A stretch of DNA of 64,000 nt from Mariniblastus sp. GTDB lineage: Bacteria; Planctomycetota; Planctomycetia; Pirellulales; Pirellulaceae. This document shows, piece by piece, positions 1-64,000 of the stretch. The stretch spans positions 19,600 through 83,599 of the forward strand of contig JAPKBL010000004.1 in assembly GCA_028823415.1 (NCBI GenBank). Direction: 5' to 3'. The first letter of the stretch is position 1. Every line of letters starts with the position of its first letter. A program made the position numbers and the translations under genes. The notes under the pieces are model-generated. The model did no database searches. It worked only from the letters and a program-made list of their open reading frames with translations, and had not been told where the DNA came from.

Positions 1-847
1 GGCGATTCCATTGATCGACGTTGACGATTTCTCCGAATGAATGCAGCCCCAGCATTTCCCAGGATCGACAGTAGTGATCTCCCGACCATCCGCTATCGAG
101 CGTATGGGAAAATCCAAAATACCGGTTGTCTGGGGTGGCTGATCGCAGAGACTGCCAAGTTTGGAATTGATCCCGCGGGCCGCAAAACATCACAACGCGG
201 CCTACTTTTTGATGCTTGGCGAACCGGGCTGCCGTTGTTGACCCATGCGAACTACCGGCGATGATTACGTCTTCCCATCGGATAGCACTCTGATCGGGCG
301 TCAGAAAATAATCCCACCCACCTTGAGGGTGATTGCGATGAAGCCATTTCACAAATTGGAGGGTCCTTTCCATCATCCCATCAGGCCGAGGAATAGTGAC
401 ATTCTTACTAAAGTCCTCCCCTGTCGCAGCTTCTAGGCGAATGTCCCCTCGACACGTTTCTCCAACAGGTTTTTCTTGACAGCAGGTAGAAAACCATTTG
501 TTGGCATAGTGAACGCGAATGGCATGAATACCGTAAGAATTTACGCGGTCAAACAGTTCTGAATTATGAGCCATTAACCAGATCATTAATTTGCCGCGGG
601 GCGCGACACGGGTGTCGACGGAGGCATGTTGGATATCGGTCGGCTTTCCGTTGGATTCTAATAAAAAGCCAATTTCAGGATGCGCTCGAACGCGTTTGTC
701 TACATCGCTCGCACGGACAGTTAATCGGTGCACCTGAGGTTGGGCATCCGAATAATGAAGTTGCTTAGGCTGATTCGATTGGCTGTAGGCGACTGGCTGT
801 AATTGGATAAACAGCAAAAACAGGAGCACCGTGATTCGAATCTTCAT
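1..847 (-). CDS. Secreted alpha/beta-hydrolase-like protein, BPSS1187-like (3' end truncated by window edge)
   Basis: Open reading frame read by hand on the minus strand from ATG at 847 (MKIRITVLLFLLFIQLQPVAYSQSNQPKQLHYSDAQ...) with signal peptide, GSSHGSTTAARFAKH nucleophile-elbow-like motif and VVMFCGPRDQFQTW; no stop before position 1, so it is absent from the ORF track. Confidence 0.7.
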   Translation of the reverse strand, partial: MKIRITVLLFLLFIQLQPVAYSQSNQPKQLHYSDAQPQVHRLTVRASDVDKRVRAHPEIGFLLESNGKPTDIQHASVDTRVAPRGKLMIWLMAHNSELFDRVNSYGIHAIRVHYANKWFSTCCQEKPVGETCRGDIRLEAATGEDFSKNVTIPRPDGMMERTLQFVKWLHRNHPQGGWDYFLTPDQSAIRWEDVIIAGSSHGSTTAARFAKHQKVGRVVMFCGPRDQFQTWQSLRSATPDNRYFGFSHTLDSGWSGDHYCRSWEMLGLHSFGEIVNVDQWNR

Positions 848-1198
848 TGCGACGAACTGTTCTGTTAGATAGTGATTTTTGGTTTCGAGTGAGAGAATGC
901 AAGTGACGAGCTTAACCGATACGTGATGACGATTGGATTGTATTTCGATAAAACCCAATTTATTATTTGCCCTTGGTCGCCTGGGTGTCATCCGGATTGG
1001 CAAGTAGCGACCTGCATTTTTTATAGCACTCAGTCACTAGTTATTTTGGGAGAAATCGAAGATGTCTCCCAACGACCTGTTCCATGAAGTAATCACGAGC
1101 TTTAAATTGAACGTAAGAAATTATTTTTTGAACGTTGATTTTGCTATTCAAGATTTGAGAGTTGGATTAGCAGGTCATGCCTATTTTTGATCGAGACG

Positions 1199-2638
1199 AT
1201 GGATTACCGACCGAAAATTTTGATTGTCGAAGATCAAACTTCGATGCAACAATTACTCGAAGATTTTCTGGGCCCCGCTGGGTTTGAAATCACTTGTTGT
1301 GATTCTGCTACCGAGGCGTGTCAGTTACTCGGATTAGATTCCTCAGTGGTCACTTCGACGAATTTCGACTTCGGTACACCATCGGAGGACTCAATTGCGT
1401 CCGGATCGACTGAAATTCCGGAGTTCGAGCTGGTGCTGACGGATGTCAAAATGCCGGGGATGGACGGATTGGAATTTTGTCGGCGCATTAAGCAGCAGTT
1501 TGTTCATTTGCCGGTCATTGTGATGACTGCCTACGGGAGCCTTGAAACTGCCGTCGAAGCATTACGAGCCGGCGCGTTTGACTTTGTCACGAAACCGGTC
1601 GAGTTGGCTTTATTGAAAGCGTCTTTGATTCGAGCTGCGGAATACAACCGACTAAGAAATCGAATTCGCGTGCTGGAGTCGCAAATTCAGACCGAGACGT
1701 TTGATACGCTGATTGGTCAAAGCGATGTAATGCTTCGATTGAAAGAGCAACTGTCTCGCGTGGTCGATTCGCCGGCGGCGGTTTTGTTGACCGGTGAAAG
1801 CGGATCGGGCAAAGAAGTCGTCGCCCGAGCGCTCCACCAGCAGAGTCGGCGAGCGGACCAGCCGTTTGTCGCAGTCAATTGCGCGGCGCTGCCCGAATCG
1901 TTGTTGGAAAGTGAATTATTTGGTCACGTAAAAGGGGCCTTTACCGACGCAAATGCAGATCGGGTCGGGCTGTTTTTGCAAGCCAATGGTGGGACGTTAT
2001 TTTTGGATGAAATTGGCGAAATGCCGATCGGAATTCAACCCAAGCTGTTGCGCGCGTTGGAACAAAAAACGGTCCGTCCAGTTGGAGGTAAATCGGAACA
2101 GCCGTTTGACGTGCATATGATCGCCGCGACCAATCGAGACTTAGAATCCGCCATCGAACAGAAAACATTTCGAGAAGACTTGTATTACCGAATCAATGTA
2201 TTGGAACTCACGGTGCCACCGCTTCGAAGTCGAGGCACCGATGTACTTTTGATTGCGAACTATTTTCTGCAACAGTTCGTGGTATCCATGGATAAAAAAG
2301 TGGATAGTTTTGACGACGAGGTGCTCCATCAATTTCTTCAATACGACTGGCCCGGCAATGTTCGAGAATTGCGAAATGTCGTGCAGCGATCGGTGGTGTT
2401 GACGCAACAGGCGACGATCAATGCAGACGTTCTGCCGACCAAAATTTCAAATTATCAGTCGAGTAAATTAGTGATCGACGAGGGAGACAACCAGCCTCTC
2501 GATTCTCTGGAGGTGATTGAACGACGGTACATCAGATATGTGCTCGAGCGCACCGGCGGAAACAAGACGGAGGCAGCCAAAGTCCTCGGTCTAGATCGAA
2601 AGACGCTATACCGCCGACTCAAAGAAAAAGACGATTAG
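1199..2638 (+). CDS. Sigma54-dependent Fis-family response regulator (NtrC/AtoC-like)
   Basis: Receiver domain (ILIVEDQ, LVLTDVKMPGMDG, VMTAYGS, TKPV), AAA+ domain (GESGSGKEVVARALH, ELFGHVKGAFTDA, GGTLFLDEIGEMP), C-terminal Fis HTH (GNKTEAAKVLGLDRKTLYRRLKE). ORF track starts at TTG 1187; ATG 1199 is an alternative start. Confidence 0.95.
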   Translation: MDYRPKILIVEDQTSMQQLLEDFLGPAGFEITCCDSATEACQLLGLDSSVVTSTNFDFGTPSEDSIASGSTEIPEFELVLTDVKMPGMDGLEFCRRIKQQFVHLPVIVMTAYGSLETAVEALRAGAFDFVTKPVELALLKASLIRAAEYNRLRNRIRVLESQIQTETFDTLIGQSDVMLRLKEQLSRVVDSPAAVLLTGESGSGKEVVARALHQQSRRADQPFVAVNCAALPESLLESELFGHVKGAFTDANADRVGLFLQANGGTLFLDEIGEMPIGIQPKLLRALEQKTVRPVGGKSEQPFDVHMIAATNRDLESAIEQKTFREDLYYRINVLELTVPPLRSRGTDVLLIANYFLQQFVVSMDKKVDSFDDEVLHQFLQYDWPGNVRELRNVVQRSVVLTQQATINADVLPTKISNYQSSKLVIDEGDNQPLDSLEVIERRYIRYVLERTGGNKTEAAKVLGLDRKTLYRRLKEKDD

Positions 2639-2700
2639 CGAATTATCGTTTTCATTTACCGTCGACTTTCGTCATTGCATCCATCGTGGCTCAAACAGAA

Positions 2701-4188
2701 CTACGGTGGGGGGCGACCGGTAGGTATCCGAACCGTCATGGTTGTTCCTGCGCCTGGCTCGCTCTGGCATTCGATACTGCCACCGTGCTCTTCGATAATG
2801 CCATGCACGATCGAGAGCCCAAGTCCTGTGCCCGAGCCGACTTCCTTGCTCGTATAAAATGGCTCAAAAATCACATCGAGTTGGCTTTTCTCAATGCCCG
2901 AGCCATAGTCAATGATCTCGATTTTCCATTGGTTATCGACCGGTTGTGGATGGAGTTGGATGCCGACGGTCTGGTTTGCCGGTGAAGCATCGACCGCGTT
3001 GTCGATCAGATTCATGACAACCTGTTGAAGCTGATTGAAGTCAAAATTGGCTTCCGCGGGCTCTGCTGGCAAGGTCGCGGAAAGATGGATTTGCTGTTTA
3101 TCGGCCAAGGGTTGTATCAGTTCGACGGAGTGGTTGATGACCTCTCGCAAATCGTTTTTCGATTTTTGGCTTGGGCTTCGTCGAGAGAAATGCAGTAGTT
3201 TTTGAATGATCTCGGAGATTCGTTCCGATTCTGTTTTTACCGCGGTGGCATGTTTGGCAATTTGTTCAGGTGATCGATTGGGGTCGCTCAGGATCATTTC
3301 TGCGCGGCCGGAGATTACATTTAAAGGCGTACCGACTTCATGTGCAAAACCGGCGGCAAGCTGGCCTACGGTTTTTAATCGATCCGCATGACGCAGTTGC
3401 TCGATTGCATCGATTCGTTGGTGGGTTTCCTTTTCAATCGTCTGCTGTTGTTGACGAAGACGATCGCACATTTGATTCACAGCACCCGCCAGCTGCCCAA
3501 GTTCATCTTTGGAGTGAATTTCCAAATCGCTTGAGAAATCGCCTATTCCGACACGCTCCATTTTTTTCGTCAGTGCAGCCAGAGGCGTGGCGATCCAGCG
3601 AACGCCGGCAATCATGACGACTCCGATGCACATGAAGCCGGTCGCGACAATAATAAAAATTGCGGTAAACCAATTGGATCTCGACTGCGAATCCAGATCG
3701 TTTAGGGGTGTAGCGATTTCCACCGCCCCCTGCCGGCCATTTAGCATGACTGGAACGTAAGTAAAATATTTTCGCTTTCCGCCGCTGACGGCACCAATGG
3801 TGGAGACTGGTTGCCCGCCAGCATTCTCAATTACGGAAGGGGCGATTGGAGAGGTCGTCGCATTTTTGGTTTCGGTTTCCGGCCAAGTCCATCGAATGCG
3901 AGTTCCGTTGTTGGCAAACGTCCGGACCAATCGTTCGAAGTAAATATGTTTGCCGGTGTTAGCCGCGGTTTGAAAATCCGCTGTGTTTTGAATGGCATTG
4001 ACAGAGGAAGCAATAGCGCGGTGGCGCTTCTCGAGGCCGGCAAAAGACTGCATGCTGGCGAGTTGGCTGGCCATCATCGTGACAGCCGAAACTGCGATAA
4101 TGAACAACAAAATCAATTTAGCAGCAAGTTTCATTTTATCGAATCGTTTCGTGCAGGCGGAAAGCAAACGTCCGCCAGTGGTAGACAT
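2701..4188 (-). CDS. Membrane sensor histidine kinase (HAMP, HisKA, HATPase_c)
   Basis: N-terminal TM, second TM then HAMP-like segment, AAGFAHEVGTPLNVISGRAEM H-box, NLIDNAVDAS N-box, GSGTGLGLSIVHGIIEEHGG G-box. Internal Met at 4134 (MKLAAKLILLF) may be the true start. Confidence 0.93.
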   Translation of the reverse strand: MSTTGGRLLSACTKRFDKMKLAAKLILLFIIAVSAVTMMASQLASMQSFAGLEKRHRAIASSVNAIQNTADFQTAANTGKHIYFERLVRTFANNGTRIRWTWPETETKNATTSPIAPSVIENAGGQPVSTIGAVSGGKRKYFTYVPVMLNGRQGAVEIATPLNDLDSQSRSNWFTAIFIIVATGFMCIGVVMIAGVRWIATPLAALTKKMERVGIGDFSSDLEIHSKDELGQLAGAVNQMCDRLRQQQQTIEKETHQRIDAIEQLRHADRLKTVGQLAAGFAHEVGTPLNVISGRAEMILSDPNRSPEQIAKHATAVKTESERISEIIQKLLHFSRRSPSQKSKNDLREVINHSVELIQPLADKQQIHLSATLPAEPAEANFDFNQLQQVVMNLIDNAVDASPANQTVGIQLHPQPVDNQWKIEIIDYGSGIEKSQLDVIFEPFYTSKEVGSGTGLGLSIVHGIIEEHGGSIECQSEPGAGTTMTVRIPTGRPPP

Positions 4189-4448
4189 GAGTATCAGGCG
4201 ATTGAGTCATCGGAAGCAGTCACAGCGATGGGGCTCTGGTTTATTCTACCCCGCAATCACGTCGCGCAATCCCAATTTGAATCGGTCTCACCAAAATTCG
4301 TTTCATTTGATGACGGTGTAGCATTTTGCCGCGCGCGGGGAATTAGGAAGCGCGACGGCGATTGCTGGGCCTGGCGAACGATTCACGAATAGCCATGTTT
4401 TTAGGGATTTTTGATCTGATTTGCGTCCGTGGTGAATTTGGTGAGGTT

Positions 4449-4464
4449 TGGCACGGTGGTTGCA
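4449..4464 (+). promoter_or_regulatory. Sigma54 (RpoN) -24/-12 promoter
   Basis: TGGCACG-GTGG-TTGCA matches the consensus TGGCACG-N4-TTGCW exactly, GG/GC spacing correct; lies 40 bp upstream of ATG 4504, which has an AGGAGGG ribosome-binding site (4493-4499). Confidence 0.85.
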
Positions 4465-4503
4465 ACTATCTCTGGCTCGGGGGAATTTCAATAGGAGGGC
4501 AAG

Positions 4504-5949
4504 ATGCTTGAGTCAGGAAAAGAGTCGCTTAATGGGTCATTCCGCCATCACCAAAGTGAGAGATTATCTCATCAGTGGGAACCTACAGAATTTGCTCTCC
4601 CAATTGTCGATGGTCGCCGCATTCCCAGGACCGGCAAGGGACTGGGGCTGGTAGCGGTACTGGCCAATGATCGAATTGAGTTTAAATCCCCTCCCTCCAA
4701 ATCTGCAAGCTCTGATTCTCTGATTTTCAAGCGGAGGGTCGCCAAGTCGAAAACACCGCGTCCAAATCGGCCTGCCTGCGTGGCGGAATTTGATCTCTCC
4801 ACAAGTTCACGGCTTCTTGATCGTGATGAAGAACGCCAGTTGGCGAAGCGAATTTTTCGATATCGCCAGGCATTTCAAAGATTGGTTTTAAAGGAAGCTG
4901 ATGTCCTCGATCACTTGATTGGATTGATACGGCAATGGGCATCAGGTAATTCAAGAGTCGACTCTATCTGCAACCTGGGGCTTAGCGAGTTAAAGAAGCG
5001 AAAAAAAATTGAGCCGAAATTACGAGCAAGCATTCGCAAATTAGAACAACTATCCACCGAGCTGAGAGGGGAACGTCACGATGTTCAAAATCGGAGCCAT
5101 CGTAAAATTGTCGAGATCGTGGAGGCGTTGATGTTGCGTCCCAAGTGTTTCGAATCGGCTCCGTTTCGGGGAGCGCAGGCGATGAGAGTGCTTGGCGACT
5201 ACCAGTTACTTTGCCAAAAATTGATGTTGGCAAATGGACGGCTGGTGATCCAAGTGGCTCGCAAAATCTGCGGTAATTCGCAAATCCTTTCAGATATGAT
5301 TCAGGAGGGTTATTTTGGACTGATTCAAGCGGTCACAAAATTTGATCATCAATGTAATGTTCGATTTTCAACCTACGCGACTCCGTGGATTAAGCAGGCA
5401 ATTTTCGGATCTTTATCAAACGTTCAGCGAAATATTAGAGTTCCGGAAAATTTTCGATCTGCGCATCGCAAAGTAGTAAAAAAAATCGACGAAATTAGAA
5501 AACGGGGATTTGAGTTTACGGGACATGATTCCGGAACAGTCCTATCGTTGATCGCTGATGAGATGAAAATGTCTGCAGAAGATGTTGAACGCCACCTTCA
5601 AGTTCAGAGAGATACTTGTTCGCTGAACGCTTCGGGAAGTCGTTCCAGTTCGGTGGCCGATAGTCATCTGATTTCTGTGCTTGCCGATACGGCAAGCGTT
5701 GCCCCTGAATCGATGGCGATAGAAAAAGAAAAAAACCAACGCGTTCGTAAAATGTTGGCTCAATCGTTGACCTCTCGTGAGCGGGATGTCATCTCCCTTC
5801 GATTTGGATTTAGCGATGGGAATGGGAGATCATTTTCGGAGGTTGGCCGAGAGATGGGTTTGACTCGCCAACGCGTGTGTCAGGTCGAAAAGCAGGCTTT
5901 GGCCAAATTGGAACAAGTGACCGGAAAATGGGTCGCAGCCACCGCGTAG
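4504..5949 (+). CDS. RNA polymerase sigma70-family factor (RpoD/RpoS-like)
   Basis: Region 2 (NGRLVIQVARKI...MIQEGYFGLIQAVTKFDHQCNVRFSTYATPWIKQAI), region 3, region 4 (SLTSRERDVISLRFGF...SFSEVGREMGLTRQRVCQVEKQALAKLE). Confidence 0.93.
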   Translation: MLESGKESLNGSFRHHQSERLSHQWEPTEFALPIVDGRRIPRTGKGLGLVAVLANDRIEFKSPPSKSASSDSLIFKRRVAKSKTPRPNRPACVAEFDLSTSSRLLDRDEERQLAKRIFRYRQAFQRLVLKEADVLDHLIGLIRQWASGNSRVDSICNLGLSELKKRKKIEPKLRASIRKLEQLSTELRGERHDVQNRSHRKIVEIVEALMLRPKCFESAPFRGAQAMRVLGDYQLLCQKLMLANGRLVIQVARKICGNSQILSDMIQEGYFGLIQAVTKFDHQCNVRFSTYATPWIKQAIFGSLSNVQRNIRVPENFRSAHRKVVKKIDEIRKRGFEFTGHDSGTVLSLIADEMKMSAEDVERHLQVQRDTCSLNASGSRSSSVADSHLISVLADTASVAPESMAIEKEKNQRVRKMLAQSLTSRERDVISLRFGFSDGNGRSFSEVGREMGLTRQRVCQVEKQALAKLEQVTGKWVAATA

Positions 5950-6055
5950 AATTTAAGCTTGATTTCAACGGGGAGAGGATAGAAATTTGAGTTCAGAGGC
6001 AAACTGAGTTAGTATGCGATAGCCAATTCTAATTCCTATCGCCGATGTAATTTCT

Positions 6056-7600
6056 ATGATGAAAATAGACACGTGGATTTTGACAGTGGCCTTCTTGTTG
6101 CCTCTGTTGACCGAAATTTCGTATGCGGAAAAGCCTAACATCATCGTCATTTATACCGATGACCAAGGGTACGGTGATGCCAGTTGTTTGAATCCGGATG
6201 CTAAGTTTTTGACGCCCAATCTGGATAAGTTGGCGCGAGAGGGTGTCGCTTTTACCAACGGACATTCGAGCGATACGGTTTGCACTCCATCGCGTTATGG
6301 CCTGCTGACGGGTCGGTATTGTTGGCGGACGTCGAAAAAGACGGGCGTGATGCAGGCAGAAGGGGACTGCCTGATTGCAGCCGGACGGATGACGCTTGCG
6401 TCAATGCTTCGCGATCAAGGTTACGACACTGCCATGGTGGGCAAGTGGCATCTGGGCATGGACTTCCCCGGAACCTCGAAGGCTCGCGATTGGAGCCAAC
6501 CGGTCCAAGATATGCCGCTCGACAAGGGGTTTGATTACTTCTATGGGATTCCAGCGTCTTTAAATTACGGTGTTTTAGCTTGGTTTGAAGGCCGGCACGC
6601 GAAAATTCCACCGACGGTTTACACGGCCAAAAAACCGAACAAGCGTCATATGGATTACCGGATCGAGCCGCCCTATCAAGACTCTCCCGAGGGAACTCAA
6701 AAAGCCCTCGGTAAACCGGGTATGGAGATTGCCTCGGATTTTATTGACAACCAGTGTTTAACGCGATTTACAGACACCGCGATTAGCTGGATGGATGCGA
6801 AACAGGATCGCACAGAATCGGGCAAGCCATTCTTTTTGTACCTCCCGTTTACCTCGCCGCATTATCCAGTTTGCCCGCTGCCTGAATTTTGGGGCCAAGG
6901 CGACTGTGGAGGGTATGGCGAGTTTGTGATCGAGACCGATCACCATGTCGGTCGGATTTTGTCGTTTCTAAAAAAATCGGGACTCGATCAAAATACGATG
7001 GTAATTTTTACCAGCGACAATGGTCCGGAGAATTCGTGGAAAAAACGAATTACCGATTTCAGCCATCGCAGTAACGGTAATTATCGCGGTGGCAAAAGAG
7101 ACATTTACGAAGGCGGGCATCGCGTGCCGTTCTTTATACGCTGGCCCGAGGGCATTAAGAATCCGGGCCGCACCACGAATGAGTTGGTGGGACAAGTCGA
7201 TATTTTGGCGACGATCGCAGAACTAATTGGAGCTGAATTACCTTTTAATGCTGGCGAGGATAGTCAGAGTTTTGCGTCAATCTTGACGCAACCCAAAATA
7301 GCTCATCAACGTGTGCCCCTAATCAATCACTCTGCTTCCGGACGTTTTTCGATTACCGAAGGTGATTGGAAATTAATTTTGCCCCATCGAAAAAACAAAC
7401 GAGAACTCTATCAGTTAACGGTAGATCCAAGTGAGCAGAATAATGTGTTGGAAGATCATCCGGAGATAGCACAAAGTCTCGAAAAGAAAATAACACAAAT
7501 CGTTTGTCAGGGTCGGTCCACGCCCGGCTTGCGGCAGTCTAACGATACGGGTTATTGGAAGGATCTGAATTGGATTCAGCCGAAAAAATACGGCCAGTGA
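6056..7600 (+). CDS. Secreted sulfatase (arylsulfatase-like)
   Basis: Signal peptide, PNIIVIYTDDQGYGDASC, CTPSRYGLLTGRY (FGly C-x-P-x-R), GKWHLG, FTSDNGPE. Confidence 0.95.
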   Translation: MMKIDTWILTVAFLLPLLTEISYAEKPNIIVIYTDDQGYGDASCLNPDAKFLTPNLDKLAREGVAFTNGHSSDTVCTPSRYGLLTGRYCWRTSKKTGVMQAEGDCLIAAGRMTLASMLRDQGYDTAMVGKWHLGMDFPGTSKARDWSQPVQDMPLDKGFDYFYGIPASLNYGVLAWFEGRHAKIPPTVYTAKKPNKRHMDYRIEPPYQDSPEGTQKALGKPGMEIASDFIDNQCLTRFTDTAISWMDAKQDRTESGKPFFLYLPFTSPHYPVCPLPEFWGQGDCGGYGEFVIETDHHVGRILSFLKKSGLDQNTMVIFTSDNGPENSWKKRITDFSHRSNGNYRGGKRDIYEGGHRVPFFIRWPEGIKNPGRTTNELVGQVDILATIAELIGAELPFNAGEDSQSFASILTQPKIAHQRVPLINHSASGRFSITEGDWKLILPHRKNKRELYQLTVDPSEQNNVLEDHPEIAQSLEKKITQIVCQGRSTPGLRQSNDTGYWKDLNWIQPKKYGQ

Positions 7601-7658
7601 AGAGTAGATCGCGGCGATCCTACGCAATTTAAATCAAACCTAAATTGAGAAATTTGTC

Positions 7659-9206
7659 ATGCACCTAGCTGCTCGAGACTGCCAACGGTTGATTGCCGGA
7701 ACCTATTTGCGACCCGGTTGGCTGTTGGTCTGTTTTCTGTTGTTCGTGTCGTGGATTCCCGCTGCATCCGGGCAGCTGAATTTAAAACTCCGAGAAGGGC
7801 AGTTGGGTACTGGGACAACGTGGGAAACACGTTGGCACGTTATTGAAACGGGAGTTCCCGGTCCGACGGTTCTGGTCGTTGGCGGGATTCACGGAAATGA
7901 ACCGGCAGGTTTTCGGGCGGCCGATCAAATTCGTCACTGGCCGGTTGAGCGTGGCAAATTAATCGTGATTCCTAAAGTGAATCGTTTGGGAGTGGAAGCG
8001 AATACAAGATGGGCGCCTGACCATCGCAATGACCGCGAAGCTCGTGATCTTAACCGAAATTTTGGTTCTCTGGAGCAGCCGGAACCGCGAACCGATCATT
8101 GTCGCGCGCTGTGGAAATTTGTTGAAGAGGAGCGACCGGAATGGATTTTTGATTTGCACGAGGGTTTTGATTTTCATCGAGTTAATCCCAAGTCGGTGGG
8201 TTCGAGCGTTATTGCATTTCCGGATCAATCGGATTTTGCGGCCAAACTACAGAGGGCGGTGAATCAAAACATTCCCGAAGCGCTGCACTTCGATTTATTA
8301 GATCGCTCCGGCCCGGTTGTTGGCAGCCTTGCCCGGGCGGGTCGAGAAAAAATCGGAGCCAATAGTTTTATTCTCGAAACGACGTTTAAAAATCAATCGG
8401 TCTCCAAACGCGCTCGCCAACATCGAATTATGGTTTCGACTGCGTTGGTAGAACTGGGGATGCTCCGGGGAATCCAGGCGGATTGTTTGATGCCTTCGAC
8501 TGGTCTCAGTCGCATTCGAGTGGGGGTGTTTGATGATGCCGGCGCAAGTGAGTCGAAGGTGATGCGGGTTTTAGATTCATCTCAAGGATTGCTCGCGACG
8601 GTACTCGGCCCGGAGGATGTCAAAGCGGAGGTATTGTCGCAATTGGATGTGCTTATTTTTCCCGGGGGATCAGGCAGCGCTCAGGGAAAGGCAATCGGAG
8701 CGAAAGGGCGAGAGGTCATTCGCAACTATGTTGAGTCAGGCGGCGGCGTCATCGGGATCTGCGCCGGGGCCTATCTTTGTTCATCTCATTATCAATGGTC
8801 ACTAAATCTGATGAATGCGAAGGTGTTTAATGAGATGGTTGAGGTCCCCGAGGTTGGCCCCAAGTCGATGTGGTATCGGGGAAAAGCGACGGATGTCGAG
8901 GTTGAGGTAAACGCACAGGGTAATCCGATTTTGGGGATCTCGGGAATCCATTCAATCCGTTACCAGAACGGACCGATCCTTTCCCCGGGCAACCGTCCGG
9001 ATCTACCTGAGTATTCCACGCTCGCGTATTTTCGAACTGAAAATGGTATTTACGAAGCCCAAAAAAACACGATGGTGAACGCGCCGGCGGTTGTGGTGTC
9101 TCAGTTTGGAAAAGGACGTGTGCTCGCGATCAGTCCGCACTTTGAGTCAACCAAGGGTCAGGGGAAAGTGATTCTAGACGCGATCAAGTATGTCAGTCGC
9201 CGTTGA
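7659..9206 (+). CDS. M14/AstE-AspA-like zinc carboxypeptidase domain fused to a BPL_N / glutamine-amidotransferase-like domain
   Basis: N-terminal HGNEPAGFRAAD, DLNRNFG, IFDLHEGFDFH; C-terminal RVGVFDDAGASESKVMRVL...LDVLIFPGGSGSAQGKAIG...GGGVIGICAGAYLCSS. Confidence 0.82.
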   Translation: MHLAARDCQRLIAGTYLRPGWLLVCFLLFVSWIPAASGQLNLKLREGQLGTGTTWETRWHVIETGVPGPTVLVVGGIHGNEPAGFRAADQIRHWPVERGKLIVIPKVNRLGVEANTRWAPDHRNDREARDLNRNFGSLEQPEPRTDHCRALWKFVEEERPEWIFDLHEGFDFHRVNPKSVGSSVIAFPDQSDFAAKLQRAVNQNIPEALHFDLLDRSGPVVGSLARAGREKIGANSFILETTFKNQSVSKRARQHRIMVSTALVELGMLRGIQADCLMPSTGLSRIRVGVFDDAGASESKVMRVLDSSQGLLATVLGPEDVKAEVLSQLDVLIFPGGSGSAQGKAIGAKGREVIRNYVESGGGVIGICAGAYLCSSHYQWSLNLMNAKVFNEMVEVPEVGPKSMWYRGKATDVEVEVNAQGNPILGISGIHSIRYQNGPILSPGNRPDLPEYSTLAYFRTENGIYEAQKNTMVNAPAVVVSQFGKGRVLAISPHFESTKGQGKVILDAIKYVSRR

Positions 9207-9208
9207 AA

Positions 9209-10852
9209 TTACTTCAGCTCGCTTCGTTTGACCGTGATCGAGTGTGGTTTTTCCCCATCAATGTTGACTATTTCGTAGGTTACTTGCGGATCATTAAGCG
9301 TCGTGTCGAAAGTGACCAACCCGAAGGATTGCGGCTTATTGTAGCTAAAAATAGCTCCGGCTTTCTCCATGGTTGGATGAACGTGTTGATTGGTTAGGCG
9401 AGAGGAATTGAATTCATAAAGATCATATCCATTAGGGCGTTCAATCTTCCAAGCATCAGATCGATGTCGGTCAGCAGATACCAATACAACTCCTTCGATT
9501 TTGTTTGATTCGATAAAACTCAATAACTCTTCGTGTTCCTTTTTGTACCCGTTCCACGTGTCTTTACTATCTCCTTTGGTGCGGAAATCAAACGGGACCG
9601 AAGAACAAATGACCTTGAAGGTCCCGGTAGATTTTTGGAGTTGTTTCTTTAGCCATTTCTTTTGTACCTCACCGAGCATGGAGCGAGGTTTAGTTTTTGG
9701 CGAGGTTCGATAATAGCGGCAGTCGAGCATAATAAAATCGACGTCGGCGATAGAAAACGAGTACCAACAACCCGGCTGTTGATCCCCGCCGCCGTATCCG
9801 GGATTGGCCCAGTTCTGACGAAAAATTGGAAAGACCCAGTCTTTTTTCCAAAAAGGTGCGTCGATGTCAGCGCCTCCCCAACTGTCATTGGTGCTGAAAT
9901 CGTGATCATCCCAAATCGTGAAAACGGGTGATCTGGCGGTTAGTTTTCTCCATTCGGGACGAGATTGGCGTCGCTGGTAAGTGTACTGTTGCATGATGAC
10001 AGATTCAGGGTCATCGATATAAACATTGTCGCCAAGCAAGAGGATTGCTTGAGGATCAAATGCGCCGATCGTATTCCACATTCGTTCGTTTTCAGGTACG
10101 TAACCCGCCCCGCCGCCGAAGGCGATGACGAATTTCGACGGCTGTGCTTTGGGTGGTAACGTCCGAAACGAGTATTTTTTCTCGCCAGGTTGGCCGTCGA
10201 TCAGGACGGAATATTGATACTCATGATTCGGTTTCAATTGGGAGACGTCAACAACAGCGGTAAAGTCTTCGCTCGTGAGCGATTTAACATCGTCACTGTA
10301 GCCGACTTTTTTTCCAGAATCAGGGTTGGTAATTAGCACGTTAACATTCGATGGTTTGCCAGTCCGAACCCAAAACGAAGCGGTGGAGTCGGTTACATTC
10401 CCAACGAGTGGTCCATGAATTGGTTCGTGGGCATATTGAGCCGCCAGCGTTTTCATGAGCGCCGAGTCGGCCAGCGGTTTTAGCATTTCCCGCGGCCCGG
10501 CGATGAGTCGTCCTTCGGGAAGGCCAGCCGCGATCGCGCGCTTCATGTAGTCCTCGGATTTAGCTAATTGACTTCGTTGACCGTGAAGGATCCCGAGCAT
10601 GTAAAGTGTTTCCGCGTCGCCAGGGTGTTCGGTCAGGTACTGCTCTAAAAAGGTTTGTGTCTTATCGAGTTGGCCTCGAAGAATAAGCCGCAAGGACGAC
10701 TGATGGACGCGCTTGTATTGATTTTCTTTGCGAAACGAAAGATCCGGTTTCGGCTTGCTCGCCCCCGCTAAATCGTAGTCGGGAAGAATTTGGCCAAATG
10801 CAGGCGTGGCGATTCCCCAGCAAATAAACAATAACAACAACTTGAATTTCAT
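9209..10852 (-). CDS. PhoD-like alkaline phosphatase/metallophosphatase with N-terminal TPR-like region
   Basis: LLLGDNVYIDD, PVFTIWDDHDFSTNDSWGG, VVLVSADRHRSDAW; Fn3-like segment TDSTASFWVRTGKPSNVNVLI; TPR-like TLYMLGILHGQRSQLAKSEDYMKRAI; signal peptide. Confidence 0.9.
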   Translation of the reverse strand: MKFKLLLLFICWGIATPAFGQILPDYDLAGASKPKPDLSFRKENQYKRVHQSSLRLILRGQLDKTQTFLEQYLTEHPGDAETLYMLGILHGQRSQLAKSEDYMKRAIAAGLPEGRLIAGPREMLKPLADSALMKTLAAQYAHEPIHGPLVGNVTDSTASFWVRTGKPSNVNVLITNPDSGKKVGYSDDVKSLTSEDFTAVVDVSQLKPNHEYQYSVLIDGQPGEKKYSFRTLPPKAQPSKFVIAFGGGAGYVPENERMWNTIGAFDPQAILLLGDNVYIDDPESVIMQQYTYQRRQSRPEWRKLTARSPVFTIWDDHDFSTNDSWGGADIDAPFWKKDWVFPIFRQNWANPGYGGGDQQPGCWYSFSIADVDFIMLDCRYYRTSPKTKPRSMLGEVQKKWLKKQLQKSTGTFKVICSSVPFDFRTKGDSKDTWNGYKKEHEELLSFIESNKIEGVVLVSADRHRSDAWKIERPNGYDLYEFNSSRLTNQHVHPTMEKAGAIFSYNKPQSFGLVTFDTTLNDPQVTYEIVNIDGEKPHSITVKRSELK

Positions 10853-11142
10853 GATCGACTCAGCGAAAGTGGATTTTAAGGAATTGCTCTATTTTCCATT
10901 TCCAAATGGCAAATGCAATGGAATAAAAAAAAACAGCCTGTGTTGAGAGCCAGAATACCAAAATTTAGATCGGGTGTTAGCGAGCAATCCCGAAGTTCTT
11001 TGTTACTAGCTACGCGGAGATCAGGTTTAAAAAATATTGTGATTATGAAAAATCGCTTCCCATTACTTGAGCGGAGATTCAATGGGCGACTAAAATTGAA
11101 CAACGAGATGATTGATAAAACCTGCCAAAATTAATAAATAGA

Positions 11143-12279
11143 ATGAAGATAAATTTCAAATATTGCCATCGCTGTCTTGTCTGCTGGCGAGTTTATTTGT
11201 TGGTTGGGCTATTTTTAATTTCGATTAATTTTCGCGTCGGCGCTCAGGAGCTGGGCGCGAAGGGGCGGTCTGGTGCTCAAGATCTGTTTTTTCCAAATAG
11301 CGATCAGGACTGGGAGCGATTGACACCGGCAGCGGCGAAATGGGATGAAGTGGCGTTAAAAAGTACGTTGAAGTATGTGGGTGAGCAAAAATCATCGGCA
11401 CTGGTTATCTTGTGGCGCGGGCGGATCGTGGCTGAGCAATATTGGGACCTGGTCGGTTCGCGAAAGTATCAGACAATGGTGTACGGGGAGGATGAACGGG
11501 GACATGCCCTGGAAGATGTGGCCTCGGTGCAGAAGAGTTTAGCGGCGGTGTTGTTGGGAATAGCGTTAGATAAAGAACTAGTCGAGCTTACCGATTCAGT
11601 AACGAAACATCTTGGAAGCGGCTGGTCCAATGCGCCCGTGTTGGCGGAGGCCGAAATAACGTTGGAACATCTGATTTCAATGTCATCAGGTTTGAGCGAT
11701 CAATTGGAATTTCGATCGAAGCCGGAAAGGAAGTGGAAATACAACACCAATGCTTATTCGCGAATTGTAAATGTGCTTGAGTCTGCCGCCGGCCTCAATC
11801 GCAATGAACTAACGGAACAGTGGCTGTCGCCGCTGCAGATGAAAAATTCGGTTTGGAAAGTACGCCGGTTCGCAAAGTCTGACCCCAAGACTAACCGCCA
11901 CGGCTGGGTCACGTCGGCTCGGGATTTAGCGAGGCTGGGATTACTTGTTTCTGCCAACGGCGACTGGAAGGATCGCGCTGTGATCCAGGACAAAGATTAT
12001 GTTCGACATATGCTTCAATCATCGCAACGGCTCAATCCAAGCTACGGATACTTATGGTGGCTTAACGGACAGTCACATGCACTTCGGGCCGGTCGTCGCC
12101 GGGCAGGCCCTCTAAACCCGAACGCCCCCGAAGATATGGTTGCTGGCCTCGGTGCTCTAGGTCGAAAATTATATGTTGTGCCCAGTTTTCAGCTAGTGAT
12201 TGTTCGACTTGGCGAAGAGCCGGAGGCTGGATTTGATCGAAAGTTTTGGGGCCATTTTAATGTTGTATTAGGCCGTTAA
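11143..12279 (+). CDS. Serine hydrolase, beta-lactamase class C/penicillin-binding protein family
   Basis: SVQK (SxxK) motif in EDVASVQKSLAAVLLGIAL, HLISMSSGLSD, WKYNTNAYSRIVNVLE, YGYLWWLNG. Confidence 0.88.
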   Translation: MKINFKYCHRCLVCWRVYLLVGLFLISINFRVGAQELGAKGRSGAQDLFFPNSDQDWERLTPAAAKWDEVALKSTLKYVGEQKSSALVILWRGRIVAEQYWDLVGSRKYQTMVYGEDERGHALEDVASVQKSLAAVLLGIALDKELVELTDSVTKHLGSGWSNAPVLAEAEITLEHLISMSSGLSDQLEFRSKPERKWKYNTNAYSRIVNVLESAAGLNRNELTEQWLSPLQMKNSVWKVRRFAKSDPKTNRHGWVTSARDLARLGLLVSANGDWKDRAVIQDKDYVRHMLQSSQRLNPSYGYLWWLNGQSHALRAGRRRAGPLNPNAPEDMVAGLGALGRKLYVVPSFQLVIVRLGEEPEAGFDRKFWGHFNVVLGR

Positions 12280-12405
12280 AACACGGATTCGCTTGGTAAC
12301 GGCAAGTGGTCGGAGGTAGCGAGATTGTGGAATTCGATTTGCAATGGTCGGGAACGGATGCCACATTGAATCAGCAAAATAAAGTTTATCTTAAAAGGGG
12401 AAGAA

Positions 12406-13323
12406 ATGGATCGTCGAAGTGTTTTAAAGTTGGGTGTGGTTTCGAGCGTTACATGGCTCGCTTCGTCGCGGCTGCCAGCGCAGTGTAAGATTTTAAATTT
12501 CCCGAGCATGGCTGTGGCGGAGTGGCTGACGCTGGCAGTGCAACAGTATTCATTTAGCCGCCAACTCCGATCGGGCGAGATGAATATTCTTGATTTTCCC
12601 AAGACGGTCGTCGAAGGTACCGGAATCAAGGCGCTGGAATATTTTAATGGCCACATCGAAGACAAGGTAAAAAACGCTTCGTTTTTTAAACAGCTTAGGA
12701 AACGCTGTGACGATTTGGGTGCGGTCAATACAATGATGTTGTGTCGAAGCAAAAACGCGGTTGATTCACCGGATGGGAAAATCCGAAAATTAGCGGTCGA
12801 GGGTTATCGACCTTGGTTGGAGGCGACCCGGGTACTCGGTGGACAATATATTCGGGTTGATACTCGGCATCAGGGCAATGCGGAAAAGCAAAAAGGATTT
12901 GCGGTCGCTGGCCTGCGATCACTTTGTAAGGTCGCGGATGAATATGAAATGGGCATCCTCGTTGAAAACCATGGGAACCATTCTGGGAACGGTGCTTGGC
13001 TTGCGGATGTGATGAAAAAAGTTGATCTGGCAAATTGTGGAACCCTACCTGATTTTCAAAATTTCAAGGAATACGATCCCTACCAGGGAGTCACGGAGAT
13101 GATGCCCTGGGCGAAAATTCTTTGCGCTAAATCAAAATCATTTGATAACAACGGTGATGAAGAAAATGTTGACTATCGAAAGATGTTGAAAATTGCTAAG
13201 GCTGCTGGATTTCGAGGGTACATAGGAATCGAATTTGAAGGCCATGGCGTCGATCCAGTTGAGGGAATTAATGCGACCAAGAAATTGATTCAAAAGGTAA
13301 TGCGTGAATTGAAGCAGGCTTAA
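12406..13323 (+). CDS. Sugar phosphate isomerase/epimerase-like (xylose-isomerase-like TIM barrel)
   Basis: Twin-Arg-like N-terminus (MDRRSVLKLG), GILVENHGNHSG, GTLPDFQNF, YIGIEFEGHGVDPVEGINATKKLI. Confidence 0.85.
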   Translation: MDRRSVLKLGVVSSVTWLASSRLPAQCKILNFPSMAVAEWLTLAVQQYSFSRQLRSGEMNILDFPKTVVEGTGIKALEYFNGHIEDKVKNASFFKQLRKRCDDLGAVNTMMLCRSKNAVDSPDGKIRKLAVEGYRPWLEATRVLGGQYIRVDTRHQGNAEKQKGFAVAGLRSLCKVADEYEMGILVENHGNHSGNGAWLADVMKKVDLANCGTLPDFQNFKEYDPYQGVTEMMPWAKILCAKSKSFDNNGDEENVDYRKMLKIAKAAGFRGYIGIEFEGHGVDPVEGINATKKLIQKVMRELKQA

Positions 13324-13472
13324 GCTTACGGTTGGTCGAGTAATCGAGCAGAGAAGGGGGCTGACGTGTCAATTTGAGAAGGTTGGTTCAAAGGGTGAAC
13401 CGTGTGGATGATATGTGTTAGGATTGCCGTCGCTGATTTTTGAATTCCCTTCTCGTAGCGCCGGGTTAAGTT

Positions 13473-15137
13473 ATGACCATTATTATTACCTTCCTCTTTT
13501 TTACGACCCTTGTCATTGTTTTGACTTGGTGGGTAACCCGCGGCACGAATCTGGATACCGACGAAGGTTATTTTCTGGCAGGTCGAAGCCTGACCGGAAT
13601 TTTCATTGCCGGCTCGCTATTGTTGACGAATTTATCGACTGAGCAGTTGATCGGGCTTAATGCCGGTTCATTCAACGAAGGGCTTTCGGTCATGTGCTGG
13701 GAAGTCGTGGCCGGCATGTCGCTGGTGGTGCTCGCGCTGGTTTTTCTTCCGAGGTATCTCAAGTCTGGGATCGCAACGATTCCTCAGTTTCTTGAAGAGC
13801 GATACGACTCATCTGTCCGGGCGATCACCGCGGGTATTTTTATCGTTGCCTACATGTTGATTTTATTACCATTTGTTTTGTATCTCGGAGCGAGAGGGCT
13901 CAACGGCATGTTGGGCTTAGAGGCGGTTTTTGGTTTTACCGAGTTGCAAACGATCTGGGCCGTAATCACATTTATCGCGGTACTTGGAGGAGGCTATGCG
14001 ATTTGGGGTGGAATGCGGGCGATTGCAGTCTCGGATACTTTCAACGGGGCAGGATTGTTGGTTGGCGGTTTGATGATCACGTTCTTCTCACTGCGTGTTG
14101 TCGCCGGTGATGAAGGCGGATTTATGGGAGCGTTTGAAAAAATTAAGTTGGCCGATACAGATGCATTTCAATCGCTTGGAAAAGCAGACGAAGGGACGCA
14201 TTGGCCAACTCTGTTTACCGGCGTGCTGTTGTTGAATTTTTTCTATTGGTGCACCAATCAGCAGATTATTCAAAGAACGTTTGGCGCGAAAAATTTAGCC
14301 GAAGGCCAAAAGGGTGTTCTATTAGCTGCGTTTTTTAAGATCTTAGCACCGTTGGTGCTTATTTTGCCAGGAATCATGGCTGCCTATTTGGTGATTGGCG
14401 CTCAGGATGCTGAGATGATGGCAGCCGTTGGAACCAATGAAAAGGGAAACTGGATAGCTGATCGAGCCTACGGGGCATTGGTTACCCGAGTGCTTCCCGA
14501 ATGGTTGTTGGGATTCTTTGCGGCTGTTGTGGTCGGGTCAATCCTGTCTACGTTTAACTCGGTGCTAAACTCAGCCGCGACGTTATTTTCACTGGATGTC
14601 TACAAGCAGTATCTGAATCCTCAGGCTTCAACAAAAACAGTTGTTCGTTCGGGCCAGGTATGCAGTTTTGTGGTTGCCGTATTTGCGGTGGTCGCAGCGC
14701 CAAATATTTTCTATGGCCGCGAGAGTGTTTTTGGATTCTTTCAAACTCTCAACGGTGTTTATTTTATCCCGCTCCTCGCCATCATTATGATTGGAATGTT
14801 TAATCGCTACGCCGACGGGAAATCGGCTTTGATCACGTTACTGGTGGGATTGGGGCTCATGGTCATCGGGACTTTCTTTACCGGCGAGGTCAAGGAAACG
14901 GAAACCGCCGGATGGTTGATGGGATATTTCGGTTCTCCATTTCATTACATGGGCGCAGTATTTGTCTTGTTAATTGTTCTGCAACTCGTGCTCAGCGCCG
15001 CAGGGATGAAGCGAGCCGAACCCTACGTTCAAGTGGATGCGGGGCTCGTTGATTTGACACCCTGGAAGCCAGCACCTTATGTGGGAGCGGCGTTGATCAT
15101 GTTGGTGATTGCGATTTACGTCTATTTCGCAATATAA
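13473..15137 (+). CDS. Sodium:solute symporter (SSS) family transporter
   Basis: Multi-TM protein with FLAGRSLTGIFIAGSLLLTNLSTEQLIGLNAGSF, GGYAIWGGMRAIAVSD, STFNSVLNSAATLFSLDVYKQY. Confidence 0.93.
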   Translation: MTIIITFLFFTTLVIVLTWWVTRGTNLDTDEGYFLAGRSLTGIFIAGSLLLTNLSTEQLIGLNAGSFNEGLSVMCWEVVAGMSLVVLALVFLPRYLKSGIATIPQFLEERYDSSVRAITAGIFIVAYMLILLPFVLYLGARGLNGMLGLEAVFGFTELQTIWAVITFIAVLGGGYAIWGGMRAIAVSDTFNGAGLLVGGLMITFFSLRVVAGDEGGFMGAFEKIKLADTDAFQSLGKADEGTHWPTLFTGVLLLNFFYWCTNQQIIQRTFGAKNLAEGQKGVLLAAFFKILAPLVLILPGIMAAYLVIGAQDAEMMAAVGTNEKGNWIADRAYGALVTRVLPEWLLGFFAAVVVGSILSTFNSVLNSAATLFSLDVYKQYLNPQASTKTVVRSGQVCSFVVAVFAVVAAPNIFYGRESVFGFFQTLNGVYFIPLLAIIMIGMFNRYADGKSALITLLVGLGLMVIGTFFTGEVKETETAGWLMGYFGSPFHYMGAVFVLLIVLQLVLSAAGMKRAEPYVQVDAGLVDLTPWKPAPYVGAALIMLVIAIYVYFAI

Positions 15138-15484
15138 CAAAACGGACGCTCAAACAGGCACACGCGTTGGGTTTGGCAAGTGCGGCCTCAAAGTGTTTTC
15201 CACTCCCATCGACCCATTCATCAGCAATGGCGATGGTAGCAAACCCGCTAGCCAATAAAATTAGAATTCCAATTTATTTCATTTCAATTTTTCCAAAAGC
15301 AATTGTGATTGACGGGTGGCAAGTGATGGGTTGTTTTCCTCTTGGTGCATGGAAGCTTGAGGAAATTCTAAAAATTAATTATTGCCGGAAAGCAGTTGGC
15401 TGTTGAGTTTCAAGTATTTTGGCCGTGCAGAAATATTTCACGGCCAGCGAAGCGACGTTGATAAGTGACATCGTCGGAAAGCAA

Positions 15485-17035
15485 TTAGTCCGCTTGGTAA
15501 AGCCGCGATTGATCATCCAGTGGGACAAGCCAAACGTTTCGAAACTTAACTGCGTTGTTGTGATCCTGAAGAAAGACAGGACCAGTCATTGTCTTTTTTT
15601 GCTGCTTGCCAATTTCTTTCAGATAGTTCGTTACCCCGTGTCGGTAAGGGTGAAATGAAGAGCGAGCTTCTTCAAATTTCGTCTCATCTTGAACTTTTTG
15701 GCCATTTAGAAAAGCAGTGACTGATCCAGGCTTAATGATATTGCCTTTTTTATCTCGTCTCGGTGCTCGATAACGAATGTCATAAACCTGCCATTCGCCA
15801 GGTGGACGCGCGGCATTAACGAGTGCCTTGCTGAATCCATAAAGTGCGCCCATATCATTCATGGTGATTTCATCTTTGCCATGCGTGTTAATAATTTGGA
15901 GTTCGTAATTGCCGTGAATGTAGATGCCGCTATTACCAGAGCCTTTTGGAGGAAGCATAAATTCAACATGGATATCAGCGTCTCGAAAATGGTATTGAGA
16001 AACGAGGTGGTTCATGTTGGATCCGCCGCGTGTTGAGGTCACCACACCATTTTCGTCGGGCCAATCGGATTCGGTTCCCTCACGACCGAGAAATAGGTTC
16101 TCAGTTGGACTCAGTAGTACGATTGAATCTTCTGGAGGAGCGACGGGCAGTTTGGTTTGGTTGGGCGAAAATGAAAAGTCATTTTTTGCCCCCGCTCGGG
16201 CGCGTTCAATTGCAAAATTCACAAGTGGTTGGGAGTGAAAAAAACCTTGCCACAGATTGTGTCCTTGGCCTTCGACGACAACGAGATCGACTAATTTCCC
16301 CTGACCAAGTTCCTTGTAGCGATTTACTAATTCAGCTGAATTTTCTTTGAGAGGGACAACCTTGTCGGCCTTTCCATGAATAATAAAAACAGGAATGCCA
16401 GCCTTGGCGAGCTTGTCAATTTTTGCAATGGGGTTGTGCTGATGCAGAGAATTAGACAATTCGGACTCGGTAAGTCCGTAGGCGGCGGCCGCTTTTTTAA
16501 GACCCGGGTAGGTGGTGAGATCAAACACCGGATAGATGCCGGCGAGACCGGAAACTCGTTCCGGATGACTGATCGCCCAACTGCTCGACCATAGCCCACC
16601 GCGACTTCGTCCAAGAAGGCATGTTCGTTTTGCAAAACCTCTATTTTCGGTGAGCTCTTTGTAGAGTGATGAAAAATGTTTTTGGCTGGCAGGACTTCCA
16701 TAGGCTTCGCCAACATCGATTCCGGCAACGGCGACGCCGGCGTTAAGGAATTGCTCGTGGATCCATTTTTCGTGTTGATCGGGATAACGTGGAAGGGTGG
16801 GCGAATACAAGACCCACGGTTGCGGGGTCTGGCGTTTCGATTCTTCTGGCCACATGATAAACGCTGGGCGCTGGTCGATCAGGAACGACTCGCCGGGGAG
16901 TATTAACTGTTTGATGGGTTTTGAAGTCGCGGCTTGTTCTTCAGAGTCTTGCGCTGAAATCACGCATTCATGAGTGATAAGAAAAAAAAGACAGCCGCCA
17001 AGAAATAACTTTTGAAAGTCAGAGAGCAGGAGCAT
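15485..17035 (-). CDS. Secreted alpha/beta hydrolase (prolyl-oligopeptidase-like) fused to C-terminal DUF1080 (3-keto-disaccharide hydrolase) domain
   Basis: LLGRSRGGLWSSSWAISHPERV, VFIIHGKADKVVP, GQGHN; C-terminal SGNSGIYIHGNYELQIINTHGK...PPGEWQVYDIRYRAPRRD...FLNGQKVQDET...PVFLQDHNNAVKFRNVWLVPL. Start trimmed to MLLLSDFQ from the 17122 ORF start. Confidence 0.85.
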   Translation of the reverse strand: MLLLSDFQKLFLGGCLFFLITHECVISAQDSEEQAATSKPIKQLILPGESFLIDQRPAFIMWPEESKRQTPQPWVLYSPTLPRYPDQHEKWIHEQFLNAGVAVAGIDVGEAYGSPASQKHFSSLYKELTENRGFAKRTCLLGRSRGGLWSSSWAISHPERVSGLAGIYPVFDLTTYPGLKKAAAAYGLTESELSNSLHQHNPIAKIDKLAKAGIPVFIIHGKADKVVPLKENSAELVNRYKELGQGKLVDLVVVEGQGHNLWQGFFHSQPLVNFAIERARAGAKNDFSFSPNQTKLPVAPPEDSIVLLSPTENLFLGREGTESDWPDENGVVTSTRGGSNMNHLVSQYHFRDADIHVEFMLPPKGSGNSGIYIHGNYELQIINTHGKDEITMNDMGALYGFSKALVNAARPPGEWQVYDIRYRAPRRDKKGNIIKPGSVTAFLNGQKVQDETKFEEARSSFHPYRHGVTNYLKEIGKQQKKTMTGPVFLQDHNNAVKFRNVWLVPLDDQSRLYQAD

Positions 17036-17185
17036 GGTGTTCAATTCCGAAAAATTCGATACCTCATTGCGCGTTAGATTGCGGCAACGTAAGTCGTCAA
17101 TTTTAGTTTTAATTAATCTCAATTAAAATAGCGGAACGAAGAATCAGTTCGCGTTCTCTAATTTTATCGAACCATAGCCGATCGA

Positions 17186-18097
17186 TTATCTGCGGACGAG
17201 ATTTTTCATCGTCGCCGGGGCGCCAAGTAAGGCAGATTTGGTCAATTCTGACCAAGTGTTGGCTTGCTGGCTGACGGGGCGTGGTCGGAGGCCGGCTTTG
17301 CGAAGCATGCGGTTCATCCGATAAACACGATCGCGGCGAATCGAGCTGGGCGTGCGAAAATTGATACTGACGGAAATGGAGATCTCATCGAGGGTGCGCA
17401 CCCAGTGAGGAGCCGTTACTGGAACGTAAACACCATCTCCCGGATTCATTTCAAAAAGCTGATATTGCTCAAACAGCGACTCGCTACAGTTGGTGATTCG
17501 CTGTCCTTCGTTATAAAAGCCTTCTAGGGCCTCTTCGGGAAGAACGTCACGGTTGTTGACGTCGTAGATCGCCATTTGCTTTTTGCCGCGAATTTGCATG
17601 AAGAAATTCTGCTCTGGATCATAGTGATAGGGCGTATACGCCTGCGGAGGACTGATGAAAATAAAACTTTCACGTCCGCTGATTTTTCCGGTCACCGGTT
17701 CCACAAACTCGCCAAGAGAATCAAGGCACTCATTTACAAACTGTCCGTAGACCGAGTCGGATTCAACATTACGAAGCACGATAACGATGTTTTGGTGCTC
17801 AATAGCCTGGATCAATTCGTCAGTCGAGAGTTCGTCATTATCGGCCGCATGTTTATAGTGCTCAAGATCTTCGTGGGTTCCAAATTCCTGTTTACTGAAT
17901 ACGTATTCCCTTTGTTTTCGGGGCAGTCGTTTTGACAGTTCAATTAGATTTTCCAGCTGAAAAAGTGGATGTTGTTGGAGCTGGTGCTGGATCGCGAACG
18001 GCTGGGCGTCGACGTGATTTTCGAAAGTGGTCGGATCGATGCGAACCATGTCAGATTGAAACGTCGTTCCGGCGGGAAGTGTAATCTTTTTGATCAT
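17186..18097 (-). CDS. Cupin-like/JmjC-type (cupin_8) protein
   Basis: YTPYHYDPEQNFFMQIRGKKQMAIYD (HxD) and MNPGDGVYVPVTAPHWV. Confidence 0.82.
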   Translation of the reverse strand: MIKKITLPAGTTFQSDMVRIDPTTFENHVDAQPFAIQHQLQQHPLFQLENLIELSKRLPRKQREYVFSKQEFGTHEDLEHYKHAADNDELSTDELIQAIEHQNIVIVLRNVESDSVYGQFVNECLDSLGEFVEPVTGKISGRESFIFISPPQAYTPYHYDPEQNFFMQIRGKKQMAIYDVNNRDVLPEEALEGFYNEGQRITNCSESLFEQYQLFEMNPGDGVYVPVTAPHWVRTLDEISISVSINFRTPSSIRRDRVYRMNRMLRKAGLRPRPVSQQANTWSELTKSALLGAPATMKNLVRR

Positions 18098-18146
18098 GTT
18101 CTGATTTCTGGAATGTCGTGGATGATTCTGCTGGGTAGCCAGGAGG

Positions 18147-19379
18147 CTATTTTTTTGATCGCAAGTTTTTCATTTTGTGGGCGGCGGTTTGGAGGCTCGG
18201 CATGATTCGCGTGGCCCAATTTGAAATGCCCGGTCGCAATCCGATTACAAGACTCTGGAATTCAAGGCGTTGACCCCAAATTCGATTGATCGTTGAATTG
18301 TCAGATGCTGTACAGGAATCGGCTAATTGAATTTCGCCTTGGTGCATCGATTCAATGTTGCCTATTTCAATTTGTAGGCCGGGCGAAAATGGTGAGTAGT
18401 TCTCATCAAAAGCCGTCTTGAATGAATATATGTTCTGACCTGAACGTAGATCGGAGAGCATTGCGATCGGTTTGTCGTCTAAAGTAAGCGACAGAAAACG
18501 GGCTTTTCCATCGGTGGCAGCGGATTGGATCAGCTCGCGATAAAATGCTTGCGTGGCCGGTTGGCAGGCGAGTGCGGTTCCCGCTTCGACTTTCCAACCC
18601 GAAGCTTCCATCGCAAGAAACTGGTGAGTCAGTTGTTCGTAATCGGAGAACGCATCCGATTGTTTCAGTTGAACGTCCCCTAATTCAGCTAGCCGACGAC
18701 TGAGTCGGCCATAGTTCTTTTTGACGCTTTTGGATACAAACTGTTTTTTGTAATCTTCTAGGGGCACGACTGGGCGAAAGGCAGCTCGGGAGAATTGATC
18801 GCGTTGAAATCGAGACCTAGCCGGATGCTGAATCAAATCATCGATGAGCCCTTGGAATTCCGGTTCTCCAGAAACTGTGTCGAGGCTTAGCAGGCCAAAT
18901 TTTTCTTTGGCTATAAAATCTAACATGGCTTCGAGCGCTTCCCCGCCGTGCACCCTGCAGAGCAGAGGTGTGTGATCGAAGCTTTGATCGTGGGACCAGA
19001 TTTCGAGGCACCTGATCGGTAGATGGTAAAACGACTTTTGGATCAAAGGCATCAATCCGTAGATTGTTTTGGAATCGTTTTCGAGAGGGCTGTTCGACCC
19101 TTCTGCAACTAAGACCTTGACCTTTGAGTTCCCAAAATGTCGCATGGCCGGAATTAGGAAATTTGATTCGAACGACGCATTAGTATATAGCGATCTCTCG
19201 GCGAGGCGATTCCACGGTTGCTTTAGTGATTCCAGTTCTTCGACAGATTCAATCCAGCGAACCGTCAAGGTGTCGGGATGATCGGGTTGTCGGCGCGGGA
19301 TGACCGTTTCATTCTTTAACGTTGAAATAGATGGCGGGGAGGACGTAGTCGGCATATTGGAATTTCCTGAAAATGGCAT
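18147..19379 (-). CDS. GNAT/FemAB-like acetyltransferase (CelD/BcsL-like)
   Basis: LTVRWIESVEELESLKQPWNRLAERS...PFASFESNF-like N-terminus, KKNYGRLSRRLAELG, FLSLTLDDKPIAMLSDLRSGQNIYSFKTAFDENYSPFSPGLQIEI. Trimmed from ORF start 19517 to MPFSGN. Confidence 0.8.
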   Translation of the reverse strand: MPFSGNSNMPTTSSPPSISTLKNETVIPRRQPDHPDTLTVRWIESVEELESLKQPWNRLAERSLYTNASFESNFLIPAMRHFGNSKVKVLVAEGSNSPLENDSKTIYGLMPLIQKSFYHLPIRCLEIWSHDQSFDHTPLLCRVHGGEALEAMLDFIAKEKFGLLSLDTVSGEPEFQGLIDDLIQHPARSRFQRDQFSRAAFRPVVPLEDYKKQFVSKSVKKNYGRLSRRLAELGDVQLKQSDAFSDYEQLTHQFLAMEASGWKVEAGTALACQPATQAFYRELIQSAATDGKARFLSLTLDDKPIAMLSDLRSGQNIYSFKTAFDENYSPFSPGLQIEIGNIESMHQGEIQLADSCTASDNSTINRIWGQRLEFQSLVIGLRPGISNWATRIMPSLQTAAHKMKNLRSKK

Positions 19380-19674
19380 GTAGAACCGTAGCTTATCTTC
19401 CCGAAGCTGCGCGTTTTTTCGGGTAAAACGGAGGAATTGAGATTCCTTTGCGTTTGACAGAGTGTGTGCGTTGGTCCAAATGATGCAAAATGGCAACGTC
19501 GACCAGAGAACGGCCAAGTGTTTGAAACTGAGGAAAGCGGCTGAGAACGTGGGGATGCATTAAACTGTCGGGCGGGAGAGGTTGAGATGTGTTTATATTC
19601 GGAATGAAAACGGTTCCCTTTAGACGGCCGATTGATTTCGAAAACGGGAAGATTGGATTAAAATCATTGAAGTT

Positions 19675-21006
19675 TTGGTTCCATTGCGAGTGATCGGGAA
19701 AAAGATGACTTCAAAACGAGTTTCGAGGCGGCAGGCGATCAAAGCATCTGCGGCTATTTTTTTACCCGGGGTGTTTGGCGGCCGTAAGTTGGAGCGGTTC
19801 ACGACGCATCGAGATTACCCCCCTCTTCGCAAGATCACCCGCGGACCGGGGCACCACTGGTTTGGTTATTACGACAAACTTGAATTTGATCAATCCAACC
19901 GTTTTGTGCTTTCTAACGAAGTCAATTTTGAGCATCGAACTCCTCGGGCGACCGATGCGATTCAAATTGGGATGGTGGACACCGAGGAAAATGATCGGTG
20001 GATTCATTTGGGGGAAAGTCATGCTTGGGGATGGCAGCAAGGCTGCATGCTTCAGTGGCGGCCAAATTCAAAATCAGAAGTGGTCTGGAATGATCGTGAC
20101 GGCGATCGGCATGTTTGCCGAGTTATGGACGTCACAACCAACAAGGTTCGCACATTGCCGCGACCCATTTATTCGTTAAGTCAGGATGGCAGATGGGCAA
20201 TCACGACCGACTTTTCTCGGATACAACGAATGCGGGCGGGCTATGGCTACGTGGGCTTAACCGATCCGACTGCATCGGAACGTGCTCCTGAAGAATCGGG
20301 AGTGTGGCGGATGAACATGGACACTGGGGAGTCGCAACTTATATTCTCACTTGCCGAGGCTGCGAGAATCAAACATCAGGGTAGTTCGTTGACTGATCAA
20401 TGGAATTATTTTAACCACCTGTTGATTAGCCCGGACAGTTCTCGTTTCATCGTTCTCCATCGATGGAAAAAAGATAACGGCGATGCGAAAAATCCTCAGC
20501 CGTCAGGAGGTTTTACAACCCGAATGTTCACCATCGCTATCGATGGTTCCGATCGATACAATCTCGATCCTTCCGGGAATACATCTCATTTCATTTGGAA
20601 AGACCCGCAACACATTTGTGCCTGGACTCGCCCCAAAAATAAACAAGCCGGGTTTTATCTGCTCCGGGATCGGACACCGGACATGGCATTAGTGGGTGAA
20701 GGTGTAATGAATGAGAATGGCCACAACACTTACGTGCCCAATACCGAGCAGGCGTGGATTTTGAACGACACGTATCCGAGTCGTGGAAAACGAGAGCAAG
20801 TGCCCTATCTATTTCATGTTCCTTCGGGGCAGCGCGTTGACCTCGGAGCATTTCACTCGCCGCCTGATTATCGAGGGGAGTGGCGATGCGACACTCATCC
20901 TCGTTGCAGCAATGACGGCAAGACAGTCGCGATTGACTCGCCTCACGCAGGCGGTGGTCGTCAAATCCACTTGATTGATATCAGCGAAATTATTGCACCG
21001 CGGTAG
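19675..21006 (+). CDS. Tat-exported beta-propeller protein (TolB/oligogalacturonate-lyase-like)
   Basis: RVSRRQAIKASAAIFLPG Tat-like signal; GHHWFGYYDKLEFDQSNRFVLSNEV; repeated propeller blades; WRCDTHPRCSNDGKTVAIDSPHAGGGRQIHLIDIS. Confidence 0.7.
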   Translation: MVPLRVIGKKMTSKRVSRRQAIKASAAIFLPGVFGGRKLERFTTHRDYPPLRKITRGPGHHWFGYYDKLEFDQSNRFVLSNEVNFEHRTPRATDAIQIGMVDTEENDRWIHLGESHAWGWQQGCMLQWRPNSKSEVVWNDRDGDRHVCRVMDVTTNKVRTLPRPIYSLSQDGRWAITTDFSRIQRMRAGYGYVGLTDPTASERAPEESGVWRMNMDTGESQLIFSLAEAARIKHQGSSLTDQWNYFNHLLISPDSSRFIVLHRWKKDNGDAKNPQPSGGFTTRMFTIAIDGSDRYNLDPSGNTSHFIWKDPQHICAWTRPKNKQAGFYLLRDRTPDMALVGEGVMNENGHNTYVPNTEQAWILNDTYPSRGKREQVPYLFHVPSGQRVDLGAFHSPPDYRGEWRCDTHPRCSNDGKTVAIDSPHAGGGRQIHLIDISEIIAPR

Positions 21007-21139
21007 CGCGCCCAGGACCTGGTAATTCACTTCAATCTTCGCTGGATTTGTTTCGGACGAGACGCCAGCGTAATCATGGGTTATCATGTCTAAGGTGCTC
21101 GTCAAACCAACCCTAGAAATCATTTCAGGAATTAAGACT

Positions 21140-22153
21140 ATGAGATGTTGTTCGTTTTTTGTTGCGATCGTATTCGCGATGTTTTTGACCTTGCCGGTGT
21201 TCTCTCAGGAGAATGGAAAGTCGGTTCGAATGGGCTGCGGCATGATGACGTTTGATACCGTTCCCGGCTGGGGATTGCGCCCCGATGGTGCCTCAGCGTT
21301 GGGGCCAACCCATGGCGGTGTTGTGGTTGATAAGTCAGGGAATATTTATACCAGTGCTAAGAAAGGCGTGGTTGTTTTTTCTCCCGACGGAAAAGTTGTT
21401 CATTCTTATCTCGGCAAGGATTTTTCCAATTTGCATGATCTGGAAATTCGATCCGAGGGTGAAAACGAATTTATTTATGGCGCCCGTAATAATGACGCTG
21501 AGGGAATCAAGTTCAATGTAAAGACCGGCGAAATTGTGATGCGGCTGCCGTTTCCGGAGGCTTCGGGTCTGGAATTGAAAAAATTTAATCCGACGGCAAT
21601 CACCGTGGCACCTAACGGAGATATTTTCCTTTCGAACGGCTACGCAAGTAATCATATTTTCAAGTTCGACAAGGACGGGAATTACTTGATGCATTTCGGT
21701 GAAAAAGGCAACGGAATGAAACAGTTCAATACAGCTCACGGGATGACGCTAGATACTAGGTACGACCCGCCACGGCTATTAATCTGCGACCGAAACCACC
21801 AACCCAAAGGGCGGTTGCTCCATTATGATCTCGACGGAAATTTCCTTGAGGAGGTGATTACCGGACTCGGAATGCCAACATCGGTTTCGATTCAGGGTGA
21901 CTACGTTTCGGTACCCGATCTTCACGGGAGATTGGTCATTCTCGACAAGAGCAATACAATCATGGCGGTGCTTGGGCACAATTCGGACCCGAAAACGAGG
22001 GTCAATTTTAATGTCCCACAAGACAAATGGATCGAGGGCATATTTAACGGAACCCATGGATCTCATTGGGATGCAGAGGGCAATCTTTACGTTCAGGATT
22101 GGAACGTTTCCGGCCGGATCATGAAATTGGTTCGCGTGAAAGATGCGAAGTAG
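21140..22153 (+). CDS. Secreted NHL-repeat/6-bladed beta-propeller protein
   Basis: NPTAITVAPNGDIFLSNGYASNHIFKFDKDGNYLMHFGEKGNGMKQFNTAHGMTLD; signal peptide from MRCCSFF (ORF start 21086 trimmed). Confidence 0.85.
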   Translation: MRCCSFFVAIVFAMFLTLPVFSQENGKSVRMGCGMMTFDTVPGWGLRPDGASALGPTHGGVVVDKSGNIYTSAKKGVVVFSPDGKVVHSYLGKDFSNLHDLEIRSEGENEFIYGARNNDAEGIKFNVKTGEIVMRLPFPEASGLELKKFNPTAITVAPNGDIFLSNGYASNHIFKFDKDGNYLMHFGEKGNGMKQFNTAHGMTLDTRYDPPRLLICDRNHQPKGRLLHYDLDGNFLEEVITGLGMPTSVSIQGDYVSVPDLHGRLVILDKSNTIMAVLGHNSDPKTRVNFNVPQDKWIEGIFNGTHGSHWDAEGNLYVQDWNVSGRIMKLVRVKDAK

Positions 22154-22244
22154 CGAGATCGAATGGGGCAATCTGATTTGCAGCGACGTGGGTTAATAAG
22201 AGAGTCCACGATCGCGGCTAATCCGATTCGCTGTAATTTCTATA

Positions 22245-23750
22245 TTAGGCTAGGACGTCTTTGATAACATGGCCATGGACATTGGTTAGTCGTCGTTCCA
22301 GTCCGTTGTGATAATACGTAAGACGTTCGTGATCGAGTCCCATCAAATGTAGCAGTGTCGCATTAAAATCATAAACGCTGGTTTTATTGACAGCTGCTTT
22401 GAATCCAAATTCGTCACTTTCACCATAGCTGAAACCTCGCTTCACGCCTGCCCCGGCCATAAAGCAGGTGAACGCACCCGGGTTGTGATCCCGCCCCGAA
22501 CCGTTCGCTTGCAAAAATGGCATGCGACCAAATTCAGTGGCCCATACAACTAAGGTGTGTTCCAGCATTCCTCGTTGTTTAAGATCTGCAATGAGTGCGG
22601 CCGTCGGTTGGTCCATGATTTCTGCCTGCATGGCGTGCGTGTCGGCAATGTTGGAGTGGGAATCCCAATTCGTAATTCCATTGCCTCCGGCTGGATCGCT
22701 TCCATTAAACAATTGGACAACACGAACACCTTTTTCGAGGAGGCGGCGAGCTAAGAGGCAGTTTTTAGCGTAATCGCCACGCAGTTGACTTCCCCCTTCG
22801 ACACCATAGGCTTTGAGCGTCGACTTGGTTTCGCCGGCAAGATCCATGACGTCGGGCACCGAAGTTTGCATTTTCCCTGCTAATTCATAACTGGCAATTC
22901 GTCCGGCAAGATCGGCGTCGCCCGGATATTTCTCCAGGTGACGTGCGTTCAATCGCTGAAGCAAATTGATAGTACTTGCGTCGGCCTGCGGGGACATGCC
23001 GGCCGGTCGTTGTAAATTGTAGGGAGGGTTTTTAGCAGTGAAGTCTGTACCCTGAAACGCCGCCGGTAAAAATCCGTTCCCGAAATTATTTTTTCCGCTG
23101 CGGGCCAGCCCGCGGGGATCATTGATCGCCACAAACGCTGGAAGTTCTTGGTTTTCTGTACCTAGTGCATAAGTTATCCACGCGCCAAAGGAAGGGAAGC
23201 CTTCCATTGTGAAGCCTGTGTTAACGAAGTTTTCACCCTGAGGATGAGCGCTGGTATCGGTTGAGAGGGCATGGAAAAAACAGAAATCGTCGACCTGTTG
23301 GGCTAAGTTGGGCAGCAAATCTGAGACCATTTTTCCGGTCTCGCCGCGCGGCTTGAAATCCCAAAAAGGTTTGGCGATGTTACCACTTGGCCCTTCAAAA
23401 GTAACCGTTGGAAGTCCCGGCGGTTTTTGGCCGTGTAGCTTGGTAAGCGCTGGCTTGTAATCAAATGTATCGACGTGACTGACGGCGCCGGGGCAATAAA
23501 TGACCAGTACCTGTTTAGCGGGCATTTCAAAGTGAGAGGGTCGCGCGGCATACGGATTATTCGGGTCGATTCCCGGACGAATCGGTACCTTGCCACCAGC
23601 GGTGAGTGGTTTATCGTCAGCGAGTAGGCCGTCGGCCGCCAGCATGCTGGTCAGCGCAATTCCGGCAGTGGAAAGTCCTGCGGTGTGCAGGAAATTGCGC
23701 CGGTCGAGTAGCTTGCGTCCATGGAAAGATATTTTTTCGGGGTTGCTCAT
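22245..23750 (-). CDS. DUF1501 domain-containing protein
   Basis: LLDRRNFLHTAGLSTAG Tat-like signal, VLVIYCPGAVSHVDTFDYKPALTKLHG, VVWATEFGRMPFLQANGSGRDHNPGAFTCFMAGAGVKRG. Confidence 0.95.
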   Translation of the reverse strand: MSNPEKISFHGRKLLDRRNFLHTAGLSTAGIALTSMLAADGLLADDKPLTAGGKVPIRPGIDPNNPYAARPSHFEMPAKQVLVIYCPGAVSHVDTFDYKPALTKLHGQKPPGLPTVTFEGPSGNIAKPFWDFKPRGETGKMVSDLLPNLAQQVDDFCFFHALSTDTSAHPQGENFVNTGFTMEGFPSFGAWITYALGTENQELPAFVAINDPRGLARSGKNNFGNGFLPAAFQGTDFTAKNPPYNLQRPAGMSPQADASTINLLQRLNARHLEKYPGDADLAGRIASYELAGKMQTSVPDVMDLAGETKSTLKAYGVEGGSQLRGDYAKNCLLARRLLEKGVRVVQLFNGSDPAGGNGITNWDSHSNIADTHAMQAEIMDQPTAALIADLKQRGMLEHTLVVWATEFGRMPFLQANGSGRDHNPGAFTCFMAGAGVKRGFSYGESDEFGFKAAVNKTSVYDFNATLLHLMGLDHERLTYYHNGLERRLTNVHGHVIKDVLA

Positions 23751-23812
23751 TACAGACCTGAGGTGGATGCTTTCATTTCAGGGGAACTTAGGACGCGGAG
23801 GGCACTTGTTGA

Positions 23813-26596
23813 TTACGGCAAAAAAGCGAACTCGTTCGAATTTAACAGAGCGCGACAAACAAGGGCCAAACTTTGTTCTTCAGCCAAGGCCAGACACGCT
23901 TTCTTTTCGACTGCATCGGGAGCTCGGCCAAGCAGTAATTCAAAGCAACGATTCACAGCGGCTACCGGTTGATTGTCGGAGTCTTTCATTGCTCGCTGTG
24001 CAATCAATTTTGATTGCTCGATTACGAAATTGCTGTTCAATAGATTGAGCGCTTGAAGCGGTGTCGTGGAGACGGGGCGCTGAGGGCGAACCTGACCGCA
24101 ATCGGGAAAATCAAACGCGGTGAACATTCGGTCATCGACACGTCGCATGCGTTCCTGATAGATCATCCGTCGCCACGTTTTTTCACTGTAGTTGTCGGTG
24201 ACTTCCCATTGGGCGTAGCGTTTTTTGATGTTGTGAATTCGATAGCTTTTTCCGCCAATCGAGGAGTCGAGTGAACCGGAGGCCTGGACAATGGAATCTC
24301 GGATGGCCTCTGCAGTCATCCGTCGTGGTGGGAAGCGCCACAACAATGCCGATCCTGCGTCTCGGGCAAGACCGTCGGCTCGCGGAGAACTGGATTGACG
24401 GAAGGCATCCGACATGACCAACAGGCGAATCATGCGTTTCACTGACCAAGGTTCTTCGGTTGAATTCGTCAATGCTTGACCGGTTGAATTGACGGTCGGA
24501 TCGATCAATTCGCTGGCCAGCCAGTCTAGTAATTCGGGGTGAGTCGGTCTCGCCCCGGCCGCTCCAAAGTCACTGGTGGTTGCCACAATTCCTTGGCCGA
24601 AAATGTGGTGCCAGATTCGATTCACGGCAACGCGTGCAGTTAATGGTTGGTCGGGGGAGGTAAGCCAATGTGCGAATGCCTGCCGCCGTTGTTTACCGGT
24701 CGCCTCGGGCGGGAGGTTGAGGTCGCCATCGATTTCGGTCAGGCCGGAGGCGAACACTTCGTCTCGGGGATTTTCGGGGCTGCCTCGAGAAAGGACGAAA
24801 GTTTTGGAGGGCTGGACAAGTTTAGCAACGAAACTTGGCTTTGGCCCCTCATCGTTCAGCTCGAGGATAAGTTGTTTAATTCGACTCGTGGTAGCGACGT
24901 GTATTTCGTCGTTATTGAGTTGTTTCACTTGATTGGCGATGTAGACTTTTTCCCACTTGCCCTCGTCGTTAAGGACTTCGACGTCAAAGGGGCCAAGGTT
25001 GAACTTGTTGATGTTTACCAAGTAATCGGTCTGCATAAAATCCTGGCGATTGGTGCTGACACGAACGCGATTAACGAATTGAGGTTTGTCGAAAGTGAAT
25101 TGGACCCACGGTTTTTCTTTGCTACCTTTTGGAGATTTGGCAGCCCAGCCCTCGGTACCATATTTTCCGTCGTTGATTTTCCATAGTTCTCCGCGAGGTT
25201 GGGCAAACTTTTTCGGTGCATTGGTTTTGGTTCCGGCGGACGCCAACGCGAGGTTTTTACTCCACTGGACTGGCCCGAGAATCTCGAGCTCATCCAGCCT
25301 TGCGCCTCCCCATTGAAATGAAATTCTGACGGACTGAGTTTTTGTGGATGGGAAATGCATTTCCCGATAGCCGATCCAGTCTTCTTCCCAGAATTTGGTT
25401 TCCTTTAGTTTTTCCCGCTGTTGGCTGATTAATTTATAAATCTCTTGCCCGCGTTTTCGCCGCGGGTGATTTTCACCGAGTTCGGGAAATCGACTTCCAA
25501 ATTCAATATCCTGAAAGACCGCCGTCATCGCGTAATAATCGGTGATCGAAATCGGATCGAATTTATGGTTGTGACATCTCGCACATCCGACCGTCATGCC
25601 GAGTGCTGATGCGCCGACCGTTTGTAGAATTTCATCCATCCGATCGGCGCGAGCTTGGCGTCGGGCGGTTGGTTCCTGTCCGACGGTTGCAACGGGAACG
25701 TGAGGACCGGAAACAAGATAGCCCGTGGCTTCCCCGACGCCCATTGTATCCCCCGCGATTTGTTCCCGAAGAAACTGGTCGTAGGGTTTGTTTTCGTTGA
25801 AACAACGAATCACATAGTCTCGGTAAATCCAAGCGTTCTTTCGGTAGAGATTGCTTTCGGATCCGTTTGTCTCAGCCCAGCGGATCACGTCCAGCCAGTG
25901 TTGAGCCCAGCGCTCTCCAAAATGGGGTGAGGCCAACAATTGGTCTACGAGTTTTGCGTAGGCAGAGTCAGGATCAGATTTGAATTCTCTTGCGAAATTA
26001 GAAATTTGCTCGGGAGTGGGCGCGAGCCCCGTTAGTACGATTGAGGCGCGGCGAATCAAAGAAACCGCATCCGCGGGTTGAGAGAACTGAAGATTCTTGG
26101 ACTCCAGTTTTTGAGTCAAAAACGCGTCGACGGGATTCGTGGGCGTCATTTTGAGGACTGGCGGTCGGATGATGGGCTGAAACGACCAATGGTCAGATTT
26201 TGCGTCTTCGACGGCTTTCATCTGCCCGGGCCAATTGGCGCCCGAGGCAATCCAGCGGGTCAGTAATTCAATTTGCGCGGCTGGGATTTTATCTTCGTCG
26301 GGCGGCATTTCCATGCCTTCATCGGTATGGTTAATGACATCGAGCAAATAACTTTTCTCGGGCGCTCCTGGAACGATCGTTCTCTGGCCGTAGTCGCCTC
26401 CTTTGAGCATCAGCCCGCGACGGTCGAGCCTCATGCCGGATTCCTGCTCTTCTTCGCCGTGGCAATGCGCGCAGTGTTCGGCAAAAATTGGCGCGATTTC
26501 TTTTTCAAAATCTATTTCTTGTCCATCGAGAAAGAGCCCTCCTCGGACGAACGAAAGAATCGCGAATACAGTCGGTAAAATGAAAAACGATTTCAT
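23813..26596 (-). CDS. PSD1 and planctomycete cytochrome C domain protein (DUF1549/DUF1553)
   Basis: CAHCH heme motif (IFAEHCAHCHGEEEQESGMRLDRRG), DUF1549 (AQHWLDVIRWAETNG), DUF1553 (LTARVAVNRIWHHIFGQGIVATTSDFG...RRMTAEAIRDSIVQASG). ORF start 26896 overlaps the upstream gene; MKSFFILPTVFAILSF at 26596 is the plausible start. Confidence 0.95.
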   Translation of the reverse strand: MKSFFILPTVFAILSFVRGGLFLDGQEIDFEKEIAPIFAEHCAHCHGEEEQESGMRLDRRGLMLKGGDYGQRTIVPGAPEKSYLLDVINHTDEGMEMPPDEDKIPAAQIELLTRWIASGANWPGQMKAVEDAKSDHWSFQPIIRPPVLKMTPTNPVDAFLTQKLESKNLQFSQPADAVSLIRRASIVLTGLAPTPEQISNFAREFKSDPDSAYAKLVDQLLASPHFGERWAQHWLDVIRWAETNGSESNLYRKNAWIYRDYVIRCFNENKPYDQFLREQIAGDTMGVGEATGYLVSGPHVPVATVGQEPTARRQARADRMDEILQTVGASALGMTVGCARCHNHKFDPISITDYYAMTAVFQDIEFGSRFPELGENHPRRKRGQEIYKLISQQREKLKETKFWEEDWIGYREMHFPSTKTQSVRISFQWGGARLDELEILGPVQWSKNLALASAGTKTNAPKKFAQPRGELWKINDGKYGTEGWAAKSPKGSKEKPWVQFTFDKPQFVNRVRVSTNRQDFMQTDYLVNINKFNLGPFDVEVLNDEGKWEKVYIANQVKQLNNDEIHVATTSRIKQLILELNDEGPKPSFVAKLVQPSKTFVLSRGSPENPRDEVFASGLTEIDGDLNLPPEATGKQRRQAFAHWLTSPDQPLTARVAVNRIWHHIFGQGIVATTSDFGAAGARPTHPELLDWLASELIDPTVNSTGQALTNSTEEPWSVKRMIRLLVMSDAFRQSSSPRADGLARDAGSALLWRFPPRRMTAEAIRDSIVQASGSLDSSIGGKSYRIHNIKKRYAQWEVTDNYSEKTWRRMIYQERMRRVDDRMFTAFDFPDCGQVRPQRPVSTTPLQALNLLNSNFVIEQSKLIAQRAMKDSDNQPVAAVNRCFELLLGRAPDAVEKKACLALAEEQSLALVCRALLNSNEFAFLP

Positions 26597-26636
26597 AGGA
26601 ATTCTAAAAGACGTTAAAAGGCAGGTTGTTAAGAAG

Positions 26637-29600
26637 TCATTTATTTTTATCAGTTTTTTCGGCTTCGATTTTATGTTTGTGCGCTTGATGCTCGGGCCAA
26701 GAGAGTTTACCGTCACCGTTGGTATCGGCATTCGGGAAACGTTCAAAAAATTTATTTTTCCAGTACTCGCCGTCTCGCTCTGCGGCCGGAATTTCCGCTG
26801 GCTTGGGGCTGTTGGATTTTGTGGGTGAGGTATCGCTCGACTCGGAGGATACGGGGTTTGGCTTGTTTTCACTGGATACTGGCAGCGGTTTGGCAATGAG
26901 TTGAGCCAAGATTTTCAGCCGATTCGTATTATCGCCAGTTCGGGCCTGGTACATATGCTCGGTTGCATTGGCAACGGAGTGAACGAATTCCGGGTAAGCA
27001 CGTCCGGTCACATCGATAAACCCGCACTGGTGGTTCTCGCGGTCTTTTCTTCCGGCAGCGGATTGGTCGATCCACTGAAACCAATGAATACCGATAAATC
27101 GGGGATCCGCAAGTGCCGTCGACAGGTAGTTACTGAATGCTAATCCTCGTTGCCGCTGGTTCCAAGCCGAGGTAAGGCCGGGACTGGGAACGCCTCGATC
27201 TACCGCACCGATATGGAACTCTCCGGCGAGGATGGGCATGTCTACATTGCCGGGAATCTGCCAGGCGCGCACGGTAGAATCGTAGACGTTGACGGAAAAC
27301 ACATCGGCCTGGCCAGCAGCGGCCTGGCCGAGGACATTGGGACCCCGATGGCAGCGGCAGCCCAAAAACAATTTGTTCGGTAAAATTTCGTTAATTACTT
27401 TTTTGGATTTGGCAAAAAAGGCGGTAGCAAAATCGAGATAATAAGGTTCGATATCGCTTCTAGCACCTGCAGGAATCTTGCTTGGATCCGCATGCAGGAC
27501 TGTTTCCCAATGAGCATGATTTGTTTCCCAAGCCTGATTGAGTTGATCAAGGGAAGTATATTTTTCCTTCAGCTGTTTGAGCACCCATTGTTTGGTTGAT
27601 TCGTCATCGGACATTTCAAAAATAGCGGGAGTCAGCCGATCGGGCCATTCAAATTCATTTCCCAGAAACAACCCCAGACAGTAAGGATCGTCTTTTGCCC
27701 ACGTATATTTCTGAAGACATTTCCGCAAGTCGGATTCATAATCATCGCGAAACGGCGAAGGAAGTTTTTCCCTCGTTTGCCACCAGATCGAGGCAATCAG
27801 CGTGTAGGCAGTTTTGGAGTCTTGTTGTAACGGTTGGCTACCCCAAGAGCCGAGTGTGTTGACCCCCCAAGTCCGCATTCGGTCGTGGATTCCATCGCGA
27901 CTGATTTTTTTCCAATTGGGGCCCAAGGCGCGCGCGTAATTCATGGCGGGAAAGTTCACGAATTCCCGACCTTGATTCTTTTGAAGACCGGTCCACCGAA
28001 GGTTGTGGTTTTCATCGGGCAGCCATGCGAAAAAACCAGCGTCGCGTCGTTTTTCAGTGGCCAGTGTGGCCGATTCATTTCCCGCAAGGCAGGCTCCAAC
28101 GGAAAAGAAAAGATAACCTTCGGGGTCGATCAACCACCATCGGCCATCCACTTTTTCAGTTCGAAAATGGCCAGTTGAATTCCGCTTCGGCCCCTCTTTC
28201 CAGCCCCCAAAGCGGCTCCAATTTTTTGAACTCGCAGTTTGCTTCGCGGATTCCAATTCTTCAATAAGCGATGCGGTGAGATCTTCGGTCTGTTTAATTT
28301 TACCCGGCCAATCGAGCGAATTGACTTGTCCCAGTTCGTCTAAATAAGGCATCGCGTGGAGGGCTAGATCGCGTTCTTCCGTGGCCTCCCAGCAAACTAC
28401 AGGATCACTGACGCGAAGATTTATTTTGCCGGTCGATGATTGAATTTCCAGTTTTAAAGTTCGCACATCGGCAGGATAAAATCGTCGCCAATGCATTCTG
28501 TGACCGTTGGGCTTGGACAGTTGGTCGCGAAAAATGGCCGGCCCTTGATAGGTGGATTCTTCTTGTGGAAATGCAAATCCCAGCATCGCAGTTTCCCCCG
28601 AGGGAGCGACTCCGAATCCGACACAATGCCGAGACCAGCCCGTCACGTTACTGTTGTTCAGCTTGCCATCAACGATCGTTACTCCCGATTCTTGATTAAT
28701 GAGCGAGACACCGACTAGACGGTAATTCGAAACATCCCACCTTTCTCCCTCGGCAGGAACGAATTCAATGGATAGCGGGGAGTTGCCTTGGATAATCCAT
28801 TGATCTCCATCCCGCCTGACTGTCCCCGCAGAGTGGGAGCTGACTTTTGATTTCAAGGACTGTTTCGGTTGAAATAATTCAGAGGTGTGAATCTGATTGG
28901 CATTGTCTGGTTTTTGTAGAGTCTTTGCCTGGGTGGCCGAGGAAGGCGACTCAAAAACAGAAGCCGACAAAGGCGTTGTGCTGCGTTGGCTTTCCACGAT
29001 CCGTTTTAATTCCGCACGCATTTGAAGGACTCTGGTCTGTTGTGTTTCGTCCATCAACAGATCGTTCGTTTCTTTCAAATCAGAGGCTAGATTAAATAAA
29101 TGAAGAGGCTTCTGCTCGCGCGATGTGATTAGTTTCCAGTCGCCCATCCGCACCATTTTCGCGAGTTGCTGCCCATAGCGAGGTTCGGCGTTGGCTTGGA
29201 CGAATAGTGTTTTTCGAATCGAACCGGGTTGGTCGCCGCTTAGTACCGAGAGAAAAGACTCGCTATCGAGCCCTTGGTCGGGTGCGACTGCTTGCCCTGT
29301 CAAGTCGGCAAATGTCGCATAAATGTCCTGGAGTCCGACCAAGGCATCGGAACGACTTCCGGGCGCGATGACTGATCCGACTGGTGTGCCGTCGCCCCAT
29401 CTAACGATCATGGGAATACGATGGCCTCCCTCCCAGATCGAGGCTTTGCTGCCGCGAAGTCCGCCGCATGAATCGTGCCCCAGTTTTTTAGCTTCCGGCT
29501 TGCCTCTTGAAAGCCCACCATTGTCACTGGCAAAAAGAATCAGTGTGTTGTCTAGTTCGCCGTGTTGACGAAGTCGATCTATCATTTTCCCGAGCGTCAC

Positions 29601-30512
29601 GTCTGCTTCGAATAACATGTCGAGGTGAAAATCTCCAAAGGCGCCTTTGATTTTTACTCCGTCAAGTTCCACCGGAGGCGTGTGCGGTTTATGGCAGGAC
29701 TCGGTGCAATAGTGCATGAAGAACGGCTTTCGACGACCAGTTGCCTGGTTATCGGAAACGTGTTGATCAATGAACTGAAGTGCTTTATCCGTCAGGATTG
29801 GCCCTATTTGAGAGGTATCCCAATCGGGAGATCCAAACCCGGTTTTCAAGATTACCGAGTTGCCATGGATTCCTTTTTCCCAGATTTTCAACTCTTCGGG
29901 ATTCCCGGCAAGGAGGCCATTTTCAAATGCCAGATAAGGTGGCCCTTGAATTCCCTGTGGTAATTCGTAGGCATAATCAAACCCAAAACTGAATGGGCTG
30001 TTCTCAATAGGTCGAGAAAAATCAATATCCCGAAAATCGTATTTCCACGAGATTGGCTCGCCGGTGCTCTTACTAAACACCTGCCCTCCGAGATGCACCT
30101 TTCCTAAAAACGCGGTGTGGTAACCCGCGTTTTTCATCAAGTCACCGATGGTTTGCTGTCCGTCGAGAACCTGGGAAGGCTGATGAAAGATCCAGGTGCC
30201 GTTTTCTAGCCGGCCGCGATAGGGATAGTTTCCTGTTAGGACGCTGTATCTTGTCGGCGCACAAACCGACGATGGAGAGTGGGCGTCGGTAAAAAGCATG
30301 CCTTCGGTTGCTAGTCTTTCCAGATTGGGAAGCGCGACTTTGCTGTCTGCGTTGTAGGACCGGCAATCGCCATACCCCATGTCGTCCATCAGAAATAAAA
30401 TGACGTTAGGCGGTTCGTTGGCCGCTACGGTTGGTGCGCTAAATCCGCCGCACACAACAACGACCGTCACACAAATGGATGTGATAGAGAAATTGATATT
30501 CAAAGGGATCAT
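26637..30512 (-). CDS. Trimodular secreted enzyme: sulfatase + GH50-like (beta-agarase-like) glycoside hydrolase + C-terminal EF-hand
   Basis: Sulfatase: [83 protein letters not shown] (NE), [54 protein letters not shown]. EF-hand: [13 protein letters not shown]. Confidence 0.85.
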   Translation of the reverse strand: [1291 protein letters not shown]

Positions 30513-30627
30513 AAGTTCAGATCATTCAGAAGTTTGAGTTGTTTTTTTTCGAAGCTGGGCATGCAATTGTATTAGAAATCGGGATGCGGAAGTGCGGGCC
30601 TTTCGATGCTGGTGAACGTAGCAATTA

Positions 30628-32634
30628 CTAATCGCTCTTTTTTTTGTCCAGCTCGGCTTTGAATTTTTTATACTCGGACCAGCTCAAATCTCCATCCTGA
30701 TTGGTGTCTGCCACGGGGTGTAGTTTGAAGAAATGATCTTTCCATTGCAGGTCCGACATTGGTTTTTCTGGCTGCGAAGAATCTGATTTGTTCTCCGCTG
30801 ATTTCGATTTTGGGTCGCCCGCGTCAGGGTTAGAATCAGCTTTTGGAATATGAGCGTTGCGTTCAGGCCAAGACAAGACTCCGTCTCCATTGGTGTCAGC
30901 GTCCGGGTGCTTTTTGAAATATTCATTTTTCCAATATTCGCCAGTTTTTTTGTCAGTTGCCGATTTTCCTCTGACGGGAGGTTTTGGTTGGACGGGTTTT
31001 TTCGGTTTAAAAACTGGCTGATTAGGAATCGAATCTTCTTCATTGGGAATCCGTTTTATCAGTTGACTGCGAAGTGCAGCGAGCGGAGAGGCGTGACTTG
31101 AGTCGGTTGCTAGATTGTTCCACTCATGTGGATCTGACTTGGTTTGATAAAGCTCTTCTTTGCCATTTTCATAGCGAATGTATCGATAGTTGTCCGACCG
31201 TAGAGAGTAGTTTTCTTTGGCAGGGTTGTACTTGGTTCGCCATTTATAAAGTGCAGTAAGCGCCGATTCAGGCCCGCCCCAAGCCTTGGTTTGAGCGTCT
31301 TCTAAAAATGGTTTCAGACTGAATCCATCGAGTGGCCGGCCTTTATTATTCTTCATCGTTTCACCGGTTAAGCCACACAATTCAACCAACGTCGGATAGA
31401 TATCAATGAGTGAAACCGGATGATCAGAAACACTCCCCGGTTGGGAAATTCCAGGTGCTCGAATGACAAGCGGAATACGCGTGCTTTCCTGCCACAGTGA
31501 GTTCTTGTAAAGATAGTCTTTCTCACCCATGCCCCACCCGTGATCACTCGTCACGATGACGATCGTGTTATCGGCGAGTGAAGTTTGTTCGACGACATCC
31601 ATAATATTGCCAATCAATTCGTCTACCGAAGCAACACTGGCGAGATAGGCTTGAATGAATCGCTGGAGTGCTTCTTCGCGAGTCTCATAGGACGCGACGA
31701 GTTCCTGATACAGCCGACTTCCCATGTCCATGGTTCGTTGTGAATTTGGTTCTTGCGTAGCTACGTTCCCACGAATCGAAAGAGCGAATGTATCCTCGAT
31801 GTCCCCTTTTTTAATTTCTGGCAGCTCAATGGAATCGAGCGGGAATCGGTCGAAGAAACGCTTGGGAACGACTAGCGGGGTATGAGGGCGAATGAATCCG
31901 ACGCCCATGAAGAAAGGTTGATCCCCCGGTTTCTCGACGAATTCTTTCAGTCGATCCACCGCCCATTGAGAATTGAGTTCGTCGGCAGTTTGGTCACGAG
32001 TTTCTTGAGTAGTGATGTTAAGCGTTCGTGTTTTTCCCCAGCCGCCGGTGAGCCATGAAAATGGAACTCCGTCTTGGTTGGTGCGTCCGGAAATGTCGAC
32101 CAAAGGACCGAACGAACCGTCGACGGCGCCGATCTCGCGATAGGGTGCCGGGACATCGGGATGGGCCACGCGATCACTGCCGGTGAGCGCGAAAGGGCCA
32201 TAGTCGGCGGGGTTGCCGTATTGATTCCATTCCTTGGGAACCAGATGGTGCATTAACTTTCCCGTCCCGAGGGTGAGGTAGCCATTGGCCCGAAAGTGGT
32301 CCATGATTGTTCGAGAATTCTTCAGAACTTCGTACTCACTCCATTTTGTAAATCCGAAGCAACTGGAATGATGTGGATAAATTCCGGTAAATAGACTTGC
32401 CCGGGAAGGTCCGCAAATTGGAATGTTGCAGTGAGCCTGAGTGAAGGTGACGCCGGTTTTACTCAAGCGAGCGATATTGGGAGTTTGAGTTTGGGGGTGT
32501 CCACCAAAGCCTTCAACATAGTCATTGAGGTCATCGCAGATGATCAAAATCACATTGGGTTGTTGAACAGCCAAGACATCGTTCAGTGGGTGACAAATAA
32601 AGACCAAGCAGAGAATAAGTAGTTTAGATTTCAT
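30628..32634 (-). CDS. Secreted sulfatase (iduronate-2-sulfatase-like) with C-terminal EF-hand pair
   Basis: PNVILIICDDLNDYVEGFGGHPQTQTPNIARL, CGPSRASLFTGIYP, VTSDHGWGMGEKDYLYKNSLWQESTRIPLVIRAPG; tail DTNGDGVLSWPE and DTNQDGDLSWSE. Start trimmed from 32712 to MKSKLLILCLV. Confidence 0.95.
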   Translation of the reverse strand: MKSKLLILCLVFICHPLNDVLAVQQPNVILIICDDLNDYVEGFGGHPQTQTPNIARLSKTGVTFTQAHCNIPICGPSRASLFTGIYPHHSSCFGFTKWSEYEVLKNSRTIMDHFRANGYLTLGTGKLMHHLVPKEWNQYGNPADYGPFALTGSDRVAHPDVPAPYREIGAVDGSFGPLVDISGRTNQDGVPFSWLTGGWGKTRTLNITTQETRDQTADELNSQWAVDRLKEFVEKPGDQPFFMGVGFIRPHTPLVVPKRFFDRFPLDSIELPEIKKGDIEDTFALSIRGNVATQEPNSQRTMDMGSRLYQELVASYETREEALQRFIQAYLASVASVDELIGNIMDVVEQTSLADNTIVIVTSDHGWGMGEKDYLYKNSLWQESTRIPLVIRAPGISQPGSVSDHPVSLIDIYPTLVELCGLTGETMKNNKGRPLDGFSLKPFLEDAQTKAWGGPESALTALYKWRTKYNPAKENYSLRSDNYRYIRYENGKEELYQTKSDPHEWNNLATDSSHASPLAALRSQLIKRIPNEEDSIPNQPVFKPKKPVQPKPPVRGKSATDKKTGEYWKNEYFKKHPDADTNGDGVLSWPERNAHIPKADSNPDAGDPKSKSAENKSDSSQPEKPMSDLQWKDHFFKLHPVADTNQDGDLSWSEYKKFKAELDKKKSD

Positions 32635-33017
32635 GATGGTTGTAGCTGTAAGTGTGCTCGCGTGGCGAGCCATAACAGGACATTCGAAGTTTAGAGCCAG
32701 AGAGTAATGCAACGAAAGCGTTGTAATTTTTTATTGGATAATTTAGCCAATGGAGTGGAAAGCCAATGAAACAAAGTCTCGCGTCAAAAGGTTATTCCAC
32801 AGGCGGTTCGATTTACGGCTAAAACTAAATTTTACCAAATATTTTCTGGCTTATTCGCATAATTGAATTTTGAATAACAGGCCGCCAGATACCGCCCTTT
32901 CTATTGAACCGGATTTGCCTAATGGAGCCAATTCGTTCGCGGGGTATCGGAAATTAGCCAATAAATTATTGTTTTTGAAAAAATGGTAATATTGAGGTAA
33001 ATCACTGTGAACGTGGA

Positions 33018-33608
33018 ATGACAATACCGAGGGCATCAACATTGGACAAATCAAATTCCCAGGAAGATCGCTATCATCGTTTTGTGGGGTTACTCGCCCG
33101 AAACGATCAGGCGATTCGTCGCTTTATTCGTTCGCTACTGCCATCGAACCAGGGGGTCGATGACGTGGTTCAAGAAACGGCGCTGGAGTGTTGGCGGAAA
33201 TTTTCTGATTTTGAATCAGGCGACTCCAGTCACCCAGATCAAGTTCAAGGAAGCGATGAGTTCATTCGTTGGGCCTGCGTCGTTGCGAGGTTTAAGGTCA
33301 TGAGTTGCCAGCGGGACTGGGCGCGCGACCGATTAGTCTTCAGAGAGCATATTCTTGAGCAGCTGGCTGACGATGCATTCGAGCAAATGGAAAAGCGTGA
33401 TTTGGAACGGATGGCCATTGAGCGGTGCTTGAGTCAGCTCGTTGTGGAATCACAGCGCCTTTTATTGAGTGTGTATCGACCTGGCGATTCCGTGAAGCGG
33501 ATTGCTAAGGAAAATGGTGAAAAATCACGTCGTCTGTACAGCAAAATGAATGGGCTTCGAAAACAATTGCTGGCTTGTGTTGAACGTCGTCTGGCCGAGG
33601 AATCTTAA
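33018..33608 (+). CDS. ECF-like RNA polymerase sigma factor (planctomycete/verrucomicrobial subfamily)
   Basis: IRRFIRSLLPSNQGVDDVVQETALECWRKF (region 2), RLLLSVYRPGDSVKRIAKENGEKSRRLYSKMNGLRKQLLACVERRL (region 4). Confidence 0.88.
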   Translation: MTIPRASTLDKSNSQEDRYHRFVGLLARNDQAIRRFIRSLLPSNQGVDDVVQETALECWRKFSDFESGDSSHPDQVQGSDEFIRWACVVARFKVMSCQRDWARDRLVFREHILEQLADDAFEQMEKRDLERMAIERCLSQLVVESQRLLLSVYRPGDSVKRIAKENGEKSRRLYSKMNGLRKQLLACVERRLAEES

Positions 33609-35309
33609 ATGAACGAAGAGATTGAAAAACTAATTTTTCGCGCGATTGACGGAGCGATTTCACAGGATGAATTCAATCGTCTCCAAGATGTGTTAGAAGT
33701 AGACGAGGATGCGAGGGTTTTTTATACCAAAATGCTATCTCTCGACCAGTCGGTGTCAGACATTGCAGAATCAGCCAGAGGCGAGGCCGTCGATCGGCCG
33801 GAAGTCCATTGGAATTCGCTTGCGGGAGTCGATTCGGAGACAGATTCTTCATTGCGAGGGCATTTGCTGACTTACATTTCGATTGCAGCCAGTGCGGTTG
33901 TTTTGACGACCCTTGCGTTTTACTTTACGCGACCCTGGAGTGGGCCAGAGATCGTCCGAGTTCGAGAGGTTGAGGTTGCTCCGTTGAGCTCCGAAAAGAA
34001 CGGAGTCGCTGAAGTTGTCCAGCGAATAGACTGTGTTTTGGAAAACGAAAAATGGAGTACTTCTAGCTCTTCCTTCGAAGCGGGACAGTCTATTGTTTTG
34101 CTTGAGGGAGTTGTTGTTGTTGAGTTCCGGAAAGGTGCCAGGGTCACGTTGGAGGGGCCGGCCAATCTTGAGTTTTTATCGGACAATAGCGGTTTCCTTC
34201 AGTCGGGAAAGTTGACTGCGGTGATTCCAGATTCGGCAATCGGGTTTGAGATATTAACCCCGAGTGGCCGACTGATTGATCATGGAACTGAGTTTGGTGT
34301 GAGCGTTGATCCCAACGGCGATACCGAAACTCATGTTTTCAAGGGAGAGGTCGAATTAATTGCAAACCATGCCAAGACTCAAGAACTAGATCCGAATTCT
34401 GGCAGTCAGCGCGAGTTCGGAAGTCAGCGTTTAACGGATGCGATGGGACTGCGGTTCAAGAGAGAAGGGAATGTTGCGGCGGAGGTAATTGAGGCCAACC
34501 CAAGCCAGTTCATCCGGACTTCGATTGTTGATCGCCAGCGCGTCAAAAATCGAACCGAGATCACGGAATTGGTTGATGAAGAGCATTTGATGATGTGGTT
34601 TGAAGCGGGACAGGGAGTCCAGAGAGATTCCAAGGGCCGGGTGATTTCATGGGAAAATCTAGCTCAAAGCCAAGCTGATCGTGCAAATCAAGAACTAGAA
34701 TCATCGGCTTGGCAAGTCAATGCAGACCGTCGTCCCGGGTGGTCCGAGAGTGGTCTTGGAGGTTTTCCCGCCGTTCGATTCGGTGGCTTCGAGAGCAAGG
34801 AATTCTTAGCAACAACCCCACTGCGATTGAAAGCCGATGCGACGGCATTGGTGGTTTGTCAATTTGATCCGCTTGAAGAAATTGGCTACGGCCATCTTTT
34901 GGTTTTAGGGGGGCAAACGAAATTTGTGTTAGAGCGTCGTGAAAAAAGCGAGGCGGGGAGTTATACCTGGTCCTGGCAGAACAAAAACGTGCCGCCGTTT
35001 CGGATGGAGGCGCTGAAAAATGTAAAGCCGACAACCTCCCATGAGCCCCAGATTTGTGCGGTGCGTTATAGTGTCGAGCAAGATATTTTCGAGCTATCTG
35101 TCAACGGTGAAGCCGTGGCCGAAGGAGATCCAATCGGCAGTTTAGCGGTAAACTCATCTCAAGTGATCGGGTGTGGGCATCATCGGAATCGGTTCTTTTT
35201 TAAAGGACAAATTGCCGAAATCGTGATATACGATCGAGCATTGAATCAAGAAAAGTTTAATCAGGTTACTGAATCTCTAATGCAAAAATATAGGATTCAA
35301 GCTCGATAA
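33609..35309 (+). CDS. FecR-domain transmembrane protein with C-terminal LamG/concanavalin-like domain
   Basis: Directly follows the ECF gene; single TM (LTYISIAASAVVLTTLAFYF); FecR core (GFEILTPSGRLIDHGTEFGVSVDPNGDTETHVFKGEVEL); LamG-like C-terminus (FFKGQIAEIVIYDRALNQEKFNQVTESLMQKY). Confidence 0.87.
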   Translation: MNEEIEKLIFRAIDGAISQDEFNRLQDVLEVDEDARVFYTKMLSLDQSVSDIAESARGEAVDRPEVHWNSLAGVDSETDSSLRGHLLTYISIAASAVVLTTLAFYFTRPWSGPEIVRVREVEVAPLSSEKNGVAEVVQRIDCVLENEKWSTSSSSFEAGQSIVLLEGVVVVEFRKGARVTLEGPANLEFLSDNSGFLQSGKLTAVIPDSAIGFEILTPSGRLIDHGTEFGVSVDPNGDTETHVFKGEVELIANHAKTQELDPNSGSQREFGSQRLTDAMGLRFKREGNVAAEVIEANPSQFIRTSIVDRQRVKNRTEITELVDEEHLMMWFEAGQGVQRDSKGRVISWENLAQSQADRANQELESSAWQVNADRRPGWSESGLGGFPAVRFGGFESKEFLATTPLRLKADATALVVCQFDPLEEIGYGHLLVLGGQTKFVLERREKSEAGSYTWSWQNKNVPPFRMEALKNVKPTTSHEPQICAVRYSVEQDIFELSVNGEAVAEGDPIGSLAVNSSQVIGCGHHRNRFFFKGQIAEIVIYDRALNQEKFNQVTESLMQKYRIQAR

Positions 35310-35403
35310 ACTCTGGCCCTGCCAATAGACAGTGGCGTTGTGCGACGATTGCTGTGTATGATTGACATCTAATTCGCCGTTCTATTTCCAAGGATAACTT
35401 GCT

Positions 35404-36978
35404 GTGATTAGAATTTTTTTGACCTGTGGCTTGGCAATGTTCTTCATGCCTACCATCAGTTTGCAAGCCACTGACGATTCAGTTCAACCCGTCCCCGACG
35501 AAGTTGTGCCGGTCAAAATCAAAAACAAGAAACCCAGAAATGTTGTTTTCATTTTGAGTGATGACCATCGTTACGATGCGATGAGTTTTCTGGGGCACCA
35601 ATTCGCGGAAACGCCCCACATGGACGCCATGGCTGCCAATGGAGTGCATTTCAAGAACGCCTTGGTCACAACCTCCCTTTGCTCACCGAGTCGCGCGTCA
35701 ATTTTGACGGGGCTTTATACCTTTCGTCACCGAGTGATTGATAACAACCGGGTGGTGCCAGAGGGGACTTTATTTTTCCCCCAATACTTACAGAAAGCGG
35801 GTTACTCGACTGGCTTTGTTGGTAAGTGGCATATGGGGGGGCACCATGATCGACCGCGGCCGGGATTTGATTATTGGGTCAGCTTCAAGGGACAGGGGCA
35901 TTACTTGGCTCCCGGCCCTAACTACACATTGAACGTCAACGGGGAAAGGGTCAAGCAAAAGGGATACATTACAACTGAACTAACCGACTATGCGCTTGAG
36001 TTTTTGGAAGCCCAGAAAGAAAGTGAGAAGCCATTCTTTTTGTATCTTTCCCATAAAGCTGTCCACGCCAATTTCACGCCAGAAAAAAAGTACGATCAGA
36101 AGTTTGCGGACAAGCCATTTGCCCGCCCACCAAGCGAACAAAAACTGGAAGACAATCAGCGGAATCTTCCTCGATGGTTGCTCGACCAGCGCAACAGTTG
36201 GCATGGTGTCGATTTTCCTTATCACAGTGATCTAAATATTGAGGAATATTACAAACGGTATTGTGAATCATTGTGTTCTGTCGATGACAGCGTCGGTGCT
36301 GTGTTGGAGCAACTTAAAAAGATGGGGATTCATGATGAAACACTTGTCATTTATATGGGTGACAACGGATTCATGTTTGGTGAGCACGGTTTAATTGATA
36401 AACGCGTTGCTTATGAGACGTCCATTCGGGTGCCCCTGCTGATGCAATGCCCGGATCTTTTTGAAGGCCAAACGGTGGTCGAAAAAATGGTGGCCAACAT
36501 TGACATTGCTCCAACGGTGATGGAGGCGATGGGTCTCGAAAAACCAGCGCATATGGATGGCGATAGTTGTATTCAGCTGGCTCAAGGAAAGTCTGTGCCA
36601 TGGCGGGAGTATTTTTTGTACGCCTACTATTGGGAAAAGAACTTTCCGCAATCCCCGACCGTCTTTTCGTTGCGGAGTGATAAATATAAATACACGACGT
36701 ATTACGGGCTTTGGGATACGGACGAGTTTTTTGATCTCCAGGCAGATCCAATGGAGCAGAATAATCTGATCCGTAATCCTGACGTTGTAAAGCAAGCCAA
36801 GGAGATGGAAAACCGGCTCTACCAGATGATGGCGGATTTGGGAGGGATGGATATCCCGATGAACCAACCCAAAGGTGGTTCTCAAAATAAGCGATTGGAA
36901 ACACGCGGGGGCGATCGAGCAGCGGATTTCCCCAAGGCACTCGTGGTTCCCGAACCACTCAATAAGAGCTCTCGGTAA
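35404..36978 (+). CDS. Secreted sulfatase
   Basis: NVVFILSDDHRYDAMSFLGH, CSPSRASILTGLYTFRH, GKWHMGGHHDRPRPGFDYW, MGDNGFMFGEHGLIDKR. Confidence 0.95.
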   Translation: MIRIFLTCGLAMFFMPTISLQATDDSVQPVPDEVVPVKIKNKKPRNVVFILSDDHRYDAMSFLGHQFAETPHMDAMAANGVHFKNALVTTSLCSPSRASILTGLYTFRHRVIDNNRVVPEGTLFFPQYLQKAGYSTGFVGKWHMGGHHDRPRPGFDYWVSFKGQGHYLAPGPNYTLNVNGERVKQKGYITTELTDYALEFLEAQKESEKPFFLYLSHKAVHANFTPEKKYDQKFADKPFARPPSEQKLEDNQRNLPRWLLDQRNSWHGVDFPYHSDLNIEEYYKRYCESLCSVDDSVGAVLEQLKKMGIHDETLVIYMGDNGFMFGEHGLIDKRVAYETSIRVPLLMQCPDLFEGQTVVEKMVANIDIAPTVMEAMGLEKPAHMDGDSCIQLAQGKSVPWREYFLYAYYWEKNFPQSPTVFSLRSDKYKYTTYYGLWDTDEFFDLQADPMEQNNLIRNPDVVKQAKEMENRLYQMMADLGGMDIPMNQPKGGSQNKRLETRGGDRAADFPKALVVPEPLNKSSR

Positions 36979-37007
36979 CCTCGGTTCGCTGGAGTGAGCG
37001 ATGATTC

Positions 37008-37037
37008 TCCGTCACGGTTTTCGTGGCGGATATTTTT
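37008..37037 (+). terminator. Rho-independent-type terminator downstream of sulfatase 35404..36978
   Basis: TCCGTCACG-GTTTT-CGTGGCGGA (9-bp stem with one G-U pair, 5-nt loop) followed by TATTTTT. Confidence 0.7.
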
Positions 37038-37092
37038 GGATTGGTGTTAGATTCGGGGCGACCAGCTCGCGCACGTCATTCGTCTGGGTTCA

Positions 37093-37611
37093 TCAATGAT
37101 CGAGGGTCGCAATAAATTTCTTGGCCCATTCGACTAGCGCTGGCGGACCGGTTAAAAAAATTGCCTCGGGGGTGTGCAGTGGGGTGATGGTTAACTTGCC
37201 CTGCCGCTTCGTGAAGGCAGGTTGTGTGTTTTTCATGACCGAAGCCACGTTTTCGGCCAACTCGCGGTACAAAACGACTTTTTCGCTAACCACTGGCGCG
37301 GCCCGCTGTCGACGATTTCGATTGAGTGACTCGATCGCTCGTTTGACGGTTTCCACGTCCTCGGGGGTGCCAATGAGTGTAATTTGATTGGTCTCTCGAT
37401 TGACAATAATTCTTACGATCTGGCTCAGGGGTTTGCTGGCTTGTCGAGCCTCGCCCAGCGGTTTTTTGTCAACAGATTGCGCGACTGCGGTGACGGACAA
37501 CCAACTCAACGCCAAAAAAACTAAAAATGCGATGCCGAGTTTGAGATTGGGAATAAAATTTTGCATTCGATTTTGAGTCGCCGTATTTACTGAGTGAATG
37601 CTTTGAACCAC
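37093..37611 (-). CDS. Small secreted protein with secretin-short/STN-like repeat
   Basis: Signal peptide; SQIVRIIVNRETNQITLIGTPEDVETVKRAIESLNRNRR resembles N-domain repeats of secretins. Confidence 0.55.
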   Translation of the reverse strand: MVQSIHSVNTATQNRMQNFIPNLKLGIAFLVFLALSWLSVTAVAQSVDKKPLGEARQASKPLSQIVRIIVNRETNQITLIGTPEDVETVKRAIESLNRNRRQRAAPVVSEKVVLYRELAENVASVMKNTQPAFTKRQGKLTITPLHTPEAIFLTGPPALVEWAKKFIATLDH

Positions 37612-37707
37612 TTTGTTAACCAGCTGCAGCTGGAGATGTTCCGATAAGAATCTAGAATTTCTATCGACAATGAATCCTGGGAATCTGTCGAGGTCTTGGA
37701 AGGTTGG

Positions 37708-39849
37708 TTATTGTTTTGATCGATTTTTCTTTTGCCGCTGAGGCCCAATCGCAGGCTCAGCGTTTTTGACCGGCATTTGCTTCTGTAGTTGAGATGTCAA
37801 GGTTTCCATTCCCCGCTGTTTGGCAATGTTATTCCACTCGTTAGGATCATTTTGAAGATCGTATAGCTCTTCGGAACCATCGCGGTAACGAATGTAGCGA
37901 TGTGTGTCTGTGCGGACACTGTGATTGTCCTTCCCGTGAGTTGTCAGAGCGGGGTGATGCCAAGTTGCCTTGGGGTCTTTGAGCAAAGGAGCAAGGCTAT
38001 TTCCTTCAAGCTCGGTCCGCGGAGTTAGCCCGCAAAGTTCGATAAGCGTGGGGTAAATAGACAGTAATTCGGCTGGCTGCGAACAGACTTGCCCCGTCTT
38101 TCCGCCCGGTTGCACAATGATGAAAGGGACACGTGTTGCGCGTTCCCACAACGATTGTTTTGCCCACCGTTCTTTTTCTCCGAGAAAAAAACCATGGTCA
38201 GAATATAAAATCACGATCGTATTGTCTGCTAAAGAACTTTGGTACACCGTATCGAGTAGTCGTCCGACTTGTTCATCGGTGAACCGGATACAAGACAGGT
38301 AGGATTGAACGGCCCGTCGCCAATTAGATGATTGAACGAACCACGCATGATCCGGGGCCACCGGCGCGACCATCAATTCACTGGCGATAGCTGGAAGGTC
38401 ATTGCGGTCACCTGGTTTTACTGCGGGGAGTTCAATATCGTTGAGTGGAATTTGATCGAAAATTCGCTGGGGGGAATAGAAGGGGACATGGGGGCGATAG
38501 AAACCAATCGCCATAAAAAATGGGTCGGCCGATTGGGTTTCGTCGTTGGATTTCCTGGAGGTTTCGTGTGCTCGTAGTTGTTCAATCGCCCAGCTCGCTG
38601 TTAGGTGATCCTGAAACAATTTTTCGTCGTAAGGCTGTGCCCCAAAATCCCAAAGGCCATTAGCGCCTTCTTTTGTTGGCCTGATCAGACGCTGGTCAAT
38701 TTTGAGTCGCTGCCCGGGGCGTGGGCCGACAACGTCGAAATCACCATCCGGTAGTGCCGAGCCATGATAGATCTTGCCGGTCGTGTAGGTTTTGTACCCG
38801 TGCGCAGCAAAATGGCGGGGCAGTGTCACATTCTCTTTTAAGGCGGCGACCGTCCACGGTTTGGGGGCGTTCATATAAACGCCGCTGGTGGAAGGCCGCA
38901 AGCCATACATAATACTGGTGCGTGACGGGTTGCAGATCGGTGCTTGGCAATGGGCGTTGGTAAACAACGTTCCACGTTTAGCGAGGCGATCGATATTGGG
39001 AGAGCGCGCCTGTGGATGACCGCCTAGGCAGCCAACCCAATCATTCAAATCGTCGATCGCGATTAAGAGAACGTTGGGTGACTTTTGAAGTTTCGGAGTG
39101 GGAAATTCAGTCAGGCAAATATCTTTGAACTCAACCCTCATTCCGGGGTCATGAACCTGCAGTCCAATCCCGCCCCGATCGAGCTGGCCGTGGGCATTGT
39201 TGTCAGTAAATTCTGAAGAGAGCTGACCGTTGATATAAAATTGAAAATGATTTTTACGCGCGACGATCCGTACTTGATTCCATTGATCGAACAGAATTTG
39301 ATTTTGCTGGACCGGAGAGTCAAGTTTTGAGCGGATGGCTTGATCGTCCAAGTTAATGACTAGACCGGTCCCCCGGTCGCAGCCATGCTCTTTCCGATCG
39401 GCAAAATGAAAATCCCACGCGCCGAGGATATGCTTGCCAATGCCCGGGTGTCCCAAATCAGCGTGGTAGCCGACCAGTGGCCGCCGACCAGAGGGATCGG
39501 GTTGGGATCGAATTTCGATTCCCGTATTGCCTTTGCCATGCAAGCGATAGCTTAACGATAAATCAAAATCGGATAAGTTTTGATTTTCCCAGGCCAGGTA
39601 TGAAAGTCGTTTTTTGGTTCCCGTTCCGACGATCATTCCCCCCTCGGCCTTCCAATCGGACGCGCATTCTGGTGGTACGGCATGCCAACCCTTCAATGAT
39701 TCGCCATCAAAAATTGCTTTCGAGGCCGGGTTGGGCGCGGACGTCGTTGATGCGGACTGGTCGCTGGCATCGGTTGCGGCGACTACGAAAAAAACAATCG
39801 TGATTGAACTCAACAAGAACGCAAATGTGGAATTCGTTTGAGGGCGCAT
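37708..39849 (-). CDS. DUF1080 (3-keto-disaccharide hydrolase-like) domain fused to sulfatase (iduronate-2-sulfatase-like)
   Basis: N-terminal AIFDGESLKGWHAVPPE...GNTGIEIRSQPDPSGRRPLVGYHADLG...NQVRIVARKNHFQFYINGQLSSEF; C-terminal PNVLLIAIDDLNDWVGCLGGHPQARSPNIDRLA, CNPSRTSIMYGLRPS, YSDHGFFLGEKERWAKQSLWERATRVPFIIVQPG. Start trimmed to MRPQTNSTFAF. Confidence 0.92.
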   Translation of the reverse strand: MRPQTNSTFAFLLSSITIVFFVVAATDASDQSASTTSAPNPASKAIFDGESLKGWHAVPPECASDWKAEGGMIVGTGTKKRLSYLAWENQNLSDFDLSLSYRLHGKGNTGIEIRSQPDPSGRRPLVGYHADLGHPGIGKHILGAWDFHFADRKEHGCDRGTGLVINLDDQAIRSKLDSPVQQNQILFDQWNQVRIVARKNHFQFYINGQLSSEFTDNNAHGQLDRGGIGLQVHDPGMRVEFKDICLTEFPTPKLQKSPNVLLIAIDDLNDWVGCLGGHPQARSPNIDRLAKRGTLFTNAHCQAPICNPSRTSIMYGLRPSTSGVYMNAPKPWTVAALKENVTLPRHFAAHGYKTYTTGKIYHGSALPDGDFDVVGPRPGQRLKIDQRLIRPTKEGANGLWDFGAQPYDEKLFQDHLTASWAIEQLRAHETSRKSNDETQSADPFFMAIGFYRPHVPFYSPQRIFDQIPLNDIELPAVKPGDRNDLPAIASELMVAPVAPDHAWFVQSSNWRRAVQSYLSCIRFTDEQVGRLLDTVYQSSLADNTIVILYSDHGFFLGEKERWAKQSLWERATRVPFIIVQPGGKTGQVCSQPAELLSIYPTLIELCGLTPRTELEGNSLAPLLKDPKATWHHPALTTHGKDNHSVRTDTHRYIRYRDGSEELYDLQNDPNEWNNIAKQRGMETLTSQLQKQMPVKNAEPAIGPQRQKKNRSKQ

Positions 39850-40009
39850 TTCAACTCCGAAATTGGATTGATTGGTTTGATAGGGGCGGTTAAGGCAAGA
39901 CGGTTTGTCATATGATTGGAATGGAATACCCAAACGAATTTAGGTGTGATTTATCGGCGCGCCGTTGGCTTTCCCGTTAGGACAAGCAAGCGAACCTCGT
40001 CGCGAGGAT

Positions 40010-41383
40010 TTAGTTTTTTAGATTAAAATGAGCGCGCAGCGTGCGCCACACGAGATCGGGGTGCTGGCGACCGGTAGCGTGTTTTCTTTTTGGGTAGATC
40101 ACAATTGTTTTCGGCGCTTGAATTCGGTTGAACATTGAGAAAATAGTTGTCGGTGGGCACACGTCGTCTTGGAGGCCTATGCCGGTTAGGACAGGACACT
40201 CGATTTGGGATGCCAGATTCAGCAGATCAAAATAGCTCATTGTTTTCAAAACGGATTTCCAGTCTTGATCGGGGCTGGTTGCGATCCATTGATCCATCTC
40301 TGGCCAGCGGGTCAGTTTAAAATAATTAACCCAGTCCACAAGAAAGGGAATGTCTGCAACACAGTAACTCGCGGCTGGGTCGAATGCGGCTGTCGCAAGG
40401 GCCAATCCACCTCCCTGGCTCCCTCCCCAAACAGCGATTTTTTCATTATCGATTTCGGGTCGGATTTTCAAGAATTCCATAGCACGAAGGCAGTCCATGA
40501 AGGCGCCTCGGTAAAAATAATTTTCTTTGTCTTCGAGTCCGCGAACCCAGAAATTATTTGGTTTTCCGGAAATGTCTTTTTGACTGTTGCCGTGCCCTCG
40601 AATATTAAATGAAAAAACGGCGAGATCATTAAACTTGTTTAGAGGCTTCATGTTCTGGCCATAACCGGGGAGCCGTAAGACACAAGGGTGCGGGCCTGGT
40701 GTGTTGGGAATTTCCAGCCATCCCCCAACGCGGACATTTCCGAAACTGTGAAATTCAATTTCGTAGAGTGTCAGTCCTTTGTTCTTTGATTCGATTTGCT
40801 TGATCACCCGGTATTGCGGTTTAATTTTGCCAAGTAAGCCTTGGGTCTGAGTCCAGAATTCTTCAAAATCTGGTTCGGCAGATCGTTCACTTGCAATTGC
40901 TGTGGGATTGATTCCGAATCGAAAGCGTTCGGAATGCCGTTGATTGTCGGCTTCAAACGTAACCTTGGCAAAATAGAATCCCGTAGCGCCTGCTGGAAAC
41001 GAGTGGGAAATGGAAACGGCCGAATCGGCGGGGATCTTAAGGGGCTGGGAGTGCGCGGAGTCGGGAATTGGTTTTTGAGTTGCGTCAGTGAGAGACCAAT
41101 GAAATATGCCGGAAATGGATTTCTGAGTTTGGTTTTTTACCTCCGCACGGATCTCAGTCTTCGATTCGGTTTCGAAGATTCCATCGATCGATACTGTGTC
41201 CAAATCGATTTTGAGTGTGGCTTGGGCGGCTGCGTTTGGGGCGGCTCCGGATACTAGGGCGGCGCAACATAAAAAACGGATGGCGTAGATCGAAAATAAC
41301 CTAAGCCTTGCGCGGCAGTATCGAGGCATTTTTGCCGGCTGAGAAACGGAATATCCGTTACATTTGGGAATCGAGCGTCTCAT
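40010..41383 (-). CDS. Acetylxylan esterase (AXE1/CE7-like) secreted hydrolase
   Basis: PGPHPCVLRLPGYGQ, NIRGHGNSQKDISGKPNNFWVRGLEDKENYFYRGAFMDCLRAMEFL, AVWGGSQGGGLALATAAFDP, TGIGLQDDVCPPTTIFSMFNRI, YPKRKHATG. The ORF start at 41383 may be upstream of the true start. Confidence 0.88.
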   Translation of the reverse strand: MRRSIPKCNGYSVSQPAKMPRYCRARLRLFSIYAIRFLCCAALVSGAAPNAAAQATLKIDLDTVSIDGIFETESKTEIRAEVKNQTQKSISGIFHWSLTDATQKPIPDSAHSQPLKIPADSAVSISHSFPAGATGFYFAKVTFEADNQRHSERFRFGINPTAIASERSAEPDFEEFWTQTQGLLGKIKPQYRVIKQIESKNKGLTLYEIEFHSFGNVRVGGWLEIPNTPGPHPCVLRLPGYGQNMKPLNKFNDLAVFSFNIRGHGNSQKDISGKPNNFWVRGLEDKENYFYRGAFMDCLRAMEFLKIRPEIDNEKIAVWGGSQGGGLALATAAFDPAASYCVADIPFLVDWVNYFKLTRWPEMDQWIATSPDQDWKSVLKTMSYFDLLNLASQIECPVLTGIGLQDDVCPPTTIFSMFNRIQAPKTIVIYPKRKHATGRQHPDLVWRTLRAHFNLKN

Positions 41384-41676
41384 TTTTTAAGCCCCAAAAG
41401 CACTTGGTGGGTATCTGAGAGAGAGGGGAACTTTGTGTGGTATTGTAATTCATCGGGCAAGGTTGGGTGAAATTCTCAGGATCTTTAAAAAAACGAGATT
41501 AATTGTCCACCAAACCCATTTAAAATTGGTTTAAAACGGTGGCGCACTGTCTATGTTATCGAAAGCTTGCGTGGAAAAGCAAATGTTGATGAATCGCATC
41601 TGATGGAAGATGCCGTTCGTTTTGAGCCAGTTAGGCAAGCGTAAATTCAAGATTCAAAATTGGGCATGTCGAAATA

Positions 41677-43218
41677 ATGAGGACGAGAAAACAATCTGTC
41701 CCGGATCCCGGTTCGACTCCACTGGTTCAGCCCTCGCCGGAGTTGCCCGTCAAGCGCGCGGATGCCCGTGGCAAGCGAATGCGGTGGTGGCTGGTTGTTT
41801 CATTGTGCGTTGCGGTGTTGGCATGCTTGGTGGTTGTTCAGGGGTCGGCACTTCCGCTGGGCAGCTCAGGGCGTGACGGGGCGTTGACCCACCAAATCCA
41901 GTTCGGCGATCTTGTCGTTTCGGTGATGGAGCAGGGGACCGTTGAGAGTGCTAACAATACTGAAATTAAATGTCAGGTGCGCGGTTACAGCACGGTCATT
42001 CAAGTGGTCGATGGCGGAACGATCGTGGAACCCGGGGATGAACTGGTGTTGCTCGACACGAAGCGGTTGGAAGACGAAATCGGAAAAGCGACGACCGACG
42101 CACACTCGGCCAAGGCCGACCTCGAACGCTCCAAGGCCGATGTTGCCAACGCAGAAATTGCAATTGACGCGTATCTCAAGGGAACTTATTTGACGCATTT
42201 GGAGGCTTTGGAAAAGCAACTAGCAATGGCGGAAGCCGAGTATGATACAGCTCATACGGAGATGGGGCACGCTGAAGCGATGTTTCGGCGCGGTTATGTG
42301 AATCAATATGATATCCAGAGCAAGCGATTCTCATTGGAGCAGGCGGAACTTGGTTTAAAAGTCTGTCAAACTGCGATTGATGTTTTGAATAACTATACCA
42401 AAGAGATGCGGCTCGAAACCTTACGAGGAAACTTGCGAGCGGGCAAAGCGAAACTCCAGGCAGATATCGCAGGCTTGGCGATGGACGAGGGCCGGCGGGA
42501 CCGCGTCATTGGAGAAAAACAATATTGTGTCATTCGGGCAAAGCGTGGCGGACTGGTCATCTTTCCATTGGCGGAGGCGTGGAAGGAACGGCCGGATATT
42601 GCTGCCGGTGCAACGGTGCGGAAAGATCAGGTTCTCTTGTTGATGCCGGACTTGTCACAAATGCAAGTAAAAGTTGGGATTCATGAAGCGCTCGTTGATC
42701 GTGTTCAAGTTGGTCAAACGGCGGTCGTAACGCTTCCGGATTTTTCGATTGAAGGAGAGGTTGTGTTTATCGCTTCTGTCGCAAAACCGGCTGGGTGGTG
42801 GACTGGGAATATGGTCAAGTATGACACGGTTATAAAAATACCTGCCTCGGAAGATTTAAAACCGGGGATGAGTGCGGAGATTGAAGTGGTTCTTTCGGAA
42901 TACAAAAACGTTCTGCTAGTTCCCGTTTCCGCCGTTGTTGAAACAGGCCGTTTTTTTCTTTGTTGGGTAAAGAACAGGGCGGGCGAAATTGAGCAGCGCG
43001 TCTTGACGCTAGGCGACAGTGATGATGTTTTCATTGTCGTCAAATCCGGGCTCAGTGAAGGTGACGACGTTTTGTTAAATCCCCTGGACTGGCTTGAAGA
43101 GGCGCAACGCGAGGCGTTTCGGGATTTTGAGCCATCGGGCCGGTTATCCGAGGATACGGACGGTGAAATATCGGGCGATAATTTGCCCGGTGCCGAAGGG
43201 GGTCAAGGTGTTTTTTAG
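41677..43218 (+). CDS. HlyD/MacA-like periplasmic adaptor (copy 1)
   Basis: N-terminal TM, NNTEIKCQVRGYSTVIQVVDGGTIVEPGDELVLLD, coiled coil, VHEALVDRVQVGQTAVVTLPDFSIEGEV, LKPGMSAEIEVVLSEYKNVLLVPVSAV. Confidence 0.9.
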   Translation: MRTRKQSVPDPGSTPLVQPSPELPVKRADARGKRMRWWLVVSLCVAVLACLVVVQGSALPLGSSGRDGALTHQIQFGDLVVSVMEQGTVESANNTEIKCQVRGYSTVIQVVDGGTIVEPGDELVLLDTKRLEDEIGKATTDAHSAKADLERSKADVANAEIAIDAYLKGTYLTHLEALEKQLAMAEAEYDTAHTEMGHAEAMFRRGYVNQYDIQSKRFSLEQAELGLKVCQTAIDVLNNYTKEMRLETLRGNLRAGKAKLQADIAGLAMDEGRRDRVIGEKQYCVIRAKRGGLVIFPLAEAWKERPDIAAGATVRKDQVLLLMPDLSQMQVKVGIHEALVDRVQVGQTAVVTLPDFSIEGEVVFIASVAKPAGWWTGNMVKYDTVIKIPASEDLKPGMSAEIEVVLSEYKNVLLVPVSAVVETGRFFLCWVKNRAGEIEQRVLTLGDSDDVFIVVKSGLSEGDDVLLNPLDWLEEAQREAFRDFEPSGRLSEDTDGEISGDNLPGAEGGQGVF

Positions 43219-44635
43219 ATCGTTGTCCTCGTTCATCCGTTTTCTGTTGGTCGCAGCGGTGGTTATCGCGGTTCCTGCCTACGTAATGTATCGAGCCAAT
43301 CAATCGACTTACGGTGAGATATTGGTCGAAGCGGATAAGTTACCGGTTCATACGGTTGGTCGGGGTGATTTAAGAGTCACGGTGATTGAGCAGGGAGGCC
43401 TTGAAAGTTCGGAGAATACCGAAGTGAAGTGCCTTGTCCGTGGAGAAAATACCGTTAATTCCGTGATTGAAAACGGAACACACGTTGAAGCAGGGGACGT
43501 CCTTGTTCGACTAGACACCCTGGCAATCGAAGACGCAATCAACGAGCGGTCAAAGTATGCGTTTTGGTCACAATCGGCGGTCGAACGATCAAGTGCGTTA
43601 GTCGCGAGATCAAAATTGGCAGTCTCCGAATACCTTGATGGTCGCTACATCTCACAGTTAATGACATTAGAAAAAGATTTGGCCATTGCAGAGTCGAATT
43701 ATTTGATGAGGGTTAATTTACATGGGCACGCTGAAAAATTATCCAAACGAGGGTTTGCCCATGCTTTTGACGTCGAGCAAAGAAAGGTCGCGGTGGAGCA
43801 GGCCAAGCTAGAGGTCGAGTCGCAGAAGAATCAAATAGAAGTGTTAAAAAAATACACCAAAGCAATGGAGCTAAAAACTCTCGAGGGTAATTTGAAAGCG
43901 GCAGAGGCCGATCATGCTGCCAACCAAGAGAGAGCAATTTTAGATAAGAAGCGACGTGACTTAGCTAAATCAGAATTTGAATTGTGCGTCATTAAATCAG
44001 ACAAATCGGGGATGGTAATTTTCCCGTCCGCTGCCGCTTGGAAGTCTTCTCCTGATGTCACCGAGGGCGCGACCGTTCATAAAAATCAAGTGTTGCTGTT
44101 AATGCCGGATCTCCAGAAAATGCAAGTAAAAGTCGGGATTCACGAGTCGATTGTGGACCGGGTTAAGCTTGGCATGTTAGCGAAAGTTTCGATTCCCGAC
44201 AGTGAAATTGAAGGCGAGGTGATTTCAGTAGCCTCGATCGCCCGCCCTGCCGGTTGGTGGACTGGCAACATGGTCAAATACGATACGATCATCAAATTGC
44301 CCGAAGGAACGACGGGGCTCAAGCCCGGCATGAGCGCGGAAGTCGAAATCGTTTTGTCGGAATACAAAGCTGTTTTGAAGTTGCCGGTTTCCGCTGTTTT
44401 GGAGACCAGCCAAGAGTCGCTATGTTGGGTCAAGTTGGCCGATTCAATTCAGCGGCGGGTGATTGAAGTTGTGGAGAGTAATGAGGTCTATGTGGTTGTC
44501 AAGCGAGGAGTCGCGGTAGGTGAAGAGGTTGTGCTCGATCCGGTTGCGTTTGTGCGGGAAGCTCAATTAGAGGCGATTAAGATCGTCGACGAAGAGCTCG
44601 AAAATGCCCCGAAGGAGTCGATTGCCGATGACTGA
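43208..44635 (+). CDS. HlyD/MacA-like periplasmic adaptor (copy 2, paralogous to copy 1)
   Basis: NTEVKCLVRGENTVNSVIENGTHVEAGDVLVRLD, GIHESIVDRVKLGMLAKVSIPDSEIEGEV, ARPAGWWTGNMVKYDTIIKLPEGTTGLKPGMSAEVEIVLSEYKAVLKLPVSAV. ORF track start 43094 overlaps copy 1 by 125 bp; in-frame GTG at 43208 (VFFRSLSSFIRFLLVAAVV) is a more plausible start. Confidence 0.87.
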   Translation: MFFRSLSSFIRFLLVAAVVIAVPAYVMYRANQSTYGEILVEADKLPVHTVGRGDLRVTVIEQGGLESSENTEVKCLVRGENTVNSVIENGTHVEAGDVLVRLDTLAIEDAINERSKYAFWSQSAVERSSALVARSKLAVSEYLDGRYISQLMTLEKDLAIAESNYLMRVNLHGHAEKLSKRGFAHAFDVEQRKVAVEQAKLEVESQKNQIEVLKKYTKAMELKTLEGNLKAAEADHAANQERAILDKKRRDLAKSEFELCVIKSDKSGMVIFPSAAAWKSSPDVTEGATVHKNQVLLLMPDLQKMQVKVGIHESIVDRVKLGMLAKVSIPDSEIEGEVISVASIARPAGWWTGNMVKYDTIIKLPEGTTGLKPGMSAEVEIVLSEYKAVLKLPVSAVLETSQESLCWVKLADSIQRRVIEVVESNEVYVVVKRGVAVGEEVVLDPVAFVREAQLEAIKIVDEELENAPKESIADD

Positions 44636-44684
44636 TCCCAAGTGGCAGTTGGGGGAGATCAAGGGGGAGGTGTGAGCCCACCCG

Positions 44685-46022
44685 TTGTTTTATTCCATGA
44701 TAAAACTTGATTTTCGCCGACCTTTGAAACTAGGTATCAAAAGCCTGTTGCTGCAAAAAATGCGAGCTGGATTAGCAGCACTTGGCATTTTTATCGGGAC
44801 GACGACTGTAATTTGGTTGGTCGCCATGGGCGAGGGAGTGAGTTATCGCGCTCAACAACAAATTCTTGAGCTCGGTGCGCGAAACATAATTATTCGCACG
44901 GTAGACCCGGGAGCAACGGACGAGTCGGCGAATAGCCGTGTGAAAAAATACGGTCTGTTGAGAAAGGATTTCGAACGAATTGTTTTGACCGTTCCGGGAG
45001 TCGAAGAGGTCATCGCGATGCGCGAAACTCGGTTCGAGTTGCGTTATAAGAATCGAAGCGTTGAAGCCAAGTTGGTCGGTTGTGGCCAAGAGCACCTCGA
45101 TATGAACCGGTTGAATATTGCGCGAGGTCGATGGATAAAGCCACGAGACAGCGGTCAAAAATTTATCGTGTTGGCGGACGAAACGGCAAAGCGATTGTTT
45201 CTTTATGAGAATCCCATCGGAAAAACAATTTGGGTGGGATCAGAGTTTTATACAGTGATTGGGCAAACGCGAGCGCGCGCCGCCTCAGCCGCGATCGGCG
45301 GGAGTCTCGATGCCCGAGACTATAACCTCGATGCTTACATTCCGTTAGAAACGTTTCGGATGCGAATTGGTGATTGGGTAATGCGGCGGACTTCAAGCGG
45401 AGGCTCGTTTCCTTTTGAAGGGGAAATTATTCAACTGAACCAAATCACGGTCAGCGTTGCCGATGTTGAAGATGTCGATAGCACAGCGGCGATAATCAAT
45501 TCGGATCTCAAGAAGTTTCATAAGACCAAAGATTATTCGGTCGTCGTTCCCAAAGAGCTTTTGGAACAGGCGGAACGTACGAAGGCGATGTTCAATGTGT
45601 TGCTCGTCGTGATTGCTGGAATTTCGTTGTTAGTCGGCGGGATTGGGATCATGAATATCATGCTGGCGACAGTCACCGAGCGGACTCGAGAGATCGGTAT
45701 TCGGCGGGCTTTGGGTGCAAACCAATTGGATATCATCCAGCAGTTTCTGGCAGAAACGCTTGTTCTGACGGGAGCTGGTGGATTGATGGGAGTTGTTTTT
45801 GGTTTGATGTGTCGCCCCTTGTTTAGATTGTTTATCTGGGTCATGTCCATCGCTTCCCCCGATATGCTGCCCCCGATTGTTTCGACGTTGGAACCACGGA
45901 TCGCGCCATGGTCGATCGGGTTATCCCTATTTATATCGGTGGGCGCGGGGGTGATTTTCGGGCTTTATCCCGCGATGAAGGCTGCCTCGATGGATCCAAT
46001 CGAAGCATTGAGGCATGAATAA
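44685..46022 (+). CDS. ABC transporter permease, FtsX/MacB type (no ATPase domain)
   Basis: MacB_PCD-like N-terminus; ISLLVGGIGIMNIMLATVTERTREIGIRRALGANQLDIIQQFLAETLVLTGAGGLMGVVFG; C-terminal FGLYPAMKAASMDPIEALRHE. Confidence 0.94.
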   Translation: MFYSMIKLDFRRPLKLGIKSLLLQKMRAGLAALGIFIGTTTVIWLVAMGEGVSYRAQQQILELGARNIIIRTVDPGATDESANSRVKKYGLLRKDFERIVLTVPGVEEVIAMRETRFELRYKNRSVEAKLVGCGQEHLDMNRLNIARGRWIKPRDSGQKFIVLADETAKRLFLYENPIGKTIWVGSEFYTVIGQTRARAASAAIGGSLDARDYNLDAYIPLETFRMRIGDWVMRRTSSGGSFPFEGEIIQLNQITVSVADVEDVDSTAAIINSDLKKFHKTKDYSVVVPKELLEQAERTKAMFNVLLVVIAGISLLVGGIGIMNIMLATVTERTREIGIRRALGANQLDIIQQFLAETLVLTGAGGLMGVVFGLMCRPLFRLFIWVMSIASPDMLPPIVSTLEPRIAPWSIGLSLFISVGAGVIFGLYPAMKAASMDPIEALRHE

Positions 46023-46033
46023 AGAGCAGTCTT

Positions 46034-46065
46034 GCGTAACGATACAAAAGCGTAACGATACGAAA
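46034..46065. repeat. Tandem 16-bp direct repeat upstream of the ECF sigma gene
   Basis: GCGTAACGATACAAAA (46034-46049) then GCGTAACGATACGAAA (46050-46065); the first 12 bp are identical. Confidence 0.9.
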
Positions 46066-46078
46066 AAATAATATTAGC

Positions 46079-46657
46079 TTGTCCACGAAACGGCAATCAA
46101 ATTGGTTACTACCGATGAACGCAAAAGAAGAAGAAAAACGAGATCGGATTGTAAAGCTGGCATTCGAGTGTCGCGTTCAGTTGATCGCCTACGCCTACGC
46201 TTTGCTGGGCGATTATTCAACGGCGGATGATGCGGTTCAGGATGCGATGTTGACCGTCGTAAGAAAATACGACCAGTTTACTGAGGGCACTTCGGTTATG
46301 GCTTGGTGCCGTTCCATCGTTAGGCTGGAAACGCTTCGAATCAAACAAAAACAACACAAAGACAGAACGATTGCGATGAGATTACTCGAAGATTCGATCG
46401 ATTCTGCATTCGATGAATTTTTGTTGGCGGACCAACCGAGTCAGGGCGAATTAAGAAGAAAAGCGCTCATTAAATGTCTTGGCAATTTAACCAACCAAGG
46501 ACGGCAGATTTTGCAAAGTCGGTTCGCTGAAAGTTTAAGTTATGAGCAGATTGGCATAAAGATTGGGATGAGCTTGGAAGCAGTCCGAAAGTCACTTTAC
46601 CGTCAAAAAAAACAGCTGCGAGACTGTGTCGAAATTAATGTGAGAAACGTCGAATGA
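46079..46657 (+). CDS. ECF-like RNA polymerase sigma factor
   Basis: LIAYAYALLGDYSTADDAVQDAMLTVVRKYDQF, VMAWCRSIVRLETLRIKQK, LSYEQIGIKIGMSLEAVRKSLYRQKKQLRDCV. TTG start in track; ATG 46115 is an alternative. Confidence 0.88.
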   Translation: MSTKRQSNWLLPMNAKEEEKRDRIVKLAFECRVQLIAYAYALLGDYSTADDAVQDAMLTVVRKYDQFTEGTSVMAWCRSIVRLETLRIKQKQHKDRTIAMRLLEDSIDSAFDEFLLADQPSQGELRRKALIKCLGNLTNQGRQILQSRFAESLSYEQIGIKIGMSLEAVRKSLYRQKKQLRDCVEINVRNVE

Positions 46658-48018
46658 ATGATAAATTGAATTTGGAAGATTCTGAGCAGCAGCGACTGGA
46701 TTACTTGGTTTCGCTTCAGCTAAGCGATGAGCTTGGCGAAGCTGAGATCGAAGAGTTAGTTGAGTTGCTCAATTTGTTTCCCGAGGCCCGGCAGCGGTTG
46801 GTTGCCAGTAGCCTTTTTGACGTTCAGTTGGCCGATGTTTTACGAAGCGAGGCTTGCCAACATCCACGCTCTGCACCAATTCCTAATAGAAAAAGACGGT
46901 TCTCCGATTCTTGGAGTGGCGCGATCCTTGTGGCCGCAGCCTTGGTGCTGGCTCTCTTGGCGACGCAGTGGGTGCTTGATTCTCAAGAATCTGATCTGCC
47001 GGAAGATGAGCAAATTGCAAGAATTACTGGCTTGAGTGGTCCATTGCAGTGGACTGGAAATGGCGGTCTCGTTACTAGCGAGTTGATGGTTGGTGCCGAG
47101 TTGCCGGGCGGGACAATTGAAGGACAATCGCCAGAATCATGGTTTGAGTTAATGTTTAAAGACGGGTCGCGCGTGGTGATCGCGGGTCAATCGAGATTGG
47201 TATTTTCTGACCAAGGGCAAAAAGAGCTCCATTTAATCGAGGGCGGTTTTTCTGCGAGCGTGGAACCTCAACCGGCGGGTAAGCCGATGCTGGTTTACAC
47301 GCGAACCGCGGTGCTCGAAGTGCTCGGAACTGAATTTGAAGTTGCGTCAGAGTTGGCGTCAACGTTTTTAAATGTTACCAAAGGAAAGGTGCGTGTGAAA
47401 CGTTTGAGTGATGGTCAGTCACTCGACGTTCCGGCAAAACATCGAGTGACTGCGGCAGCGGATCAATTGTTCGAGTTGGAGCCGACGCCGGAGACAGTGG
47501 GTTTTTGGAAAGATCGCCTGGCGCGTGGCCCCAAGGGTGTTTACGGTACTTGGCAGCCTGGGGACGCGAGCGAAGGTCGCAAGCCTGCGGTTAAATCAAT
47601 TCCTCACACGGTCAAGGAGAGTGGAAAGACAATCTACTGCACTTCCCTGAGGGTTATCAGCGGCGATAGCCCACCGGTTGTGCTGCGTCGTGACAGTCAA
47701 TTGGTCGTCGAAGGCAGAATTGCTAAAAAGACTAAAAGCTTGTACGTAGGGGTGACGTTGCAACATCCCAACGGTGGTTTTGCAGGTCGATTTCAAATTC
47801 GCCTGTCGGGAAAAAGTTTGCCCATCAACGAAAAATTTGAACTAGATCTAGATGTCCAGAATTTCACACTGGATCCTTCATTGCGGGAGATTCAGCACAA
47901 GCTCGCGGATTCGCCGCTCGGTCTGATAGTTACCGATATATGGTGTCATACGCTTTGGGAGCCAGCGGGACTCGAGATTGAAGGCGTAGAGCTTTATGAA
48001 GCAGCATCAGCGGACTGA
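46654..48018 (+). CDS. FecR-domain transmembrane protein (putative anti-sigma factor)
   Basis: ATGA overlap with the ECF gene; one TM (AILVAAALVLALLATQWVL); FecR core (KPMLVYTRTAVLEVLGTEFEVASELASTFLNVTKGKVRVKRLSDGQSLDVPAKHRVTAA). Confidence 0.85.
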   Translation: MNDKLNLEDSEQQRLDYLVSLQLSDELGEAEIEELVELLNLFPEARQRLVASSLFDVQLADVLRSEACQHPRSAPIPNRKRRFSDSWSGAILVAAALVLALLATQWVLDSQESDLPEDEQIARITGLSGPLQWTGNGGLVTSELMVGAELPGGTIEGQSPESWFELMFKDGSRVVIAGQSRLVFSDQGQKELHLIEGGFSASVEPQPAGKPMLVYTRTAVLEVLGTEFEVASELASTFLNVTKGKVRVKRLSDGQSLDVPAKHRVTAAADQLFELEPTPETVGFWKDRLARGPKGVYGTWQPGDASEGRKPAVKSIPHTVKESGKTIYCTSLRVISGDSPPVVLRRDSQLVVEGRIAKKTKSLYVGVTLQHPNGGFAGRFQIRLSGKSLPINEKFELDLDVQNFTLDPSLREIQHKLADSPLGLIVTDIWCHTLWEPAGLEIEGVELYEAASAD

Positions 48019-48027
48019 GAAGGAGAT

Positions 48028-48137
48028 AAAAAACGTTGCCGCACCCCTTGATGATTTAAGGTGGCTGCCTCGCCGGCAGTTTGCAACTATGTGGGACAAC
48101 ATGGGTTAGAGCAATCTGCGGTGCGGCAACATTTTTT
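48028..48137 (+). other. Structured intergenic inverted-repeat element (candidate ncRNA/attenuator or miniature element)
   Basis: Perfect 11-bp arms GTTGCCGCACC (48035-48045) and GGTGCGGCAAC (48120-48130), flanked by A6 (48028-48033) and T6 (48132-48137); internal hairpins CCTT/AAGG, CTGCC-TCGCC-GGCAG (48065-48079) and CTATGT-GGGACA-ACATGG (48087-48104, G-U allowed). Confidence 0.55.
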
Positions 48138-48182
48138 GGGTCGGCTAGATTATGAATTAAAGAATCCAGTAATGCAAAGTCA

Positions 48183-49691
48183 ATGATAAAAAAACAGTCA
48201 AAATCGATCGCCGCCCTTCGATACATTCCACTGGTGGTTTGTGCCGTTTGTTTCCTGGTTCAGGAGTGCCGTGCAGATTGGCCGCAGTTTCGCGGGCAGA
48301 ATTCATCGGGAATTGGAACCGGTTCGCCGCCGATAGTGTTCTCTCCCGGCCAAAATCAACTTTGGAAAATAGATGTCGGCCCTGGGCATAGCTCGCCGTG
48401 CATTGCTGGGCCTCACCTGTTTGTAACCTCTTACGACGAAGCGAAAAAAACACTTGCAGTCATTTGTCTGGAAAAGATCAGTGGTAAGTTGATTTGGAAA
48501 AATGAAATTCAGGTTGAGCAATTTGAAAAAGGGCATCCCTCATTTAACCCAGCAAGTAGCACGCCGACCTCTGACGGGGAACGAGTCGTTGCTTATTTTG
48601 GCTCTTACGGGCTGGTGTGTTATGACGTGAGTGGAAAATTGATTTGGGAAATTAAAATGCCGGTCACCAAATCATTTGGAGGAAATGCGACGTCTCCGGC
48701 CATTATCGGCAGTCAGGTTATTTTGTATCGCGGCAATTACGTCGATCATTTTTTGTTAGCGGTCGACAAGATGACCGGCGAAGAGCGGTGGCGCGTGGCG
48801 CAGGATGAAGAATTCAGTGGTGAAATGGCGTGCACTGCTTGCCCCATCGTTGCCGAGGACCAGGTCATAGTGCATGCAGCGCGGTCGATACAGGCGTATC
48901 AATTGGAGAGCGGGCGAAAGGTGTGGGAGATGAAATGTGCAACGACCGGCACCAGTACGCCTGTGTTGGTGGGGGATGAAGTGCTCGTTGCAGCCTGGAA
49001 CAAACTGGGGGAACCGTCTTTGCGTCCGGAGTTCCCCTCGTTCAAAAAATTACTTGCCGATCACGACAATAACCGTGACGGATCCATCAGTAGAAAAGAG
49101 TTTCCCGACCTTTGGATTTTCCACCGACCCGATGGTATGGAAGCCCCGATGAACGGTGCCAAGATCAGATTTGAACGCGCCGATCAAAATAAAGATACTA
49201 AATTGTCGGCTGACGAATGGCGTCGACAACTAAAAGGTATTGAGAAATTTCGTGCGAACTATCAAACCCACGGCATTCTTGCCATTCCACTTAAGAGTGA
49301 TGGCATGCTGGGAGTCGATCAGATTCGTACCTTAGAGACACAGGGGATTTCCGAGGTTCCCTCTCCTGTCAGTGATGGCAAGTATCTATATTTTGTCAAG
49401 AACGGCGGAGTATTAAGTTGCCTTGAAATTGCGACAGGTAAGCGGGTTTACCGAAAGCGGACGGGAGGCAAGGGAACCCACTATGCGTCTCCTCTAATTG
49501 CTGGTGGTCGAATCTACTGCACTGCTGGAGATGGAAAGATCAGCGTGATTTCCACGGGAGTGAATCCAGAGGTTCTTGCGATCAACGACATGGAAGAAGA
49601 CGTTTTCGCGACCCCTGCCATTGTCGATGGAGTCATTTATGTGCGGACGCATTCGTCTCTTTGTGCTTTTGGTGAGGAGGTGACAAAATGA
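48183..49691 (+). CDS. PQQ-binding-like beta-propeller protein with inserted EF-hand pair
   Basis: DWPQFRGQNSSGIGTGSPPIVFSPGQNQLWKIDVGPGHSSPCIAG, GKLIWKNEI blades; EF-hand-like DHDNNRDGSISRKEF and DQNKDTKLSADEW. Confidence 0.9.
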   Translation: MIKKQSKSIAALRYIPLVVCAVCFLVQECRADWPQFRGQNSSGIGTGSPPIVFSPGQNQLWKIDVGPGHSSPCIAGPHLFVTSYDEAKKTLAVICLEKISGKLIWKNEIQVEQFEKGHPSFNPASSTPTSDGERVVAYFGSYGLVCYDVSGKLIWEIKMPVTKSFGGNATSPAIIGSQVILYRGNYVDHFLLAVDKMTGEERWRVAQDEEFSGEMACTACPIVAEDQVIVHAARSIQAYQLESGRKVWEMKCATTGTSTPVLVGDEVLVAAWNKLGEPSLRPEFPSFKKLLADHDNNRDGSISRKEFPDLWIFHRPDGMEAPMNGAKIRFERADQNKDTKLSADEWRRQLKGIEKFRANYQTHGILAIPLKSDGMLGVDQIRTLETQGISEVPSPVSDGKYLYFVKNGGVLSCLEIATGKRVYRKRTGGKGTHYASPLIAGGRIYCTAGDGKISVISTGVNPEVLAINDMEEDVFATPAIVDGVIYVRTHSSLCAFGEEVTK

Positions 49692-52141
49692 AATCTATTC
49701 GTCATTCTCTTCGTTTGAGTTTAGCTGTTGTTTGTTGGAGTGGAATCGGACTGTGGGCCGCCAATGGATTCGCCGAAGACCAATGGGTCAAGCAAGTGCA
49801 GCCATTGATTGAATCCTCTTGTCTTGCCTGCCACAGTGACGCAAGTGAATCTGGACTAGATCTTTCGACGTTAGGCCATGATCTTTCGGATCCAGTTGTA
49901 TTTAAAAATTGGGAGCACGTTTTTGATCGAGTCCAAATTGGCGAAATGCCTCCCGCGGATGAAACTCGACCAGAGGCGGCGATCTTAGATGCCGCGTTAG
50001 CTGCATTGGAATCAAGCCTTCGCAACGCTAGTCAAAATCATCAACAGGAATTTGGTCGCGTACCGACGCGCCGCCTGACCCCGCTTGAGTTTGAATATTC
50101 ACTTCATGATTTGTTTGGAATTCACGGAAGTTTTGCCAAGTATCTTCCTCCTGAAAATCGGTCGTCTTCCTTCGACACGGTAGCTCGCCAGCAGGGGATG
50201 TCTGCGGTCCATCTGCAAGGTTTTTTAAAAGCGGCAGATGTTGCGATGGACGAGGCGATTCAACTGGGACCGAGGCCAAATTTAGAGCCGGTTGAGATGA
50301 AGTATCAAACCAATCCTTACACAACGATGTGGTTTGAGCGACCAATACGGAACGGCGGTCAGACAGTCAAATTGGCTGACGGAGCTTGGGTTAGTTTTGA
50401 TGGAAAGCCACACGTGGCTCAGTCTAATAATATGGGTTATCGACCCAAATCCCCAGGGCTCTATCGCATTACCGCGGAGGCTTACGGCTATCAGGCCGAT
50501 ACGGTTGTTTCATTTCAGATTTACAAAGGCTCTGATCAGCAAGGAGGTTCCGAGTTGATTGGCTCCTTTGATCTCCCTCCGGGCGAAACACGCCAAATTG
50601 AGTTGACCCATTTTTTTACGCCAGCCGATTTTTTCTACCCCGCACCGGCCGATCACGATTGCCAGGCAGACGGCCGGGAAATATATAGAGCTCGAGGTGC
50701 AAAGAATTACCGAGGTGAAGGTTTGGCAATTAAGTGGCTAAAAATACAAGGCCCTTTGGAGGCTTCGTGGCCACCGGCAAGCACTCGGACGTTTTTGCAG
50801 ACACAGGAATTCGAGGAGAAGCGATCCTCCAAAGGATTTCGTTATTTCAATCCTAAATATCTTAAATCCGATTCCGATCAAGCGCGGGATATAATTTCAA
50901 ATCTCGGTCATCAATTGTTTAGACGGCCACTCCAAGGGGGAGAGCTGGATGGGCTGATCGGGTTGGCTGTGTCCGAATTAGAGGCAGGCCGGCCCCTGCA
51001 TGAGGCGATTCAAGTACCGCTTAAAACGATGATCAGCTCTCCTCAGTTTCTCTATCACGCGGGAGCTCCCGGGAGGCTGAAGGGTTATGCGTTGGCGACA
51101 CGTTTGTCCTATTTTTTATGGAAAAGCATCCCTGACAAAGAGCTTTTCGAACTTGCTGCTACGGGAATGTTGCAGGATAAAAAGGTTTTGGAAAAACAGG
51201 TCAATCGAATGTTGGACGATAAAAGATCAAATCGATTTATCGATGATTTTCTCAACCAATGGCTTGGTTTAGGGCAAATAGATGCGACGACTCCCGATGA
51301 CAAATTATTTCCGGAATACGACGACAACCTTCGGCAGGCGATGCTGGGCGAGACGCGTGCATTCTTTCGAGAACTGATTGATAAGAATTTGAGTACCGAC
51401 CATTTAATTGATTCCGATTTCACTTTTTTGAATCGACGTTTGGCTGAACATTATGGAATGCTGGCTGAGGGTGAAGAAATGGTCAAGGTTTCACTGGCCA
51501 AGAACAGTGTGCGAGGCGGCCTGATGACGCAGGCGAGTATTCTCAAAGTCACGGCGAATGGAGCTGTGACTTCTCCTGTCAAACGGGGAGATTTTGTCTT
51601 GGATAAATTACTCGGTACACCTCCCTCTCCGCCGCCCCCTAATATTGGTTCGATCGAACCGGATACACGAGGCACAACGACGATCCGTGAAACCCTCGCA
51701 GCCCATCGCGATGTGGCATCCTGTGCGAGTTGTCATCGAACGATTGATCCTCCCGGATTTGCGTTGGAACAATTTGATCCAATCGGTGGGTATCGAACAC
51801 GGTACCGCTCGACGGGCAAGGGTGAACGAACGAAGCGCCAATTTCGGGGTCGGGCGATTGATGAATACCGGGAGGGGCCTGAGGTAGATGCGGCAGGGGT
51901 TACCGAAACGGGAGTCGCGTTCAACGGAATCAGGGAATACAAACAGATATTAATGGATCAGAGATCTTTGGTCGCTAAAAATTTATTGACACAACTCGTG
52001 GTTTACTCGACCGGCGCGGAAATTCAATTCGCGGACCGAGATAAAATTCATAAAATGACAGAGGATAATTGTAACGAATCCAGTGGTGTCAGAGATATGA
52101 TCCATGCGATGGTGCAGAGCGATTTGTTCCTTAACAAGTAA
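49688..52141 (+). CDS. DUF1592 (DUF1587/1592/1588/1585) cytochrome-like planctomycete protein
   Basis: CLACH and CASCH heme-binding motifs, RRLTPLEFEYSLHDLFGI, YFLWKSIPDKELFELAATG, SDFTFLNRRLAEHYG, GGLMTQASILKVTANGAVTSPVKRGDFVLDKLLGTPPSPPPPNI, FNGIREYKQILMDQ; ATGA overlap with upstream gene. Confidence 0.95.
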   Translation: MKSIRHSLRLSLAVVCWSGIGLWAANGFAEDQWVKQVQPLIESSCLACHSDASESGLDLSTLGHDLSDPVVFKNWEHVFDRVQIGEMPPADETRPEAAILDAALAALESSLRNASQNHQQEFGRVPTRRLTPLEFEYSLHDLFGIHGSFAKYLPPENRSSSFDTVARQQGMSAVHLQGFLKAADVAMDEAIQLGPRPNLEPVEMKYQTNPYTTMWFERPIRNGGQTVKLADGAWVSFDGKPHVAQSNNMGYRPKSPGLYRITAEAYGYQADTVVSFQIYKGSDQQGGSELIGSFDLPPGETRQIELTHFFTPADFFYPAPADHDCQADGREIYRARGAKNYRGEGLAIKWLKIQGPLEASWPPASTRTFLQTQEFEEKRSSKGFRYFNPKYLKSDSDQARDIISNLGHQLFRRPLQGGELDGLIGLAVSELEAGRPLHEAIQVPLKTMISSPQFLYHAGAPGRLKGYALATRLSYFLWKSIPDKELFELAATGMLQDKKVLEKQVNRMLDDKRSNRFIDDFLNQWLGLGQIDATTPDDKLFPEYDDNLRQAMLGETRAFFRELIDKNLSTDHLIDSDFTFLNRRLAEHYGMLAEGEEMVKVSLAKNSVRGGLMTQASILKVTANGAVTSPVKRGDFVLDKLLGTPPSPPPPNIGSIEPDTRGTTTIRETLAAHRDVASCASCHRTIDPPGFALEQFDPIGGYRTRYRSTGKGERTKRQFRGRAIDEYREGPEVDAAGVTETGVAFNGIREYKQILMDQRSLVAKNLLTQLVVYSTGAEIQFADRDKIHKMTEDNCNESSGVRDMIHAMVQSDLFLNK

Positions 52142-52189
52142 AATTGTAATTACGGGCTGGCTGCTGGGCGGCTAGAAGGGTTTGCGGGA

Positions 52190-53446
52190 ATGAAGAAAAA
52201 ATTAAATCGGAGGACCTTCCTCCGCGGTGCTGGCGTTTCGTTGGCTTTGCCGTGGCTAGAGTCGATGCAACCCGCATGGGGAGAGGGCACCGATTCGCCG
52301 CCGGAGAGAATGGTTTGTATTTGCACGGCATTGGGGCTTCACGGCCCGGCGCTTTATCCTGAAACCACGGAGCCGAACTACGAAGCTACCGAATATCTGA
52401 ATCATCTTAAACGCCACCGAAACGATTTCACTTTGTTTTCCGGCCTATCTCATGTTGACCAAGGTGGAGAACATGCGACAGAACTTACGTTTTTAAGTGG
52501 CGCCCGCAATCCTGGCAAAGATGGGTTTCAAAACTCTGTGTCGGTAGATCAGGTAGCCGCGAGGCATCTGGGCCACGTGACGCGATTTCCCTCGGTGATG
52601 CTCAGCAGCGAGGGGCCCGACAGCCAGTCCTACAATGGCAGTGGTGTCATGGTGCCGGCAGAGTATAGTCCAGCCCGTCTGTTTACTAACTTATTCCTAC
52701 AGGGAAATGCTCGAGAACTGCGTTTGCAAAAGCTGAAACTAACTCAAGGGAAAAGTATTCTTGATGAATTGCGCGAGCAGGCCAAGTCGATGCAGCAAAC
52801 CGCAACAGCGGCGGATCGGGATCGACTTAATGAATATTTTTCGTCCATTCGGGATGCTGAGCAGAATCTGGCCGCTGCGCAGGTTTGGCTTGATCGGCCA
52901 AAGCCAAAAACGACGGCTCTGTGTCCCCAAGATATTCACGATAAAGCCGATTTGATTGGGCGAACTCGCCTCCTATTTCAGATGATTCCATTGATCTTAC
53001 AAACCGATTCCTCGCGAGTCGTCAGTGTTTTTATTCAAGACCATCACGTGGCTCCCAAAATCGAAGGCGTCGAGTCAGAACACCACAATCTCTCGCACCA
53101 TGGACGGGATCAGGTCAAAATCGAGCAATTGAAAAAAATCGAAACCGCGATCCTTGGTTGCTACGGAGAACTTTTGGATCAACTAAAAACCAAAGAGGAA
53201 TCGGGTTCGCGCATACTCGATAAGACGACGGTGATGTTCGGCAGTAATCTTGGAAACGCCAACGCCCATGACCCCAGTAATCTGCCGGTATTTCTTGCGG
53301 GTGGTGGTTTTCAGCACGGAAACTATGTGGCCTTTGATCGGAAAAACAATCAGCCCCTCAGTAATTTATATGTCACGATGCTAAACAAAATGGGTGTCCC
53401 AACCGAAAGTTTTGCAACGAGTACCGGAGCTTTATCTTGGTCGTGA
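52190..53446 (+). CDS. DUF1552 domain-containing protein
   Basis: NRRTFLRGAGVSLALPWLESM; HATELTFLSGA; SVDQVAARHLGHVTRFPSVML; VMFGSNLGNANAHDPSNLPVFLAGGGFQHGNYVAFD. Confidence 0.95.
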   Translation: MKKKLNRRTFLRGAGVSLALPWLESMQPAWGEGTDSPPERMVCICTALGLHGPALYPETTEPNYEATEYLNHLKRHRNDFTLFSGLSHVDQGGEHATELTFLSGARNPGKDGFQNSVSVDQVAARHLGHVTRFPSVMLSSEGPDSQSYNGSGVMVPAEYSPARLFTNLFLQGNARELRLQKLKLTQGKSILDELREQAKSMQQTATAADRDRLNEYFSSIRDAEQNLAAAQVWLDRPKPKTTALCPQDIHDKADLIGRTRLLFQMIPLILQTDSSRVVSVFIQDHHVAPKIEGVESEHHNLSHHGRDQVKIEQLKKIETAILGCYGELLDQLKTKEESGSRILDKTTVMFGSNLGNANAHDPSNLPVFLAGGGFQHGNYVAFDRKNNQPLSNLYVTMLNKMGVPTESFATSTGALSWS

Positions 53447-53485
53447 TCATCAGACGTTTTTAGCATTCAAGCAGGAATCGCAAGT

Positions 53486-54835
53486 ATGAAATTTTATGTT
53501 CCGATAGCGGTATTTTTAGTAATCAGTGTTTCGTTTATTTTTGTCGAAGCTGGGAACGCTCAATCGCTACCTGACGCAGGCGAGTTTTGGCACCATTGGC
53601 GCGGACCCAACGTTACGGGTGTTTCAGCAACAGCGCAGCCGCCGCTGGAATGGAGTGAAGCCAAAAATATTCAATGGAAGGTCAGTATCGACGGCGAAGG
53701 CGGTTCGACGCCGATTATTTGGAAAGACAAAGTGTTTTTGTTGACTGCCATTAAAACTGACAAGGTAGACGCCACGATTCCCAATCCTGAAGATCAACCC
53801 AAGCGTAATTTTTTCGATATAAAAACTCCCAACGCGTTCTACCAATTTGTGGTGATTTGCCTCGACCGTCACTCTGGAAAAGAGCTCTGGCGCCGCGTGG
53901 CGGACGAGCGGATTCCACACGAAGGACATCATGGCGATAATGATTTCGCGCCGGCCTCGCCGACGACCGATGGGAAGCGGTTGTACTGCTGGTTTGGGTC
54001 TGCGGGGCTCTATTGTTTTGACCTCGACGGGAATCCGTTATGGAAGCGGGATTTAGGAAAGGCGTTTGTCGGTTCGAGTCTTGGAGAGGGTTGCTCGCCG
54101 GTAGTCCATGACGGAAAGCTTGTCGTGGTTCGGGACCATTCGAGACAATCGACTATCTCGGTTCTTGATTCAGAAACGGGAAATACACTTTGGGAAAAAA
54201 AGCGGGACGAGCCGAACGCCTGGGCGACGCCGCGAGTGATTGAACACGAGGGTAGAACACAAGTAATCACAGCCGCGTCGAATGAGGTTCGCAGTTATGA
54301 TCTGGCTAACGGAGATGTTATTTGGCGATGCCGGGGGCTGACTGGAAACGTGATTCCCTGTCCGGTTACTCAGGGAGATGTGGTTTACTGCATGAGCGGG
54401 TACGAGGGATTTTCATTGTTGGCGATGAAAATTACCGGAACTGGCGACATCACGGATACCGATGCGGTTCTCTGGAAGAAGCAACAGGGAACCCCGTACA
54501 TTCCATCCCCGTTGCTTTATGATGGAATGTTGTATTTCAGCCAGTCCAATCGAAATATATTGACGTGTCTCGATGCCAAGACGGGAGAAGAGATTTTATC
54601 GCGAACACGGTTGCCGGAATTGTCAAACATTTATGCTTCGCCCGTGGGGGCGCAGGATCGTATTTACTTGACCGGGCGAAGCGGAAAGACGGTTGTATTA
54701 AATCGTACTGATCGGATTGACGTGCTTGCGGTTAACCAACTGGATGAGCGGATTGACTCGTCGCCAGCTTTGGTTGGAAAACAATTGTTTTTACGCGGCG
54801 AGAAGAGTCTCTATTGTATTTCTGAAGGGCAATAA
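53486..54835 (+). CDS. PQQ-binding-like beta-propeller protein
   Basis: FWHHWRGPNVTGVSATAQPPLEWSEAKNIQWKVSIDGEGGSTPIIWKDKVFLLTA; repeated blades; signal peptide. Confidence 0.92.
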   Translation: MKFYVPIAVFLVISVSFIFVEAGNAQSLPDAGEFWHHWRGPNVTGVSATAQPPLEWSEAKNIQWKVSIDGEGGSTPIIWKDKVFLLTAIKTDKVDATIPNPEDQPKRNFFDIKTPNAFYQFVVICLDRHSGKELWRRVADERIPHEGHHGDNDFAPASPTTDGKRLYCWFGSAGLYCFDLDGNPLWKRDLGKAFVGSSLGEGCSPVVHDGKLVVVRDHSRQSTISVLDSETGNTLWEKKRDEPNAWATPRVIEHEGRTQVITAASNEVRSYDLANGDVIWRCRGLTGNVIPCPVTQGDVVYCMSGYEGFSLLAMKITGTGDITDTDAVLWKKQQGTPYIPSPLLYDGMLYFSQSNRNILTCLDAKTGEEILSRTRLPELSNIYASPVGAQDRIYLTGRSGKTVVLNRTDRIDVLAVNQLDERIDSSPALVGKQLFLRGEKSLYCISEGQ

Positions 54836-55029
54836 ACGTGGCGTAAAGTGACTGAGTTGTGGGTGTTGGAGCGGATTCGATGTGGTTGCGTGGAGGGATC
54901 GAAACGCGCGTGGGATTAATTTGGTTAAGATGTCGCAATGGATGCTGTTAAGGCGACTGGAAATCGTAGCCGCGGGTTTCCCGGGGAGCTCGCGATTCAA
55001 ACGAAAATATTAGACATAGGAAGAGTAGC

Positions 55030-55602
55030 ATGAAGTTATTGATTACTTTTGGTGCGCTAATCATTGCGATGGTGAGCGCAGGTAGCGATGCGATGGCGGG
55101 CAACAACAACTCCACCCCAAGTGAGGAACTAAAGGTGGGTGACCCCGCTCCGAATTGGAAACTAACAGGCAGTGACGGCAAGGTCTACCAGCTATCAGAT
55201 TTTAAAGGAAAGAAGGCTGTGGTCGTGGCTTGGTACCCGATGGCGTTAACCGGCGGCTGAGCGATGGAATGTAAGTCGCTTCGTGCAAGCGGCAAAGATT
55301 TGAAGAAGTTCAACGTGGCATATTTTGGGGCAAGTTGCGATCCTCTGGAAAAGAACAAGGAGTTCGCAGAGAAGCTCGAATTGGATTATCCGTTGCTTAG
55401 TGATACCGACAGTAAAGTCGCATCAGCGTACGGAATTCAAAGGGGGAAACGATCGAAGCGTGTGACAATTTTCGTCGACTTAGACGGCAAGATTGCATAC
55501 GTGGAGTCAAAAGTAAATTTGCGAGAGCACGGCAAGCAAATCGTCGAGCAACTCGAGAAGTTAAGTGTTGCTAAAATGCCTGTGGACGCAAAGAAAAAGT
55601 GA
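55030..55602 (+). CDS. Secreted peroxiredoxin (AhpC/TSA, Bcp/PrxQ-like), candidate selenoprotein: in-frame TGA at 55258-55260 read as Sec
   Basis: Track ORFs 55030..55260 and 55264..55602 share a frame and are separated only by TGA-GCG. Joined product (190 aa): MKLLITFGALIIAMVSAGSDAMAGNNNSTPSEELKVGDPAPNWKLTGSDGKVYQLSDFKGKKAVVVAWYPMALTGG-U-AMECKSLRASGKDLKKFNVAYFGASCDPLEKNKEFAEKLELDYPLLSDTDSKVASAYGIQRGKRSKRVTIFVDLDGKIAYVESKV...; U aligns with the peroxidatic Cys of canonical TGGC/TPGC motifs. Confidence 0.85.
55275..55293 (+). promoter_or_regulatory. Candidate bacterial SECIS stem-loop
   Basis: GTCGCTT (55275-55281)-loop CGTGC-AAGCGGC (55287-55293): 7 pairs including one G-U; loop begins 21 nt after the TGA and has G at loop position 2. 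Confidence 0.65.
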
Positions 55603-55638
55603 AACCGTGTAAACGGTTATGGTAAAAGGGTGGTTCGA

Positions 55639-58600
55639 ATGAAATGGACAGGCATTCTTTTTGTCGTTGTATCGGTCGCGGGCGGTGTTTTTGCCGGCAC
55701 TGTGACATTCGATAAAAAATCGAACCACACTTTTTCAACAGAGCGGTCTTTCCGGTCCGTGAGCTCAATCGGATCAATTCGCGAGCCGAGCGAGATTGGT
55801 AACCGGAGCTACATGAGTCCTCATGCCTCTCCTATTGCGGTTAGTGATCATTTTGTTTTTGCTGTAAACACGCCCGCCGATACACTCGACATCATTGATA
55901 AGGCGAGTGCGGCAGTTGTGCACCGGGTGAATGTTGGAATCGATCCGGTAAGCGTTGCTGTCCGCCCGGATGCCAAAGAAGTCTGGGTGGCCAATCATAT
56001 TTCCGACTCGGTCAGCGTCGTAGATATTGAACCGGGCAGCCCGACTTATTTGCAGGTTGTCGCGACGATTCAGGCGTTTGAAAAAGGGAGCCGAGCTACC
56101 TATTTTGATGAACCTGTCGGGATTGCATTTGCGAGTAATGAGAAAGCCTACATCGCGCTTTCGGCGGAAAATGAGATTGCGGTGATTGACGTCCCGACAC
56201 GAAAACTCGTTAAACGCTTGGAAATTGTTGGACAGGATCCTCGGGCGATTTCCGTTCGAGGCGATCGCCTCTATGTGATTCCATTCGAATCCAATAATCA
56301 AACACAGCTTTCGGGAGGTAAAAAAGAGGAGATTGGAAGTGATTTGGTAACTTTTGATGCTTGGGATCATTCAATATCGAACAACAATGTTCTTTCTTTG
56401 GGGCATGTGGTTGATATTATCAAGCATCCGGAGGTCCCCGACCGAGACCTTTTCGTTTTCGATACTAAGACGGATAAATTAATCGAAGTCGTCGATTCGA
56501 TTGGCACCTTGCTCTACGGTGTCGCTGTTGATTCCAAAGGTCGCGTTTTTGTCGCTCAGACGGACGCCCGCAACGAGGTTAACGGTCGAGCTGGAACAAA
56601 AAAACATGGTTTGGCAGAGTTGGAAAATCGGGCTTTTTTAAATCAGATCACGAGAATTGAGTTTAACGGTTCCAAGGCGAGCCCACCGGAATTCATCGAT
56701 TTGGAGCCGGCACCTCCAGCTGAAATAGACGCAGCAACGGCGCTCGCGACGCCTTTTGCAATCGCGGTCAGTGACGATGATCAGATTCTGGTCGCCTCGG
56801 CCGCGGGTTCGGACAAAGTATTTACGGTCGATCCTAATACGGGTCAAGTTTTAGGCCGGGTTAAAGTTGATTCGGTGCCTCGCGGAATCGCGCTTGAATC
56901 AGAAAAAACGGGAAAGGCTTCGCGGGCTTGGGTTCATAATAGCATTGCCAACACTGTTTCGATCGTTGAACTAAAGAATCCGGCTAAACCGATCGTGACT
57001 AAGACGATTGCGCTGGAGGATCCGACACCAGCCGAATACAAAAAAGGCCGCGCTGTCTTTAATTCTGCAAGGGCATCGACGAGCGGTACTTTTTCGTGCG
57101 CCAGTTGCCATCCTGATGGGCATACAGATCAGCTGCTTTGGGTTTTGAAAACCCCCGTGGTCACTGGTGGCGATCAAATTATGCCGAGATCGACCATGCC
57201 GCTTCGGGGGCTTCGCGATACAGCTCCGTTTCACTGGGATGGAATTCCCGGCGATCCATATGGGGGAAACAACAGCGCAAGCATTCACGCTCACGTAGAA
57301 CCTAACAGCGACCCGGATGTTCCTGTCTCGACGGTTCGAAATGTCGTCGATGGATCGCTTTCTTCCACCATGACCAGTGTCGGGTTGAATGTGATCAACG
57401 ATGAAGGTAAGCCGGGAGCTCTGTCGGGAGTCGAGCGCGACGCATTGTCTCAGTTTCTTCTTGATATCCCATTCCCACCGGCACAGCGACGAGCCTACAC
57501 GAATGTTCTGTCACAGGAAGCCAAGAAAGGTTTTGAACTATTCCATATTTCGGGTGACGACGATCCCTCGAAGGTAAGATTCAATGTCTGCGGCAACTGC
57601 CATCGGATGCCTTATTTAGTGAGCACCAACACACCGGGAACTGGCATGGATGCCCCGACATGGCGAGGGGCTTACGACCGGTGGCTCATTTTACCGCAAG
57701 GACGCTTAAACATCATCGAGTTTCCTTTCTTTCGCCGGATTGCCGAGGGCGGGTTGGATGAAGAGCAGATTTGGAGAATGTCTTGGGGGAGTCGAGCGAG
57801 ATTTAATCCGGTTTGGAAGATGGTGCTCGAAGGAAGCACTGGAGTTTCGGGGGCGCTGGGGCGACAGCTGACGTTGAATCGTTCCACGGCGAAAAGCCGA
57901 CGATCTATTGACTTACTCAAGGCACTCGAAGGATCATCTGCCGAGGGGGCCGTGGTGTTGCAGGTCGATGGCACGTTCCTCGATCGTGATTCGTCGACGC
58001 CGGTACAATTGCAGTTTGATGAGGCATTCGAAGGTGGAAAGTATCGAAAGATAGATACAGAATCTAAGGTGTCAACGACCAATATCGTGACGTCGAGATC
58101 CTTTCCATTTGGTGAATCGTACTCGCGGGAAGAGTTGTTGAATTTAGCGGAACAAGAGTTTTTCGTGGGTACATTCACCGCAAGGCATGCAAGTGACCAT
58201 CGGGATCAGGCGCCCCAACCTGCGTTGTGGACCAAGGGGTCATTGCACGCCCAGCGGGGGCATCAGAAATTCCCTTTTTTGTATAAGGGGAATTTGCAAA
58301 TGTCGATCAGCGGGCGGCATGTCGTGGAAAGCGCGGTCGTTATTGTCGATGGGCGACGAGTCGCCGGCAGCGTGGAGATCGATGGAGACGGTGTGGAAAT
58401 TGAGTTAACGGAATTGCCACCTGAAGGTTTGCATATGCTTCAGGTTCAAAATCCGAATGGTCTCTTTAGTAATGATTTCATTTTTCATGTTACAGCTGAT
58501 CGAGAGTCGGCAACTGCTGCGGAGAAGAAGATACGAAGAGATCGAGTTCCGTCGCGACTAGGGTTGTGGGATGCGATTGCTGAAAACGATTTGAAAAAAG

Positions 58601-59028
58601 TCAGAGATGTCATTCGTCGGGGCGCTAATGTCAGTGCCCGCGATCCTGAAAGCGGCAGCACGCCGCTTGGTCAGGCCGCGTTGTTGGGGAATGTCGAGAT
58701 CGGTAAGTTTCTGATTCAAAAAGGTGCGAGGGTTTCAGGGAGTAACCGAGACGGAAACACGCCGCTTCACATAGCAGCATTTCTTTGCGATTTCGAATTT
58801 GTTCAAATATTGCTCGAACAAGGTGCGGATCGGAATAAGAAAAATGGCGATGGTCGGGGGCCTGTCGATGTCATTTCTTCGGACTGGAACAAGCGAACGG
58901 CGGAATTTTATAAGGGCATAGGGAAATCAACCGGTAGAGAATTCGCACTGGACAAAATCCAGGAAAACCGTCCGAAGATGGCCAAATTACTGCGGGATTA
59001 CGGCGAGACAGCCGATCCGAATGATTGA
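55639..59028 (+). CDS. Multidomain secreted protein: YVTN-type beta-propeller + di-heme cytochrome c-like region + C-terminal ankyrin repeats
   Basis: DTLDIIDKASAAVVHRVNVGIDPVSVAVRPDAKEVWVANHISDSVSVVD; FSCASCHPDGHTDQ and NVCGNCHRMPYL; ankyrins NVSARDPESGSTPLGQAALLGNVEIGKFLIQKGARVSGSNRDGNTPLHIAAFLCDFEFVQILLEQGAD. ORF track start GTG 55630; ATG 55639 gives MKWTGILFVVVSVAGGVFA. Confidence 0.9.
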   Translation: MKWTGILFVVVSVAGGVFAGTVTFDKKSNHTFSTERSFRSVSSIGSIREPSEIGNRSYMSPHASPIAVSDHFVFAVNTPADTLDIIDKASAAVVHRVNVGIDPVSVAVRPDAKEVWVANHISDSVSVVDIEPGSPTYLQVVATIQAFEKGSRATYFDEPVGIAFASNEKAYIALSAENEIAVIDVPTRKLVKRLEIVGQDPRAISVRGDRLYVIPFESNNQTQLSGGKKEEIGSDLVTFDAWDHSISNNNVLSLGHVVDIIKHPEVPDRDLFVFDTKTDKLIEVVDSIGTLLYGVAVDSKGRVFVAQTDARNEVNGRAGTKKHGLAELENRAFLNQITRIEFNGSKASPPEFIDLEPAPPAEIDAATALATPFAIAVSDDDQILVASAAGSDKVFTVDPNTGQVLGRVKVDSVPRGIALESEKTGKASRAWVHNSIANTVSIVELKNPAKPIVTKTIALEDPTPAEYKKGRAVFNSARASTSGTFSCASCHPDGHTDQLLWVLKTPVVTGGDQIMPRSTMPLRGLRDTAPFHWDGIPGDPYGGNNSASIHAHVEPNSDPDVPVSTVRNVVDGSLSSTMTSVGLNVINDEGKPGALSGVERDALSQFLLDIPFPPAQRRAYTNVLSQEAKKGFELFHISGDDDPSKVRFNVCGNCHRMPYLVSTNTPGTGMDAPTWRGAYDRWLILPQGRLNIIEFPFFRRIAEGGLDEEQIWRMSWGSRARFNPVWKMVLEGSTGVSGALGRQLTLNRSTAKSRRSIDLLKALEGSSAEGAVVLQVDGTFLDRDSSTPVQLQFDEAFEGGKYRKIDTESKVSTTNIVTSRSFPFGESYSREELLNLAEQEFFVGTFTARHASDHRDQAPQPALWTKGSLHAQRGHQKFPFLYKGNLQMSISGRHVVESAVVIVDGRRVAGSVEIDGDGVEIELTELPPEGLHMLQVQNPNGLFSNDFIFHVTADRESATAAEKKIRRDRVPSRLGLWDAIAENDLKKVRDVIRRGANVSARDPESGSTPLGQAALLGNVEIGKFLIQKGARVSGSNRDGNTPLHIAAFLCDFEFVQILLEQGADRNKKNGDGRGPVDVISSDWNKRTAEFYKGIGKSTGREFALDKIQENRPKMAKLLRDYGETADPND

Positions 59029-59040
59029 TCTCGTGTTTCG

Positions 59041-59064
59041 TTGCTTGCTTGCTTGCTTGCTTGC
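59041..59064. repeat. Tetranucleotide repeat (TTGC)6
   Basis: TTGCTTGCTTGCTTGCTTGCTTGC read directly. Confidence 0.95.
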
Positions 59065-59138
59065 GCCAGCGCATTTGAATGAGAGGGTGTTCATTCGTTT
59101 GCGCAGTGAATCGATTTCCAATCATGCCGCGCCGAATT

Positions 59139-60320
59139 TTAGGGCCGAAGAATACCCGTGGGGATCTCGCCGTCACCCGTCGATTCCCCCTCGGCAAGCC
59201 AGGAGAGGTTAAACCGAGCAACTTGGGATCCGCCGGAGGGGCCACCTTCGAAGTGGAGGTAGATCCATCCCTCCGAGGTTGTTCCCGGGCGACCGACGTT
59301 GAGGGAAGAATAGGCGGAAGGACCTGAGAACACTAATCGTTTTACTGGCCATGTTTTTCCGCCGTCGAAGCTGGCCCACACAGTGGCTCGTTCGCGTTTT
59401 GGATTATCAGTATCGATGTTACTGAAGACTAAAATATCCTGCCCTTTGACTGGTAAACGCACCAGGCCTCCCATGCACCCATAAGATCGGTGCTGATGTC
59501 CGTCGGGCAGGATTTCAACGATGTCCCAGTCTTTCCAGGTTAGCCCGCCATCCTCGCTGATCGCGCTGCGGCGGCGGGTATTGTTGGGGCGTTCTTGCCA
59601 GTGGACGCGGGAGTTGTAATAAATTCTCCCATCGGCAAGTTCGGCAAGCGTCGCTTCCCCGGTGCCATTCTCGGGAAACGGGTCGCTCGTTTTCCATGAC
59701 TTACCGTTGTCATCACTGAAAATTGCGTTGGTGTAGTGGCTGGGCCATTCGGCGCGATCGTTCTTTTTTCCATAGTACCGCGAAGCGCGAATGAGGCGGC
59801 CACGGTGGGGGCCGTGGCGTAATGTGATGCCGTGTTCGTTCATATGCATCGAAGGCAAATTGCCATTCTTGTCGGGCTCAATTTTTGTTTTTTCAGATTT
59901 CCAAGTTTTACCGTCATCTTGACTCCGGTACATCGTTAGTGGCGCCGGTGGATGTTGGTCCTCCACAAACATCAGAATATCTCCCGTGTTCTCGTCGACT
60001 GTCGTTCCGCCGCCGTGGATCCCGGAAGTTGTAATGGATAATTCTGGCCCCCAGGTTTTACCACCATCTTCGCTTCGGCGAACACGAATGTGATTGCTCC
60101 CCCAGGTCGCTAGAACTGTTCCGCGGAGGGTCACGGTGATATTGGGGAACCGTTCATTTTTGAATACCTGGCCAGATTCGAGAATTGGTTTTCCGAGAAA
60201 TGATTCGATTCCAGATTCGATCGGCGTCTGGGCGAGGGAAAATTGCGTTGTCAATAAGCAAAGTAATAAACAGAAACAGAGGGACAGCAAAGGCGAGCTG
60301 GTTTGTTTGAGTGGGTTCAT
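59139..60320 (-). CDS. Secreted sialidase/BNR-repeat (exo-alpha-sialidase-like) protein
   Basis: Five Asp-box-like motifs: SEDGGKTWGPE, SQDDGKTWKSE, SDDNGKSWKTS, SEDGGLTWKDW, SFDGGKTWPVK; signal peptide. Confidence 0.9.
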   Translation of the reverse strand: MNPLKQTSSPLLSLCFCLLLCLLTTQFSLAQTPIESGIESFLGKPILESGQVFKNERFPNITVTLRGTVLATWGSNHIRVRRSEDGGKTWGPELSITTSGIHGGGTTVDENTGDILMFVEDQHPPAPLTMYRSQDDGKTWKSEKTKIEPDKNGNLPSMHMNEHGITLRHGPHRGRLIRASRYYGKKNDRAEWPSHYTNAIFSDDNGKSWKTSDPFPENGTGEATLAELADGRIYYNSRVHWQERPNNTRRRSAISEDGGLTWKDWDIVEILPDGHQHRSYGCMGGLVRLPVKGQDILVFSNIDTDNPKRERATVWASFDGGKTWPVKRLVFSGPSAYSSLNVGRPGTTSEGWIYLHFEGGPSGGSQVARFNLSWLAEGESTGDGEIPTGILRP

Positions 60321-60703
60321 TGGTCTGAATTCGATTTATGTTGGACGTTGTAATAATGCACCTAAGCGTTGGGAGAATTGTCCCGATCGCTGGCAATTTG
60401 GATCGTTGGATAGCGTTGTCATATTTTGGAAGAGGAGACTACGGCTGTCAAACAAAGGGGGGGCATTTATTCAGATTTTGAAATAAGTGTCCAAATCAAT
60501 TGCTAATTGAGTTGCAAATAATAATTAAGTTCCGAAGATGTAGCTGAGATTGATACCTCTTATTCTCGCAAGTCGTTAGACTAACGAACTAGACGGTAGC
60601 TCAACGTGTTTATCATTGCGGGATCGTTAGTCGACGGTAGTGATTTTTTTTAACCTCTTCGTGCGGTAAATCGCATGGTCTTGTTCCTGATGCTGAGGAT
60701 TTT

Positions 60704-62089
60704 GTGGCGATGAATTCGAATGTAATTAAATGGATCGGCGTATTTTGTTTTTGCATTGGCCTAAATTTGTGTTGGGTCGATGGGGTGGGTAAGGCGCAGG
60801 AAGACAGTTCCAAGCCGCCAAGTTCGATGCGTTTTCGGGGCAACAGTGCTGATGGCCTTGCGCCGGACAATCCGGGGCTCCCGGATTCATGGTCAAAAAC
60901 TAAAAATGTGAAATGGGTTGCGGACGTTCCGGGGTGGGGGTGGTCTTGCCCTGTCGTTGTGGGGGATCGTGTTTTTTTGACGGCGGTCGTGGGTGATGAA
61001 GAAAATGTAAAACCCAAGAAAGGGCTTTATCTCGGTGGAGGGGTTCGGGATCCAGCTAAAGGTCTTCACCATTGGATGGTGTTTTGTTTTGATCTTAATA
61101 GCGGGCAGCAACTCTGGAAGCAGGAAGCCCACACCGGCCAACCGTTGATCCCGCGGCATCCTAAAAGTTCCTATGCAGCCGAGACGCCCGCGAGTGACGG
61201 AGAGCGGCTATTTGTAGTTTTCGGAGATGTTGGGATTTACTGCTACGATCTGGACGGTAACTCGATTTGGTCAAAAAAGATTGAACCTAAAAAAACGCTC
61301 AATGACTGGGGAGCCGCGTCTTCTCCAGTTGTTCATGATGGGAAGGTGATTGTTGTTTATGACAATATGGAGAGCTCCTGGATTGCATCTTATGACGGAG
61401 CCACGGGTAAAGAAATTTGGAACAAGAAACGAGATGAAACGCATACTTGGTCCACCCCCTTTGTTTGGGAAAATGAGGTAAGGACAGAGATTGTTGTTCC
61501 AGGACAGCGAAAGAATCGAGGATATTCCCTGTCGGGAGAGGTGCTTTGGGAGTTCGACGGGAAAGCGAATCTTGTAATTTCGTCTCCTTTTTCGGCTCAC
61601 GGACTGTGTTATCTAGCGTCCGGATATGTGGGCGCTCCACACAAGAATACATTTGCGATTAAGCCCGGAGCGCATGGTGATCTTGCGCCCGACACAGACA
61701 ACTACACCGAGAACGAGTTTATTGCTTGGTACACGCCGCGCTCTGCGCCTTACAACACCACTCAGTTGGTTTATGGTGATTATCTTTACACGCTTTACGA
61801 TTTTGGTTTTTTGACTTGCCACGATGCCAAAACTGGCGTGGAGGTCTATGGCAAGCAGCGGTTGAAACCGCGTGGTTCATTTACCTCGTCTCCGTGGGCC
61901 TACAACGGTAAAATCTTTTGTCTTAACGAAGATGGTTTGACCTATACGATTCAGCCGGGCCCCGAATTCAAAATACTTGAAACGAGCGATTTGGCCGAAC
62001 TCTCTCTCGCGTCGCCTGCGATAGTTGGCGACAAGTTATTACTGCGAACAGCATCGAAGCTGTACTGCTTAAGCAAGTCCGAGGAGTAG
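60704..62089 (+). CDS. PQQ-binding-like beta-propeller protein
   Basis: MRFRGNSADGLAPDNPGLPDSWSKTKNVKWVADVPGWGWSCPVVVGDRVFLTAVVGD; blades GQQLWKQEA, GKEIWNKKRDETHTWSTP. Confidence 0.92.
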   Translation: MAMNSNVIKWIGVFCFCIGLNLCWVDGVGKAQEDSSKPPSSMRFRGNSADGLAPDNPGLPDSWSKTKNVKWVADVPGWGWSCPVVVGDRVFLTAVVGDEENVKPKKGLYLGGGVRDPAKGLHHWMVFCFDLNSGQQLWKQEAHTGQPLIPRHPKSSYAAETPASDGERLFVVFGDVGIYCYDLDGNSIWSKKIEPKKTLNDWGAASSPVVHDGKVIVVYDNMESSWIASYDGATGKEIWNKKRDETHTWSTPFVWENEVRTEIVVPGQRKNRGYSLSGEVLWEFDGKANLVISSPFSAHGLCYLASGYVGAPHKNTFAIKPGAHGDLAPDTDNYTENEFIAWYTPRSAPYNTTQLVYGDYLYTLYDFGFLTCHDAKTGVEVYGKQRLKPRGSFTSSPWAYNGKIFCLNEDGLTYTIQPGPEFKILETSDLAELSLASPAIVGDKLLLRTASKLYCLSKSEE

Positions 62090-62159
62090 GCTTTTGTTTG
62101 GCTTGGACAGTCATAAGTTTTTTTGCGAGTTGACAGTTCGTCGGCATTGCTAAAATACA

Positions 62160-62891
62160 ATGACGAGAAATGGTTGGTATCGAGATCAACCGCCCGATAT
62201 AGCAGCTAATATTAAGGCGATTTCTTTGGTTTTTAAATTTCGATGGTCAATGGCATTGGCGCGTTTCATGGTCGTGGCTTCGATTCTGAGCCTGAATGTA
62301 CTGACCGTTAGTTTCGCAGCTGCCCAGGAGCCAGATTCCAAGTCTCGTCGGTATGAGCAGGGACCGTTGGTTAAGAAAGATTACCAAGGTGCCGCGCCCG
62401 ACACGATCAAAAATTTTTCTGCCTCAACCGAGATCGAAGTGCGCTATGACTACCGCTACCAGATTCACCTAAAGGATCAGCGGTTTCAAATCTACGTAAC
62501 GGACATCGAAGTGTATTCAATTATGCTGCAGAAAAAATCATGGAATAGGCAGCTGTACAATGTTCGTCTCCTCGACCATGAACAGGGTCATTTTGACATC
62601 GGCGAAATTTTTGCCTTAAAAACGAAGCTTGAATTTGCAAAACAAATGAAAGCCACGCGCCGCTTCTTTAGCGTTGGCAAGAGCAGGGCAGCGGTGATTG
62701 CTAATCTTAAAGAGACATTGAATCATCAATTTACTCATAGCGTGTCTGAGATGAAGGCTGAGCAAATTGAATACGACGACGCTACAAATCACGGCATCGA
62801 CCGGAAGGCACAAAAACTTGCCCGCCAAGGTCATTCGGAGGAACGGAAGATACTGCAAGAGAAAGTCAAAAGCTTGGCGGGATATCAATAG
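62160..62891 (+). CDS. DUF922-like putative Zn-dependent protease
   Basis: LLDHEQGHFDIGEIFALK (HExxH-like HEQGH) and TDIEVYSIMLQKKSWNRQ; start possibly at internal Met 62250. Confidence 0.75.
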   Translation: MTRNGWYRDQPPDIAANIKAISLVFKFRWSMALARFMVVASILSLNVLTVSFAAAQEPDSKSRRYEQGPLVKKDYQGAAPDTIKNFSASTEIEVRYDYRYQIHLKDQRFQIYVTDIEVYSIMLQKKSWNRQLYNVRLLDHEQGHFDIGEIFALKTKLEFAKQMKATRRFFSVGKSRAAVIANLKETLNHQFTHSVSEMKAEQIEYDDATNHGIDRKAQKLARQGHSEERKILQEKVKSLAGYQ

Positions 62892-63147
62892 ACGGAACTT
62901 TAGGCCAAGTCAGTTATGGGTTTGCGCCCAGAATTATTGGACGGCGATAATTTGAATCTCTGACAAGTTGACGAGTACGGCAAAATTACGTATATTTACG
63001 TCACGCGGCCGTATTCAGTGGTCGAGGTTGGTTTGCCGAACAGAATAATGGATTCAGGAGAGATTTGCGTTAGATTTTTGATCCGTTAAAATGTCGAATT
63101 GGCAAATTGTATCTAGTTTGAAAATGGTTTCTTAGGGTTGTGGAATA

Positions 63148-63984
63148 ATGAAAATTAATCAAATTCTCGTTAGTTTGTTTGTGCTGGCTTTAGTCGTGCC
63201 ATGTTTGGGTCAGGACAAAGAAGGCAACGACGGAATGTTTAAGTCGAAGGAGGACTATGGGAATTTCATTGGTTCAGCCAAGAGGGCCTCGGCGGAAAAC
63301 CCTGAGCTGCGAGCTTTGATTCCACTGATCAATGATATTGCTCGGGGAATGCCTATTGGCTCAACTGCCTCGCGTTACGGATCCGCTAGTAGCGAACTTG
63401 GACTTTTATCTAACCCGCGTGTTCGCGAAGACATCGAAATGGTTGACGACCAATATCGAGAGTTTCAAGAACGGCAACGCGCACTGCAGCAGGAAATGGC
63501 AGATCAGTTAAGGCAAATTGATTTCACAGATACCGAAAATCTTCCGAGCCAAATCAAGGAGATTCGTAACTCTGCCGAACGGGAAATGAATGAGTTGCTT
63601 CTTCCGCATCAGGTCAAGCGACTGCGGCAGTTGAGAATGCAATCTTTATTGCAGCGGCGAGACCTTGTTCAGGTTTTGACGGCCGACCCGATTAAATCTG
63701 ATCTCGAGATTACCGATGAGCAATCCCAAGCGTTGCGAGACTATCAAGTTCAGATGCAAGAAGACTTGCAGCGAGAAATTGCAAAACTACAGGATAAAGC
63801 ACGAAGTCGTTTGCTTTCTAAATTGAATCCGTCACAAAAGAGACAAGTCGAAGACATGATTGGTGATACTTTTGTTTTCAAAGATTCTGTAGATCAGGCC
63901 GAGGGGAAAGCCGGAAAGAGGAGCAAGGGTGGTGGCGGCGGCAAAGGTAAAGCGAGTGGTAAAGCGAGTGGTAAAGGTAAGTGA
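63148..63984 (+). CDS. Secreted coiled-coil/Spy-LTxxQ-like hypothetical protein with Gly/Lys/Ser-rich tail
   Basis: Signal peptide MKINQILVSLFVLALVVPCLGQ; helical segments LLPHQVKRLRQLRMQSLL and LNPSQKRQVEDMIGDTF; tail RSKGGGGGKGKASGKASGKGK. Confidence 0.65.
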   Translation: MKINQILVSLFVLALVVPCLGQDKEGNDGMFKSKEDYGNFIGSAKRASAENPELRALIPLINDIARGMPIGSTASRYGSASSELGLLSNPRVREDIEMVDDQYREFQERQRALQQEMADQLRQIDFTDTENLPSQIKEIRNSAEREMNELLLPHQVKRLRQLRMQSLLQRRDLVQVLTADPIKSDLEITDEQSQALRDYQVQMQEDLQREIAKLQDKARSRLLSKLNPSQKRQVEDMIGDTFVFKDSVDQAEGKAGKRSKGGGGGKGKASGKASGKGK

Positions 63985-64000
63985 CTTTGAAAGTAAGAAT

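Follow-up and report, generated by a model that had tools for sequence, protein, structure and literature searches.

An exact-consensus sigma54 site before a sigma70-family gene points to a probable two-component stress circuit in Pirellulaceae

Why would a sigma70-family gene in a planctomycete lie behind an exact-consensus sigma54 promoter? The question is raised by a locus of Mariniblastus sp., found in a window of 64,000 nucleotides (the whole stretch of DNA that was analysed, contig C259 of the 5.45 Mb draft genome G000), where an earlier note, made from the letters alone, had singled out the site. The reading favored here, with a probability of about 0.78, is that the locus belongs to a Pirellulaceae two-component, sigma54-dependent stress circuit, probably of the envelope, with an alternative sigma70-family factor among the genes that it controls directly. 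This reading is drawn from sequence features, namely the promoter, a complete RpoN, the gene order, its co-conservation, an enhancer-like motif, and the alternative targets, which are the sigma factor, HtrA, and MoxR (Table 1).

Table 1. Features of the locus, in window coordinates
Feature	Position	Strand	Basis
NtrC-type sigma54 activator (receiver-AAA+-Fis HTH), GAFTDA loop	1187..2638	+	PF00158 (7.3e-71), PF00072, PF02954; conserved synteny
Membrane sensor histidine kinase (HAMP-HisKA-HATPase), oriented divergently to the sigma gene	2701..4188	-	Domain search; conserved synteny
Candidate enhancer (UAS) with the palindromic core GCATTTTGC within GTAGCATTTTGCCGC	4318..4332	.	Degenerate copy of the consensus GGGGCATTNTGCCCC
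Predicted sigma54 (-24/-12) promoter TGGCACGGTGGTTGCA	4449..4464	+	Exact consensus; near-fixed distance from ATG in 13 genomes
Shine-Dalgarno AGGAGGG	4493..4499	+	Sequence; conserved in alignment
sigma70-family factor of 481 aa with regions 2 and 4 and divergent -10/-35 recognition residues	4504..5949	+	PF04542 (1.1e-14), PF04545 (2.6e-15); TIGR02937 over cut-off; SigA alignment

The promoter sequence departs from TGGCACGN4TTGCW at no position in a pattern scan of the window, just as the earlier note had read it, and it carries GG at -24 and GC at -12 at the correct spacing. Since C-12 falls at position 4463, transcription would be expected to start near 4475. The match ends 39 bp upstream of the ATG of the sigma70-family gene, close to the 40 bp that had been estimated, and the ribosome-binding site judged good by eye is the Shine-Dalgarno sequence listed in Table 1. 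The impression that the window holds no comparable match also proved correct: a scan allowing up to two mismatches returned four matches, fewer than the roughly ten given by shuffles, and the three besides the exact one have two mismatches each. A missing rpoN gene had been named as fatal to the proposal; the genome encodes a complete RpoN of 541 aa (G000:C151), with AID, CBD (core-binding), and DBD (DNA-binding) all over cut-off. Consensus identity alone is weak evidence, only modestly above chance, because the genome contains 62 matches with at most one mismatch against 37 for a reversed control pattern; exact matches number five, little above expectation. By eye, the exact site on C72 precedes a flavin-monooxygenase-like gene, that on C144 a region of unclear content, and that on C231 a gene for a large repetitive secreted-type protein.

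Elsewhere, the window is rich in sulfatase and DUF1549/DUF1553-type genes, as planctomycete DNA typically is. At 41677-46022, two adjacent, similar HlyD-like membrane-fusion proteins, apparently a tandem duplication, are followed by a MacB-like permease (by eye).

The step from an isolated promoter match to a two-component sigma54 module follows from the adjacent activator and kinase, the upstream palindrome, and the sister loci with HtrA genes, none of which the earlier note had mentioned. The activator is a full NtrC-family protein, in which the receiver, sigma54 AAA+, and Fis HTH domains are all over cut-off. Together with the kinase and the sigma gene, it forms an adjacent set in 15 genomes, including two distant loci in other genera. 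In the kinase and activator trees, one 100/100 clade unites the window clade with the sigma-HtrA loci (L079/L080) and with the HtrA loci L166-L168, of which L168 was placed by the kinase tree only. The sigma54-contact loop of the window activator and its clade reads GAFTDA instead of GAFTGA. A compilation of natural variants counts this form among those that keep their function, with activation still possible in Desulfovibrio (PMC4641369). In laboratory work on NorR, however, this substitution gave a constitutive protein (PMC2941729), and the details of regulation may therefore be different here.

The window locus itself lacks an HtrA gene, and the relatives reveal what else stands in the same position. 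In three members of the genus without the sigma gene (G004, G010, and G026), the orthologous kinase faces an HtrA-type protease gene preceded by a sigma54 site, and the activator is also there where the contig reaches. In a second genus (L079/L080), a perfect sigma54 site and an exact GGGGCATTWTGCCCC stand upstream of an operon in which the sigma gene overlaps the HtrA gene, whose product carries trypsin and PDZ domains. In another genome (G034), an HtrA gene comes after a distant sigma gene, and the sigma54 site there is weak. Across loci, the same type of control region thus appears to drive an HtrA gene by itself, a sigma gene together with HtrA, or only a sigma gene.

Additionally, a MoxR-type AAA+ ATPase gene of the same genome (G000:C32:4883-6199; L001, L269) lies behind an exact sigma54 site, with a palindrome-like element 159 bp upstream. 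Scored as 12 or more of 14 matches, and leaving out G006 at a contig end, the enhancer of moxR is present in nine of ten scorable genus members with the kinase module and in none of six without it, a count uncorrected for relatedness; genomes lacking the module also have more diverged moxR copies. In G144, a moxR-like gene with both elements lies opposite the kinase/activator pair itself.

The product of the gene behind the promoter carries regions 2 and 4, with matches to both Pfam domains and a TIGR02937 score over cut-off, which bears out the earlier assignment to the sigma70 family; the RpoD, RpoS, and RpoH equivalog models all score far below their curated cut-offs (TIGR02394, for example, 142.9 versus 378.7). 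In an N-terminal profile search, the family was confined to 15 genomes (E <= 2e-49), and the next matches, at 6e-17 and weaker, were generic planctomycete sigma factors. This sharp score gap indicates a narrowly distributed sigma factor and rules out a wider conserved sigma family. In alignment with SigA, WWIRQAITR of region 2.4 becomes PWIKQAIFG (first position read from the aligned TWWI/TPWI) and TRERIRQIEAKAL of region 4.2 becomes TRQRVCQVEKQAL. Because these residues diverge, the promoter specificity of the factor is probably altered. The changed promoter-contact residues would also suit a different account, in which the sigma gene is a direct target only and encodes a decaying or weakly active factor with no distinct regulon. 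The pace of evolution fits such decay, given that identity is 70-77% for the sigma protein, 84-88% for the kinase, and 90-93% for the activator, as does the absence of the gene from the three genomes that have the kinase and HtrA. However, the frame is open with regions 2 and 4 in 13 of 13 orthologs and the core residues are invariant, and this account is unlikely.

Also considered and rejected was the idea that planctomycete sigma factors are generally under sigma54 control: a promoter scan of sigma-paralog loci, which left out 13 of them, found only two sites within 2.5 points of the maximum of 17.1, both exactly at that limit (14.6) and both with the first base of the -24 element altered. 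By eye, the window contains, at 33018-35309 and again at 46079-48018, a short putative ECF-like sigma gene with a gene for a FecR-like membrane protein after it. Also by eye, the sigma gene in G024 is directly followed by a gene for a MoxR-like ATPase and by one more gene (L076, 4778-5797 and 3710-4606), possibly another link between this sigma gene and MoxR.

The predicted binding site of the activator is the candidate enhancer, 131 bp upstream of the sigma54 site. It lies in a block at about 4315-4350 that is the best conserved intergenic stretch in an alignment of eight close orthologs, with 32 of 36 columns invariant. In most sister loci, a palindrome of the form GGGGCA-N3-TGCCCC precedes the sigma54 site (-77 to -208), in copies such as GGGGCATTATGCCCC, GGGGCATTTTGCCCC, GCGGCATTATGCCCC, GTGGCATTTTGCCAC, and similar. 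In about half of the loci, the copy is almost never matched by dinucleotide shuffles. The window copy has 11 of 14 matches, and 18 of 500 shuffles were as good, so this match alone is weak; copies in the closest relatives are also weaker, and the palindrome was not found at four loci (L188, L191, L193, and L194). Across the genome, a palindrome search allowing two mismatches gave 21 matches against 16 for a control, only two of which precede a correctly placed sigma54 site, namely those at the HtrA gene on C202 and the moxR gene on C32; the exact sigma54 sites on C72, C144, and C231 had no match in this search. The longer enhancer motif is unique in the genome. Position and symmetry are as would be expected for the site of a Fis-type activator, and the predicted activator-target link is well supported by these sequence comparisons.

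The C202 match belongs to a paralogous module of the same genome (G000:C202, L165 about 1920-6670), comprising a kinase, an activator with a GAFTGA loop, a sigma54 site, and an HtrA protease, which falls outside the 100/100 clade. Its enhancer, GCGGCATTATGCCCC, is closely similar to those of this clade, which makes it uncertain which activator serves which target. Sigma54 activators can act in trans, and the promoter could accordingly be real and sigma54-dependent yet driven by another activator, such as the C202 paralog, with the neighboring pair acting elsewhere. This is distinctly unlikely, since kinase, activator, and sigma gene stay linked across genera and the enhancer is kept at htrA and moxR in genomes where only this clade's pair was found.

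Control by the neighboring pair presupposes that the promoter itself is genuine, and its conservation argues strongly that it is. In every one of the 13 genomes that have a clear ortholog, the ATG of the sigma gene is preceded at 50-59 bp by a -24/-12 element in which TGG and GC never vary, as exemplified by TGGCACGGTGGTTGCA, TGGCACGATGGTTGCT, and TGGCATGATCGTTGCA. In an eight-genome alignment, 10 of 16 promoter columns are invariant, compared with 26 of 98 in the spacer just upstream. A second genus, with about 40% protein identity, retains a perfect match, TGGCACGGGGGTTGCT, and the sigma54 site is weak at the two most distant loci (L081 and L190). Despite the genome-wide counts given above, which sit only modestly above expectation and control, a chance consensus match, the gene being transcribed from a sigma70-type promoter at another place, is scarcely credible and is rejected on the conserved position of the site in 13 genomes, beside a sigma54 activator gene and below a motif that matches that of the sister loci. 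The site is thus very likely a working sigma54 promoter, and the central proposal of the earlier note holds up.

In the proposed circuit, the membrane kinase would sense a signal, probably envelope or protein-folding stress, and would phosphorylate the NtrC-type activator, which is predicted to bind the palindrome around 4318-4332. DNA looping and ATP hydrolysis would then allow RNA polymerase-sigma54 to open at the promoter, and the sigma70-family product may in turn redirect core polymerase to a further set of genes. Activators of this class would also directly control HtrA-type proteases and the MoxR ATPase gene. The signal is the least certain step of the model, suggested by the HtrA and MoxR targets and the membrane location of the kinase. 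We lean slightly toward a more specific version, an undescribed Pirellulaceae envelope-stress system in which one sensor/activator pair acts on HtrA and MoxR directly and on a second tier through a dedicated, fast-evolving sigma70-family factor, with repeated gain or loss of the sigma gene at the position between sigma54 promoter and HtrA gene.

To our knowledge, cascades from sigma54 to a sigma70-family factor are firmly established in few bacteria, with Borrelia as the standard case. The Rrp2-RpoN-RpoS pathway of Borrelia burgdorferi resembles the present locus in that an NtrC-type response regulator activates the sigma54 promoter of a sigma70-family sigma gene (PMC2940757, PMC3037356). It differs in that here the activator, kinase, and sigma gene share one locus with a candidate palindromic enhancer, the sigma factor scores below the RpoS cut-offs and is not RpoS, sister loci couple to HtrA, and the phylum is different. 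The first step of a Borrelia-type cascade, from sigma54 to an alternative sigma gene, is supported by sequence at this locus.

Other systems share single parts of the arrangement. ZraSR, a known envelope and metal stress system, and AtoSC likewise pair a kinase with a receiver-AAA+-Fis activator, whereas here the loop is GAFTDA rather than GAFTGA, the target is a sigma factor, and zinc sensing has no support. The window pair scores below the ZraR, AtoC, NtrC, and ZraS cut-offs (NCBIfam ZraR 370 versus 760 bits, ZraS 156 versus 479). In E. coli, sigmaE and Cpx control degP, a similar envelope-stress output through an HtrA/DegP protease, but the regulator families differ and the E. coli case operates without sigma54. 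A literature search, with most subscription papers and a 2004 survey of Pirellula activators outside its scope, found no description of this locus. A link to the V. cholerae RavA-Zra2 system (PMC10848872) was set aside, its ZraR2 being CpxR-like. In a 2025 survey of 1,628 genomes, sigma70/sigma32 genes (COG0568) are among the sigma54-associated genes (PMC12316311), and a sigma54-driven sigma gene is therefore not categorically new; neither MoxR nor HtrA turned up in a search of its text by name or COG number, nor did that search reveal this Pirellulaceae locus.

The predicted wiring is a variant of a rare but known two-step design, built from different parts than those of Borrelia. The biology of sigma54 in planctomycetes has so far been mostly computational, and this set of loci gives the group a predicted enhancer motif and regulon for sigma54. 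With HtrA alone, sigma plus HtrA, and sigma alone, the replicated loci offer a test of how a sigma factor enters an existing stress circuit.
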